Below, in pieces: positions 1-51,962 of a DNA stretch of 51,962 nt (positions are counted from its first letter, which is position 1; every line of letters starts with the position of its first letter). The translations under genes and the position numbers were made by a program. The notes beneath the pieces were generated by a model. That model searched no databases and was not told the DNA's origin. It saw nothing but the letters and a program-made list of their open reading frames with translations. This DNA comes from Candidatus Zixiibacteriota bacterium (GTDB lineage: Bacteria; Zixibacteria; MSB-5A5; GN15; JAAZOE01): NCBI GenBank assembly GCA_036480375.1, contig JAZGGI010000044.1, positions 1-51,962 on the forward strand, given 5' to 3'.

Positions 1-252
1 ACCTGCACGGCACCAAATACTATTAACATGAAGTGGATACACCGCGCGACAGCTGAAAACAGGCTTTCGCCTGTTGATATGACCCAAAACGTTAATCTGA
101 GGAAACAAACCCATTTTTACCGCGCAGGTGTGGACACCTGCACGGCACCAAATACTATTAACATGATGTGGATACACCGCGCGACAGCTGAAAACAGGCT
201 TTCGCCTGTTGATATGACCCAAAACGTTAATCTGAGGAAACAAACCCATTTT
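1..252. repeat. 135-bp tandem direct repeat, two copies
   Basis: Bases 1-117 recur at 136-252 with one visible mismatch (position 32 against 167), so the period is 135 bp. Each copy contains an inverted repeat AACAGGC-TTTC-GCCTGTT (58-75 and 193-210). The spacer between copies carries an 8-bp palindromic stem, GCAGGTGT-GG-ACACCTGC (124-141). The left copy is cut by the window edge, so the array may continue outside. Open frames crossing the repeat give duplicated peptide text and no family resemblance, so it is treated as non-coding interspersed repeat DNA. Confidence 0.85.
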
Positions 253-263
253 GCATTTAGTTC

Positions 264-1136
264 TTATTCCGGTTTCAACTGCAAAAATATCTCACTGCTG
301 ACCCAGTATATGTTGCTGTTGGCAGTGAAGAACAGGTATTTACCGTCATGTGACAGGCACGGCGCGACCGTCTCCAATTCGCCCAGGTCAATCGGCTGCG
401 CCTGCGACCAGACGCCATCGGCGCTGCGAAACGATACGAATAATTCCGGCTTTCTGTCTCCCATTGATGTATATATCAGGTAGCTTTCATCGGGAGCGAT
501 AGAGGGGTAGGCGTCCATTCCGGGAGTATTAATAGTTTTTGGTAAAATCGTGAAATCTTCATACTTACCGTTATGATTTTTACGGGTAATAGCAATATCG
601 GCACCCATTTGACCTCGCCTGTTATCGGTCGTATAAAACGTTCCGTTATCCGAAATAGAAACCGACAATGAGCTCATTTCGCTGAAAGGAGATTCCATAT
701 GGATCGGGGCAGACCATTCGCCGTCAACTCGTTCAATCCGCCACAAATCGATCGATCCTGTGGTGCTGCCGGGAACCGATTTGGATGTTATGAAATAGAG
801 CGTGTTTCCGTCGCGCGATAATCCCGGTTCCCAAGCGTCTTCATTTTGCAGTGAGGGAAAGCGAATCGCGTCGGTTATTGCCGAATCGGATAATTGAACG
901 TACATCATTGCATGGTAGGGATTAGTGCCAAATCGGGAGAAATAAAATTCCGTACCATCAGGGGACATGGCGCATGAAAATTCACTGCCGGTACTTACTA
1001 TATCGGGCGCGAACACTTCAGGAGTCAAACCCGGCGGAGTCTGGCCGTAAATTTTTGTCTCATCATTGGCGGATGAAAATGAGCCCAAGATGAAAACAAA
1101 TAAAAGGGCGTAATAAAATAATCGTGCGTTCTTCAT
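264..1136 (-). CDS. Secreted PD40/TolB-like beta-propeller protein
   Basis: The 290-residue product begins with a signal peptide (hydrophobic residues 7-22, then small residues ending near SSANDE). The mature part contains four or five WD40-like PD40 blades with the family pattern of S-x-D/N-G followed by an aromatic strand (for example SPDGTEFYFS, SRDGNTLYFI, APDESYLIYT, SHDGKYLFFT). Such proteins fold into periplasmic or outer-membrane-associated propellers that bind proteins or peptidoglycan-linked partners. No catalytic motif is seen. The start is well placed behind a GGGAGGT ribosome site. The gene lies alone, with its 3' end 12 bp from the tandem repeat. Function beyond a propeller scaffold is unknown. 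Confidence 0.85.
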   Translation of the reverse strand: MKNARLFYYALLFVFILGSFSSANDETKIYGQTPPGLTPEVFAPDIVSTGSEFSCAMSPDGTEFYFSRFGTNPYHAMMYVQLSDSAITDAIRFPSLQNEDAWEPGLSRDGNTLYFITSKSVPGSTTGSIDLWRIERVDGEWSAPIHMESPFSEMSSLSVSISDNGTFYTTDNRRGQMGADIAITRKNHNGKYEDFTILPKTINTPGMDAYPSIAPDESYLIYTSMGDRKPELFVSFRSADGVWSQAQPIDLGELETVAPCLSHDGKYLFFTANSNIYWVSSEIFLQLKPE

Positions 1137-1334
1137 TTTTACCTCCCAGTAATTGCCGAAACACGAAACACAAATATTGTCTTGTTGATTTTATGACGGC
1201 ATGGATGTAAAATTGTTATGTTAATAATTGTTAAATTTTGAATGCGTTCCCGGTAGAATTTTATAATTCACTTTGAAATTGAAGTCCATAATTTTATTGC
1301 GTATAATAAATTGAATCTTAACTGGAGAAATCGC

Positions 1335-2210
1335 ATGACATACGGCGTCCAAAATGACTGCGGCAAAATTGAAAAGATACTCGTCAAACACGCCCGGGAT
1401 GCTTATATCGGTCAGGAAAATATCGATAAGCAATGGCAAAATCTGAATTATTATGAGTGTCCGGATTTTAATAAGGCGCTAAATGAATATGAGGTCTTTG
1501 TGGAAAAGATCGCCTCGGTTGGGTGCGAAATCCATTATTTGCCCCAAAACGATAATGCCGGAATTGATTCGATTTATCCCCGAGACGCAGCCATATCGAC
1601 TAACAAAGGCATAATTTTATGCAATATGGGCAAGGCCGAACGAAGCGGTGAGCCTGATAACCTTAAAAAGTATTTCAAAAAAATAAATGTTCCGATCCTG
1701 GGATGTATCTCCGGTAACGGCAAAGTCGAAGGCGGCGATATTATCTGGTTGGATGATATTTTGGTCGTCGGCCGGGGGTACCGAACCAATGATGAAGGGA
1801 TTCGTCAATTAAAAGAATTTGTTAATGGAATCGCGAAGGAGGTCATAACGGTACCGCTGGTTCATTGGGAAGGCCGGGCGGATGTATTTCATTTGATGTC
1901 GATAATCAGTCCGATTGATAAAGACCTGGCGTTGGTTTATTCGCGACTGCTCCCGGTTCCGTTTCGAGAATTGTTAATAGATAAAGGCATTCAATTGGTC
2001 GAAGTCCCGGACGAAGAATTCGAGTCGATGGGATGCAATGTCCTGGCGTTGGCGCCTCGTAAATGTCTCATGCTCGAAGGCAATCCGATTACGAAAAACC
2101 GTCTTGAATCAGCCGGGGCGGAAGTCCTAACTTATTCAGGATATGAAATCTCTCGCAAAGGCGCCGGCGGTCCGACCTGCATGACCCGCCCGTTTATGCG
2201 GCAAGGATAA
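1335..2210 (+). CDS. Dimethylargininase / amidinohydrolase family protein
   Basis: The product (291 residues from ATG 1335) belongs to the guanidino-group modifying family, with DDAH (dimethylarginine dimethylaminohydrolase) as nearest relative. Visible family blocks are YPRDAAIS (substrate carboxylate site), EGGDIIW, the histidine in VFHLMSIISP, and the C-terminal GGPTCMTRP block carrying the nucleophilic cysteine. It would hydrolyse methylated arginine or a related guanidino compound to citrulline plus an amine in the cytosol. An upstream TTG at 1311 is in frame, but GGAGA sits 5-6 bases before ATG 1335, so the latter is chosen. It converges with the acetyl-CoA synthetase gene, with one base between stop codons. 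Substrate is inferred, not shown. Confidence 0.85.
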   Translation: MTYGVQNDCGKIEKILVKHARDAYIGQENIDKQWQNLNYYECPDFNKALNEYEVFVEKIASVGCEIHYLPQNDNAGIDSIYPRDAAISTNKGIILCNMGKAERSGEPDNLKKYFKKINVPILGCISGNGKVEGGDIIWLDDILVVGRGYRTNDEGIRQLKEFVNGIAKEVITVPLVHWEGRADVFHLMSIISPIDKDLALVYSRLLPVPFRELLIDKGIQLVEVPDEEFESMGCNVLALAPRKCLMLEGNPITKNRLESAGAEVLTYSGYEISRKGAGGPTCMTRPFMRQG

Positions 2211-2211
2211 A

Positions 2212-4158
2212 TCAATCCTCCTCATATCGTTTTTTTATTCTCGCCAGGACGTCGGGGTCGGCCAGAGTAGTTGTATCTCCGGCGACGCGGCCGGTAGCAA
2301 TATCGCGCAGGAGCCGGCGCATGATTTTGCCTGACCGGGTTTTGGGAAGATCGGGAGCGTAAATAACTTTATCCGGTTTGGCGATAGCTCCGATTTTACG
2401 CGCGACAAAATCCCGCAACTGTCCAATGGTTTTGTCGGTAAACTCCTGACCGCCTCCCAATGTCACAAAGGCCGCCAGGCATTCGCCCTTGAGTTCATGG
2501 GGAATTCCGACTACTGCCGCTTCGACAACCTTGGGATGCGCGACGAGGGCCGATTCGACTTCCATTGTCGAGAGGCGATGACCGGCGGTATTAATGACGT
2601 CATCGACGCGCCCGAGAATCCAGAGATAGCCGTCCTTATCGATTTTGGCTCCGTCGCCGGGGAAATATATCCCGGGCCATTTGGACCAGTAAACGTCGAT
2701 AAATCTTTTGCGGTCGCCCCAGATACCGTTCAGCATTCCCGGCCAGGGCTTGGTAATTGCAAGGTATCCGCCGCCCTGCTTGATTAATTTACCGTTTTCA
2801 TCGAGAATCTTCGCCTCTATTCCCGGAAAAGCCCGAGTTGCCGAACCGGGTTTGGTTTTTGTAATGCCCGGGAGAGGCGTAATCATGATATGTCCGGTTT
2901 CGGTTTGCCACCAGGTATCGACGATGGGGCACTTTTCTCCGCCGATATGTTTATGATACCACATCCAGGCTTCCGGATTTATCGGTTCGCCGACCGTTCC
3001 AAGAAGCCGCAATGAACTCAAGTCATGTTCTTCAGGCCATTGCTTGCCCCATTTCATGAAGGTCCGGATGGCGGTAGGTGCGGTATAAAACAGATTGACA
3101 CCGTAATCTTCGACGATTTGCCAGAAGCGATTCTTGTCGGGCCAGTCAGGGCTGCCTTCATACATCACCTGTGTGGCGCCGTTGGCGGTAGGGCCGTAAA
3201 CGACATAGGAATGACCGGTGACCCAGCCAACATCGGCGGTGCACCAGAAGACATCATCCTCTTTCAGGTCAAAGACGTATTTTGAAGTAGTATAAACTCC
3301 GGTTAGATATCCTCCGCAGGTATGGACAATTCCCTTCGGTTTACCGGTTGTTCCTGAGGTGTAGAGAATAAATAGGGGGTCATTACTGTTAACATAGATC
3401 GGCGGACAATAATTGTCGGCTTCCTGCATCAGGCGATGATACCAATGATCACGTCCCTCCTTGATGCGCAACAGGAAATCGCCCCGTTTGACGATGACGA
3501 CATGTTCGATGGAAGGGCATTCGGCAATAGCCACATCGGCGTCGTGTTTGAGGGGGATAATTTGTCCGCGCCGCCAACCTCCGTCGGCAGTTATCAATAG
3601 TTTTGCCTCGGCATCATTAATTCTATCGCGTAGTGATTCGGGAGAGAAACCGCCAAAGACAACCGAGTGAATGGCTCCGATGCGGGCGCAGGCGAGGCAG
3701 GCTACGACAAGCTCAGGTATCATGGGCAGATAAATCGCGACGCGATCGCCCTTTTTAATCCCCAACGATTTTAGAGCATTGGCAAATTTATTGACTAATC
3801 GATAAAGCTCAAAATAAGTCAAAGTCCTTCGGTCGCCCGGTTCGCCTTCCCAGATGAGTGCCGCTTTGTTTTTTCGTCCGTTGGCGATGTGACGATCAAG
3901 GCAGGATTCGGTAACGTTGAGTTTTCCGCCGACAAACCAGCGGGCATCGGGGGCTTTCCATTGAAGACTCTTAGTCCATTTTTTCTTCCAGACCAGTTCA
4001 CCGGCCATCTTTTCCCAAAAGGCGGTTGGATTTTTTTTGGATAAATTGTAAATTTCTTTTTTAGCGTTGGCGTTTTTCGAGAATTTTGGTGATGGCCTAA
4101 ATACTCTTTTCTCGTCAAGCAGAGTCTCAATAGCAATATCTTTTGATTTTCGCGGCAT
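2212..4158 (-). CDS. acsA: Acetyl-CoA synthetase (AMP-forming)
   Basis: The 648-residue protein has the family's usual length. It makes acetyl-CoA from acetate, ATP and CoA through acetyl-AMP. The ANL-superfamily phosphate-binding loop [11 protein letters not shown] is near residue 265, the WWQTETGHI motif near 405, and the C-terminal [11 protein letters not shown] block near 610 holds the lysine that is catalytic for adenylation and acetylated in other bacteria. The N-terminal ACAS_N region starting around ALIWEGE is intact. A GGGAG ribosome site precedes the ATG. Together with the crotonase and the butyrate kinase cluster downstream, it fits acyl-CoA/short-chain fatty acid metabolism. Confidence 0.97.
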
Positions 4159-4277
4159 GGTTTACTCCCTAAAATAGACAATTTTTATCATCATTTGATT
4201 AATATAATCATACGTTTCGATAAAGCAAATGTTAGACTTGTCTTTATTATGCTGTTATTGCGCAGTGATTTTATCGG

Positions 4278-4306
4278 TTGACAGAATGAAGACAATCAAT
4301 TATTTT
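4278..4306 (+). promoter_or_regulatory. Candidate sigma-70-type promoter for the dockerin gene
   Basis: TTGACA (4278-4283) is followed after 17 bp by TATTTT (4301-4306), about 65 bp upstream of the dockerin protein start. It lies in the divergent gap with acsA. It is a consensus-level match only; FCB bacteria can use other -10/-33 signals. Confidence 0.4.
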
Positions 4307-4373
4307 GTATTAGTGGGGTGCTTATTTAATTTAATGTCGCTTTTGCCTGGGTTACTTTATCCAGGGGATGGGT

Positions 4374-5168
4374 ATGCCGAAATCAAAATTTCATTTTACC
4401 GGCTTTGATAGGCCGATGTTGATTCCGTTCGGAGTAGTTTTACTTCTATTAATTTTGTTTTTGACAAATCCCGTATTGGGAGCTAATTGCGGAGACTGCA
4501 ATAATGATGGGAATGTCAACGTCGGGGACGCCGTTTATTTGATTCGATCTATTTTTAACGGTGGACCGCAAATCGAATCATCAATCGATGCTGACGTTAA
4601 TTGCGATTATTATGTCAATGTCGGAGACGTCGTGTTTTTGATAAATACGGTTTTCAAAAAAGGACCGGCTCCGTGCTCCCAATGTCCGAATTTAAATCAG
4701 GAATTCCTTTTTGAAATTGGCTACATAAATTTTGCATGGGGCAAAGTAAAGCGAGGTTATTTCGTTGATTCACGGGGCAGTGTATTTAAGTATAATTATA
4801 ATCCTGAAGATATTTTCTTTTCAGCTTCGATTTTGGATACGGTAACGTCCGATATTCTCAAGGAACGATATAATCATAATCTTGAGTTTATCGGATTTGT
4901 CAATTCGGAATCTTTGACTGAAATGCGAAATCTGATTCCCCAACTGGCTGAAGGTGTTCTTTTGCCCCGGGCACATAGATGTTATGATGCCGGTACTATG
5001 ACCAGCGTCGCATATAAATATGACGAATCATCCGATAAATATTTTCCCATACTGATTGAGCAATGCGGCGATTGGGCCCAGAAAAATCCGGTTCCTGAGG
5101 CTGAAATATTACAGGATTGGCTGAGTGATATTACCGGCTCGGGCAATTTTGAAGCCTGCTGTTATTGA
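4374..5168 (+). CDS. Secreted protein with dockerin type I calcium repeats
   Basis: The 264-residue product has an N-terminal hydrophobic export segment (about residues 17-36, ending VLGANC). A dockerin-like pair follows: CGDCNNDGNVNVGDAVYLI and DVNCDYYVNVGDVVFLI, each a calcium loop plus helix, closed by CSQC. The rest (about residues 105-264) resembles no family I recognise and contains several cysteines near the end. This dockerin style (NVGDAVYLI) is common in secreted proteins of candidate FCB phyla. ATG 4374 is preferred because AGGGG lies six bases before it, whereas ATG 4368 would abut the ribosome site. A role in cell-surface attachment or a calcium-stabilised module is inferred. Confidence 0.8.
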   Translation: MPKSKFHFTGFDRPMLIPFGVVLLLLILFLTNPVLGANCGDCNNDGNVNVGDAVYLIRSIFNGGPQIESSIDADVNCDYYVNVGDVVFLINTVFKKGPAPCSQCPNLNQEFLFEIGYINFAWGKVKRGYFVDSRGSVFKYNYNPEDIFFSASILDTVTSDILKERYNHNLEFIGFVNSESLTEMRNLIPQLAEGVLLPRAHRCYDAGTMTSVAYKYDESSDKYFPILIEQCGDWAQKNPVPEAEILQDWLSDITGSGNFEACCY

Positions 5169-5241
5169 TACTTTTTATTTGATCCCTGATGTGTTAACTT
5201 ATCCACATAACTTATTTATTTTTCCATGAAAGGAATCAATT

Positions 5242-5991
5242 ATGAAATATGTGGAAATTACAGAAAGTGAAAATATAGCCACAGTTATTTTGAAACGAGG
5301 AAAAGTTAACGCCTTCAATGAAGATACGGTCGATGAGATGCAATCAGTATTTAATGATCTGGAATCAAAGTCGGATATAAAGTCGGTTATTTTTACCGGA
5401 CATGGAAAATTCTTTTCTTTCGGATTTGACGTCCCGGAACTGATTCAACTTTCTCGGGAAGATTTCAAACGGTTTTTAACGAAATTTACGGCTCTGTATA
5501 ATACTATTTATACATTTCCCAAACCTGTAATCGCCGCCTTGAACGGACATGCCGTAGCCGGAGGATGTATGCTGGCAATTATGTGCGATTACCGCATAAT
5601 AATTCTGGACCGTGCCAAAGTATCTCTCAATGAAATCGCGATAGGAGTTCCAGTTTTCGCGGGAAGCGCGGATGTATTAATAGGTCTGGTGGGGCAGCGT
5701 AATGCCGAGACCATACTATTGACCGGGGATATGTATGATCCGCCGCAGGCGATGTCATTGGGGATGGTCGATAAGATCGTCTCGCCGGACATCCTTATGC
5801 AGGAAGCGCATCAAAAGGCCCTGGAACTGGGCAATAAGAGAGCTCCGGCCTATTCGACTATTAAAAATTTTATCCGGCGGCCGATTTCCGAAAAATATTT
5901 GCCCTTGGAAAGTGAGTACATCGAAAAATTCCTTGATATTTGGAATAGCCAGGAGTCTCAGAATTTGCTTAAAGATGTTGTTATTCGCTAA
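5242..5991 (+). CDS. Crotonase-fold protein, enoyl-CoA isomerase-like
   Basis: This 249-residue cytosolic protein has the crotonase oxyanion-hole blocks FSFGFDV and NGHAVAGGCMLAIMCDYRI. The second general-base glutamate is present in LNEIAIGVPV, but the position of the first catalytic glutamate of hydratases (GGCELA in rat hydratase) is methionine. One glutamate only, plus the LNE context, matches delta3,delta2-enoyl-CoA isomerases better than hydratases. It would shift the double bond of unsaturated acyl-CoA during beta-oxidation. AAAGGAA precedes the ATG. Next genes are unrelated, so no beta-oxidation operon is visible. Exact substrate is uncertain. Confidence 0.85.
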   Translation: MKYVEITESENIATVILKRGKVNAFNEDTVDEMQSVFNDLESKSDIKSVIFTGHGKFFSFGFDVPELIQLSREDFKRFLTKFTALYNTIYTFPKPVIAALNGHAVAGGCMLAIMCDYRIIILDRAKVSLNEIAIGVPVFAGSADVLIGLVGQRNAETILLTGDMYDPPQAMSLGMVDKIVSPDILMQEAHQKALELGNKRAPAYSTIKNFIRRPISEKYLPLESEYIEKFLDIWNSQESQNLLKDVVIR

Positions 5992-6048
5992 AATTATTTA
6001 GGCCATATTTGACTCCCTTCCATTCGTATTTATTTGGGAGGTGACTTC

Positions 6049-6753
6049 ATGGCGTCAATCGAGCAAATTATAAATCGGCAATTCGGTATGTGGGAAATGC
6101 AGCAGAAAGAACGCGCAGTCGCTCTTGAACCATCTCCACCACCACCGCCGATTGTGACGGTCTCACGAGAGCATGGATCGCGTGGATCGTACCTGGCTTC
6201 CCGGCTGGCCGAAGCAATGGGGTATCAGCGATTGCACCGCGAAGTTATTGACTCCATATGTCAATCATCAGGTTACCGCAAACATATTATCGAATCGCTG
6301 GATGAAAAATACCGCTCCAATATTACCATGCTGGTTGAATCTTTTCTAATTGGACAGGCGGTTCATCCGGTCGATTACGCCCGAAATTTGTATTTGGTTA
6401 TATTATCGATGGCTGAGCTAGGGGGGGTTGTCCTGGTTGGTCGAGGTGGGAATTTTATTCTGGGGCCCGAAAAGGGTTTTCATATACGCGTTGTATGTCC
6501 CCGTGAAAAACGGGTAGATAATTTAATCAAATATAAAGCGATGGAGCGTGAAGAGGCAATCGCCTCAATCGCGGAATCGGATCTTGAACGCAAAGAATTA
6601 ATCCGAAAGATGTTCGGACAGGATATTAATAATCCTTGTTTTTATGATTTATGTATTAACACGGCCAGAATCGACATTGAAGATATTGTACCATCAATAT
6701 TGGGGGCTATTGACGGGAAAATGAAAAAGCTAAAGCATGATCCCGCGGTTTAA
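6049..6753 (+). CDS. Cytidylate kinase-like family protein
   Basis: The product has 234 residues. Near residue 37 it carries VTVSREHGSRGSYLASRLAE, the modified P-loop of the cytidylate-kinase-like family (AAK/PF13189 type), followed by a kinase core with VVLVGRGGNFIL and the arginine-rich lid segment VCPREKRVDNLI. These proteins are probable nucleotide or small-molecule kinases whose substrate is not established. A TTG further upstream (6034) is in frame, but GGGAGGT at 6036-6042 clearly serves ATG 6049. Transcription follows the crotonase gene with 57 bp between, so they may be cotranscribed. Confidence 0.85.
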   Translation: MASIEQIINRQFGMWEMQQKERAVALEPSPPPPPIVTVSREHGSRGSYLASRLAEAMGYQRLHREVIDSICQSSGYRKHIIESLDEKYRSNITMLVESFLIGQAVHPVDYARNLYLVILSMAELGGVVLVGRGGNFILGPEKGFHIRVVCPREKRVDNLIKYKAMEREEAIASIAESDLERKELIRKMFGQDINNPCFYDLCINTARIDIEDIVPSILGAIDGKMKKLKHDPAV

Positions 6754-6767
6754 TATTACAGGCAGAA

Positions 6768-7055
6768 TTACCATTCCCCGGTTTCAATATTACCGGGTTG
6801 ATTCCGATAGGAATCTTTTTTCATCCGATATACGACCCAGAAAACGAATTTGGCGGCAATAGCGATTAGAAGAAGACGGAGCACAAATCCTACCGCGACG
6901 CCAGGGCAGGAACTGGTAAAAACATAAAAGAGAATTAAGGTTGCCGTTCCCAAGCCCATATTTTTAAAATATTCTCGATATTCATTTTTGGTATATTGCC
7001 CGTAAGTGTAGGCGATAATTGCGCAAAAACTGATAAGATAAATCGGAGACAGCAT
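6768..7055 (-). CDS. Small membrane protein
   Basis: The 95-residue product is not recognised. It has hydrophobic segments at about residues 3-18, 36-52 and 56-73, and a charged tail (RMKKDSYRNQPG), so a two- or three-helix inner-membrane protein is likely. A weak TTGGGGT ribosome site precedes the ATG. It converges with the cytidylate-kinase-like gene, with 14 bp between ends, and stands alone on its strand. Confidence 0.6.
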   Translation of the reverse strand: MLSPIYLISFCAIIAYTYGQYTKNEYREYFKNMGLGTATLILFYVFTSSCPGVAVGFVLRLLLIAIAAKFVFWVVYRMKKDSYRNQPGNIETGEW

Positions 7056-7188
7056 AATTACCCCAAACTTGAAGCGCGGATAAAATTTTATATATCGTTA
7101 TTTGGTTCGTCTTAAAGGAATAGAAATTAACGGCCAGGCGCAGAGATTTGTTTTTCGGGGGATATCTTATTCAAAAATTGCGCAGCTA

Positions 7189-7217
7189 TTGACAAAATTT
7201 CGCTAATCAGTTAATTA
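7189..7217 (+). promoter_or_regulatory. Candidate promoter for the lipoprotein gene at 7238
   Basis: TTGACA (7189-7194) is followed after 17 bp by TAATTA (7212-7217), 20 bp before the start codon. An AGGTAGGA ribosome site lies between. Assigned by consensus resemblance only. Confidence 0.4.
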
Positions 7218-7237
7218 ACCGGTAGGTAGGATAGATT

Positions 7238-8239
7238 ATGCAAAGGACAATTTTATTTATATTCGGAATCATCCTGATTCTTATTATCTTTGGATGCGCC
7301 AAGGAATTTGAATCGAGCTTAAATTCCCAGGAAGGTGGATTGTATTACGGGTTTTTTGCCCGAATCAACGCATCCGATAATTTTTTTTCAAAACGAATTG
7401 TCCCAACTGTTACCGGTTCGAAAATATTTGAACCGATAGTCAATTGGGAGGAATCTCTGGGCGAGCCATTTATTGATATAAATGCTAATGGTATCTATGA
7501 TGCCGGTATAGATTCATTCAATGTCTCTATCCATGATTTAAACGGAAATCTTGCTTATGATAGTCCCGATGATCCCTGGAGTGAAGGAATCCCATTTGAT
7601 GATATTGACGGCAACGGACTGTTCAGGGAAAATACCGGTGAACGAATAACCGGTTATGTGGCCGGAATGCCTTATGCCGATTTCAATAATGGCGGAACCA
7701 GAGATATTCGACTTGACGGATTGTATGGTGTGCTTTCCTTTAATTCGGTGTACTGGTATGGAGGCCGGTCTTACGCGGTTAAGCAGGAACCGGCCAGTTA
7801 TCAATTCATATCGGATTCCGGATTGACGTATGATTTGCCCTTCGGTTTTGAGTCGGTGTTGGGGGCAATCGTCATTTGGGATACCGGGATGTACTATCGG
7901 CGACCGCCTTTTACGGTGCCACTTTTGGATACTGGGAAGGTAGTTCCATCTGAACGAAATTTCGAATTTAACTATCCCGATACCAGCGCCGTTTATCACA
8001 GGTTAGTTAGTTACCCAAAAACATTAACGGTCGATGGAATGACTTTAAGTAACCTGTTGTATTGCCAGTTGACTCATGAGAGCCGGCGCTATGGATTTTA
8101 TTTTTCCCGGGATAATGGCTTGGTGGCTTATGAATTCTGGATTTTATCCAATCCCTGGTATGATGAGTATCACACGATTGAGTATTATTTTCGCAGGATT
8201 GACGGCGACGAGCCCTTGGTTTTTCCGACGAGCCGATAA
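7238..8239 (+). CDS. Lipoprotein with EF-hand-like aspartate/asparagine loops
   Basis: The 333-residue protein starts with a lipoprotein signal (hydrophobic residues 5-18, lipobox IIFGC, cysteine 20). Between about residues 80 and 130 it holds three short acidic loops of the form D-x-N-x-N/D-G (DINANGIYD, DLNGNLAYD, DIDGNGLFR), which resemble calcium-binding loops but lack full EF-hand helices. The remainder is rich in aromatic beta-strand sequence and unrecognised. A surface or periplasmic, calcium-stabilised structural role is a guess. It is monocistronic, with a good promoter-like sequence upstream. Confidence 0.75.
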   Translation: MQRTILFIFGIILILIIFGCAKEFESSLNSQEGGLYYGFFARINASDNFFSKRIVPTVTGSKIFEPIVNWEESLGEPFIDINANGIYDAGIDSFNVSIHDLNGNLAYDSPDDPWSEGIPFDDIDGNGLFRENTGERITGYVAGMPYADFNNGGTRDIRLDGLYGVLSFNSVYWYGGRSYAVKQEPASYQFISDSGLTYDLPFGFESVLGAIVIWDTGMYYRRPPFTVPLLDTGKVVPSERNFEFNYPDTSAVYHRLVSYPKTLTVDGMTLSNLLYCQLTHESRRYGFYFSRDNGLVAYEFWILSNPWYDEYHTIEYYFRRIDGDEPLVFPTSR

Positions 8240-8370
8240 TTACGGCATTTGCTAATTTAGTTTTTCATAAATCGAGTTGTTGAATTTTTCTGCATGTTTC
8301 TTGTTGAATAATTCCTCAACATAAATCTATATTAATAGTGCTTAAGAAAAATCACAAAAAGGAGGATAAA

Positions 8371-9186
8371 ATGGTACAAGGGAGATTTTCACGTTATTTG
8401 CCAATTGCGGCACTGCTACTGGCCGGGCTATTTATGGTTGGATGCGGCACCCAGGTCCCTTCCGGGCATCGAGGGGTGAAGTATTACAAGTTTGGTGAAG
8501 GTACCGAGATGGGCACGATATATGATGAGGGATTCAACTGGCATTTGCCCTGGAACTCGATTTATGTTTATAAGACTCAGTTAGATGAACGCAAAGAGGA
8601 TTTGCAGATACTCTCATCCGATGGAGCCTCTATTTCTCTTGAGGTGTCTATTTGGTTCAAGCCGATACCCGAAAAACTCGATTCGCTCCAAAAAACTATC
8701 GGTCAGCGTTACTATAGTTCTGTAGTCGCTACGGCTATTCGCGGCGTGGGTCGATCGGTGGTAGGCAAATATAAACCTGAAGAGATTTATTCTACCAAGA
8801 GGGAAATTATAGCTTCCGAAATTCTAACCGAAATGCAAAATATCCTGACCGATAAGTTTGTGAATATTGAAAATATCATTATTCGTAATGTCGGTCTGCC
8901 CCCCAGGATAACTGAGGCTATTAACGCCAAGCTCGCGGCCGATCAGGAACAGCAAAAGATGAAATTTACTTTATTAAAGGAACAGCAGGAAGCGGAGCGA
9001 AAGAAAATCGAAGCGAAAGGTATAGCGGATTTCCAGAAAATTGTTTCCAGTGGGATAACTCCAATGCTTCTTAAGTGGAAAGGGATTGAGGCGACCGAAA
9101 ATCTGGCCAACTCACCCAACACCAAAGTAGTGATTATCGGAAGTAGCAAAGACGGTTTGCCTCTTATTTTAGGCGGTGATAATTAG
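8371..9186 (+). CDS. Prohibitin/SPFH (band 7) domain lipoprotein
   Basis: The 271-residue product carries a lipobox at residues 22-25 (MVGC) directly before the prohibitin-like start (VPSGHRGVKYYKFG). The SPFH domain runs over residues 30-190 (DGASISLEVSIWFKP, VRSVVGKY-like region, NVGLPPRITEAIN), and a coiled-coil segment rich in E, Q and K follows (AADQEQQKMKFTLLKEQQ). SPFH proteins form ring- or cage-like membrane scaffolds that often control membrane proteases. Lipid anchoring rather than a transmembrane helix would place this one outside the cytoplasm. GTG 8338 is also in frame, but GGAGG at 8361-8365 fixes ATG 8371. A strong terminator follows the gene. Confidence 0.9.
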   Translation: MVQGRFSRYLPIAALLLAGLFMVGCGTQVPSGHRGVKYYKFGEGTEMGTIYDEGFNWHLPWNSIYVYKTQLDERKEDLQILSSDGASISLEVSIWFKPIPEKLDSLQKTIGQRYYSSVVATAIRGVGRSVVGKYKPEEIYSTKREIIASEILTEMQNILTDKFVNIENIIIRNVGLPPRITEAINAKLAADQEQQKMKFTLLKEQQEAERKKIEAKGIADFQKIVSSGITPMLLKWKGIEATENLANSPNTKVVIIGSSKDGLPLILGGDN

Positions 9187-9200
9187 TATTTATGGACACA

Positions 9201-9232
9201 AAAAAAGCCCCGCCTGTTCGGGGCTTTTTTTT
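9201..9232. terminator. Bidirectional rho-independent terminator
   Basis: The sequence A-run, GCCCCG, loop CCTGTT, CGGGGC, T-run forms a perfect GC stem flanked by A6 and T8. It can terminate both the prohibitin gene (plus strand) and the S46 peptidase gene (minus strand). Confidence 0.93.
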
Positions 9233-9241
9233 CATATTATT

Positions 9242-11419
9242 TTATTTAGTGATAGTTAATTCCGACACCAGCTCGTCAAGATGATATACTTTATCGATAA
9301 TAAATAACATATATCGCGAATCGCAGACGACGGCCCGGGTATAATCGGGATCAAAATAGTAATCGGCCACAACACCATCGAAGCTGGTGTCAAAATCGAG
9401 TCCGATGAGTTCGCCGTCTCCGTTAATTACCGGGCTTCCGGAACTGCCATTGGTCCCCGAATTGGACGTTATAAAATTGACGGGAATGTCATTCAGGTCG
9501 GGGGCCAAATAGTCGCCAAAGTCTTTAGCTTCGTGAGTTGCTTTTAATTTATCCGGGACAATAAACGGTTTTTCACCGGTTTCCTTTTCCATGATACCGG
9601 TTAGTGTAGTCATTATATCGTATTGGATGCCGTCGCGAGGTGAATAGGCCTCTACCTGACCGTAATTAAAGCGCTTGGTCGAATTTGCATCGGGAGCTAT
9701 ATCGCCCTTTTTCCATTCCCAATAGGCTTCCATTAATTTCGGCATCAAGCGGTTTCTGGCTCCTTTAAATGTATCATCACGATTTTCGATTGCATCCTTT
9801 TCGGGCTTCAAGGAAATAGCCAGATATATCAGGGGATCACCAAGGTTTTCGAGTTCCGCTTTTGTCATATTGAACATATTAACTCGGGTGTCAGCATCAA
9901 TCATGGTAGTTTTTTCAAATAGATTTTCAACATATTCGTCAATTTTCTTCGGTAGTTTATCTACCGGTACATCCGCGAATATCGAAGTAAAGGCCTTAAT
10001 CGTCTGATCTTCCGGGAGGGTCAGGATCTCTCTGATTATTCGCTTCAGCATAGCAATGTCAAATTCGGGAATGAGGTTTATCTGTACTTCCTTTAGGCCC
10101 TTGAGGAAATACTCCTCATCGCGCTTCAGGTAGCCTCGTTTTCTATCGGACTCATCTTTTTCACGTTCGACGGCCCATTTATATAGTGCATTGGCGTAAT
10201 ATAAAAGCGAGCTGGAATGGCTCAAATTTCTCATATAAAAATCGTGGATGTAGTATCGGTTTATATCGATATACGCTTGCCTCAATTCCGGTAAGACATG
10301 GCCGTATTTTTCACCCAACTGAGGATTATTCGTCAGAAAATTAGTAAATTCATCTTCTATATGACGCCGGAGGCTTAATACTCTGGCGCGCTTGAGACCC
10401 AGCAATTGACCTTTTCGTTTCTTATAAAAATTGCTGATACCGCCCCGTTTGTTCGATAAACGCAGAGCGATCTCAGGATCAGCGGCTGCGATACTGTCAA
10501 GAATATTCAGGCTTTTCTCCGAGAACTCAATATAAAGCGGTATATATTCGTTTTCGAGATGATCCAATTCTGCGGAAGGAAGATATCGGCTGGTTCTTCC
10601 GGGGTAACCCATTAGAATTGTGAAGTCGTTTTCTTTGAGGGGCTTGGAAGATATTTTCAGAAAGTTATGAGGGTGGTAGGGGACGTTCTCCTCAGAATAT
10701 TGGGCGGATGATCCATCGGGCGCGACATAAGCCCGGAGAAACGAAAAATCTCCGGTATGACGGGGCCACATCCAGTTATCGATTTCTCCACCGAAATTTC
10801 CTATCGCTTGTGGAGGCACATAAACTAGGCGAATATCTTTTATCTTAAAATAGGTATACAGGATATAGTATTTGCCACCGTACATTTTGGCGACGCGGCA
10901 TTCGACATCGCGGTCTTTTTCGGCTTCTTTTATAATAGCATTTATGGCTTTCTGTTCGGCCTTATGTTGTTCAAGGTATTCAGAAATATGATCAATTTGT
11001 CCCAGAATTTTATCGGTGACATTTTCGATCGATAAAGTTACTCTCACATAGCATCCAATTGCGGCAATCTCGTCCTCTTTTGTGGGGGCATAAAAGCCGT
11101 TTTTTAAGTAATTTTGTTCAATCGTGCTTTGCTTTTGAACAAAACCGTCGGCGATATGGTGATTGGTGACTAAAAGTCCGTTTTCTGACACGAACGACGC
11201 TGTACCTCCCCGGATAGCTATTACCGCATCGGAGATATCGAGCCCGTCCGGATTGTATATTTCCTTAAGTTCCAGGTTTAAGCCCATCGCTTTCATATTG
11301 TCGAAGGGTAGCTTGTTCAAATCATAAAGAGGCCACATACCGCCATCGGCATTAACCAGTGAAAATGAAAACAGTAATAAAAAAATCGCCCCCACGAATT
11401 TAACAGTTGCTTTTGCCAT
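9242..11419 (-). CDS. S46-family dipeptidyl peptidase (DPP7/DPP11-like)
   Basis: The 725-residue protein starts with a signal peptide (residues 1-24). It has the chymotrypsin-like S46 blocks: LLVTNHHIA (His near 87), DNWMWPRHTGDF (aspartate region near 215-230) and GTNGSSGSP (nucleophilic serine near 657). Length and motif order match periplasmic DPP7/DPP11, exopeptidases that remove dipeptides and feed peptide uptake. Eighteen residues after the serine, where DPP7 has glycine and DPP11 arginine (alignment from memory), this protein has threonine (GLDFDT), so the P1 preference cannot be assigned to either type. A strong AAGGAGG ribosome site precedes the start. Confidence 0.95.
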   Translation of the reverse strand: MAKATVKFVGAIFLLLFSFSLVNADGGMWPLYDLNKLPFDNMKAMGLNLELKEIYNPDGLDISDAVIAIRGGTASFVSENGLLVTNHHIADGFVQKQSTIEQNYLKNGFYAPTKEDEIAAIGCYVRVTLSIENVTDKILGQIDHISEYLEQHKAEQKAINAIIKEAEKDRDVECRVAKMYGGKYYILYTYFKIKDIRLVYVPPQAIGNFGGEIDNWMWPRHTGDFSFLRAYVAPDGSSAQYSEENVPYHPHNFLKISSKPLKENDFTILMGYPGRTSRYLPSAELDHLENEYIPLYIEFSEKSLNILDSIAAADPEIALRLSNKRGGISNFYKKRKGQLLGLKRARVLSLRRHIEDEFTNFLTNNPQLGEKYGHVLPELRQAYIDINRYYIHDFYMRNLSHSSSLLYYANALYKWAVEREKDESDRKRGYLKRDEEYFLKGLKEVQINLIPEFDIAMLKRIIREILTLPEDQTIKAFTSIFADVPVDKLPKKIDEYVENLFEKTTMIDADTRVNMFNMTKAELENLGDPLIYLAISLKPEKDAIENRDDTFKGARNRLMPKLMEAYWEWKKGDIAPDANSTKRFNYGQVEAYSPRDGIQYDIMTTLTGIMEKETGEKPFIVPDKLKATHEAKDFGDYLAPDLNDIPVNFITSNSGTNGSSGSPVINGDGELIGLDFDTSFDGVVADYYFDPDYTRAVVCDSRYMLFIIDKVYHLDELVSELTITK

Positions 11420-11477
11420 GAAATAGTCCTCCTTCGGAACTAAGAAACATAGAATAAGGAGCTTTTACAAGGGGTAA

Positions 11478-12248
11478 TTAGGTAGTAGAATAAATAATGC
11501 GTTGCTTGGCTCGAAATTCGCGCAAATCGGCGATATCAAGAGTTGTTGATATAATACGTTCTCTGTTTTCATCCTGCGGGGCGATTCGATTTAATATGCC
11601 CCAGGGGGCGGCTACAAGCGATCGGCCCTGCAATTTGCCTCCCCATAACTCGCCGACGGCACAGCACTTAATTATGTAGGCACCGCTGCGACGGGCGCCG
11701 TCAATAAATATATTATTGTCTCGCGCGAATTTAACTTTTTCATGTTCATGCGGCCTGTAAGGCGAGGTGGTTGGGATGAAGACTATATCAGGTTGCAGAG
11801 ATCGTAAACGGTCGAAATTAGCCTGATATAAAACATCGGCGCATATTAATACCGATACGCGAACATTATTTATTTCAATGATGATTTGGTTCTGCCCCGG
11901 AGAAATATAGTTTTTTTGTTCGTTTGCGGTGGGATTGGTTTTACGATATGTACCAACAATGTCGTTCCTGTCAAATACATGGCAGGTATTGAAAAATTCA
12001 TTTTCGTATGATTCGATCGCAGTCCCGGATATTAGAATAGTCTCGAATCGCTCCGCCAGTATCCCGCAATATTTCAATCGCCTGAGAGTGTCGAGGGAAT
12101 TTTGACGAGTATCTCGCAGTTTGGGATTGACATTGAAATATTCGGGCAGGATTACAAAATCGGGCCGTTGTTTGAAAATTGCCAGATTTTCATCGAGTGA
12201 CAACTCGCGTCCGACATCGCATTGGACTATGACGATTTTCCTTAACAT
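11478..12248 (-). CDS. Carbon-nitrogen hydrolase (nitrilase superfamily)
   Basis: This 256-residue cytosolic protein shows the nitrilase-fold catalytic set: Glu36 in LPEYF, Lys103 in GTYRKTNP and Cys136 in VLICADV. These hydrolase enzymes act on amides or carbamoyl groups; the substrate is not evident. The gene is divergent from rnhB and the start codons are close, suggesting a shared regulatory gap of roughly 130 bp. The C-terminus (LREFRAKQRIIYS) resembles the dimer-forming tail of omega-amidase-like members. The S46 peptidase lies 58 bp downstream in the same direction. Confidence 0.9.
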   Translation of the reverse strand: MLRKIVIVQCDVGRELSLDENLAIFKQRPDFVILPEYFNVNPKLRDTRQNSLDTLRRLKYCGILAERFETILISGTAIESYENEFFNTCHVFDRNDIVGTYRKTNPTANEQKNYISPGQNQIIIEINNVRVSVLICADVLYQANFDRLRSLQPDIVFIPTTSPYRPHEHEKVKFARDNNIFIDGARRSGAYIIKCCAVGELWGGKLQGRSLVAAPWGILNRIAPQDENRERIISTTLDIADLREFRAKQRIIYSTT

Positions 12249-12377
12249 ATATTATTGTACGGCGGTTTTTTGACCACGGTTTCCCCGGAAGTGTTAATTC
12301 TTTGTTGCCCTGGCCCGATATATATAATATACATTAATCAGATGGTTGAGCCGTCACAGAAACGGGGATTTAGGAAT

Positions 12378-13049
12378 ATGGGACAGAAAATTATTTTCGG
12401 TGATGATGTTGGCAAATTATTGGAATCTTGCGATCTGGAAAGTAAATTGAGGGAGACGGGTCGGCAGATTATTGCCGGCGTTGATGAAGCCGGACGCGGA
12501 CCTTTGGCGGGGCCGGTAGTCGCTGCAGCGGTTATACTTCCCGATAGTGGGATGATACCGGGGTTGGACGATTCCAAGAAATTATCGGCAGCCCGGCGGG
12601 ATATCTTATTCGACCGAATCGTTACTTCAGGGGCGGAATACGCGGTTGGGATTGTTGATAATGAGATGATTGATCGCATCAATATTTTGCGAGCATCGCT
12701 TCGGGCAATGGCTCAGGCCGTATGCAAATTATCTAAAAAGCCTGACTTTGTAATGGTTGACGGAAATCAGCCGATCCCCAATTTGGAATTGGCCCAGGCG
12801 ACAATTGTCGGCGGTGATGCGATTTGCCCTTCCATATCAGCGGCCTCGATTATCGCTAAAGTTACGCGCGACAGAATCATGGATCATTATGATAAATTGT
12901 ATGCCGATTTTTCATTCTCCAAACACAAAGGATATCCGACGGCAGAACATCTTGACCAGTTAAAAACATACGGAGTAACCCCGATTCATAGAAAATCCTT
13001 CAAACCGGTTGCCGAAGCCTTATCCCGGGCGGAATTAACGCTGGCATGA
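12378..13049 (+). CDS. rnhB: Ribonuclease HII
   Basis: The 223-residue enzyme cuts RNA in RNA/DNA hybrids and removes misincorporated ribonucleotides. Visible are the N-terminal GVDEAGRGPLAGPV block with metal-binding Asp36 and Glu37, DDSKKLS, MVDGN, and the SIIAKVTRDRIMD block. Earlier in-frame starts exist at 12255 and 12342, but neither has a ribosome site and the RNase HII fold needs little before DEAGRG; GGGGATTTAGG precedes 12378. It overlaps yraN by four bases (ATGA), so the two are translationally coupled, a frequent pairing in bacteria. Confidence 0.95.
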   Translation: MGQKIIFGDDVGKLLESCDLESKLRETGRQIIAGVDEAGRGPLAGPVVAAAVILPDSGMIPGLDDSKKLSAARRDILFDRIVTSGAEYAVGIVDNEMIDRINILRASLRAMAQAVCKLSKKPDFVMVDGNQPIPNLELAQATIVGGDAICPSISAASIIAKVTRDRIMDHYDKLYADFSFSKHKGYPTAEHLDQLKTYGVTPIHRKSFKPVAEALSRAELTLA

Positions 13050-13393
13050 ATTCCAAAACCCGTGCGGAAAAGGGTGCTGACGGAGAAGATACTGCTGTTC
13101 AGTACTTGCGTTTCCTGGGCTATGATATTCTTCATCGAAATAAAAGACTTTCCCGTTATGAGGTCGATATTATATGCCGCGATCAAGATTGTCTGGTATT
13201 CGTAGAAGTTAAGAATTCGCCTGCGGGAAGTCTGGGGCATCCGGCGACATGGATTGATGGTCGTAAACAGGAAAAACTCCGAAACGCCGCCGAATTATAT
13301 ATCAAAGAAAATCAAATTACCGACACGGATATTCGATTTGACGCTGTAACAATCTATAAGGGTCAAATTGAGCATTTCAAAAACGCCTTTTAA
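13046..13393 (+). CDS. yraN: YraN/UPF0102 family endonuclease-like protein
   Basis: The 115-residue product fits the UPF0102 family, a small restriction-endonuclease-like fold. The core reads E-x-D followed by CLVFVEVK (YEVDIICRDQDCLVFVEVK), giving the aspartate and the E-x-K active-site pattern, and GRKQEKLRNAAELYI follows. Its start overlaps the rnhB stop. The family is presumed to act in DNA processing or repair, but the role is not firmly known. Confidence 0.93.
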   Translation: MNSKTRAEKGADGEDTAVQYLRFLGYDILHRNKRLSRYEVDIICRDQDCLVFVEVKNSPAGSLGHPATWIDGRKQEKLRNAAELYIKENQITDTDIRFDAVTIYKGQIEHFKNAF

Positions 13394-13481
13394 TCTTACG
13401 CAAAAAACATTGAATTAAAGGAAACAAATTTATCCTGCTGCTGTTACGGATGCTAATTGATACGTATATCTTGAAAAAGAA

Positions 13482-13495
13482 TAAGAATATTCTTA
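13482..13495. promoter_or_regulatory. 14-bp palindrome upstream of ferritin, possible operator
   Basis: TAAGAATATTCTTA is a perfect 14-bp palindrome 60 bp before the ferritin start. TTGATA (13457) lies upstream. Its size and AT-richness resemble operators of the Fur/PerR family, which often control ferritin, but the sequence is not a clear match to either box. Regulatory function is inferred from position only. Confidence 0.35.
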
Positions 13496-13555
13496 AAACT
13501 TATGCTCCGTAAATATATTGAGCGACAAAATGTGAGAATTAAGCGGGAGGAAAAA

Positions 13556-14074
13556 ATGGCAATTGGTAAAAAAATAATCGAGAATTTCAACGCGCAGATG
13601 CAGCGCGAGTTTTATTCCTCATATCTTTATCTGGCTATGGCGGGATATTTTGAGGATATGGATATGAAAGGTTGCGCGCATTGGATGCGAATGCAGGCGG
13701 AAGAAGAACGGATGCACGCTATGAAGTTCTATGATTTTATCGCCAGCCGCGGCGGGCGTCTGGAACTTTTGGAAATCGAAAAACCGCCCAAAGAATGGAA
13801 ATCCCCGCTTGACGCTTTCGAAGAAACTCTCAAACATGAGGAATCGGTGACAACGCACATTAATAATCTGGTTGATATCGCTCTGGAAGAAAAAGATCAC
13901 GCGGCTCACAGTTTTTTGCAATTCTTCGTTGATGAACAGGTAGAGGAGGAAGATCAAGTCAATGAAATTTTAGCGAAGATAAGAATGGTAAAGGATTCAG
14001 CGGGGGGAATGTTTATGTTTGACAGTGAACTGGCCAAACGCCCCATGCCGATGCCGATTACCACTACCGAATAA
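13556..14074 (+). CDS. ftnA: Non-haem ferritin
   Basis: The 172-residue iron-storage protein has the bacterial ferritin length. The four-helix bundle carries the ferroxidase ligands: Glu in MQREFYSSYLYL, E-E-E-R-M-H (Glu and His of helix B), Glu in HEESVTTHI and the E/Q region in FVDEQVEEEDQV. It oxidises Fe(II) and stores ferric mineral in a 24-mer. GGGAGG sits before ATG 13556; an in-frame ATG at 13502 has no ribosome site. The C-terminal tail (KRPMPMPITTTE) is longer and more proline-rich than E. coli FtnA. A terminator follows. Confidence 0.95.
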   Translation: MAIGKKIIENFNAQMQREFYSSYLYLAMAGYFEDMDMKGCAHWMRMQAEEERMHAMKFYDFIASRGGRLELLEIEKPPKEWKSPLDAFEETLKHEESVTTHINNLVDIALEEKDHAAHSFLQFFVDEQVEEEDQVNEILAKIRMVKDSAGGMFMFDSELAKRPMPMPITTTE

Positions 14075-14103
14075 TAAAATAATTGATTTGGATTAAATGG
14101 AGA

Positions 14104-14127
14104 GCGGTCTTTGGCCGCCCTTTTTTT
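14104..14127 (+). terminator. Rho-independent terminator after ferritin
   Basis: GCGGTC, loop TTT, GGCCGC form a six-bp stem (one T-G pair), followed by CC and seven T residues, 30 bp after the ferritin stop codon. Confidence 0.75.
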
Positions 14128-14135
14128 ATGATTTA

Positions 14136-15503
14136 TTATACTGTTGTAGCTTTTAGATATTTTCTGATATTCGATTTAAAGGGCCCGTTCGCCCTAACAA
14201 TATCTTCCCGAATAAATTCCTTAACCGCGTCAATTCTCGGAGAAAATTGGTTTTCCAGGACGTTGACCATGATACTAAATAAATCAACTGAAGATATTAA
14301 ACAGCATCGTTGTTTCAAATTGGCGGAAATTACTTCTTCGGTAAAGGCCGAGTTTCTGCTTTCCGGGGTCATCTCACAGGGGGCGTTGGCAACGATAATG
14401 CACCTGGGTTTATAATCGTGATGACATTTGTTGATTTTATTGATGACTTTGTTGAATAAATCCAAAGTGACCGGATCGAGTTTTTCCGAAATGATTTCCA
14501 CAGCTATATTGACGGCGGTTTTGTCGCGCATATAAACATCAAAATCGGCTCCGCTGATAGTCTCCGGAATCTGCGGAAATTGAAATCCCAGAGTTTGCAT
14601 GGCATTAACGACGGCGCCTTTTAAATCGCTGCCAGTTGTGTAGAGCAAATCTACATATCCTTCAGCCATGAGAGATAACTCCTGGTTGTTTTTAATGGCT
14701 CGTTCGATGACTTTTATTTCTTCCTGAAGATCCACGATTTTTAGATTATATGGATTAACCCGTTCGATTTTTTGCTCGAATTTTTCAATCCACTTCGGGC
14801 GTTTTTGATCATGTCGTCGATGATGAAGAATGCCGGAAAAAGATTTGGCCAGAAGACTGTTTTCATCCGAAGATAAGAACTTGGGAATAATATAAACTTC
14901 ACCGGGGCCGAATGATTGAGATATTTTTTGAATAACGGGATGATGCGGATAAGCCGTCGCTTCGGCGATTATTGATAGGTTCTCTTTTTCGCTGAAATTG
15001 ATGGACATCATAGTTTCGACGGCGGTCCGCCCCAGTAGGCTGTAGAGATGAGAGTTCGGTGATTTAAAGCGCATGGCGTGAATCGGGCCGTATTGACAGG
15101 AATATTTACCCAAAAAATCTTCGAGCCAGAAAAATATCGATAGAATAGATTCCGTATATTGATTTGTCGCCACTCCGGCTGAACTCATTTTCTTGACACG
15201 AATGTAAGATATCGGGAAATTGGATCGGATAACCAACAATCCTCCGGCGAAAAGGAAATTATGAATCAATCGCGAGGCCATTTTGGTTTTGGCCAGAAAT
15301 TGTAAGAATTCCCTTTCGGATCGATCGATATATTCGGCACGCCGCAAATCGGCGGTGTTTTTGCGATATCCATTTCTTATGGCAAAATTCATAGGGTCGA
15401 AAAAAACAACATTATAATTCGATAAATCAGTTATATCGAATAAATCGCTTTGGGAAAATTCACTGGCGTCACTGTCCCAATTACAAAATAAAATATCCCT
15501 CAT
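14136..15503 (-). CDS. Uncharacterised protein, possible degenerate PD-(D/E)XK C-terminus
   Basis: This 455-residue protein is not recognised. No signal peptide or membrane helix is seen, so it is probably cytosolic. The N-terminal 100 residues alternate strands and helices (MRDILFCNWDSDASEF, YNVVFFDPMNF, GGLLVIRSNFP) like a Rossmann- or amidotransferase-like fold. A predicted helical linker covers about residues 255-290. Residues 315-390 read GADFDVYM, then VNIAVEIIS, then a segment ending CIIVANAP, which is the order of a restriction-endonuclease-like core with the E-x-K lysine replaced by isoleucine. The region before the start has only a weak GAGTG site. It converges on the ferritin gene. 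Function is unknown. Confidence 0.7.
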   Translation of the reverse strand: MRDILFCNWDSDASEFSQSDLFDITDLSNYNVVFFDPMNFAIRNGYRKNTADLRRAEYIDRSEREFLQFLAKTKMASRLIHNFLFAGGLLVIRSNFPISYIRVKKMSSAGVATNQYTESILSIFFWLEDFLGKYSCQYGPIHAMRFKSPNSHLYSLLGRTAVETMMSINFSEKENLSIIAEATAYPHHPVIQKISQSFGPGEVYIIPKFLSSDENSLLAKSFSGILHHRRHDQKRPKWIEKFEQKIERVNPYNLKIVDLQEEIKVIERAIKNNQELSLMAEGYVDLLYTTGSDLKGAVVNAMQTLGFQFPQIPETISGADFDVYMRDKTAVNIAVEIISEKLDPVTLDLFNKVINKINKCHHDYKPRCIIVANAPCEMTPESRNSAFTEEVISANLKQRCCLISSVDLFSIMVNVLENQFSPRIDAVKEFIREDIVRANGPFKSNIRKYLKATTV

Positions 15504-15627
15504 TTATATTACACTCACTAAATTATGTAATTTTCATATAACAGCCAATCAGACCTATCTCTAATAAAATCGGTAAATAATTGGTAAAAATTTAGACTAC
15601 CGCCGCAAAAAAGTATAAAATAAGAGA

Positions 15628-16761
15628 TTATTCTCCGGTGATTTTTCTTATTTCCTCAAGAAGAACGGTTTCGAGCTTGTCTTCTTTATAAGTCACCTGT
15701 TTCCCGTCTTTCAAAAATAAAATTCCCTGACCGGCGCCGCCGGCAACGCCGATATCGGCTGCCTTGGCCTCGCCGGGACCATTGACAATACAGCCCATCA
15801 CGGCGACTTTCAGGGGCGTTTTTATATGGCTTGTTTTTTCTTCAATCCGTTTAGCCAGGTTTATTAAATCGATCTGGCAACGCCCGCAGGTGGGGCAGGA
15901 GATAATCTCAACCCCTTCTTTTTTCATCTCCAGAGATTTTAGAATCTGGCGACAAACTTTGATCTCTTCGACCGGATCGGCAGTCAGAGAAACTCTCAAA
16001 GTATCTCCGATCCCTTTGGCCAGCAAGGCTCCGATGCCTATCGCTGATTTTATGGAACCGGCGAATTCGGTACCGGCTTCGGTTATGCCGAGGTGAAGAG
16101 GGTAGTCAACCAATTCAGCCAGCATTGAATAGGCGGCGATGGCGCAGTTGACGTTGGTTGATTTCAGGGAAATGACGGTATCATAAAAATCATGCTTTTC
16201 AAGAAGTTCGAGTTCGCGGAGAGCCGCTCCGACAAACGCCCGCGGGTCTTCATGACCGAATTCCTCCTGTAAATCCTGAGGCAGAGAACCTGAATTGACG
16301 CCTATTCGGATAGGAATTTCAGCATCTTTGGCGGCTTTGACAACCTCGTCTACTTTCCAGTCGGGACCTATGTTTCCGGGATTAATTCGGATTTTGTCGA
16401 CCCCCTCTTCAATAGCTCGTAAGGCTAATTTATATGAGAAATGAATGTCGGCGACTAACGGAATCGAGATTTGTTTTTTTATTTGTCCCAGACAAGTCGC
16501 GGCGTTCTTGTTGATGACCGCGATGCGAATTATTTCGCACCCGGCCTCTTCAAGACTTTTTATTTGTGCGACGGTACTTTTGATATCGCGTGTATCGGTA
16601 GTGGTCATGGATTGAATAGCGACCGGAAAATTACCGCCGATAATAACATTTCCGATTTTTACCGCCCGCGATTTTCTTCGGGTTACCGGGTATTCAAACT
16701 TACCGCCCGAAAGAATTTCCCGCCAATTTTGTTTTGCCTTGTCGGATATATCTCTTGACAT
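15628..16761 (-). CDS. ispG: 4-hydroxy-3-methylbut-2-enyl diphosphate synthase
   Basis: The 377-residue enzyme catalyses the next-to-last step of the MEP isoprenoid pathway, reducing MEcPP to HMBPP. The N-terminal TIM-barrel block (IGGNFPVAIQSMTTTDT) and substrate region (KIRINPGNIG) are intact. The three [4Fe-4S] ligands are in SCPTCGRC (near 288) and VMGCIVNGPGEA (near 323). Length fits the compact bacterial form without the large insert of plant enzymes. It is monocistronic and divergent from the small membrane-anchored protein upstream of buk. Confidence 0.97.
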   Translation of the reverse strand: MSRDISDKAKQNWREILSGGKFEYPVTRRKSRAVKIGNVIIGGNFPVAIQSMTTTDTRDIKSTVAQIKSLEEAGCEIIRIAVINKNAATCLGQIKKQISIPLVADIHFSYKLALRAIEEGVDKIRINPGNIGPDWKVDEVVKAAKDAEIPIRIGVNSGSLPQDLQEEFGHEDPRAFVGAALRELELLEKHDFYDTVISLKSTNVNCAIAAYSMLAELVDYPLHLGITEAGTEFAGSIKSAIGIGALLAKGIGDTLRVSLTADPVEEIKVCRQILKSLEMKKEGVEIISCPTCGRCQIDLINLAKRIEEKTSHIKTPLKVAVMGCIVNGPGEAKAADIGVAGGAGQGILFLKDGKQVTYKEDKLETVLLEEIRKITGE

Positions 16762-16825
16762 ATTACCTTCTTGTTTCGCTTAATTAAACGATAATACGAA
16801 AAAAGACAACCGAAAGTTAGTATCT

Positions 16826-17212
16826 TTGGATTATCGCAAGATCATATTTTATGTCGTCATAATATTATTGGCCGTCGGCTATTGGTACACGACTAAAAAT
16901 AAATCGGAAGAGATAACGCTCAAATCCGAATTATTTGCTCAGGTTTACGCCGGGACCCGGGTTGTCGGCGAATTATATCGCAATGAGCCGGAGAGATTTT
17001 TTCGAGCTCGCGATTCGATTTATGCCGCCCATAATTTCAACGCCGATTCGGTGAGGTTTTTTCAACAATCATTGGAAAATGATTCGGAAAAGTGGCCGGA
17101 AATCTGGGGACGAATCAGAAATCTTACTGATTCTCTGACGACTTATTATATCGAAAACCCGGTAATACATCCAACGGTTGATTCGACGGACACATTAAAT
17201 ACCGATAAATAG
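16826..17212 (+). CDS. Membrane-anchored small protein, DUF4296-like appearance
   Basis: The 128-residue product has one N-terminal transmembrane or signal-anchor helix (about residues 6-21) and a helical domain outside. The domain pattern, a helix then E-L-F-A-Q-V, then R-D-S-I-Y-x-x-H-N-F-x-x-D-S-V-R-F-F, resembles DUF4296 proteins of Bacteroidota, but this is a weak judgement. The start is a TTG without a strong ribosome site; no better in-frame start is present. It lies 37 bp before the butyrate kinase gene and could be cotranscribed with it. Function unknown. Confidence 0.6.
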   Translation: MDYRKIIFYVVIILLAVGYWYTTKNKSEEITLKSELFAQVYAGTRVVGELYRNEPERFFRARDSIYAAHNFNADSVRFFQQSLENDSEKWPEIWGRIRNLTDSLTTYYIENPVIHPTVDSTDTLNTDK

Positions 17213-17249
17213 CCTTTACGTCAGATAAATTCCTATTTCGGAGTGACTG

Positions 17250-18329
17250 ATGACTGATAAAATTAATTTGATACTGGTTATAAATCCGGGCTCCACCTCG
17301 ACCAAAGTATCCGTATTCAGAGACGATGAACAATTGCATAACGAAAATATCAAGCATGATGCGAAGTTCCTCGGCCGATTCAACCTGGTCTCGGAGCAGT
17401 TTGATTTCAGGAAAACTGAAATTGAGAAATGGCTTGAATGTTTACCGAACAGCGACAAAAATTTCGCGGCTGTGTCGGGAAGAGGCGCCCCTCTTAAACC
17501 TTTGGAAGGAGGCACCTACATTATCTCCGAAAATATGCTCGATGATGTGCGTATGTCGCGCTATTCCAATCATGCTTCCAATCTGGGTTCGATGCTGGCC
17601 GATTATTTTGGGAGGATTTACAATGTCCCTGCCTATATCACTGATCCGATTACGGTTGATAATTTTACCGATGTGGCGCGAATATCGGGAGTGCCCGGGA
17701 TTGTCAGAAAATCGCGTTCACACTGTCTGAATATCAAAGCCGTCGGCCGGGCGGAAGCCACCAGGGTGGGGAAAAAGCTTGAAGATGTCAATTATGTTGT
17801 GGCTCACCTGGGTGGAGGGATTTCGATAGCGGCACTGGAGAAAGGGCGCATAGTTGATGTCAATGACGGTCTTTTAGGGATGGGGCCGTTTTCGGTCGAT
17901 CGGGCCGGAGCCTTGCCAATTGGGGGATTAGTGGATTTATGTTTTTCCGGCAAATATTCCAGGGATGAAGTAGTAGAGATTCTATCGAAGAAAAGCGGTC
18001 TTTTGGGATATTTGGGGCATAGCGATTTGCGCCAGGTCGAGCTGATGATTGAAGATGAAGACAAGACTGCCGAACTGATTTACCGGGCCATGTGCTATCA
18101 GATAGCCAAAGAAATTGGAGCGGCGGTGGTTGTCCTGAAAGGCAACATCGATGGAATAATTCTAACAGGCGGGATGGCGTATTCGGTCATGTTGGCCGAG
18201 ATAATCTCCGAGTATATTAAATTCATTGCCCCGATTATTATTGTCCCGGGTGAGAAAGAAATGCAGGCCCTGGCTGAAGCGGCTATTCGTGTTATTAGCG
18301 GAGAAGAACAACCAAAAACTTATGATTAA
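17250..18329 (+). CDS. buk: Butyrate kinase
   Basis: The 359-residue ASKHA-fold kinase converts butyryl phosphate plus ADP to butyrate plus ATP, or the reverse. The phosphate-binding motif near the start (VINPGSTSTKVSVF), the central HLGGGISIAAL block, the phosphate-2-like DGLLGMGPFSVDRAGALP motif and the C-terminal ILTGGMAYS adenosine block are all present. Length and motifs match Buk rather than acetate kinase. GGAGTG precedes the ATG. It heads a three-gene run with two phosphotransbutyrylase-like genes, so it probably works with them in short- or branched-chain fatty acid energy metabolism. Confidence 0.95.
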   Translation: MTDKINLILVINPGSTSTKVSVFRDDEQLHNENIKHDAKFLGRFNLVSEQFDFRKTEIEKWLECLPNSDKNFAAVSGRGAPLKPLEGGTYIISENMLDDVRMSRYSNHASNLGSMLADYFGRIYNVPAYITDPITVDNFTDVARISGVPGIVRKSRSHCLNIKAVGRAEATRVGKKLEDVNYVVAHLGGGISIAALEKGRIVDVNDGLLGMGPFSVDRAGALPIGGLVDLCFSGKYSRDEVVEILSKKSGLLGYLGHSDLRQVELMIEDEDKTAELIYRAMCYQIAKEIGAAVVVLKGNIDGIILTGGMAYSVMLAEIISEYIKFIAPIIIVPGEKEMQALAEAAIRVISGEEQPKTYD

Positions 18330-18357
18330 TTTTTGGCGGGTTAATTGAACGAATTCT

Positions 18358-19251
18358 ATGATTAGATCATCGGATGAAATAATTGACGCTGCTCGAAAAA
18401 TAAGCGGCAAGCGCGGCAGATTTCGAATAGCCGTGGCGGTGGCAAACGATTCTGATGTTTTGGGGGCTATAAAATCAGCTTACGATGATGGAATATGTGA
18501 TGCCTTATTATTTGGCGATAGAGGCAAAATAGAGGAAGTAGCCCAAAGGGATCAAATCGATATCGGGAAATTCAGGATATTTGACCAGCCGGATGATAGC
18601 AAGGCGGTTAAAGGCGCGGTCGGAACAGCAGCGAGAGGCGAAGCCGATGTGACGATGAAAGGTTTTGTCTCAACCTCGACGCTACTAAAAGGCGTTCTCG
18701 ATAAGAAGTTTAATTTGCGAATCAGCCGGACGCTATCTCATATAGCGGTTCTGACAATACCGGGACGGGATAAACTTCTTCTGGCAAGTGATGGTGGAAT
18801 GACGGTCAAGCCGACTATTGAGCAGCGATTTGATATATTTAAAAATGCCCTTGCTGTTGCCGAGGCATTAAGAATAAAGCCATTTCGAACGGCGATATTG
18901 GTTGGAAACAAAGATACCACGAATAATCATCTGGTATATGAATCTCAGGAATTGCTTAAGCTAATCCAAAAAGAAAATCTTTCCGATTATGTACTGCCGG
19001 AACCGATGAATCTGGCCGATGCTCTAACATCCGAAGTCGATGCCGTTATCTACGGAAGTATTGAAGAATGCAACTTGGCAACTAAGAGTATGATTATCTT
19101 TGGTAAAGCGATTTTTACGGGAGTAATAATCGGGTCAAAGATACCGGTATCGGTAGTATCCCGAACCGACCCGATAATCGGTAAGAAAGCGTCAATCGCG
19201 CTGGCCTGTTTGGTCTCCGATTATTATCGCCGCATGGACGAGGGGAAATAA
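18358..19251 (+). CDS. ptb: Phosphate butyryltransferase-like protein, copy 1 (N-terminal motifs kept)
   Basis: The 297-residue protein belongs to the phosphate acetyl/butyryltransferase family, which exchanges CoA and phosphate on acyl groups. Residues 1-160 align well with clostridial Ptb from memory, including ADVTMKGFVSTSTLLKGVLD, RTLSHIAVL and the DGGMTVKP region. The C-terminal SRTD block near residue 275 is also kept. The usual VDGPLALD motif and the following SEVAGKADI segment are absent; the region reads MNLADALTSEVDAVIYG instead. The adjacent second copy has the opposite pattern. It lies 28 bp after buk and 2 bp before copy 2. Confidence 0.85.
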   Translation: MIRSSDEIIDAARKISGKRGRFRIAVAVANDSDVLGAIKSAYDDGICDALLFGDRGKIEEVAQRDQIDIGKFRIFDQPDDSKAVKGAVGTAARGEADVTMKGFVSTSTLLKGVLDKKFNLRISRTLSHIAVLTIPGRDKLLLASDGGMTVKPTIEQRFDIFKNALAVAEALRIKPFRTAILVGNKDTTNNHLVYESQELLKLIQKENLSDYVLPEPMNLADALTSEVDAVIYGSIEECNLATKSMIIFGKAIFTGVIIGSKIPVSVVSRTDPIIGKKASIALACLVSDYYRRMDEGK

Positions 19252-19253
19252 AA

Positions 19254-20156
19254 ATGGCGATAATAAAAAGTTTTGATGAGCTTAATCGGCAGGTAATTGA
19301 ATTAGCCAAAAAACAAACATGCCCAGGATCTGCCATTATTATTTCAGACGATGATCATAATCTTAAATCAATTCAACAACTGACTGAAGATAGGGTTTTA
19401 CGGTCGCTGTTTATAGGGGCGGGTGACTCGGCAGATGATAACAATTCGTTTATTAAGGCAGCCGATATAATTAACGCTTTGAGTCGCACCCTTGGTATGG
19501 CTAATGATAAACAGATTGATTTGATCGTTCTGGATGAGAATTATCTAACTGATTTTTTGAAAATGGCTCAAAATAAATCGAGTGGATTTATAACATCTGA
19601 TAGAATTTTGAGTCATGCGGCCGTTTTTGAGCATGAAGTCTATCATAAGACGTTTATGCTTTGCGACGCGTTTGTTAATTCCCATCCCGATTTGATTGAT
19701 AAAGTGAAAATTATTAAGAATGCAGTTGGTTTATCAAAAATTCTCGGAGTGGAATTACCCAAAGCAGCAATATTAGCCGCGGTTGAAAAAGTACATCAGG
19801 GAATGGCGGTGACTATTGAGGCCGAAAGGCTAAAGAGTATGAATATCGAAGGAGAAATTGACGGATGCTTAATCGATGGCCCCTTATCGATGGATTGCGC
19901 AATGATAAAAAAGGTTGCCGAGGATAAAGGCGTCGCTTCAGAAGTCGCGGGGGATCCGGATATTTTAATCGCGCCGGATATTAACGTTGCCAATGCTATT
20001 TATCATGCAATAACTAAAATTGGTCAGGCCAAAATGGGCAGTCTTATAATTGGTGGTTCGGTTCCGGTGGCTTTGCTACACTCAAATAATATAAAGGAAA
20101 ATGCGATTAATTCGTTGATGCTGGGAAGTTATTATTCTTTGATCTCTAACAATTAA
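19254..20156 (+). CDS. Phosphate butyryltransferase-like protein, copy 2 (C-terminal motifs kept)
   Basis: The 300-residue paralogue of the preceding gene keeps the Ptb motifs LSHAAVFE, LIDGPLSMDCAM and ASEVAGDPDILIAPDI. The N-terminal MKGLVST motif has decayed to an unrelated sequence around VLDENYLTDFL. The C-terminal SRAD catalytic block of active enzymes is replaced by HSNN. Alone it would probably be inactive. Its tight linkage (2 bp) and complementary losses with copy 1 suggest two subunits of one enzyme, or a regulatory partner. It converges with the rhomboid gene, with 2 bp between stops. Confidence 0.8.
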   Translation: MAIIKSFDELNRQVIELAKKQTCPGSAIIISDDDHNLKSIQQLTEDRVLRSLFIGAGDSADDNNSFIKAADIINALSRTLGMANDKQIDLIVLDENYLTDFLKMAQNKSSGFITSDRILSHAAVFEHEVYHKTFMLCDAFVNSHPDLIDKVKIIKNAVGLSKILGVELPKAAILAAVEKVHQGMAVTIEAERLKSMNIEGEIDGCLIDGPLSMDCAMIKKVAEDKGVASEVAGDPDILIAPDINVANAIYHAITKIGQAKMGSLIIGGSVPVALLHSNNIKENAINSLMLGSYYSLISNN

Positions 20157-20158
20157 TG

Positions 20159-20878
20159 CTAACGGTTATAATAATCGGAATCCCGGGTGGCGATATTATT
20201 TGAGGCAGACCGCCTTTTATGTTTCAAACGAATAAAAACCCATCCGAATAAAAATCCTCCAACGTGAGCAAACCACGCCACGCCGCCGCTTTGCGATGCT
20301 CCCAATGATGATAGACCCATTAACAGTTGAATTACAAACCAGTAACCGAGGATAAAAACGGCGGGAAGCCAGAGGATTCTGATAAAAAATAATATCCAGA
20401 TGAAGGTGAGTACTTTAGCGCGCGGCCAGACGACCATATAGGCACCCAGGATGCCGGCTATGGCTCCGGAGGCGCCTACTAAGGGAACAGTCCCGCTCGG
20501 ATTGAATAAAGTGAATAATAACACGGCGGCGAGCCCGGAGATAAAATAGAATCCGAGGAATTTGAAATGCCCCAGGTAGTCTTCGACATTATTACCGAAA
20601 ATCCAGAGATAGAGCATGTTGCCGCCCAGGTGCATCAGGTCGCCGTGCAGGAACATCGAAGTAAAAGGCGATATCCAAACCGGGAAGGGAACGTCAGGAG
20701 TCATGTCCGAAAAACTTGTCAATTCGACAGGGATGAGACCGAATTGAAATATAAACATCTGTTCGAGACGGGGCGAGAGGGTCATTTGATATATATAGAC
20801 AAGGCAATTCACGACGATTAGTATTATCGTAAGAATCGGAAACCGACCAGTCGGATTATTATCTTTTAGGGGCAGCAT
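20159..20878 (-). CDS. Rhomboid family intramembrane serine protease
   Basis: The 239-residue inner-membrane protein has six hydrophobic segments. The catalytic dyad is seen as Ser137 in LVGASGAIAG and His205 in FAHVGGFLFGW. The HLGGNMLYLWIFG block around residues 83-95 is the family's L1/helix 2 signature. Rhomboids cut substrates within or beside the membrane. A basic cytoplasmic tail follows the last helix. Substrate not predictable. Confidence 0.95.
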   Translation of the reverse strand: MLPLKDNNPTGRFPILTIILIVVNCLVYIYQMTLSPRLEQMFIFQFGLIPVELTSFSDMTPDVPFPVWISPFTSMFLHGDLMHLGGNMLYLWIFGNNVEDYLGHFKFLGFYFISGLAAVLLFTLFNPSGTVPLVGASGAIAGILGAYMVVWPRAKVLTFIWILFFIRILWLPAVFILGYWFVIQLLMGLSSLGASQSGGVAWFAHVGGFLFGWVFIRLKHKRRSASNNIATRDSDYYNR

Positions 20879-20933
20879 AATCTCATATCCCTCAACTGTC
20901 GGTAATTATACTCCCGGAGATCGGTTAAGGATA

Positions 20934-20964
20934 CAAAAAAAAACCCCGATAAATCGGGGCTTTT
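20934..20964 (-). terminator. Rho-independent terminator for the PpiD-like gene
   Basis: CCCCGA (20944-20949), loop TAAA, TCGGGG (20954-20959) form a stem. On the minus strand this is followed by a run of nine or more T residues, 17 bp after the stop codon of the PpiD-like gene. The plus-strand side also has four T, but no gene ends there. Confidence 0.88.
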
Positions 20965-20980
20965 GAGAAAAAACAAAAAT

Positions 20981-22789
20981 TCATCGGGTCGTAAAAAACT
21001 CATCAATATAGTTTTCAATTTTGGCCGAGGAAAGCATATCGATATACCATGAATTTAGCGTTTCGTTCATTCTCGTCTGCAGCAGATTTTGTTCGAGCGA
21101 ATCGCGAACGACGCCATATTTATCAAGCTCCGCGCTTTGTCTTTCGAGAAGTTTGACTATAGCGCAGCCGCGATCATATTTTACCGGCTTTGATAGATCA
21201 CCCGGATTCTGGAGACGGAACATGGTTCCGATGACTATCAGTTCGCGGCCGATATTTTTGATAAAACCATCCCGGGAAATAAGGTCGGTAGAGATAATCT
21301 CTAATCCCGCGTCCTGAGTGGCTTTATTGAATTCGGCACCGTCCTGAATGGCTTGATAGACTTTATTAATTTCACTTTCGCAGATTTGAAGAGCGAGATG
21401 GTTTTTGAGATCGCCTTGTACTTCGCTTTTCACTTCCTCAAACGATGCCACCCCCGCATTCCGTTTTTCAGCGACTCGGGTGACGATTACAGAGGCGTCG
21501 TTTTCAAAAATCGGTGAAATAGTACCGATCTCATTCTTAAATGCGAAGTTATTATAGCGGCGGTCGTACCCGAATTGGGCCAGAGGTCTATTTAAGGTCA
21601 TCAAACCGGTGTTTTGTATTTCAAGTTCAAATTGCCCGGTGGCGGTTTCAAAACCGTTGGATTCGGCAATTTCGAGAAAACCCTGGGCATTTTCGAAGGC
21701 TCGGTCGAGAGTTTCGGATGAAGCCTTTACTTTGAGAAGAATATGGCTGGCTTTGATTTCATCCTCGCCATTGTCGTTTTTGCGCTTTTCATCAACTTTG
21801 ATTATATGCCATCCGAATTGAGTTCTGACAGGTTCGGAAATTTCTCCAACTTCCATCGCGAAGGCGGCATCATTGAATTCCTGAACCATTTTGCCCGGTC
21901 CAAACCAGCCCAAATCACCGCCGTTCGGGCCTGTGGGGCCTTCAGAGTAGGCTATAGCTAATTCCGCGAAATCTTCTCCGTCGTCAAGTTGTGCTTTTAT
22001 CTGCTCGGCGTCAAACTTAATCAAATCCCAATCGCCTTCAGTCGGCTCCTTGGAAAAAGAAACGAAATCCAGAGACGCCCGTTCCTCAACCTCATACTCA
22101 TCCAGATGAGTCTGGTAATAATTCTGAATTTCTTCTTCGGTCATCTCGGGACCGGGATTGACATATTTGGAAATTCCGACTGAGATAATATCAGCTTTGG
22201 CTTTCTCATTATTATTGAGGTAATATTCCCTGATATCATTTTCACCAACGCGAACGGTTGAAGCAATCTGGTTTTGTAGCTTCATCCGCCGTAACTCCGG
22301 GCGATAATAACGTTCAACTTGTATCCATAACTGACTGGCCTGGGGATTGGCCAGGGCGGCTAGGTATAACTGGTAATCGAACTGGCCCTCCGAGTTCATG
22401 AATGAAGGATCTTGCTGAAATTCCTGAGGAGGGGAATATTTTAAAAATTGATAAAGTTCTGCATCGGTAACAGAAATATTGCGCTTATCCATTTCGCGGG
22501 TCATTAAAAAATCGGCAACCAGATTATCCCAGGCTTCGCGGCGAATTCTATTCAGAGTAGCAATGTCCATTTCTGCGTCGGAGTTACCCTGTTCCTGCTG
22601 ACGAAGTCTATCAAGATAAACTCGGTAATACTGAAAATCTATATCTTCGCCGTCAATTACTCCGATAATGTTTTGCTGGGTTTTACTCCGGGTAATATCC
22701 ATACCCCAGGCAAAGATAATCGTCCCTACAAAAGCAACAACTACAATCCAGATAACGACTTTTGTCATCTTGCGAAATTTACTAAGCAT
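20981..22789 (-). CDS. ppiD: PpiD/SurA-like peptidyl-prolyl isomerase, inner-membrane anchored
   Basis: The 602-residue protein has a single N-terminal transmembrane helix (about residues 11-29), then a SurA_N/PpiD-type chaperone region (to about 215) with Q-rich helices. A parvulin domain follows (about 225-340) with YSEGPTGPNGGDLGWFGPG and FGWHIIKV. A second KASHILLKV block shows a partial repeat of parvulin signature, and a C-terminal chaperone domain ends the protein. It assists folding of exported and outer-membrane proteins in the periplasm. Layout and length match PpiD (623 residues in E. coli). An AAGGAG site lies ten bases before the ATG. Confidence 0.92.
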   Translation of the reverse strand: MLSKFRKMTKVVIWIVVVAFVGTIIFAWGMDITRSKTQQNIIGVIDGEDIDFQYYRVYLDRLRQQEQGNSDAEMDIATLNRIRREAWDNLVADFLMTREMDKRNISVTDAELYQFLKYSPPQEFQQDPSFMNSEGQFDYQLYLAALANPQASQLWIQVERYYRPELRRMKLQNQIASTVRVGENDIREYYLNNNEKAKADIISVGISKYVNPGPEMTEEEIQNYYQTHLDEYEVEERASLDFVSFSKEPTEGDWDLIKFDAEQIKAQLDDGEDFAELAIAYSEGPTGPNGGDLGWFGPGKMVQEFNDAAFAMEVGEISEPVRTQFGWHIIKVDEKRKNDNGEDEIKASHILLKVKASSETLDRAFENAQGFLEIAESNGFETATGQFELEIQNTGLMTLNRPLAQFGYDRRYNNFAFKNEIGTISPIFENDASVIVTRVAEKRNAGVASFEEVKSEVQGDLKNHLALQICESEINKVYQAIQDGAEFNKATQDAGLEIISTDLISRDGFIKNIGRELIVIGTMFRLQNPGDLSKPVKYDRGCAIVKLLERQSAELDKYGVVRDSLEQNLLQTRMNETLNSWYIDMLSSAKIENYIDEFFTTR

Positions 22790-22988
22790 CTTCGAATTAC
22801 TCCTTCAAGAATTCCCATTACCGCAATCGCTTTACATTTCAATCGGTCATTTTTTCCCCGACCGGTGAAAATTAGCTAAACAATATAGCCAATTCATTTG
22901 GCATGGCAAGCCATTTTTTCAAAACGATTGGAATCGTCTCACGTAAAAAAATAATTGCCCTGAGGTAATTAAATATTAACTTGCCCCA

Positions 22989-25250
22989 ATGCATTATCTT
23001 AGAAATATATCGGTCGTTATGCTTTTTCTATTCAGCCCGTGTTTCGGACAGGAATCAGAATTTAATGATAGCTATTATTGGCCATTGAAACTTCAAAAGC
23101 AGTTCTCTTCCGGATTCGGAGATACTCGGCCGGGTAGATTTCATATGGGCGTTGACCTGAGAACCGGAGGAAAAGAAGGCGCCCGTGTTCATGCTCCGGA
23201 AGATGGATATGTCTTTCGGATAAAAACATCTTATAACGGTTACGGTAAAGGTCTCTATCTAAAAGGGAATTCGGGACGAATTTACGTTTTCGGGCATTTG
23301 CAAAAGTTCAACTGGGATATCGGAACTTATCTTCAGAAAAGGCAGATAGAATCGGAAAGATATTATCAGGACATATCTCCGGAGCCCGACGAGTTGCCGG
23401 TAAAAAGGGGCGATTTTATTGCCCGGTCCGGACAAACGGGAGCGGGGGCGCCTCATCTGCATTTTGAAATTCGCGATGAAAATCAAAGTCCTTTAAATCC
23501 CTTATATTTCAATGTTGGCATAAATGATAAATCAGCGCCCGATTTCGAGGCGATCTGGATAACCTATCTGGATGATTTTTCATTATTTGAAGATGGCTCC
23601 CGCGAGAAGAAAATCATTCCGAAAAGATCTGGCCAAAACAGCGATTTTTTGGGCGATACAATTGTGGTCGGTGGACGATTTGGAGTCAAAGCAGCGGTCT
23701 CGGATATTATTACGCACGGCTCGTTTACTCTTGGGGCTTCAAAATTGACGTTATACGTAGACGGAGAGAAATATTATTCAATCGATTACCGACGCATTCC
23801 TTATGAAGAAAATTTATATAGCCTGCTCGATAAAGACGACGATGAGCGAAAAAAGGAAAATTACAAACGAGTTTATAATCTCTATCGTCGAATTGGAAAT
23901 AATTTTTCAGGATGCGCGACGCCTGCTAACGGCGATGGGACAATAGAATTTTCATCGGATGGGTTTCATGATATTCGCATTGAGGCTTACGATTCATTCG
24001 GCAATCGACGATCTCTCAGTTTTGTCATTTATTATTTAGTCAATTCGGAGATTTTGGAGCCATTTAATCGGGCAACAGTTGAAGATACATTGATAGAATT
24101 GAAATACGCTCAGGGAATCGATTCATCCTATTATGATTCAGTGTTGATTACTCATCCCGATAGCGGCTCATTGCCGGTCAGGGTTTTTCCGGCAATTGAG
24201 AATACAAATCATAGTCTGCGTTTGAAGGCTGATTTTTCGCAATGGCCTCATTATCAGATTCGTTTTGAGAAAAATGGTATTTTGTTTCCGGCCTATAATA
24301 TTTCGACCAATAATATCCGACCAGCCGGACAAAAAGCGGTTGATTCGATTACGGTTGAGTTAATCGATGACGGACTACTGCTGAATGCATACACCGCCTA
24401 TCCGTCTATCAACTGGCTGCTGGCGGAAATTGTAACTGATGCCGGCAGGGAAAGATTGTCGTACCGCAAATATGACACCACAAAGTTTTCTTTGTTTTTC
24501 AAACCGAGTGACGATATTACTAAAATTAAATCAATCATTACACGGGGACCGATTGGATTCTTGCCGGATAGCCTGAATGATACGATTCATCATGTTAAGG
24601 CTGGCGCAGAGATCGATATTTCACTCAAGGAAGGCATCAATCTACATTTTGAATCCGATGATCTTTTTGCCGATCTGCTTCTAAGGATTAAAGATACTGT
24701 TACGGCCGCTCCGGAAACCGGGTATTATATTGGGACTCCGTTTGAGATTTTTCCCGCGGTTATGTCCTTTGCTGATTGGGCAGATTTGAAAAGCGCTATT
24801 GGTGAGTCGCCTAATATTGATAAGATCGGCTTATATGTTTATCATGATGAAAAAGGATGGCTCTGGGCGGGCGGAGAATATGATAAAACATCCGGTATTC
24901 TTAGTTCTGATTTAGGCGGGGCCGGGCTGGTAGCGCTCATTGCCGATACGACCGCGCCCAAAATAAAATCATTGAATATTGAGGAAAACGGCCGTGTTAA
25001 GATAAGTCATCCGGAAATCAGATTTATTGTCGATGATGAATTATCGAAGATTGAGAATGATTTGAATTTTGACGTAACGATTGACGATAGGTGGATTTCT
25101 CCGGAATTTGATCCCGAACGGCAAACATTTAAGTCCAAACCTCATTGGCGGCTCACTCCCGGAAAGCATATCCTCAAGATTGAAATTACGGATCGGTGCG
25201 GGAATAAAACCGTGTTGGTCAGGAACTTTCGCGTTCAATCCGCGGGTTAA
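22989..25250 (+). CDS. Secreted M23-family metallopeptidase with Ig-like C-terminal region
   Basis: The 753-residue protein has a short signal peptide (residues 1-21). The LytM/M23 domain carries its zinc ligands His52 and Asp56 (RFHMGVD) and the HLHFE motif with His156 and His158. This family cuts peptidoglycan cross-links or acts as a non-enzymatic activator; all ligands are kept, so activity is plausible. The long remainder (about 170-750) is beta-rich and looks like stacked Ig-like domains, ending in HILKIEITDRCGNKTVLVRNFRV, typical of such modules. It heads the envelope operon, 6 bp before the next gene. The start has no clear ribosome site. Confidence 0.9.
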   Translation: MHYLRNISVVMLFLFSPCFGQESEFNDSYYWPLKLQKQFSSGFGDTRPGRFHMGVDLRTGGKEGARVHAPEDGYVFRIKTSYNGYGKGLYLKGNSGRIYVFGHLQKFNWDIGTYLQKRQIESERYYQDISPEPDELPVKRGDFIARSGQTGAGAPHLHFEIRDENQSPLNPLYFNVGINDKSAPDFEAIWITYLDDFSLFEDGSREKKIIPKRSGQNSDFLGDTIVVGGRFGVKAAVSDIITHGSFTLGASKLTLYVDGEKYYSIDYRRIPYEENLYSLLDKDDDERKKENYKRVYNLYRRIGNNFSGCATPANGDGTIEFSSDGFHDIRIEAYDSFGNRRSLSFVIYYLVNSEILEPFNRATVEDTLIELKYAQGIDSSYYDSVLITHPDSGSLPVRVFPAIENTNHSLRLKADFSQWPHYQIRFEKNGILFPAYNISTNNIRPAGQKAVDSITVELIDDGLLLNAYTAYPSINWLLAEIVTDAGRERLSYRKYDTTKFSLFFKPSDDITKIKSIITRGPIGFLPDSLNDTIHHVKAGAEIDISLKEGINLHFESDDLFADLLLRIKDTVTAAPETGYYIGTPFEIFPAVMSFADWADLKSAIGESPNIDKIGLYVYHDEKGWLWAGGEYDKTSGILSSDLGGAGLVALIADTTAPKIKSLNIEENGRVKISHPEIRFIVDDELSKIENDLNFDVTIDDRWISPEFDPERQTFKSKPHWRLTPGKHILKIEITDRCGNKTVLVRNFRVQSAG

Positions 25251-25256
25251 TGGGAC

Positions 25257-26177
25257 ATGAAATCCTTTTTAATTGTATTGGCGGTGTTGCTATGCTGGAA
25301 CAGCCCGGTTCTCTCCCAGGTTACAATTCGAGCTGAAATTTCTTATGATTCAATAATTGCTGATACCGCAATTAAATCAACCGCAATCAATTTCAAGAAT
25401 TTGGCCGGGTCTTCAACTGATGATTCCCTGACGATATATTTGGTGAATTCGGATAAAATGTTTGACAGCCTGGCCGGGGGAGCGATACCGGATTGGGGAG
25501 CGGGCGTCGCGATAGCGCATCGCAAAATAATCGTTATAAAATCTCCGTCGTATTTTCCGGGCGAAAAATCATTGTATGAATTAACAGTACATGAATATGC
25601 GCACATTTTACTTTCCCGTCGGATTAGATATCGACCGGTGCCGCGCTGGTTCAACGAGGGGATGGCGATGTATCTATCAACTGAATGGGGGTGGAGAGAT
25701 AATCTCGCGATGAACTGGGCTTCAGTCATGGGTCGGACAATTCCTCTTCGCGAGATTGAGAAATTGAATCGATTTGGGCCGAGTAAAGCGGAGTCGGGGT
25801 ACGCCGAATCTTATTTGGCTTTTAAGTATTTTTTGGATACCTACGGCAAGTCGGGTTTGATTATATTTGTTGAAAGTATAAAATCGGGCCGGTCTTTTGA
25901 TAGAGCTTTTATCGCCGCGACCGGCGCGGATTATTTTAGTTTTGAGAAAGAATTTTCGGAATTTCTGGCAGCGAGGTATAATTTGATATCGTTGATATTT
26001 AACAGCAATCTGTTATGGCTGATTTTGGCGGCGGTTATCGTGATCGGATTTATTATCAGCCGGATTAAGCGCAAATCGAGAATGGAAAAGCTGGAAGAAT
26101 ACGGCCGCCTCCATTCATCTGATTTCGATTATGGGGATGAGGCCGAAAAACCGCATGAAGATAACCCATGGGATTGA
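25257..26177 (+). CDS. Membrane-anchored MA-clan metallopeptidase (gluzincin-like)
   Basis: The 306-residue product has a signal peptide (residues 1-20) and a zinc-protease motif HEYAHILL near residue 118. NEGMAMYLS about 22 residues later gives the glutamate third ligand of gluzincins (PF13485-type Peptidase_MA). A transmembrane helix near residues 245-265 is followed by a basic stretch and an acidic tail facing the cytoplasm, so the protease domain is periplasmic. It is within a tightly packed envelope operon: 6 bp after the M23 gene and overlapping the acyltransferase start by 23 bp. Confidence 0.88.
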   Translation: MKSFLIVLAVLLCWNSPVLSQVTIRAEISYDSIIADTAIKSTAINFKNLAGSSTDDSLTIYLVNSDKMFDSLAGGAIPDWGAGVAIAHRKIIVIKSPSYFPGEKSLYELTVHEYAHILLSRRIRYRPVPRWFNEGMAMYLSTEWGWRDNLAMNWASVMGRTIPLREIEKLNRFGPSKAESGYAESYLAFKYFLDTYGKSGLIIFVESIKSGRSFDRAFIAATGADYFSFEKEFSEFLAARYNLISLIFNSNLLWLILAAVIVIGFIISRIKRKSRMEKLEEYGRLHSSDFDYGDEAEKPHEDNPWD

Positions 26178-27075
26178 ATATGTTTTAGTTCGGATTCTGT
26201 CGTTTTTGTTTCAGAAATTACCTCGAAAAACGGCTTTGAATCTGGGATATCGCATCGGGCGCGCTATAGACAATCTATGGCTGAGCCGGCATAAGACGGT
26301 CATGTCCAATCTGGATATCGCTTTTGGGGAGACATTGACTGCAAGCGATAAAGAAGAGCTATCCAAAAAAATCTTTGGAAATATCGGAATAACAATGGCG
26401 GAAATCGCTCGCTTTCCGGTAACGGAAACTGATGAATTAAAGAAAATAGTTACATCTCAGGGCGAGGAAACATTTCAGGAAGCGATTGATTACGGCAAAG
26501 GTGCCCTTTTGGTCGGCAGCCATTTTGGCAATTATGAACTGATGGGTGCCTATATAAACGCGATGGGATTCCCCGTTGATTTTCTAATTCGAGGACAGCA
26601 TAATAAACTGGTTGATGATTACCTGGCGTCATTGAGACGTTCAATGGGAGTACGGGTGATTCATTCCGATAAGAGCGGCGGGATGAAGGAGATTATCCGG
26701 GCATTAAAGCAAAATCGGCAGGTTGCCATTATCTCTGACCAGCATGCCGGTTCCCAGGGGATTATTATTGAGTTCTTTGGCCGTCTTGTATCGGCCCCCC
26801 GCGCTCCGGCGACTCTTTCGGTTCGGACCGGGGCGCCGATTATCACCGGGCAGATATTACGAAATCCCGATAACGCTCACTCTTGCGAATTTGATAAACC
26901 GCTCTATCCGAATCTTGATGCTAACCGAGATGAGGAAATTTTACGGCTGACTAAAATCTATACCGGTCGCATCGAGGATGCTATCAGAAGACGACCGGAA
27001 TTATGGCTCTGGACACATCGGCGGTTTAAATATGTACCAAAGGAACAGGACACCGAGGGCAAACTTTTGGAATAA
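26155..27075 (+). CDS. Lipid A biosynthesis acyltransferase (LpxL/HtrB family)
   Basis: The 306-residue protein matches the LpxL/M family that adds secondary acyl chains to lipid A at the inner membrane. The catalytic HxxxxE motif is GSHFGNYE with His123 and Glu128. The DQHAGSQGIIIEFFG and RTGAPIITGQILR segments are also typical, and an N-terminal hydrophobic helix anchors it. ATG 26155 is preferred over the in-frame ATG 26131 because the latter lacks a ribosome site and the family normally starts just before this helix. Followed 19 bp later by a heptosyltransferase gene, it fits an LPS-building operon. Confidence 0.92.
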   Translation: MKITHGIEYVLVRILSFLFQKLPRKTALNLGYRIGRAIDNLWLSRHKTVMSNLDIAFGETLTASDKEELSKKIFGNIGITMAEIARFPVTETDELKKIVTSQGEETFQEAIDYGKGALLVGSHFGNYELMGAYINAMGFPVDFLIRGQHNKLVDDYLASLRRSMGVRVIHSDKSGGMKEIIRALKQNRQVAIISDQHAGSQGIIIEFFGRLVSAPRAPATLSVRTGAPIITGQILRNPDNAHSCEFDKPLYPNLDANRDEEILRLTKIYTGRIEDAIRRRPELWLWTHRRFKYVPKEQDTEGKLLE

Positions 27076-27094
27076 TTGATTTGAGAATAACCGG

Positions 27095-28114
27095 ATGAAA
27101 TTAATAATTCGAGCTCCCAATTGGGTCGGTGACGGCATCATGGCCTTGCCTGCCATTGATAACGCTCGCGACATGACCGGTGCGAGCCATATTGGCGTAA
27201 TGGCTCGTTCGACAACAGCTTCATTATATGAGAATCATCCTGATGTCAGTCGGGTGATCCGCATTGACGATAAGTCGTCACGTGTTTGGGGAGCAAAGCG
27301 GGCGGCGGCTTTAATTAAAGATGAAAAGTATGATATCGGTATAATCCTCCCGCCGTCATTTTCATCCGCTCTGATTTTTAAGTTAGGCAAAATTCGGGGG
27401 CGTATCGGGTTTGCCGGCGATATACGGTCGATGTTGCTTTCGCGAGCGATAAAGTCTCCCACCGAAAAAATGCATCGGATCGATGAGTATTTATATCTTC
27501 TCGAAAAAATGACCGGCAATAAAATGGCATGCCGTCCTCCGGTACTATATTTATCCCATGATGATATCACCGCGGGGGGAAAAATTCTGAAAAAACATTC
27601 ATTGTCGTATGATGATAAATTTATTGCGATTGCGCCCCAGGCGATCGCTCCCTCCCGCCGCTGGGGGGCGGATAATTATGGCCAACTGGCGAAACGGCTG
27701 GTGGCCGATTTCGATTGCCGGGTAGTATTGATTGGAACTTCAGGCAATTATGAGGCGGGGAAAAAAACTCGCTCTTATGACGAACGAAATATTATCAATT
27801 TATGCGGAGAAACATCGCTTTTGGCCGCCGCATCAATATTATCTTTCGCGAAAGTGTTTGTCGGCAATGATTCTGGTTTGGCGCATCTGGCCGGAGCCGT
27901 AAATTGTCCCATCGTTGTGTTATCCGGCGCCGACGATCCGGAAGAAACATCGCCTCGATGTGAGAAAAAATTTGTCGTTATAAAAGATGATTTGGATTGC
28001 ATCAGTTGCGTTCGCAATCAATGCCGCTTGAAAGGCGATGATTTTATGAAGTGCATGAATCTGATATTGGTCGATGAGGTATTTGATGCCGCCAAAAAGA
28101 TTATCTCGCGGTAA
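27095..28114 (+). CDS. waaF: Glycosyltransferase family 9 (LPS heptosyltransferase-like)
   Basis: The 339-residue GT-B enzyme begins with the WaaF signature RAPNWVGDGIMALPA. In the C-terminal half it has the GT9 nucleotide-sugar motif region (NDSGLAHLAGAVNCPIVVL). Family members transfer heptose from ADP-heptose to lipid A-Kdo. Closest resemblance is heptosyltransferase II; the actual sugar is not proven. Its 3' end overlaps the next gene by 29 bp, and the C-terminus has several cysteines (CISCVRNQCRLKGDDFMKC), a feature seen in many WaaF proteins. Confidence 0.9.
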   Translation: MKLIIRAPNWVGDGIMALPAIDNARDMTGASHIGVMARSTTASLYENHPDVSRVIRIDDKSSRVWGAKRAAALIKDEKYDIGIILPPSFSSALIFKLGKIRGRIGFAGDIRSMLLSRAIKSPTEKMHRIDEYLYLLEKMTGNKMACRPPVLYLSHDDITAGGKILKKHSLSYDDKFIAIAPQAIAPSRRWGADNYGQLAKRLVADFDCRVVLIGTSGNYEAGKKTRSYDERNIINLCGETSLLAAASILSFAKVFVGNDSGLAHLAGAVNCPIVVLSGADDPEETSPRCEKKFVVIKDDLDCISCVRNQCRLKGDDFMKCMNLILVDEVFDAAKKIISR

Positions 28115-28988
28115 AATCGGAATAATTGGCTCGATAAATCGCGATACTATTTATCTTGCGGATGATAGGCAGGTTTCATCTTGGGGCGGCATTTTATACA
28201 ATATCAAGTATCTGGCCGAAAGCGGCGTCGGGGAAATCGTGCCGGTAGTCAATGCCGGCGATGATGCCTACAAAGATATTATTAAAATCCTGAAGAAATA
28301 TCCAAATGTGAATTTAGAATATATAAGTCGCGTAGATGCCTTGAACAATCATTGCTTCCTGTATTATCACAACCAATCTCACAAATGTGAAATATTGAAA
28401 GGCGGCGTGCCCCGATTGAATTACAAGCAAATATCGCCTTTACTTAATTGCGAAATTGCGCTGGTCAATTTTATTTCCGGTCGCGATATCGCTTTGCAAA
28501 CTCTCGAGAAATTTCGTGGCAATTATCACGGCCTTATTTATATGGACATTCATTCGCTGACTTTGGGCAGCCGAAAAGTCAAAGACGGTTTCAAACGATT
28601 TTTGCGGCGTCCGTCAAATTGGTTCAGGTACGCCGCCTGCGCCGATATTTTGCAAATGAATGAAAATGAATTTGAGATTTTATCAGGACGTAAATTATCA
28701 AGGAATGACTTAATACAATTTTGGTTGCCTATTTCGGCCAATACGAAATGCCTGAACATTACCCTCAGGCGTGAAGGTTCTCTTGTAGTTTCAGGCAAAG
28801 CCAATCCAAAGATAAAAGAAATTTCTCCGGTTAGGGTTTCTCGGGTTTATGATACGACGGGATGCGGAGACGCTTTCGCGGCCGGTTTTATATCCGAATA
28901 TCTAAATAGTAAAAACTTTGTCAAATCAGCCGCCAATGGAAACAGGCTAGCGGCCCAGCGATGCGGAGTAAAGGGCAAAGTCTTTTGA
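28086..28988 (+). CDS. PfkB/ribokinase-family sugar kinase
   Basis: The 300-residue cytosolic kinase shows the ribokinase fold with an N-terminal GSINRDTIYLA and SSWGGILYN block (substrate site). The C-terminal catalytic motif YDTTGCGDAFAAGF has the usual GAGD loop as GCGD with the catalytic aspartate intact. The substrate is unknown; its overlap with the heptosyltransferase gene suggests a sugar for LPS assembly, for example heptose activation, but no cytidylyltransferase half as in HldE is fused. GAGGT lies five bases before ATG 28086, so this start is chosen over 28074. Confidence 0.85.
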   Translation: MPPKRLSRGKIGIIGSINRDTIYLADDRQVSSWGGILYNIKYLAESGVGEIVPVVNAGDDAYKDIIKILKKYPNVNLEYISRVDALNNHCFLYYHNQSHKCEILKGGVPRLNYKQISPLLNCEIALVNFISGRDIALQTLEKFRGNYHGLIYMDIHSLTLGSRKVKDGFKRFLRRPSNWFRYAACADILQMNENEFEILSGRKLSRNDLIQFWLPISANTKCLNITLRREGSLVVSGKANPKIKEISPVRVSRVYDTTGCGDAFAAGFISEYLNSKNFVKSAANGNRLAAQRCGVKGKVF

Positions 28989-29083
28989 AATTCGTCATTT
29001 ACTTTTCCTGATTCTCTTGACCTTTTTCGCAATTCTCTATACTTTACCGCTTCACAAGAGCAGGAACAATTCATGGAGGCTTC

Positions 29084-30526
29084 ATGAAAGATAAACTTAA
29101 AGAATGTATTAAATGGCTGAAATCAAAGGGTGTCGATTACGCCGATTGCCGATACGTTCGTCGGGAAGCCGAAAACATCCGTACGGCCAACGGCAATGTC
29201 GAGATGTTGTCGCGCGATCTTGATGTCGGCGTCGGAATTCGAGTGCTTGCCAGCGGCTCCTGGGGATTCGCTGCGACGGCCGTTTTGACATCGGTCGATT
29301 TGAAGAAAACGGCTAATAAGGCTTTGCAGGTCGCCAAAGCGTCGGCTATGACTCAACGTGAGAAAGTCGTGCTGGCCGATGAAAAACCGCATGTTGATTA
29401 TTATAAATCGCCATGTAAAAAGGATCCGTTTAGGATTCCGACCGATGAGAAATTGAATTTACTGATCGGATTAACGGAAGATTTGAAAAAGGTCAAAAAA
29501 ATCCGGCGGGCCGAAGCGAGCATGGACTTCTTTAAGACCAATAAGATATTCGTATCGACCGACGGAGCCGAAATTGAACAGGATATAATAGAGTCAGGCG
29601 GGGGATTCGAAGCTCTTGCTTTTCACGGCAAGGAAGCCCATCGCCGGTCTTATCCTAATTCTTTCCGTGGAGATTATGCCTGCCGCGGTTATGAATTTAT
29701 CGAGGAGATGGATTTGCCGTCGCATACCGAACGGATCGCCAATGAAGCGGTTCAGCTTCTTTCGGCCAAACCCTGTCCGGATACGCATAGCGATATTATT
29801 ATTTGCGGCTCTCAGATGGCGCTTCAGGTACATGAATCATGCGGGCATCCGATTGAATTGGATCGCGTTCTGGGAACCGAGATTTCACTTGCGGGCGGTT
29901 CGTTTATGACGATTGATAAACTCAATAAATTGAAATACGGTTCGGATATCGTCAATATCACCGCCGACGCGACCATCAAGGGAGCTTTTGGCAGTTTCGG
30001 CTATGATGATGAAGGTGTCAAGGCGCAGCGCAAACCGATAATTAAAAACGGTAAATTTGTCGGATATTTGACCAGTCGGGAAACTGGTCCGATCGTAAAG
30101 AAGAAATCCAACGGAACGATGCGCGCTTCCGGATGGAATCGCATTCCGCTGATTCGCATGACCAATATAAACCTCGAGCCGGGCAAGTGGGAACTTGATG
30201 ACCTTATCGCCGATACAAAAAAAGGAATCTTTTTTGGCCCCAACAAAAGCTGGTCAATCGATGATAAGCGGCTGAATTTCCAGTTCGGCGGAGAATGTGC
30301 CTGGGAAATCAAGAATGGAAAATTGGGTCAGATGTATAAGAACCCCGTTTATACCGGGATAACGCCTGAATTCTGGAATTCCTGCGACGCAATCTGTAAT
30401 AAAAATCACTGGCATGTCTGGGGAGTCCCTAATTGTGGAAAAGGAGAGCCGATGCAATCAATGCATGTCGCTCATGGCACAGCCCCAGCCCGGTTCAGAA
30501 ATATAAAAGTGGGGGTGAGCAAATGA
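29084..30526 (+). CDS. tldD: TldD metalloprotease subunit
   Basis: The 480-residue protein has the TldD zinc motif HESCGH at about residues 250-255. TldD with TldE forms a heterodimeric protease that digests unfolded peptides entering its barrel and matures some peptides. N-terminal ADCRYVRREAENIRTANGNVE and C-terminal GKGEPMQSMHVAHGTAPARFRNIKV blocks are characteristic. Its stop overlaps the next start (ATGA), so the two subunits are translationally coupled. It starts behind a GGAGGC ribosome site. Confidence 0.95.
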   Translation: MKDKLKECIKWLKSKGVDYADCRYVRREAENIRTANGNVEMLSRDLDVGVGIRVLASGSWGFAATAVLTSVDLKKTANKALQVAKASAMTQREKVVLADEKPHVDYYKSPCKKDPFRIPTDEKLNLLIGLTEDLKKVKKIRRAEASMDFFKTNKIFVSTDGAEIEQDIIESGGGFEALAFHGKEAHRRSYPNSFRGDYACRGYEFIEEMDLPSHTERIANEAVQLLSAKPCPDTHSDIIICGSQMALQVHESCGHPIELDRVLGTEISLAGGSFMTIDKLNKLKYGSDIVNITADATIKGAFGSFGYDDEGVKAQRKPIIKNGKFVGYLTSRETGPIVKKKSNGTMRASGWNRIPLIRMTNINLEPGKWELDDLIADTKKGIFFGPNKSWSIDDKRLNFQFGGECAWEIKNGKLGQMYKNPVYTGITPEFWNSCDAICNKNHWHVWGVPNCGKGEPMQSMHVAHGTAPARFRNIKVGVSK

Positions 30527-31875
30527 TTGGAAAACAAAAATTGATCGCCCATCTCAAAAAAGCTCTCGCGTATTCAAAAGCGGATGATACCGAAATAGTC
30601 TTTATCGGTTCTGAGTCCGGTTTGACCCGGTACGCAAATTCGGCGATTCATCAGAATGTTTTTGAGAATAACTGTAAAATCTACGTTCGCACGGCGGTCG
30701 GCAAGAAGGTCGGCGTTGCCTCGACCAATTCGCTTAATGCCCAGTCTCTGCGGAAAACAATCGATAATTCATTGGAAATTGCCCAAAACCAACCTGATAA
30801 TCCTCTCTATATCGGGTTGGCCAAACCGGCGAAATACAAATCAATGAAAACTTTTGACGCCGGGACCGCCAAATTCACTCCTCGCGACAGGGCAAAAGTG
30901 GTCAAAAAGATTATTTCGGTGGCGGATAAAAAGAATTTCACTCTGGCGGGAGCGTTCGCGACGTCGAGCGGTGAAATCGCGATTGTGAATTCCAACGGTG
31001 TGAAAGCGTATCAGCCGACGACATCCGCCTCAATAAATATGATCGCCATGTCGGATACGTCTTCTGGATACGCGGCCGCGCTATCCCGTCGTGTCAATGA
31101 TATTGATTTTGATATGCTGGCCAACCGCGCGGTTGACAAATGCGAAATGTCTCTGAATCCGATTTCGATTGAGCCGGGAACTTATGAGATTATATTGGAG
31201 CCGGCCGCGGCGGCATCGCTCCTTGAATGGATGAATTATATCGGAATGGGTTCGAAATCTTTCCAGGAGAAAACATCCTTCCTGGCGGGGAAAATCGGCA
31301 AAAAGGTTACTTCGGAAATGATTTCGATCTATGATAATAGCCTTGACGAAAAATCGATCGGATTTCCTTTCGACTTTGAAGGCGTTCCCAAGAAAAAGGT
31401 CAATATTATTCAAAAGGGAATAGCCAAAGGGGTCGTTTATGATCGTATGTCGGGTCCGAAAGACAAAAAGAAATCAACCGGTCACGCCCTGACCCCGAAC
31501 GAAAGCAATGAAGGTGCCCTGGGCCTCAATCTTGTCATATCTCCGGGAAAAGCCAAACGGGATAAAATGATTGAAAAGGTCAAAAAGGGTATCTTAATAA
31601 CCCGTTTCCATTACATCAACGGGTTTATTGATACGCCTAATGCCGTTATGACGGGAATGACTCGTGACGGTACGTTTTTAATCGAAAAAGGCAATATTAA
31701 AGGCGGAATCAAGAACCTCAGGTTTACCGATGCCATGCTTAGAGCTTTTGCCACAACCGTGGCGATTTCCCGAGAAACTGAGCTGGTGGAATCATGGTGG
31801 GATGCTGTGGGCTGTATTAAAGCCCCGACGATTCATCTTAAGAAGTTCAAGTTCACGGGCAAGACCGAGTTTTAG
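30523..31875 (+). CDS. pmbA: TldE/PmbA subunit
   Basis: This 450-residue partner of TldD lacks the HExxxH motif, as expected for the TldE/PmbA half. It retains the family blocks at TAVGKKVGVASTNS, the VYDRMSGPKDKKKSTGH loop, GLNLVISPGKAKRDKMIEKVKKGILITRFHY (in part) and MTGMTRDGTFLIEKG. The start is ATG 30523, overlapping the tldD stop by four bases with GGGGGT ahead; a longer upstream frame within tldD is not needed. A strong terminator follows. Confidence 0.95.
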   Translation: MIGKQKLIAHLKKALAYSKADDTEIVFIGSESGLTRYANSAIHQNVFENNCKIYVRTAVGKKVGVASTNSLNAQSLRKTIDNSLEIAQNQPDNPLYIGLAKPAKYKSMKTFDAGTAKFTPRDRAKVVKKIISVADKKNFTLAGAFATSSGEIAIVNSNGVKAYQPTTSASINMIAMSDTSSGYAAALSRRVNDIDFDMLANRAVDKCEMSLNPISIEPGTYEIILEPAAAASLLEWMNYIGMGSKSFQEKTSFLAGKIGKKVTSEMISIYDNSLDEKSIGFPFDFEGVPKKKVNIIQKGIAKGVVYDRMSGPKDKKKSTGHALTPNESNEGALGLNLVISPGKAKRDKMIEKVKKGILITRFHYINGFIDTPNAVMTGMTRDGTFLIEKGNIKGGIKNLRFTDAMLRAFATTVAISRETELVESWWDAVGCIKAPTIHLKKFKFTGKTEF

Positions 31876-31893
31876 ATTGCAGTTTTTCGACCA

Positions 31894-31924
31894 AAAAATC
31901 CCGGAATTTCCGGGGTTTTTTTTT
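31894..31924 (+). terminator. Rho-independent terminator after tldE
   Basis: A run of A, then TCCCGGA, a short AT loop and TCCGGGG is followed by nine T residues, about 25 bp after the stop codon. Confidence 0.85.
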
Positions 31925-31987
31925 GCAACCATTTGCGGCCATTAAACGTAATCAAACTAGGGTTAAATTAAAGACTGGGGTCTCATT

Positions 31988-33751
31988 ATGTGGAAACAAC
32001 TTAAGTTAGGCTTAATGACAACCGCGGCCATATTGGTCATAACTTTATTGGGGGCGACCGAAGCGATGGCGAAAGAAAAGGTTGTCGTTTTCGAAAATGT
32101 CGAAATCGATGAACTGGTTATCCAGGGATTGGAAGTTACTGAGCGTACCACGGTAGATATTTATGCCGTTGGGGGCGGACAGAGTTATCACAGCGATTTA
32201 TTCGCGTTTGCCTGGATAATTGATGCCGATGATCGGGAAATTGTCTGGTCGATGAACGACGAATGCGACGAATGGGATAGAGTTTCAGGAATATTGATCG
32301 AATGTGAATCCACTCTACGGTTGCGACCGGGAAAATATGAAGCGTATTATTATGTCGGAGTTCCGAGGCTTAGTTCGGGATATAATATTTCGGTGAATGA
32401 TTTGGGTGATTTGATCGAGATTTTTGGAGATATTTTTAATCAGGATGAGTATGAAGAACGCGATTTTTTGGAAGATGATATTGAAGATTTAACCCTGGTA
32501 ATTGAATCCGAAGAAGATAAGATTAGATTATACACACCGCAATTTGATAATTATCCCGGAGCATTTGTATCTATTACTCGCCCCGGTCCCGAGGAATATA
32601 TCTCCCAGGGATTTAAACTATCCAAAGAAATTGAACTGGATGTATATGCCATAGGCGAATATGGCTCTTCATACGAGGTTTTTGTTGACGGGGCCTGGAT
32701 TATAGATGCCTCTACTCGTAAAAAAGTCTGGGAAATGGATAAGTGGAATACCGATCCTGCCGGAGGCGCGAGAAAAAACAGGTATTTCCGTGATCGGATT
32801 ACCTTACCGGCCGGTGAGTATATCGCTTACTATGCGACCGATGACTCCCATGATGCCGATGAATGGAATGCTCCGCCTCCGGGTGATCCCAACAATTACG
32901 GGTTGACTGTTTCCACGGTAGATAAGGATGCGGTGAGCGGGGTTGCGGATTATAGTGATGGTCAGGGTGAAACAGAAATTGTACGGTTAACTCGAATTAG
33001 AGATGATGAATTTGAACGAGCGGGATTTGTTTTGAATAAAGACGCCAAAATTCATATTGTCGGCCTGGGAGAAAGAGATTACAGCAACGATTATCTCGTC
33101 GATTATGGATGGATTACTAACGCTGAGACGATGGAACGAGTTTGGGAAATGGACGCCGAAGACTGCGGCTTTGCCGGCGGAGGGGCCAAAAACGCGATGT
33201 TCGATGGTATTATTGAATTAGAAGCGGGCAATTATATCGTTTACTATCGATCCGATGGTTCCCATTCTTACGGAGATTGGAACGTTACCCCGCCGTTTAA
33301 CCGACGCGGTTGGGGGATATCTCTGTACGGTGTTGGCAGCGACTTTTCAGAAAACAGCTTTGAATTATTTGATGATTTTGAACCGGCCGGAAATGTCCTC
33401 GTTAATCTTACGGGTGTTGGCGATGATGAGGAGGTTAGAGCCAAATTTACTCTTGATAATGATTCACAGGTTAGAATCATGGCCTTGGGGGAAGGTACCG
33501 GACGGACAATGCATGATTACGGATGGATTGAAAACGATAGAACCGGTGAAGTTGTCTGGGAAATGACATATCGCAAAACGCGTAATGCCGGCGGCGCCGA
33601 AAAAAATAGGAAAGCTATCGCCAATATCTCTCTTGAAAAGGGCACATATGTGGCCTATTTCATTACCGATGGCTCTCATTCAATCGAGAGATTTAATGCC
33701 TCGCCGCCCGATGAACCGGAACGATGGGGTATGGTAATTACAAAAAAATAA
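31988..33751 (+). CDS. Secreted protein made of four related ~110-residue repeats
   Basis: The 587-residue product has a signal peptide (residues 1-28). Four diverged copies of one domain occupy about residues 29-130, 185-310, 330-445 and 465-587. Each copy has an aromatic-ending strand, a W-I-x-D/N-A-x-T segment and V-W-E-M. Copies 2-4 then have GGARKNR or a similar sequence, G-x-Y-x-x-Y-Y/F, D-x-S-H-x-x-x-x-W/F-N and P-P. Copy 1 is the most degenerate, and an acidic linker separates copies 1 and 2. I do not know a named family. The regular beta pattern suggests a modular binding or surface-layer-type protein. No catalytic motif is apparent. It is monocistronic, with a GGGGT ribosome site. 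Confidence 0.8.
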   Translation: MWKQLKLGLMTTAAILVITLLGATEAMAKEKVVVFENVEIDELVIQGLEVTERTTVDIYAVGGGQSYHSDLFAFAWIIDADDREIVWSMNDECDEWDRVSGILIECESTLRLRPGKYEAYYYVGVPRLSSGYNISVNDLGDLIEIFGDIFNQDEYEERDFLEDDIEDLTLVIESEEDKIRLYTPQFDNYPGAFVSITRPGPEEYISQGFKLSKEIELDVYAIGEYGSSYEVFVDGAWIIDASTRKKVWEMDKWNTDPAGGARKNRYFRDRITLPAGEYIAYYATDDSHDADEWNAPPPGDPNNYGLTVSTVDKDAVSGVADYSDGQGETEIVRLTRIRDDEFERAGFVLNKDAKIHIVGLGERDYSNDYLVDYGWITNAETMERVWEMDAEDCGFAGGGAKNAMFDGIIELEAGNYIVYYRSDGSHSYGDWNVTPPFNRRGWGISLYGVGSDFSENSFELFDDFEPAGNVLVNLTGVGDDEEVRAKFTLDNDSQVRIMALGEGTGRTMHDYGWIENDRTGEVVWEMTYRKTRNAGGAEKNRKAIANISLEKGTYVAYFITDGSHSIERFNASPPDEPERWGMVITKK

Positions 33752-33787
33752 ATCTATTTTTATATAGATCAACCCCACCTTTTCAAT

Positions 33788-33822
33788 GGCAGGGACTCCC
33801 CCAGGTCCCTGCCTATAATTTT
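33788..33822 (+). terminator. Hairpin with T-rich tail after the four-repeat protein
   Basis: GGCAGGGAC (33788-33796), loop of eight, GTCCCTGCC (33805-33813) is followed by TATAATTTTT. It is a perfect nine-bp stem placed 37 bp after the stop codon and could terminate transcription. The tail is not a pure T-run and similar hairpins follow nearby, so it may be part of a repeat family. Confidence 0.5.
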
Positions 33823-33950
33823 TAAAACAGATTTACCGCATTTTAAGCCTGATAATGAAATTAATCCATTTTTTATGATATGTTCATTTGAGATTCGGCC
33901 ACTGCGCGAAATTGTCGTCATCTCTGCAAAAGCCCGTTATCGAGCGGTGT

Positions 33951-34060
33951 GTCCGGCCTTTGCCGGACTCCTCGCGATGACATTGTGTAGGGACAACTCT
34001 CGAGTTGTCCTGAAATTGCATATACTTGCAAACGCGAGCTCGTCACGATGAGTCCCTACA
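33951..34060. repeat. Cluster of nested inverted repeats in an intergenic region
   Basis: Three inverted repeats lie in about 110 bp: GTCCGGC-CTTT-GCCGGAC (33951-33968); GGACAACTC-TC-GAGTTGTCC (33991-34010); and an outer pair TGTAGGGAC (33986-33994) with GTCCCTACA (34052-34060) enclosing the second. The 462-bp gap (33752-34213) otherwise holds no plausible gene. This composition is typical of REP/ERIC-like interspersed repeats or small non-autonomous elements. Confidence 0.7.
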
Positions 34061-34213
34061 TTATGATCATAAATTAGAAAAACGGCTTTCTTTCAGGTAA
34101 TGTGAATGAATTTGGAAATAGCGTTGAGTTGATTGGATAATTGTGAATGGAATGCGCCGGGAGCTTACGTCCGGCTATCACCGGAGGACGGCCCACCGGT
34201 CGGGTCATGCAAT

Positions 34214-35071
34214 TTAATCATCCAGGACAGGATTAATGTCACTATTATTCTCCGTAAGATTTACTTCATTGTCATTTAATTCTATACCGATTGATTTATC
34301 TCTTCTGTCCTTTTGCATAGCTTTGCGTTTTTTGGATTGTTTTTTGAGAAGTTTTTTAACTCTGCTTTTGGCTTTACTGGCTATTTCGCCTTCTTTTATA
34401 TCTCTTTTTAAAACATCAGAAGATAATATATTTTCGATTTCATCATTTGTTACTTTAATGCTTGGTGATATTTTTTTTAAGGATAATCGGATAGAATTGA
34501 TTACCGGTTCTGTTAAGATTAAAGCTCCAATCATATACTTATTTACACTTTGGACGCGTTTGCCATATTGCTCCATGGCATCAGATCGTATTCCCTTTTT
34601 ACATAAAATAAATAATTTGCTCTGATCTTCCTTTCTTTTTGCATTTAATTCCAAAAAATTAAAAGAACAAACCTGATCGTAATCAACTTTGCCTTCAAAT
34701 TTCAACCAATAGATTTCCCAATCTATGCCATTGGTCAGAACGACCCAGCGAATTCCTTTATTAGCGCCATAATTTACGGCCTGACGAAGATGATTTTCTT
34801 TTAGATCCAAACCTATTGCTTTCACCTCAATCAGGTATTTTATGTCCCCATCCAACTTAATTGCCAAATCGCAATAAGTTCCTTGTATAGCGCATTCACT
34901 GGTTATATCTGAATATTTGTCAAAACCAAAAACATTTGCCAGCATATCGACGACGATAGTCACAGTATCTGATTCATTAATATCACGATCCTTGGCATTC
35001 TTCAGTATTTTCTGAAATCTGCCTACTTCTTTATTTAATCGTTCTGCAACCTTTTTGGGGATTTTGATCAT
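34214..35071 (-). CDS. Stand-alone HsdR N-terminal-type nuclease-domain protein
   Basis: The 285-residue product resembles the N-terminal nuclease domain of type I restriction R subunits (HSDR_N) but lacks the helicase motor. A PD-(D/E)XK core is seen: CDLAIKLDGDIKYLIEVKAIG with Asp and E-x-K, then LRQAVNYGANKGIRWVVLTNG. The rest is helical, with a lysine-rich tail near 240-265 that could bind nucleic acid. No methylase or specificity genes are near. It may be a minor defence or DNA-processing protein. Its lower GC than neighbouring genes and the flanking repeats suggest acquisition. Function is inferred from the domain only. Confidence 0.8.
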   Translation of the reverse strand: MIKIPKKVAERLNKEVGRFQKILKNAKDRDINESDTVTIVVDMLANVFGFDKYSDITSECAIQGTYCDLAIKLDGDIKYLIEVKAIGLDLKENHLRQAVNYGANKGIRWVVLTNGIDWEIYWLKFEGKVDYDQVCSFNFLELNAKRKEDQSKLFILCKKGIRSDAMEQYGKRVQSVNKYMIGALILTEPVINSIRLSLKKISPSIKVTNDEIENILSSDVLKRDIKEGEIASKAKSRVKKLLKKQSKKRKAMQKDRRDKSIGIELNDNEVNLTENNSDINPVLDD

Positions 35072-35247
35072 GGTATATTTTCCTAATTAAGATTTTATTT
35101 ATATCTTCCCAAGATAACTACTACAATACTAATAAATGGTAGATGGTGTTGTCAATGATTTATTTTTATTTTTTGCGTATATATCCTTGAGTAAAGGAAG
35201 CAGATAAATTTTTACTGCTTGAGCCATTAAAGCCTGGTGAGACCCCA

Positions 35248-35367
35248 TTGCCAGTCGATTTCCCAGAAATGAAAAAAGCATATAATAGATTAAGAAATGC
35301 AGAAGATGCGCTGCGAGATTATTTAGATCAATTTATTGGAGACGATGGCAGGATGCGCCTTGAATAA
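35248..35367 (+). CDS. Small orphan reading frame, possible gene remnant
   Basis: An open frame runs from 35191 to the stop at 35367. From TTG 35248 (GGTGAG six bases before) it would encode about 39 residues ending in an amphipathic helix (EMKKAYNRLRNAEDALRDYL). Upstream in-frame codons also look coding (EADKFLLLEPLKPGE) but have no start, so it may instead be the 3' end of a lost gene. Not recognised. It lies in the 415-bp gap between the HsdR-N-type gene and the stomatin gene. Confidence 0.3.
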   Translation: MPVDFPEMKKAYNRLRNAEDALRDYLDQFIGDDGRMRLE

Positions 35368-35433
35368 ATTCGTATTCCAACCATTGGATTGAGATTTTTT
35401 TGTCTAAACCGCAGGGATTTCGACCTGCCAGAA

Positions 35434-35474
35434 AATCACAGAAGGGTCGGGAAATTCCCGACCCTTCTGTGATT
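35434..35474 (-). terminator. Long perfect hairpin terminator of the stomatin/nfeD operon
   Basis: A 20-bp perfect inverted repeat with a one-base centre spans 35434-35474, 13 bp from the stomatin-like stop codon. On the minus strand it is followed by TTTTC. The GGGTCGGG core makes it a strong terminator. Confidence 0.85.
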
Positions 35475-35486
35475 GGTTTATCTATT

Positions 35487-36248
35487 TTATTCTGGTTTGG
35501 ATTTTGTCAAAAACGGTTCGAGCATTTCAATCGGCAGAGGGAATACCAGCGTTGAATTTTTCTCGGCGGCGACTTCGGTTAAGGTCTGGAGATAACGGAG
35601 CTGAATCGTTATTTTCTCCTTTGACATTTCCCTGGCGGCCATGAGCAGTTTTTCCGCCGCCTGAAATTCGCCCTCGGCATGAATAACTTTAGCCCGTCGT
35701 TCACGTTCGGCCTCAGCCTGCCGTGCGATAGCGCGCTGCATCTCCTGAGGCAAATCGACGTTTTTGACCTCGACCTTGGTGACTTTGATGCCCCATGGTT
35801 CGGTATCTTCGTCAATTATTTTCTGAAGTTGTTCGTTGAGTTTTTCTCGCTCAGAAAGCAGAGAATCCAAATCAACCTGCCCCAGAACGGCTCGCAGTGT
35901 CGTTTGCGAAATCATCGACGTCGCGTATAAGAAATCTTCCACCGCCACTACGGCCTTGACCGGATCCATGACCCGGAAATAAACGACAGCGTTGACGCGG
36001 ACGGTGACGTTATCGCGCGTGATAACATCCTGCTCGGGAACGTCCATGGTTACCACCCGCAGGGACACTTTGACCATCTTATCGATAACCGGAATCAATA
36101 AAATAAGTCCCGGTCCTTTGGCTCCCACCAAACGACCCAGCCTGAACACGACGCCTCGTTCGTATTCACGCAGGATTCGTATTGCATAGGCGATTATCAA
36201 AACCGCGAAAAAGATTAATGTTAAAACTCCTGAACTAAAGATGTTCAC
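35487..36248 (-). CDS. SPFH-family stomatin-like protein (slipin)
   Basis: The 253-residue protein has one N-terminal membrane segment (about residues 5-22). The stomatin/SPFH domain follows ([65 protein letters not shown]), and then a coiled coil with E-R-E-R-R-A-K. It forms membrane rings together with NfeD-family proteases. The NfeD gene overlaps its start by four bases (ATGA), the well-known slipin-nfeD operon. It is distinct from the lipoprotein SPFH homologue at 8371. Confidence 0.95.
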
Positions 36249-37573
36249 CTTTCACCTCCCAATTTTATTACTTTCAATCGCATATTTTCAAATTTTTCAA
36301 CTTTGACTTTATCACCCGGAATTAATTCCTGTTCGCAATCGGCGCGCCACAGTTCGCCTTCGACAAAGACCATGCCCCCTTCGCGGACAACGCCAATTCC
36401 GCCAATTATCCCTTCCTGCCCGGTAGCGACTTTTCGACGGTGAGCCTTGATTGCAAACCCAACGATAAAGAGGAAAAACGCGGATATTGCCAAAACCGTC
36501 GTGACGATAACGACCATGGATATTTGCAAATATGGTTCGGGCGAATCGATCAGCATAAATGATCCCAATAGCATCGATATTACGCCCCCAATCGCCAAAA
36601 CTCCATGACTGACTATTTTTATTTCGAGCACAAACAAAATCACAGCGAAGATAATCAGGCCCAATCCGGCGTAATTGATCGGCAATTGCTGAAAGGAAAA
36701 GAAAGCCAAAAGCAAACTGATACCCCCGACGACTCCCGGCAATATCGCGCCGGGATTATAAAGCTCAATCATCAATCCCAGCCAGCCTATATTGAAAAGA
36801 ATAAAGGCCACGGTCGGATTGGTAATTATGCTCAAGAATCTGTTTTTAAAGGTAATGTGATAATCTGTGATAACCGCTCCCGCGACCGCGAGGGTATCTT
36901 CACCGTCGGGCATTGATACAATTCGTCCGTCTAATTGATTTAGCAAATCTTCAAAATCTTTGGCGAGAATATCAATGACGTTCGAATCCAGCGCGGCTTC
37001 GGCGTCAATCGAAGCGCTCTCACGCACCGCGGCTTCGGCCCACGTGATATTCCGATTTCTTTTCTTGGCGATTGAGGTAATGTAGGCGACGGCGTCATTC
37101 TGGATTTTTTCGGTCATAACCGAATCCATTTCGCCGCCCAGATTGACGCCATGCGCGGCGCCGATATTGGTTCCCGGAGCCATCGCCGCGATGTGCGCCG
37201 AATAGGCAATAAAAAGTCCGGCCGAGGCGGCATGCGCTCCCGAAGGCGAAACGTAAACTACCGTTGGAATATCGGCGTTTAGAAGCTTGCGGCAGATCGG
37301 TCTCATTGACGCATCCAATCCACCGGGAGTGTTCAGCTCAAAGATGATAATATCATCGTCGTTCTCAATGGCCTGTTCAAGGGCGCCCTCGATTATGCGC
37401 AAAGCAATCGGCCCGATCGGCATATCAACCTGTGCCCGAAGAGCTCGACCGGTGTTATTCGCCGCCGCTTCTTCGAATTGGAAAAAAGACAAAAACACCA
37501 CTAACAATAAAAATGTAAACACAAAGGGCGACAACCGACTTTTTTCCCTTATTCTATATCTTGTTTTATCCAT
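36245..37573 (-). CDS. nfeD: NfeD-family membrane serine protease (long form)
   Basis: The 442-residue protein has a signal/anchor helix (about residues 16-32) and an N-terminal ClpP-class protease domain with nucleophile Ser117 in HAASAGLF and general-base Lys156 in MTEKIQNDA, the Ser-Lys dyad of archaeal PH1510. About four transmembrane helices (residues 235-370) and a C-terminal NfeDC OB-fold domain (about 375-442) follow. It cleaves membrane proteins such as its stomatin partner in archaea; a role in membrane quality control is inferred. GTAGGGAA precedes the ATG. Confidence 0.95.
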
Positions 37574-37753
37574 AATTCCCTACCTGCTTTTTCCACTCTC
37601 TCCCCTGGTTTTCAAATAAGATACGGCTTAGCACGCAACATTTATAAAAATATAGATATTCCTGCCTTCAAAAACAATCATTGTTTTCATACCGGAACTT
37701 GTATATATAAACCGGAGTTTAATACTTAACGCAAGATGCGGTGAGGGATTGAT

Positions 37754-38092
37754 ATGATAAATAACTATAAATCAATAGATGACTATGAAAAGATACTGGC
37801 AGCCAGTCAGACCCAGCCGGTTTTTCTGCTGAAGCATTCGACAGCCTGCGGAGTATCAAGAGTAGCTTTAGCTGAATTTGAAAAATCTATAGAGACTGAA
37901 CCTGAGGTTCAATTCTGGATTGTCCTGGTTCGGGAAGACCGGCCGCTATCTCTGGATATCGCCGAACGAACCAAAATTACCCACCAATCCCCGCAATTGA
38001 TAATGTTTTCCATGGGCCAACCGGTTTGGAATTGCTCCCATTTTGATATTACTGCCGAGAATTTGAAAAATAACCTACGTCAACCAGGATAA
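37754..38092 (+). CDS. ytxJ: YtxJ/BrxC-family monothiol bacilliredoxin-like protein
   Basis: The 112-residue thioredoxin-fold protein has a single active-site cysteine (Cys32 in KHSTACGVS) and the family's HQSPQLIMF segment with the cis-proline position. In Firmicutes these proteins remove bacillithiol from mixed disulfides, so the gene hints at bacillithiol or a similar low-molecular-weight thiol in this organism (inference). It is followed 80 bp later by an uncharacterised helical protein on the same strand. Confidence 0.88.
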   Translation: MINNYKSIDDYEKILAASQTQPVFLLKHSTACGVSRVALAEFEKSIETEPEVQFWIVLVREDRPLSLDIAERTKITHQSPQLIMFSMGQPVWNCSHFDITAENLKNNLRQPG

Positions 38093-38172
38093 ACTCAATC
38101 TCAATTCTGGCGTATAAAAAATTTCTAACATTCCGGTTAACTTAATTTGATGAATTAGCCGACAATCTTAGC

Positions 38173-38670
38173 ATGGGGCTGACCGCTAAACAAAGAATCA
38201 TCAACGCTTATGAGAATCTTCAGGCGTTTGAAGAAGAACTGGCTCTCTATTATGAGGGAGCGATAAAAAAGTGCGGCGAATTGGCTGAATTCTGGGAGAG
38301 CGCGTCATTTCTCAAAAAGACAAGGGCCAATCTCTATGCCAATTTGATTGAGGACGCGGGCCCCAATTGGAGATATTATCAACTCGACCGGGGAGTTTCC
38401 GGTTCATTTATTAATCTCATCAACAAAATAAAAGCCGAAAATAATCGCTCCGACAACCGGATTCTTTCATTGAGTTCGATAGGACGCTTTGCTTACGAAG
38501 TCGAAATTGCGCCCATCTCGACCAAGCTGTTTCCGGTAATTACCGGGACTAATCCCACATTTGGAACAATAAACCTGATTCTTGAAGAAATTCAGCATCG
38601 ACAGGTTCGTCTCATTAAGGGTTTGCTGGACAGCAATAAACAAAGTTCCGAATACAGCCTGGCCAAATAA
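38173..38670 (+). CDS. Uncharacterised helical protein, ferritin-like appearance
   Basis: The 165-residue product is not recognised with certainty. Two long helices (QAFEEELALYYEGAIKKC; EFWESASFLKKTRANLY) and a C-terminal helix with EEIQHRQVRLIKGLL recall the four-helix bundles of rubrerythrin/ferritin-like proteins, with E-x-x-H as a possible metal ligand pair. The other pairs are not clear. There is no strong ribosome site. Its position after a bacilliredoxin-like gene allows a redox role, but this is a guess. It is the last ordinary chromosomal gene before the att-like array. Confidence 0.6.
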   Translation: MGLTAKQRIINAYENLQAFEEELALYYEGAIKKCGELAEFWESASFLKKTRANLYANLIEDAGPNWRYYQLDRGVSGSFINLINKIKAENNRSDNRILSLSSIGRFAYEVEIAPISTKLFPVITGTNPTFGTINLILEEIQHRQVRLIKGLLDSNKQSSEYSLAK

Positions 38671-38806
38671 TTCCCGCTTTTTTGTTAATTCCTTTTTATA
38701 AAATTGAATACCATCTGTTCCGGCAAAGTGATAATGTCATATTTTTAGCAAAATAGAAATGTCCTCATGAGAGGCTATAATAGGTTCCCAAAAGTCAGGG
38801 AGGATT

Positions 38807-38935
38807 ATGGCCGGCGAGGATATTATCGGGATGAGTTTGAGGGAGTTGGGGAGGTTGAAGGTAGTTCATATTAAGACAAAGCTTCGGGAAAAACTAATAA
38901 AGATTGGAGAGGAAGCTGGTATTGAAAAAAACTGA
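38807..38935 (+). pseudogene. Transposase N-terminal relic (ISNCY-like) joined to integrase sequence
   Basis: A 42-codon frame begins with a segment resembling the start of ISNCY-type transposases (DIIGMSLRELGRLKVVH). From about residue 20 it continues as tyrosine-integrase text (LREKLIKIGEEAGIEK) until a stop at 38933. The transposase body is missing. The joint appears to be a deletion product between two mobile-element genes. Assignment of the transposase part is from pattern memory and moderate. Confidence 0.55.
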
Positions 38936-39105
38936 CAACTCTCCATTCTCCTTGTCACACGTTTGCCAGTCAGCTTGTGATGAACGGAGTTGATTTACCG
39001 ACAGTACAGAAGCTCATGGGGCATTCTGATATACAGACCACTATGATATATGCGCACCTTGCTCCGGATCACTTGGCCGATGCGGTGAATAAGCTGGAGT
39101 TCTGA
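38866..39105 (+). pseudogene. Tyrosine recombinase (integrase) C-terminal relic
   Basis: After a frameshift near 38930, the frame through 38956-39105 encodes the integrase box II region. It has the usual H-x-x-R position written as a degenerate CHTFASQL, then LPTVQKLMGHS with the third catalytic histidine, and the nucleophilic tyrosine in TTMIYAHL. The N-terminal and core-binding domains are gone. The stop codon lies 15 bp before the first tRNA-derived att-like sequence, the normal place for an integrase gene beside its attachment site. It cannot be functional. Confidence 0.85.
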
Positions 39106-39120
39106 TTTGAAATGACCGTC

Positions 39121-39258
39121 AGGCTCATAACCCGAAGGTCAGGGGTTCAAATCCCCTCCCCGCTACCAAATTTAAGCCCCTGAAGTCCAACAGCTTCGGG
39201 GATTTTGTTTTGAGTGGGATTTCCTTCAGATACCGGATTTTCTAACAATTTTCTAACA
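39121..39258 (+). repeat. att-like site 0: tRNA(CAT) 3' half, hairpin and TTCTAACA pair
   Basis: Bases 39121-39168 form the anticodon loop (CTCATAA), the 3' anticodon strand, a perfect T arm (AGGGG-TTCAAAT-CCCCT) and the acceptor 3' strand ending CCA. The 5' half is absent: the left neighbour is integrase relic. A GC hairpin with T-rich tail follows (39177-39106+95 region, stem CCCCTGAAG/CTTCGGGG). Then two TTCTAACA motifs begin at 39240 and 39251. This copy has the most tRNA-like sequence. The TTCTAACA pair is shared with site A, giving an interval without cargo. Confidence 0.8.
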
Positions 39259-39412
39259 TAATTAGCTAAAACTATAGATAATAAGAGAAAACACCAGACA
39301 AAAGGCTCAAGCTAAGTTGTTGCTATTATTGCCTCTTAGTGTCTGGTGCTTTCTACTGTTTGGACTTCTGCACAGGCTCATAATCCGAAGGTCACGGATT
39401 CATTCTATCCCC
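39240..39412 (+). repeat. att-like site A: TTCTAACA pair, palindrome, degraded tRNA half
   Basis: A TTCTAACA pair (39240 and 39251) is followed by the conserved 110-bp arm with CACCAGACA/TGTCTGGTG as an imperfect long hairpin. The tRNA anticodon region starts at 39374, 116 bp after the second motif. The tRNA half is mutated (CATAATCCG) and breaks off near 39412. Neither the right-hand hairpin nor the right TTCTAACA pair is present. The cargo gene that follows ends inside it. Confidence 0.8.
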
Positions 39413-40350
39413 TTTTCTATATAATCCTGAAGTTCATTTTCTGCCTTTTTTATTGTTTTAGGAGAGAAGAGGTTCTCAATACGCAAAGGCGGTGCTTCCT
39501 TGGCTATCTCTTCAGCGACATTGAGTAAAGCGACCTCATCATACTGGTGCCAATAATATATATATATAAGGCATCGCTTGAGATCAATGATGTAGGAATA
39601 AAGCGTATTTCCCAAGCCGCTCTCTATATGTGTTGCCTTTGCAATATACTTAAAATAATCTAAAGTAAGATTCTCTTCGGAGTTTATCTCCCTCAACATT
39701 TTGTCCGCCCGCAGATACCTCCAGCAAGGATAGCCATCGCTAAATGTATTCTCTAAATTAGCAACATTGAAATTGGTCGATAATAAGTACACATCTCCTT
39801 CTAACTTTCCTGTAAAAGCGAGCTCGCCATCCAGGCCGGCGCTCATAACAACCGCGTCGCCAGTTGCATCGGCTAGGTGTATTTGATAGCTAATAGATCC
39901 TCCCCAATTGTACATTGTGGCAAAGGTAATTGCCTCTTTCACAGTAGCGCAGTTTTCCTGAATCTTCCTCATAATTGCGCCGCGATTCGGAAGTTCAGGA
40001 TGATCATTTAGTTTTGCCTCCGGCAGGGCATTATAGTCAAAGGCTAGACCTTTTTCATTGACTCCACCCTGTGGATTATGGTTTTCAAAACCAAAGTACA
40101 CTCCTCCGTAGGTCGTATCACTCCGCGGTCTGATCCAATAATATAATCCAATCTTCTTGTAATCTTCATTATTCCCAAACAAAGCAGTATTCCCGTATGA
40201 GGCAGAGAATATGGTACAAGAGCCAGGTACTAGTGGCAATTCATCGGAAATATCATTGACATTACAGGACTCCTGAGCATGAATACTGAAAGAACACAAA
40301 AACGTAATCGTTATGATTACGATCACAAGATGCGTTTTATTGCACTTCAT
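39400..40350 (-). CDS. Secreted C45/choloylglycine-hydrolase-like Ntn amide hydrolase
   Basis: The 316-residue protein has a signal peptide ending SIHAQ. The N-terminal nucleophile family pattern appears at GSCTIFSASYGNTALFGNNEDY, with Cys45 as likely nucleophile after processing and N-E-D replacing the usual R-N-x-D. GGVNEKGLAFDYN and LLSTNFN are further family blocks. Such enzymes hydrolyse linear amides (penicillin V, bile salts, N-acyl compounds); the substrate here is unknown. It is the sole gene of the first filled cassette. Its stop codon (39400-39402) lies in the degraded tRNA half of site A. Confidence 0.82.
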   Translation of the reverse strand: MKCNKTHLVIVIITITFLCSFSIHAQESCNVNDISDELPLVPGSCTIFSASYGNTALFGNNEDYKKIGLYYWIRPRSDTTYGGVYFGFENHNPQGGVNEKGLAFDYNALPEAKLNDHPELPNRGAIMRKIQENCATVKEAITFATMYNWGGSISYQIHLADATGDAVVMSAGLDGELAFTGKLEGDVYLLSTNFNVANLENTFSDGYPCWRYLRADKMLREINSEENLTLDYFKYIAKATHIESGLGNTLYSYIIDLKRCLIYIYYWHQYDEVALLNVAEEIAKEAPPLRIENLFSPKTIKKAENELQDYIEKGIE

Positions 40351-40635
40351 TATATAACCCTCCGTATAATATATTGCGATGGTTTTTCATAATAGCATAC
40401 AACGCCGTTTTTTCACAGCTATCAGATAATGTAAGTTCATTCTGAAAGAACCATTTGTTTTGATTAGTAATCATATGGTTAATGATACGGGAGATAAATC
40501 AAATAAGTTCGAATTTAAAATTCTGAAAATGGCAATTGATCCCTTGGAGCTCTTACGTGTCAGAAATAACAATGTTGAATTGCAGCTTCTTCCTCTTAAT
40601 TTTCAATGTAGATGACCGAAAATACATACACCTCT

Positions 40636-40923
40636 TTCTAACATTTTTCTAACATAATTAGCCAAACCACCAGATAATAAGAGAAAACACCAGACAAAAG
40701 GCTCAAGCTAAGTTGTTGCTATTATTGCCTATTAGTGTCTGGTGCTTTCTACTGTTTGGACTTCTGTACAGGCTCATAACCCGAAGCACATGTGATGTGG
40801 TTGTCAGGGGTTCAAATCCTGCTCCCGCTACCAAATTTAAGCCCCTGAAGTTCAATAACTTCGGGGGCTTCTTTTTTTCGGGGAAAACCTTCAGAAACCG
40901 GAATTTCTAACAGTTTTCTAACA
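40636..40923 (+). repeat. att-like site B (complete arm-core-arm copy)
   Basis: TTCTAACA motifs begin at 40636 and 40647; the hairpin arm CACCAGACA (40688) / TGTCTGGTG (40736) follows. The tRNA anticodon loop and 3' half cover 40770-40833 and end in CCA. A terminator-like hairpin AAGCCCCTGAAG/CTTCGGGGGCTT plus T7 (40839-40878) comes next, and TTCTAACA motifs begin at 40905 and 40916. Compared with site 0 the tRNA half has a 16-bp insert that folds as CACAT-GTG-ATGTG, like a long variable arm. The gap 40351-40635 before it shows no gene. Confidence 0.85.
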
Positions 40924-41001
40924 AAACTTCCAGATTACTGACCAATCATAATCCACTAACGATCAATAAGTTAATGCTCGTTCTTGGTTCCCGTTTCGAT
41001 C

Positions 41002-44000
41002 TCAAAACCTTACAATCACACCTCCGTGGGCATGAATAAACTTGATATTATCGTCAAAGGTCTGGTGATAATCAACTCCGATCTCGAGCGTAATCATCCG
41101 ATTGACTTCGTGATTGAGCCCGGCGCCGACATTGAAACCGAACTCGTTGTCACCAATATCGGGTAAATAATATCCGAGACCGCCGCCGATATAATACGAC
41201 CAGGGCGGCATCGGCAACAATCGATACGGCTGATAATACCGTCCGTTAACCGAAATATTAATTATATAGTTATCATCATACAAGGCGCTTTTGGCTTTGA
41301 AATCATTTTTACCGACAAATCCCATAACGGCTATTTGCGGTGTAAACCAATAGCCGGCATCAAGCATGAAGTTTATACCCGGGTCATACGCATTGGCAAA
41401 ACCACCGGTCGGTACCGCCGTTCCGGTATGGAGACTGAGGCTGATTTTTTTGAATAGTATTGGACCCCATGGTTCCGGATCGTCACCATCGATAATTCCA
41501 TCTCCATCGGCATCCTTGTCCGCATCATTTCTGTGACCGTCGTTATCAATATCTCCCAGAGGTTCATTGCCATCTAGAATACCGTCACCATCACAATCCG
41601 GATCATAAATGCAAAGAATACCGTTTCCATTAATATCTCCTTGAACCTCATCTTCATCACGTCTTCCGTCATTATCTTGATCGTAAGTTCGTGGTAATGA
41701 TATTTGGATATCATCAACATATGCTAAAGCCGGACCGTCGCAATCGCTGCCAGGATATTCTGCTGAAACACCCCAACTACCTCCTTGGGCAACGACATAA
41801 AAATCGGAATAGCATCCGAATTCATCGGTAACCACAGTACGGTATATGGGATACCCGGAAGGATCTTCATAACGAATAATAATTTCTTCATATGGACGAG
41901 GCGGATTGGTACACCCCTGAATATTGATAATCTCACAAGTATCACGGCCTACGGGATCATGCACTACGGCCGCCAAGGATTTAAGGATTTTATAATTGCA
42001 TTCTTGTGTTTGAGCGCCCAGAGTAATTTCGGTTCTATTTCTCAAATCAACCTGAGCTGTCCCACCGCCGACTGGAATAAGAGTGTGACCTCTGACCATC
42101 CAACTGGTAACTTCAAATCTATGTTCGGTACAAACCGGAGCATCAATGGGCGGGGTGATTTGTAGAATGCAGCTTATTCGTTCTTTGCCGTTGAGATGGG
42201 CCTTTTTCGGGGTCAAGACCGAAGTCCATCCATTCGGAACGCCTTCCACACGGAAATAAAACAGTTCGCGAGTATCTTCAGGATTGGTAAAATTAAATCG
42301 ATATGTTACACTTTCATAGGGGCTGGCCTGAGTACTGGGAACCTCATTCAGATTTTGTTGAGCTCGGTTGTTATTCGTATTGACATCATTAAACACATTC
42401 GGAATAGTTACTTCAACACAGGAGTGAGCTTTGATTTTGCCCGTGCTCGGATCATAATCAGCCGCGGGCGTCCACTCGACATAATCGACAATAGGCGTGC
42501 TTCCGGTTGCAAACTGTGGGAAATATACTTCGTCAACGTCAACATTAAAGTCTGCTGAGCCGCCGGCGGTATGATATGGTTCGGACACTTTGGCATAAAG
42601 ATAAAAGTCATAGGCGTCTCCCGGACCGGGGTTATGAATTCTATAATAAATTCGATTGGTTTCCCCTGTCACCGGATTATCGCCGCGATCGACCGGAGTT
42701 CGGCCGTTATCCTCATCAAAACCGTCTTTCTGGGAATCAATCCAAATATCAGGGGATGTATAACTGGGATCGCCGACGGTAATACTAACATCATTATCGG
42801 TTTCCGGCGGATCATAGTCAATATCAATGTTGCGGTCGGCCCCACCGGTACCGTTATTGACGGTAATGATCAATCCTCGTCCAGTGACGGTGTAAGATTC
42901 GCCAATAGCCAATTCCGCATCGGTAAGGGTCGTGGTGCCGGGCTCGTTATCCCTGATTATAACCGGACCTTCACCTTGGCGAATATTTTCGTTGACATAA
43001 TAAATAAGAACACCTTCTGCGGGAAGTATTTCATCCGGATTACCGACGTGTGTGGATCGGGCCTCGACAAAATAAAAAACATCCTCATCTTCAATCGTTG
43101 TCGCTCCCTCAGTCATACCAATGGCAATCGCTTTGATATCCTGGCCATTTACATCTTGACCTGATACGTAATTGATGCCAATTGTTCGGTGTGTTTCTCC
43201 TCCAGAGGCGGGTCGGGGGACGTATTCAATATCTGAACCCTGACTGGTAATCCAAGTGGCCCGTTCTTTATTCCATGCCATACAATCGCTGCCGTTTATG
43301 GGAAAAGCCATATTATCCCATTCATCCACATGTGGCGTGGAAAAAGTAACGCCTGGATGGGGATATAAGTCGATTAATCCGAAATGATGCCCCAGAGCAT
43401 GCATAAAACGTTCGTCCGGATCGTTGTAAATGGAATTGACCGAAACCGAGATACGGCGGGTAAGCCCACCGGGAAGATCATAAGGCCACGGTCCGGTAGT
43501 AGCGTAGTCATCAGTAAAGTTTTGGTCGTTCAAGACAATTATCAAACGATCGATATCATCGTTGGTAGCTGCGGTTCCTTTATCAAAAGTGTTGGGATCA
43601 GCGGCGATTAATTCGTCAATAACATCCTGGGTCATCTCAATTAAGACATTACGGCTGGGATGATAATAGTGCGTGCTGGGTTGACTCAGGGATACCTCGG
43701 TATAATCAGGCTGAATATCAACCACGTCATAACTTATATCCTCGATATAGTTTTCAACATTGGTCATAATATTCTGAACGGTAGTCAGAGGCGGAGCCGC
43801 TCCCGCCATGATATCGCTGAGAGCGACTCTGACGACCAAAGTATTCTGGTCGCCAGTCGGAATCGGCGGTTCGGGAGTATCAGCTGAGGCAACCAAGGCA
43901 TAGCCCTGCCCAGGATTTCCCTGATTCACCGTGGGTGCGTCGATTTGTATGGTATATTCGCCAACCGGTGGGTTGGTTAATAAAACCTGTTCAACATTGT

Positions 44001-45957
44001 TAACATCATCTGCCGTGCCGCCGGTAGTCGACTGACCAGCAGCAAAATCATTACCCAAATATGTAATACCCGTGGGATCTATTATAGTCAGGTTTAAATC
44101 ATTCACATTAGGATTGGCACTTCCTGAGGATGCAGGCGGTTCAGTCCAAACCAGCGTCACTTTTAAGGGAGTAATATTATTAACAACCTCGATAGTATAA
44201 TTATGGGATTCACCGGTGTATAAACCAATGTTATTTCTAACATCCCAAACCCATACATTACGGTTGTCTCCGTCAAAATAGACCGAGTTTTCAAGTCTGA
44301 TCAGACCCCATCCTTCATCGTCGCTTGGATAGCCGGCGATTCCGATCATATTAATGGTGGAATTAAGAAGAGTAGCTTTAATAAGCGCTCCGGAGGGTGT
44401 GAAGGCATGATGGGGCTGTTTGGTTCCCGAAGGATACCAACCCTCTGTATAATATTGCCTGACCAATGCGGCGCAGGCGGCCGCAGCCGGGGTAGACCAA
44501 CTTGTGGCGCAAATAGGCGTTGGCCACCCATATATGTTTTGAGCTATCGTAATTGTGCAGTTTGTACCGTTTTGAGCAGAAGTAATAGCGCAACCGGGGG
44601 CAAAAAGATCAGGTTTACGGCGTCCGTCCGGAGCTGGTGTTGGCCCAGGATTTCCATCACCGAAATTCATCTCATTTGGATCTACATCACTGGCCCCCAC
44701 ACAGATTGCGTTTTTGGCTGTTCCCGGCGGACCTATATCCTCGCCGACATTGCCTGCAGAACCCAGGACTACATGATCTTCATTGTCCCAAATAAAACGA
44801 TCCACGTCTTCTGCTGTTTGATCGTATTGTGGAGTAGGTTCATCATGCCAGCTGTTAGTATGAATTCGAGCTCCATCATTTCTGGCCCCATAAAGCCGAG
44901 CCAGTACGGTTGGACTACCTCCTCCTCCACTTTCATCATAGGTCAATCGCGCGGCCCAGGCATTACCTCTATTAGCGCCCGTAGCGGAATTATTAGAGTC
45001 ATCGCCGAGTGCAATACCTGCCACAAAAGTTCCATGTGTTGCCCCGGAAGTGGTTATTGAGGTATGATAGCCCACTACTTTGCGATGATCCGGACGGACC
45101 GTGTTATCAGTCGGATCATCGAACATACAATGCGCAATATCAACGCGCGTATCCATTATGCCGATTATTTGACCTTCACCATGAATATCATGATCCCATA
45201 TAGGTGTCGTCCCAGGTGTTCCTGATTGTAATGTTCCGGCAGTATTACCGTTATCCAGGAAGCTTTCGGGAACTTCTTCTATCCATCTGACACCTGGAAT
45301 AATAGCAATCTGTAATAGATCGTCCGGTGATGGTAATTGAAAATTAATGCGAATTGGGCCATTGATGGCACGGTCATCCATGATTACTATATCATGGCCG
45401 CCCAAGCCTTGGATGGCTGTTTTCACGGCTGTCGTGTCGGCATCATCGAAAAGTTTGGCTCTTAACATCAAATCAGTCATGGCCCGCCTTTCCGGTGTGC
45501 GAAATTCTAATGTGCCTATACTTGGAGATATTCTATATGCCGGATGATAAGGACCGTTCCATCTGAAAAACTCAGTTTTTTTAAGACTGTCAATAGTTGC
45601 CGCCTCTATTTTTTCCAGATAAGCAAAACCGGAAATGTATTGATCCATCTTAAGGCCGAATTTCTCTTTCAGCATTTCGACCTGCTGACGCGTTAACGGC
45701 CGTTTGAATTGTATTATCTGATATGAGGGACCCATTGCCGGCAGTTCCAATCTCAACTCCCGTGGGATAGTTGGGATGCTGTCGAGAGGATCAAAAGTAA
45801 ATCCCTTCAGTTTAACTCTCAAGTCAAACCTTGTGCTATCTTGTGTCCAACCCAATGATGTAACTAAGATCATGCACAACAAGGTAGTTACGACAAGAAT
45901 CCATGGTGAAAACTTGAATTTCTTAACAAGTTTTCCCTTAGGTTTCCAGTGCTTCAT
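41002..45957 (-). CDS. Giant surface subtilase with M6-like domain, TSP3 repeats and C-terminal outer-membrane barrel
   Basis: The 1651-residue protein starts at ATG 45957 (GGAGGTG ahead; an in-frame start at 46008 is less supported). After a signal segment (about 17-38) and a propeptide-like region comes an S8 subtilase domain with Asp near 269 (IMDTRVD), His near 308 (ATHGTF) and Ser near 486 (CATSWSTP). A jelly-roll domain as in KP43-type subtilases follows. An M6-like zinc-protease domain near 853 reads HALGHHFGLIDLY, with alanine where the catalytic glutamate belongs. CARDB/Ig-like domains, calcium TSP3 repeats (about 1420-1485) and a barrel of about 160 residues ending in phenylalanine complete it. 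The barrel would anchor the protease at the cell surface. It lies within the B-to-C cassette. Confidence 0.9.
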   Translation of the reverse strand: MKHWKPKGKLVKKFKFSPWILVVTTLLCMILVTSLGWTQDSTRFDLRVKLKGFTFDPLDSIPTIPRELRLELPAMGPSYQIIQFKRPLTRQQVEMLKEKFGLKMDQYISGFAYLEKIEAATIDSLKKTEFFRWNGPYHPAYRISPSIGTLEFRTPERRAMTDLMLRAKLFDDADTTAVKTAIQGLGGHDIVIMDDRAINGPIRINFQLPSPDDLLQIAIIPGVRWIEEVPESFLDNGNTAGTLQSGTPGTTPIWDHDIHGEGQIIGIMDTRVDIAHCMFDDPTDNTVRPDHRKVVGYHTSITTSGATHGTFVAGIALGDDSNNSATGANRGNAWAARLTYDESGGGGSPTVLARLYGARNDGARIHTNSWHDEPTPQYDQTAEDVDRFIWDNEDHVVLGSAGNVGEDIGPPGTAKNAICVGASDVDPNEMNFGDGNPGPTPAPDGRRKPDLFAPGCAITSAQNGTNCTITIAQNIYGWPTPICATSWSTPAAAACAALVRQYYTEGWYPSGTKQPHHAFTPSGALIKATLLNSTINMIGIAGYPSDDEGWGLIRLENSVYFDGDNRNVWVWDVRNNIGLYTGESHNYTIEVVNNITPLKVTLVWTEPPASSGSANPNVNDLNLTIIDPTGITYLGNDFAAGQSTTGGTADDVNNVEQVLLTNPPVGEYTIQIDAPTVNQGNPGQGYALVASADTPEPPIPTGDQNTLVVRVALSDIMAGAAPPLTTVQNIMTNVENYIEDISYDVVDIQPDYTEVSLSQPSTHYYHPSRNVLIEMTQDVIDELIAADPNTFDKGTAATNDDIDRLIIVLNDQNFTDDYATTGPWPYDLPGGLTRRISVSVNSIYNDPDERFMHALGHHFGLIDLYPHPGVTFSTPHVDEWDNMAFPINGSDCMAWNKERATWITSQGSDIEYVPRPASGGETHRTIGINYVSGQDVNGQDIKAIAIGMTEGATTIEDEDVFYFVEARSTHVGNPDEILPAEGVLIYYVNENIRQGEGPVIIRDNEPGTTTLTDAELAIGESYTVTGRGLIITVNNGTGGADRNIDIDYDPPETDNDVSITVGDPSYTSPDIWIDSQKDGFDEDNGRTPVDRGDNPVTGETNRIYYRIHNPGPGDAYDFYLYAKVSEPYHTAGGSADFNVDVDEVYFPQFATGSTPIVDYVEWTPAADYDPSTGKIKAHSCVEVTIPNVFNDVNTNNNRAQQNLNEVPSTQASPYESVTYRFNFTNPEDTRELFYFRVEGVPNGWTSVLTPKKAHLNGKERISCILQITPPIDAPVCTEHRFEVTSWMVRGHTLIPVGGGTAQVDLRNRTEITLGAQTQECNYKILKSLAAVVHDPVGRDTCEIINIQGCTNPPRPYEEIIIRYEDPSGYPIYRTVVTDEFGCYSDFYVVAQGGSWGVSAEYPGSDCDGPALAYVDDIQISLPRTYDQDNDGRRDEDEVQGDINGNGILCIYDPDCDGDGILDGNEPLGDIDNDGHRNDADKDADGDGIIDGDDPEPWGPILFKKISLSLHTGTAVPTGGFANAYDPGINFMLDAGYWFTPQIAVMGFVGKNDFKAKSALYDDNYIINISVNGRYYQPYRLLPMPPWSYYIGGGLGYYLPDIGDNEFGFNVGAGLNHEVNRMITLEIGVDYHQTFDDNIKFIHAHGGVIVRF

Positions 45958-46150
45958 AAACACCTCCATTGTTACAGTTAATTTAGTTTCTGATTTCTCA
46001 ATTATCATTCCTCTTTGACAATCGTAATGTCAGGTCAATGATTGTTTAGTCACGATTTTATAAGGCTGTCTAACAATCCGTTTTGCCGCGGGTCGATTTG
46101 TTAATGAATGCCTAAAGATGCAAAAACACATCGTTATATAATGGCATACA

Positions 46151-46175
46151 GGGGTGACAGACTCTGGCAGTGGAA
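46151..46175. repeat. Recurring 25-bp motif, copy 1
   Basis: GGGGTGACAGACTCTGGCAG followed by TGGAA recurs in diverged form at 47312 and 48688. It resembles sequences found beside IS200-like (Y1) or IS3 transposase genes. Here it overlaps the end of an IS3-type relic. Confidence 0.45.
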
Positions 46176-46288
46176 CGCAGCTTATCAATCCATACCTCCT
46201 TGATTAAAGGTTTTAATTTCGGTTATCCGTTTACAAATCGTTCCGGGTGTTGGGCATATGCGGCATCCATGTCTCCTGCCTTTTCCGC
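46171..46288 (-). pseudogene. IS3-family transposase C-terminal relic
   Basis: Minus-strand translation gives AYAQHPERFVNG, a stop, then PKLKPL and EVWIDK. This matches the C-terminal end of the IS3-family OrfB integrase core, which usually reads HPERFVNG, then proline-rich text, then VWINKP. At least one in-frame stop and upstream stops mark it as dead. The surrounding gap 45958-46409 holds nothing else recognisable. Confidence 0.7.
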
Positions 46289-46409
46289 AAAATTTTATCA
46301 GTATTGCCGGTATGCACATCCCGCGGCGTTATCATGGCCACACCAGACACTGTGTTCCCCGTAAGTCTTTGCTATTATTAATGCATCTAAAAATGGGGGC
46401 TGAGCAATT

Positions 46410-47123
46410 TTACCACATCCGGCGGACCCTTGATTTTTCTCTATCGATTTTCTTACCTGTCAGACGTTCCCATAACTTGATACCGGCCAGTTTTTCAACA
46501 AGTGTGGTCGGAACCAAGAACGTATCTAATGATTGATTAGATTCTTCGTTTGGCATTACAAATGACCACATATGCAAAACACCTCTGTTATTCTCAGTCA
46601 AAACAGACTTAAAATATGCGTTTGGTATTGGTATGGTTACTTCATTTGGGTCATCAGCGCCTATACTTTCGACGGGTTGATCAAAATAAAAAATGGGACC
46701 ACAAATAACATAAGTTTCCAATATTTTTGACTTCGCATCTAAACCCCGGACCTTAGATTCCAATTCTTTCCAGATGTTTCTGTTGAATTGAGGTCTCTGA
46801 GGTGACATATTGGATAATAGGAATGTTTCGCTATTTTGTAATTCTGTTTCTCTCTGATTAGCACTGGCGACAAGATGCCCACGATCATAGCCGGAGCCAG
46901 CATAATCAACAAGATCGGCGCGAAACATCTCCGGAATTCGATAGTCTGAACGAAAGTTATCCAAACGATCCAGGCCGGGATTATCAGGATCTACGATCTC
47001 CAGGGCCCACTTTGCTTGACGAAAATAATATGAATACCCCAGCACATAATACCTGTTAAACATTATTTGGTCTGCTGCCGGCATTCCATATCTGGTTTCG
47101 CGTTTCAAATTAGGTAGGTTCAT
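46410..47123 (-). CDS. DNA/RNA non-specific endonuclease (NUC1/EndA family)
   Basis: The 237-residue enzyme carries the family's DRGH motif (YDRGHLVASAN, catalytic His83) and the metal-binding NMSPQRPQFNRNIW segment with its conserved asparagines. A magnesium-dependent beta-beta-alpha nuclease degrading both DNA and RNA is expected. Most relatives are exported, but no signal peptide precedes the domain here, and AGGAG fixes the ATG. Either it stays inside, which would need an inhibitor, or it leaves by an unknown route. It is cargo in the B-to-C cassette between an IS relic and a CARDB lipoprotein. Confidence 0.88.
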   Translation of the reverse strand: MNLPNLKRETRYGMPAADQIMFNRYYVLGYSYYFRQAKWALEIVDPDNPGLDRLDNFRSDYRIPEMFRADLVDYAGSGYDRGHLVASANQRETELQNSETFLLSNMSPQRPQFNRNIWKELESKVRGLDAKSKILETYVICGPIFYFDQPVESIGADDPNEVTIPIPNAYFKSVLTENNRGVLHMWSFVMPNEESNQSLDTFLVPTTLVEKLAGIKLWERLTGKKIDREKSRVRRMW

Positions 47124-47311
47124 TTATCTTCTCCTTTCGAGGTTTTTTCTAATATAACGTGATACAAGACAACTCGTTTTCACGGTAATTTGACTTACCG
47201 AAGAGTCAACAGCAAAAGCCTCACGAGTAGACTGCAAACCTCACCGCATACCTGCTTTTCCTCCTGAAGCATATAGAACCGCTGTAATCCCAATCATCAA
47301 AATAAGAAACA

Positions 47312-47335
47312 CACCTGTCAGATTCCGGCAGTGGA
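47312..47335. repeat. Recurring 25-bp motif, copy 2
   Basis: CACCTGTCAGATTCCGGCAG followed by TGGA matches copy 1 at most positions from TGACAG onwards. It sits between the CARDB lipoprotein stop and the nuclease start. The rest of this 235-bp gap holds no clear gene. Confidence 0.4.
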
Positions 47336-47358
47336 AATAGAAAATAAGTCAGTCTTAT

Positions 47359-47781
47359 TTAGTTATCAGTAGTATAGTATTTATCATCTTCGTTGCTTTC
47401 TTTCACCATTTTTTTTGCATCAACTCTCACTACCAAATCGCATGTTGTAAGAGTAGATAGATCCAAGCCGCGGGGAGATGAAAAACTACTAAATGGAATG
47501 GAACCTGAATTCCATGTATCTCCTTTTGCAATGGCAGGAACTTCAGCAGAATATTGAGTTTGAGGTTTTTGGGCATCATTCGCATCTATTGCATTAATTT
47601 CTAAATAGGTCAAATGATTTCCTGCATCTTTATTACCAATATTTTTTAGTGTAACGATTACCATTTGTGATGAACAATCAATTTTAGTTTCATCTTCTAC
47701 TACTATTAGATTGGGTAGTTCGGGAGCACAACCAAATATACCCAAAAAACAGAACGTTATCAATAGAGTTTATACTTTCAT
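47359..47781 (-). pseudogene. CARDB-domain lipoprotein with an in-frame stop at codon 4
   Basis: A good start (ATG 47781, AAGGA ahead) is followed by AAA GTA and then TAA at codon 4. After that the frame stays open for 134 codons with a clear lipobox (FLGIFGC) and one CARDB-like Ig domain (LIVVEDETKIDCSSQMV, then VTLKNIGNKDAGNH). Removing the stop gives a normal lipoprotein signal (MKV-x-TLLITFCFLGIFGC). Restart at TTG 47763 would leave an unusually short, uncharged signal. It is either a fresh pseudogene, a sequence error (TAT to TAA), or translated from the TTG. CARDB domains bind proteins or carbohydrates at the cell surface. Confidence 0.7.
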
Positions 47782-47824
47782 ATATTATTCCTTATGTTAT
47801 TATATTTAATATAGTAGAGTGTTG

Positions 47825-48625
47825 TTATACAATAAGTCCATAAGCTTCTGTAAAAGCTTTTTTAGCGTAGGCGTTTGAGGCATAAGCAAAGCCTTTATTC
47901 CCCCAATTAGTCCCCCAACTATTTCTTACAATAATATGTTTAGAAGTATAGCCAACTAAAGCAACTGCATGACCGCCTCTAACTGTATTAGGTTTATATA
48001 TTTTCAATTGTCCATTTGTTTGCGTTGCGTTATCCCATGTAGCATCAACTCCTAATCTAGTCAATATTGGTCCTACCAAAGCTAACCACATTTTCCAAGT
48101 AGTAAGATTTCTACCTAAATTATGATAACTCGTTATGCGTAATTTAGCCGCTCTGGAGAAAAATACAGCTGGTTTGAGCATTGATAATTTACCGTCCATT
48201 GGTAAGTCTTTTTCAAGTACACAGCCATAATTACGAGCTACTTTTAAAGCTAGTTTAGTTTGAGTCCCAGCTGTTTCAAGAAATGTTGTGGGGTAATTAG
48301 TAATTTCATCAGTTTCTTTATTAGCCATCCATATGAAACGAGGAGAAGGTTGAGCATTTTTTAAAAGTTTGCCATTTGTTATAAAGTGCCATCTAAGTAA
48401 ACCATCTGCAGTAGCGAAGCCGACACACGCACCTGTACTTCCTTGATTACGAATTTTCCACCAATCTTCTCTAAGATCTTTTGATGAAGGTATACTTGGT
48501 AAATCATCAACTAATCCTGATGAAACAGCATCTTGAAAAGTCCAGTCATCTTCAGGTTTAATTGAAGGAATACAGTTGAGAATAAAATTTTGATTTTTCA
48601 GAGTTTCTTTCTTAGACTTAACCAT
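47825..48625 (-). CDS. Papain-like (C1) cysteine peptidase
   Basis: The 266-residue protein has the C1 active-site blocks: oxyanion glutamine and nucleophile in NQGSTGACVGFA (Gln61, Cys67), histidine in GGHAVALVGY, and asparagine in VRNSWGTNWGNKGFAY. The usual second cysteine of the QGxCGSCW motif is threonine. The N-terminus (residues 1-45) lacks a signal peptide and is short for an inhibitory propeptide. AGGAG supports ATG 48625 over a more distal start at 48697. Its AT-rich composition contrasts with the giant subtilase and suggests a separate origin. It is the promoter-proximal gene of the B-to-C cassette. Confidence 0.88.
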   Translation of the reverse strand: MVKSKKETLKNQNFILNCIPSIKPEDDWTFQDAVSSGLVDDLPSIPSSKDLREDWWKIRNQGSTGACVGFATADGLLRWHFITNGKLLKNAQPSPRFIWMANKETDEITNYPTTFLETAGTQTKLALKVARNYGCVLEKDLPMDGKLSMLKPAVFFSRAAKLRITSYHNLGRNLTTWKMWLALVGPILTRLGVDATWDNATQTNGQLKIYKPNTVRGGHAVALVGYTSKHIIVRNSWGTNWGNKGFAYASNAYAKKAFTEAYGLIV

Positions 48626-48687
48626 GGTACTTCTCCTTTTCAATTTCTTTATGCAATCATCAATGCTGTTTATTAAAATAGCAAATA

Positions 48688-48712
48688 GGGGTGACAAATA
48701 GTGTCAGTGTAA
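48688..48712. repeat. Recurring 25-bp motif, copy 3
   Basis: GGGGTGACAAATAGTGTCAG followed by TGTAA resembles copies 1 and 2. It contains an inverted pair TGACA...TGTCA typical of REP or IS200-like termini. It lies upstream of the papain-like gene. Confidence 0.4.
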
Positions 48713-48819
48713 ATAAAAATGATTCAGTTATTTTTATTAAATATTGCACAAATATTGTGCGAGCCCATTTGAACTTAGATACGAACAGTATGATTACTGT
48801 CTATCTTAATATACACCCT

Positions 48820-49107
48820 TTCTATCATTTTTCTAACATAATGAGCCAAAACAAGAGATAATAAGAGAAAACACCAGACAAAAGGCTCAAACTAAGTTGT
48901 GGCTGTAATTGCCTCTTAGTGTCTGGTGCTTTCTACTGTTTGGACTATTGAACAGGCTCATAACCCGAAGCACATGTGATGTGGTTGTCAGGGGTTCAAA
49001 TCCTGCTCCCGCTACCAAACTTAAGCCCCTGAAGTTTAACCACTTCGGGGGTTTCCTTTTGGGTGGGATTTCCTTCGAAAACCGGATTTTCTAACAGTTT
49101 TCTAATA
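48820..49107 (+). repeat. att-like site C (complete arm-core-arm copy)
   Basis: TTCTATCA (48820) and TTCTAACA (48831) form the left pair; the conserved hairpin arm follows. The tRNA anticodon loop and 3' half cover 48954-49017, with the same 16-bp variable-arm insert as site B. The hairpin CCCCTGAAG/CTTCGGGG comes next, then TTCTAACA (49089) and TTCTAATA (49100). Distances are the same as in site B: 116 bp from left pair to core and 135 bp from core to right pair. Confidence 0.85.
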
Positions 49108-49190
49108 AAATTTCACAAATACTGGTTCATGGTATAAAGAAAAGGACAGGTCAGCTTAACCTGTCCCTCTTAATCTTCTGGTCGAAAGTT

Positions 49191-51689
49191 CTATTTCAAG
49201 AATAACATCTTCTTCGTGTCAATAAAGTCACCCGACTGCAATCGATAGAGATAAACACCACTCGCCAGATGCGACGCGTTCCATTCAACTGAGTGATAGC
49301 CTGCTTCACACCCACGGTCAACGAGGGTTTCTACTCTCCGACCCAGCAGATTAAATATATCGATGCGAACATGCGCGGTCTGAGGCAGAGCAAAGCTAAT
49401 CCGAGTGGTCGGATTAAATGGGTTAGGATGATTTCCTAAAAGCGCCAGATTGATGTGTGCCTCACCCTCTTGTACTTGAGCTGGCATTTCTATGGCGCCC
49501 TTTGTCATGTATAAAACACAATCATACCCTTGAAGAGAGGTGCCGTCATTCAATTCAGCAGTTAATCTGACTTTTATCTCATCACGATACATTTTTATTC
49601 CAGTAGAATCATTTTGTGATGCCTTAACGCTGTTCTTAATCGCTTCAATAACATCCTGCCGATTGAATTTGATTGTAAGATCTTCATACCCATCAGCTGC
49701 TTCTTCAGTACAAGCACAACTGTCTTCTGTCTTATCGGAAGGTGTGGCAACATCTTCATAATCCCACCTGGTTGGACTGACACCGGCAAGAGAGATTGTT
49801 TCCGGATTAATATCAGCAATATCAAAATCTTCGGTTCCCAAAATAGCAACAGGCAAAACAGATTTAGCAGGTCCATTACCATTCCCATGATTCACTTTTG
49901 CGTTCAACGGATTAGGACAAGAACCAGGCTTGATATCAACATAAATATCTGTAAAAACAGGATCATCCGGATCGTCGCAATCCTCATTTCCCATCGCACA
50001 CGATGGCACAAAAGGTTCTTCATGAAACTCATAGCCTGAGAGATAACCGTCATTAGCGTTGACGGTGGCGTCAAAAGCTTTCCTCATAGGCATTGCAGCC
50101 GGGAAACCGCCTAAAGTGAAGAAGTTACTCTTCTCATCAAAATGCCATAAACCGACCAAACCGGACTCATCGCCGCGCAATGGATGATACATATCGGCCT
50201 GGATTTCACTCTGAGTTCTCGCCACCCCCCAAATCCGAACTTCATCTATCATGCCCCTAAAAAAATCTGATGGAGAAGAATCGTATTCCTGGCCAATACT
50301 GAATCTCGCGCCGTATGTCGGTCTGATAGTTGCCGTGAAGGTCAACTGCTCCTCGCCATTAACATACAAACAACCGTTATCGTTTTCATCGAGAGTCAGC
50401 GCTACATGATACCAATCGCCCGGCGGAAACTGATCGGAACCGCAAACGAAATCATTATCAGTGTCAAAATAGCAAAATGTATGTGAATCTCCGTCATAAT
50501 AGAGAAGATTGTAATTACCTCCTAATACATCATTTACTATTTTATTAAAAGCAAGTATCATTGATCTGGTATTACCTATTTGTTCGTCAGGATAAACCCA
50601 GGCCTCCATTGTTAAAACGCTATCGTAATCAGCCCTTCCGACGAGGTCATTAGATAGGTTGTTCGCTTCAACATAATCGTTAACTCCGTCAAGGACCAGA
50701 GCATTTCCGGGCCCGCTATTCGGTACCGCATATTCTTCTGATGTATAATCATACTGGTTCTTGTTAATCTCAAATGGAACTATCTTATACCGATAAATCT
50801 CGCCATTGACAACATTAGTATCCATATATGAATTAATCGAGGGCGGAAGAAACGGCAAATGCATTTTTATCATTTTACCGTCCCTATAAACTAAATATCC
50901 CAAAAATGGCGCGAAATGATCATCAAAATCAGGATCTTTACCGGAATAATTTGCCTGCTTCCAATTCAGTTCAACTTGCCCATCGGTTGCGTAAGCAGTC
51001 AATTCAGACACATGATATTTCCAGGCATCCATTTTCTCGTCATTATATGTATTAGGCGCTCCGCCAAATCGAATAACTTCAAAATCCCGCTGTGCGCTCT
51101 GCTTACCGTCAACCTTCTGACCATCCTCAACCGCAATCATATAGATCATCATATCAGTCATCAATCTGTTACAATCCCCTTTATCTGACCAACTATGAAT
51201 GTCGGGGTAAACATATCCATAAAACGGAATTCGAAATGGCAATATCGTATGATTCGTGTCCGGCTCCAGGTAATCCATCCGCATCATATCATAAAGCGCG
51301 TCATGTATCATGGATGAGCGGAAATTGAAGTAACTGTGCCCCCTCCCCGTAATTTTTGGATATGAGGGTCCGTCCCATCGGAATCCTTTTTTTACGGTTA
51401 GAATCCCGCCCTCTTCGATGCGAACAAAATCCCAATCACAGATTGGAAGACTATCTTTTGACCAATTGTAAAGAAAATCGCCAAGTCCCTTATACGGGTC
51501 TGGATACTTCATCGGATTAATAAAATACTCAGGCAGACTTATAGTGTAGTCCTTCTGTAACTCATATTTCTTTTCGCCAAATGGACGCCACTCATATTCG
51601 GTCCAATCTTTATAATGCTGAGCGCTGACAATATTACCTATCCCCAATAAAATTATAATGAACGCTAAACACAGGTGATGACTTTTCAT
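49191..51689 (-). CDS. Secreted LamG-domain protein with DUF1353-like N-terminus and T9SS-type C-terminal tail
   Basis: The 832-residue protein has a signal peptide (residues 1-23). An N-terminal domain contains GFRWDGPSYP and SSMIHDALYDMMR, resembling DUF1353 phage-associated proteins. A fibronectin-like stretch and a concanavalin/LamG domain (about 330-510; MEAWVYPDEQ, GDWYHVALTLDE, GMIDEVRIWGVART) follow. A calcium-like region with IDIKPGS-type text comes next, and a C-terminal sorting tail (about 755-832; NHPNPFNPTTRISFALP, then ASGVYLYRLQSG) ends it. This tail directs export by type IX secretion in Bacteroidota and is common in FCB phyla. Sole cargo of the C-to-D cassette; GGAGGT precedes the ATG. 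Confidence 0.88.
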   Translation of the reverse strand: MKSHHLCLAFIIILLGIGNIVSAQHYKDWTEYEWRPFGEKKYELQKDYTISLPEYFINPMKYPDPYKGLGDFLYNWSKDSLPICDWDFVRIEEGGILTVKKGFRWDGPSYPKITGRGHSYFNFRSSMIHDALYDMMRMDYLEPDTNHTILPFRIPFYGYVYPDIHSWSDKGDCNRLMTDMMIYMIAVEDGQKVDGKQSAQRDFEVIRFGGAPNTYNDEKMDAWKYHVSELTAYATDGQVELNWKQANYSGKDPDFDDHFAPFLGYLVYRDGKMIKMHLPFLPPSINSYMDTNVVNGEIYRYKIVPFEINKNQYDYTSEEYAVPNSGPGNALVLDGVNDYVEANNLSNDLVGRADYDSVLTMEAWVYPDEQIGNTRSMILAFNKIVNDVLGGNYNLLYYDGDSHTFCYFDTDNDFVCGSDQFPPGDWYHVALTLDENDNGCLYVNGEEQLTFTATIRPTYGARFSIGQEYDSSPSDFFRGMIDEVRIWGVARTQSEIQADMYHPLRGDESGLVGLWHFDEKSNFFTLGGFPAAMPMRKAFDATVNANDGYLSGYEFHEEPFVPSCAMGNEDCDDPDDPVFTDIYVDIKPGSCPNPLNAKVNHGNGNGPAKSVLPVAILGTEDFDIADINPETISLAGVSPTRWDYEDVATPSDKTEDSCACTEEAADGYEDLTIKFNRQDVIEAIKNSVKASQNDSTGIKMYRDEIKVRLTAELNDGTSLQGYDCVLYMTKGAIEMPAQVQEGEAHINLALLGNHPNPFNPTTRISFALPQTAHVRIDIFNLLGRRVETLVDRGCEAGYHSVEWNASHLASGVYLYRLQSGDFIDTKKMLFLK

Positions 51690-51815
51690 AATTACCTCCG
51701 ATAATTGTTAAAACCCTATTACTAAAAAATATAAACAATTTTGTCGATTTGCCCAGACAATTCTTGTTATAAAGGATATTGGAGATCACCTACTCCACGG
51801 CTTACATGCACCTCT

Positions 51816-51962
51816 GTCTAACATTTTTCTAACATAATTAGCCAAAACAGCAGAAAATAAGGGAAAACCGGCGGGGGCCGGATTTCTATTGGTCTGATTA
51901 TACTGCCATGGCCGCGTGTCTGGTGCTTTCTGTTGTTCGGACGTTTGAGCTGGCTCATAACC
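51816..51962 (+). repeat. att-like site D, cut by the window end
   Basis: GTCTAACA (51816) and TTCTAACA (51827) form the left pair. GTGTCTGGTGCTTTCTG is kept near 51917, but the middle of the arm differs from sites A-C. The core GGCTCATAACC begins at 51952 (117 bp after the second motif), and the window ends inside the tRNA half, so whether an intact tRNA or another cassette follows cannot be seen. Confidence 0.75.

What the first reader, a model, noticed from the sequence alone, without database searches (positions are those of the whole stretch)
39121..51962. Integron-like array of cargo cassettes separated by tRNA-derived attachment sites
Five copies of the anticodon-loop-to-3'-end half of a CAT-anticodon tRNA occur in the same orientation at 39121, 39374, 40770, 48954 and 51951. 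The sequence left of each copy is not a tRNA 5' half but a shared arm sequence (or integrase relic at the first). Cargo between copies is 0, 1, 4 and 1 genes, with no integrase in any. Tandem integration of elements at a tRNA leaves exactly such element-element junctions. The repeats are visible; the view that these are integrase-less cassettes captured serially by an integrase acting in trans is inference. I know of no named system with this layout.
Basis: partly seen in the sequence, partly recalled or inferred. Interest (0 to 1): 0.85.

Follow-up and report, generated by a model that had tools for sequence, protein, structure and literature searches.

The report
Integrase-less gene cassettes at tRNA-fMet sites
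This stretch of a Candidatus Zixiibacteriota genome is a row of small gene packets without their own integrase, each ending in the same 160-base attachment site built on the initiator tRNA gene; the same arrangement recurs across that uncultured phylum, where it lets bacteria stack varied genes in one hotspot.

Summary
The five tRNA-fMet half-copies are real. They belong to a family of about 17 sites in this genome, found in 58 of 132 Zixiibacteriota genomes. A site is an arm of two TCTAACA boxes, an inverted repeat of fixed span (57 bp) and a fixed 26-bp gap, then the anticodon stem-loop and 3' half of the initiator tRNA. In relatives the arrays lie directly downstream of the intact tRNA-fMet gene. 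Some relatives carry an intact tyrosine integrase beside that tRNA, in 26-27 kb mobilizable-type elements with the same ends. Of 48 mapped cassettes, 44 lack an integrase (median 3 kb). Related species differ by whole cassettes at this locus, and one 0.9-kb unit occurs core-to-core at two loci of the window's own genome. The window's array is not at the tRNA: its left edge is an integrase relic at a synteny break. Best reading: tandem, integrase-less satellite islands (CIME-type, in an additive island), moved by an integrase from a visiting helper element. Movement in trans is inferred, not shown. Close named relatives exist (Dehalococcoides ssrA islands, streptococcal CIMEs), so this is a new variant of a known kind, not an integron.

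The parts
38173..38670 (+). 165-aa chromosomal gene, last conserved gene left of the array
   Evidence: Order BrxC-165aa-283aa-211aa kept in G001, G003, G004; here the 283-aa orthologue is on contig C28, so synteny breaks at the array
38715..39141 (+). 427-bp left-edge segment: short ORF start fused to an integrase C-terminal relic, running into the core
   Evidence: 91% identical to C34:7041-7466, the left edge of another array in this genome
38923..39105 (+). integrase C-terminal relic (HTFASQ...GHSDIQTTMIYAHL), not full length
   Evidence: PF00589 46 bits, 1 in-frame stop; XerD-like fragment
39122..39168 (+). site 1: core GGCTCATAACCCGAAG plus tRNA-fMet 3' half
39239..39258 (+). arm with two TCTAACA boxes, serving as right arm of site 1 and left arm of site 2 (unit of 253 bp without a gene)
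39237..39390 (+). site 2: arm, inverted repeat, core
   Evidence: nhmmer E=1e-41; IR span 57, IR-to-core 26
39400..40350 (-). cargo: secreted AAT-family (penicillin acyltransferase-like) protein, 316 aa
   Evidence: PF03417
40627..40786 (+). site 3: arm, inverted repeat, core
   Evidence: nhmmer E=3e-46
40787..40833 (+). extra hairpin CACATGTGATGTG plus tRNA 3' half of site 3
40904..40923 (+). right (P') arm of site 3, two TCTAACA boxes
41002..46008 (-). cargo: 1668-aa subtilase with C-terminal barrel-like domain
   Evidence: PF00082, PF13505 just under its cut-off
46410..47123 (-). cargo: DNA/RNA non-specific endonuclease
   Evidence: PF01223
47359..47763 (-). cargo: CARDB-domain protein
   Evidence: PF07705
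47825..48697 (-). cargo: papain-family cysteine protease
   Evidence: PF00112
48813..48970 (+). site 4: arm, inverted repeat, core
   Evidence: nhmmer E=3e-43
48971..49017 (+). extra hairpin CACATGTGATGTG plus tRNA 3' half of site 4
49088..49107 (+). right (P') arm of site 4
49191..51689 (-). cargo: 832-aa laminin-G / Por secretion-tail protein
   Evidence: PF13385, PF18962
51808..51962 (+). site 5, cut by the contig end inside the core
   Evidence: last 127 bp identical to the end of C18; last 119 bp identical to the start of C15

Best explanation
A tandem array of integrase-less integrative islands (CIME-type cassettes). Each unit runs from one core to the next: [anticodon-loop core, usually tRNA 3' half + terminator, sometimes a right arm] - cargo of 1 to 7 genes - [left arm of two TCTAACA boxes, 57-bp inverted repeat, 26-bp gap, core]. 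Shown: the sites, their fixed geometry, their place downstream of tRNA-fMet in relatives, intact integrases there in elements with the same ends, cassette presence/absence between species, and core-to-core duplication of a unit. Inferred: the arms bind the integrase's N-terminal domain, strand exchange is in the anticodon loop, and the integrase of a visiting 26-27 kb mobilizable-type element inserts and excises cassettes in trans. The window's array is a displaced copy at a synteny break, probably immobile now because this genome lacks the family integrase.
For: Site family: 21 hits in the own genome, 46 of 60 relatives, 58 of 132 in the phylum. Rigid geometry: IR span 57 bp in 41 of 52 sites with an IR call, IR-to-core 26 bp in 40 of 41, arm-to-IR-end 108 bp in 35 of 43. 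Arrays start at intact tRNA-fMet with a conserved left flank and variable right side. Integrase with catalytic R/H/R/H/Y at +26 from the core in G041, G030, G028, G011; in G041 and G030 its element ends in arm + IR + core at 26-27 kb, with a TraG-like coupling protein and Replic_Relax in G041. G024 vs G015: same flanks, 18 kb vs 1.3 kb of cassettes between. C15:705-1622 = C34 unit, 91% over 919 bp core-to-core. G032 and G002 cassettes, different families, share 2.4 kb at 74%. 44 of 48 cassettes have no integrase.
Against: No excision, circle or transfer is seen; only assemblies, no reads. The window array lies away from any tRNA and its genome has no intact family integrase, so here it may be fossil. 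Some sites in closed genomes are solitary and far from tRNA-fMet (G044), not explained by insertion at the tRNA alone. The integrase model is poor overall (mean pLDDT 41), so arm binding rests on weak domain evidence.
Confidence: 0.72

Rival explanations
1. Fossil array: former autonomous elements that inserted in tandem, lost integrase and backbone by deletion, and are now simply inherited; they move, if ever, only together with an element inserted beside them (accretion in cis).
For: Degenerate cores and arms in some copies; broken integrases in G024 and relics in C44 and C34; CIMEs are defined as decayed elements.
Against: Integrase-less cassettes hold almost no backbone genes of the helper element: the only close match is one Fic protein, G045 vs G030 at 81%. 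Ends stay intact in over 40 sites. A unit is duplicated within one genome without an integrase beside either copy.
Confidence: 0.2
2. The sites spread by homologous recombination between repeats, which shuffles and duplicates cargo; site-specific recombination played a part only at the start.
For: An identical 119-bp site end sits on three contigs; the window array and C34 share a 427-bp left edge; synteny is broken at the window array.
Against: Boundaries fall at the core, not randomly in the 300-bp repeat; left flank and tRNA are preserved in many species while the right side changes.
Confidence: 0.05
3. A true integron with an unusual attC.
For: Array of cassettes each with a 3' site; integrase of the tyrosine family.
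Against: RYYYAAC...GTTRRRY pair in 0 of 54 sites; integron-integrase model 66 bits against a cut-off of 265; site is long, double-armed and tRNA-based.
Confidence: 0.01
4. A dispersed repeat (REP- or IS-like) unrelated to cargo ends.
For: Solitary partial copies on C33, C22 and C42 and in closed genomes.
Against: Presence/absence boundaries coincide with the sites at tRNA-fMet; integrase-bearing elements have the same ends.
Confidence: 0.02

Closest known systems
Dehalococcoides ssrA genomic islands (PMC3146451)
   Same: Tandem islands downstream of one RNA gene, bounded by repeats of its 3' end; many lack an integration module (15 there) and were proposed to be cis-mobilizable elements; rich in adaptive cargo; over a dozen repeats
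   Different: There the integrase is a serine recombinase and the target is tmRNA with a 20-bp repeat; here it is a tyrosine integrase, tRNA-fMet, and a 160-bp arm module with fixed geometry kept on integrase-less cassettes
CIMEs and microCIMEs of streptococcal ICEs/IMEs (PMC7563491)
   Same: Integrase-less units flanked by att sites, in tandem with elements that carry an integrase; classical CIMEs of 1.2-13 kb, gene-less microCIMEs of 130-220 bp (compare the 253-bp unit here)
   Different: There they are decayed ICE/IME relics beside their parent; here almost no backbone relics, cassettes outnumber integrase-bearing elements in the regions read, and arrays occur in genomes without the integrase
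Additive flexible genomic islands (Alteromonas, PMC4119200; Methylopumilus tRNA-Lys, PMC10872708)
   Same: Variable number of cassettes added at a conserved tRNA, repeats of the tRNA 3' end between them
   Different: Those papers, as read here, do not describe a conserved arm module or one site family across a phylum
Tycheposons (as described in PMC10872708)
   Same: Cargo elements at a tRNA (tRNA-Met included) with a tyrosine recombinase
   Different: Here most units have no recombinase
Integrons
   Same: Works like one in outline: array of small cassettes, each with its site at the 3' end, near an anchoring site
   Different: No attC pair, no IntI, site is a double-armed phage-type attachment site, cargo in either orientation

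Membership tests
CIME (cis-mobilizable element) | flanked by attachment sites of an integrative element | tested here: met
   Same arm, IR and core as the right end of integrase-bearing elements in G041 and G030
CIME (cis-mobilizable element) | no integrase or transfer genes | tested here: met
   44 of 48 cassettes lack an integrase; window cargo is secreted enzymes and binding-domain proteins
CIME (cis-mobilizable element) | derived from an ICE or IME by deletion | tested here: inconclusive
   Almost no backbone relics in integrase-less cargo
CIME (cis-mobilizable element) | moves by accretion with a functional element | not testable with these tools
   Needs strains or assays
Additive tRNA genomic island | cassettes vary in number at a conserved tRNA | tested here: met
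   tRNA-fMet locus of 44 genomes; G024 vs G015
Additive tRNA genomic island | the window's own array is at the tRNA | tested here: not met
   Left edge is a relic at a synteny break; the tRNA is on C18
Integron | IntI-type integrase | tested here: not met
   TIGR02249 65.9 bits, cut-off 265
Integron | attC sites with RYYYAAC / GTTRRRY boxes | tested here: not met
   0 of 54 sites
IME (helper element of G041) | own integrase | tested here: met
   PF00589 + PF14659, catalytic R/H/R/H/Y
IME (helper element of G041) | mobilization genes but no full conjugation apparatus | tested here: inconclusive
   Coupling-protein-like PF10412 and Replic_Relax PF13814; no mating-pore gene recognised among the eight genes scanned; relaxase function not tested
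Tycheposon | tRNA border plus tyrosine recombinase in the element | tested here: not met
   Recombinase missing from 44 of 48 units

The most novel reading that the evidence does not exclude
A phylum-wide gene-capture system of Zixiibacteriota: cassettes that never were autonomous elements, each carrying a standard attachment module, are collected at the initiator tRNA by an integrase that comes and goes on a mobilizable element, so that a satellite population far outnumbers its helper, a phage-type analogue of an integron.
Probability: 0.25. Interest if true: 0.75.

Novelty: new variant of a known kind. Interest (0 to 1): 0.55.

Why it matters
It marks a main gene-acquisition hotspot of an uncultured phylum and gives a sequence model that finds cassette ends in Zixiibacteriota genomes. 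It also offers a natural test of how integrase-less satellites arise and spread: cassettes share one attachment module, carry diverse cargo (kinases, FeoB, restriction and Fic proteins, proteases), and outnumber units with any integrase gene 44 to 4 in the regions examined (intact integrase in 2).

Tried and rejected
An early reading that the inverted repeat spans 57, 67 or 77 bp in helical steps was a fuzzy-match artefact; best-match scoring gives 57 bp in 41 of 52 sites. The idea that G115's array uses tRNA-Sec was dropped: its clearest site carries an fMet-type core. The idea that C4, C12 and C16 integrases belong here was dropped: they sit at tRNA-Leu genes. Search for the site or the integrase in phages, plasmids and viral contigs gave nothing close; an 82% match of 62 bp on an Azospirillum plasmid lies in the tRNA 3' half only. 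The integrase model was too poor for a fold search. A PADLOC scan failed on a coordinate error and was not repeated. Site tree: partly clustered by family, 15 label changes against a minimum of 5 and 23 shuffled; most forks weak, so transfer between families is suggested, not proved. Paper searches for Zixibacteria with integron, genomic island or mobile element found no description.

Full report
What is there. The window is the whole of contig C44 of a 3.59-Mb, 50-contig genome. Exact-pattern matches to the site in a collection of about 85,000 species genomes fall only on Candidatus Zixiibacteriota MAGs, so the window comes from that phylum. The five half-tRNA copies are at 39122, 39375, 40771, 48955 and 51952. 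No intact tRNA lies in the window; the target, an initiator tRNA-fMet, is intact at C18:62376-62452.

The site. Twenty-eight aligned sites give a module of about 160 bp: two TCTAACA boxes 11 bp apart, then an inverted repeat CACCAGACA...TGTCTGGTG, then TGTTYGGAC and the core GGCTCATAACCCGAAG. Spacings are nearly invariant: repeat span 57 bp (41 of 52), repeat end to core 26 bp (40 of 41), arm to repeat end 108 bp (35 of 43). Right of the core many sites continue with the tRNA 3' half, a terminator and a second pair of TCTAACA boxes at +120; others go straight into cargo. Window sites 3 and 4 thus have arms on both sides, like a complete attachment site.

The locus in relatives. In 44 genomes with a readable tRNA-fMet locus the left flank is often shared (families F0, F2, F3) while everything to the right differs. 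G041, G030, G028 and G011 hold an intact 428-436-aa tyrosine integrase whose 3' end lies at +26 from the core and overlaps the tRNA end and arm; G013 has a further intact relative. In G041 and G030 the element carrying it is 26-27 kb and ends in arm + repeat + core. The G041 element encodes a TraG/TrwB-like ATPase, a Replic_Relax protein, RuvC, a serine recombinase and ArdC, which suggests an integrative mobilizable element. Among 60 relatives, close members of this integrase (at least 60% identity) are found in only about ten, several cut or broken, and in neither the window's genome nor closed G044, while the site is in 46 of 60 and 58 of 132 in the phylum.

Cassettes. Forty-eight units were mapped between a tRNA or site and the next site; 44 have no integrase, median 2.97 kb, range 0.68-9.9 kb. 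Of 104 proteins in them, only one closely matches a helper-element gene, a Fic protein of G045 at 81% identity to G030. Cargo is diverse: Ser/Thr kinases, FeoB, an apolipoprotein acyltransferase-like protein, ferric reductase, restriction (Mrr) and Fic proteins, and in the window an acyltransferase-like enzyme, a subtilase, a nuclease, a papain-like protease and a lectin-domain protein. Genes point towards the tRNA side more often than away (73 to 31); all window cargo does.

Do repeats coincide with presence/absence? Yes. G024 and G015, one genus, share 4.9 kb left of the tRNA at 89% identity and a right flank at 80-87%; between lie 18 kb with an integrase element and four further cassettes in G024, and 1.3 kb with one cassette in G015. 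A cysteine-synthase-like gene (my reading of its sequence) follows the tRNA directly in G008 and G014 but lies beyond a 5.0-kb cassette in G025, with the switch at the core. Within the window's genome a 919-bp unit is 91% identical on C15 and C34 and begins and ends at cores, in different surroundings. A G032 cassette and a G002 cassette, from different families, share 2.4 kb at 74%.

The window's own array. It is not at the tRNA. Its left edge is a 427-bp segment, shared with the left edge of the C34 array, holding an integrase relic. In G001, G003 and G004 the 165-aa gene at 38173 is followed by a 283-aa gene; here that orthologue is on C28. So the array sits at a rearrangement. The contig ends inside site 5, in a 119-127-bp stretch shared exactly with C18 and C15.

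How it probably works. The integrase binds arm boxes with its N-terminal domain (only a weak Arm-DNA-bind hit in G030; the confident part of a poor model is three strands and a helix) and exchanges strands in the anticodon loop, as tRNA-targeting tyrosine integrases do (established knowledge). A cassette that keeps both ends can be a substrate without encoding the enzyme. The rarity of the integrase and the near absence of backbone relics favour service in trans by a transient helper; decay with accretion in cis remains the main rival (20%).

What is known. Tandem islands with integrase-less members at an RNA gene are described for Dehalococcoides ssrA, CIMEs and gene-less microCIMEs for streptococci, additive tRNA islands for Alteromonas and tycheposons as reported for Methylophilaceae. 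No paper found treats this in Zixiibacteriota. It works somewhat like an integron but fails two defining tests.

Noticed in passing
window 40787-40799 and 48971-48983; also L043, L044, L089, L090, L092, L096: Some sites carry a 16-nt insert between anticodon stem and T arm, a 5-bp hairpin plus GTT, with stems such as CACAT/ATGTG, CACCT/AGGTG and CACAC/GTGTG, which look like compensatory changes. No intact tRNA with this insert was found in the sequences held.
   Followed up: partly
L050 7217-8079, L051 5643-6777, L052 8685-9823 (contigs C16, C4, C12): Three related integrases each lie directly upstream (5') of a different tRNA-Leu gene (CAA, TAG, TAA) on the same strand, an unusual side for tRNA-targeting integrases.
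   Followed up: partly
G055 (closed, 95% complete, same genus as G041): No initiator tRNA-fMet 5' half was found with up to 3 mismatches, although close relatives have one.
   Followed up: no
L105 around G044:C1:2876843; L207, L208, L209: Solitary sites, some with a core, far from tRNA-fMet in closed genomes; how they got there is unexplained.
   Followed up: partly
tRNA-fMet loci of G022, G046, G038, G047, G056, G039, G002: MAG contigs end within about 400 bp downstream of the tRNA, as expected if populations vary there or repeats block assembly.
   Followed up: no
window 38715-38923: The segment before the integrase relic holds a short ORF (MAGEDIIGMSLRELGRLKVVHIKTKL...) that resembles a transposase N-terminus from memory; NCBIfam gave no hit.
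   Followed up: partly
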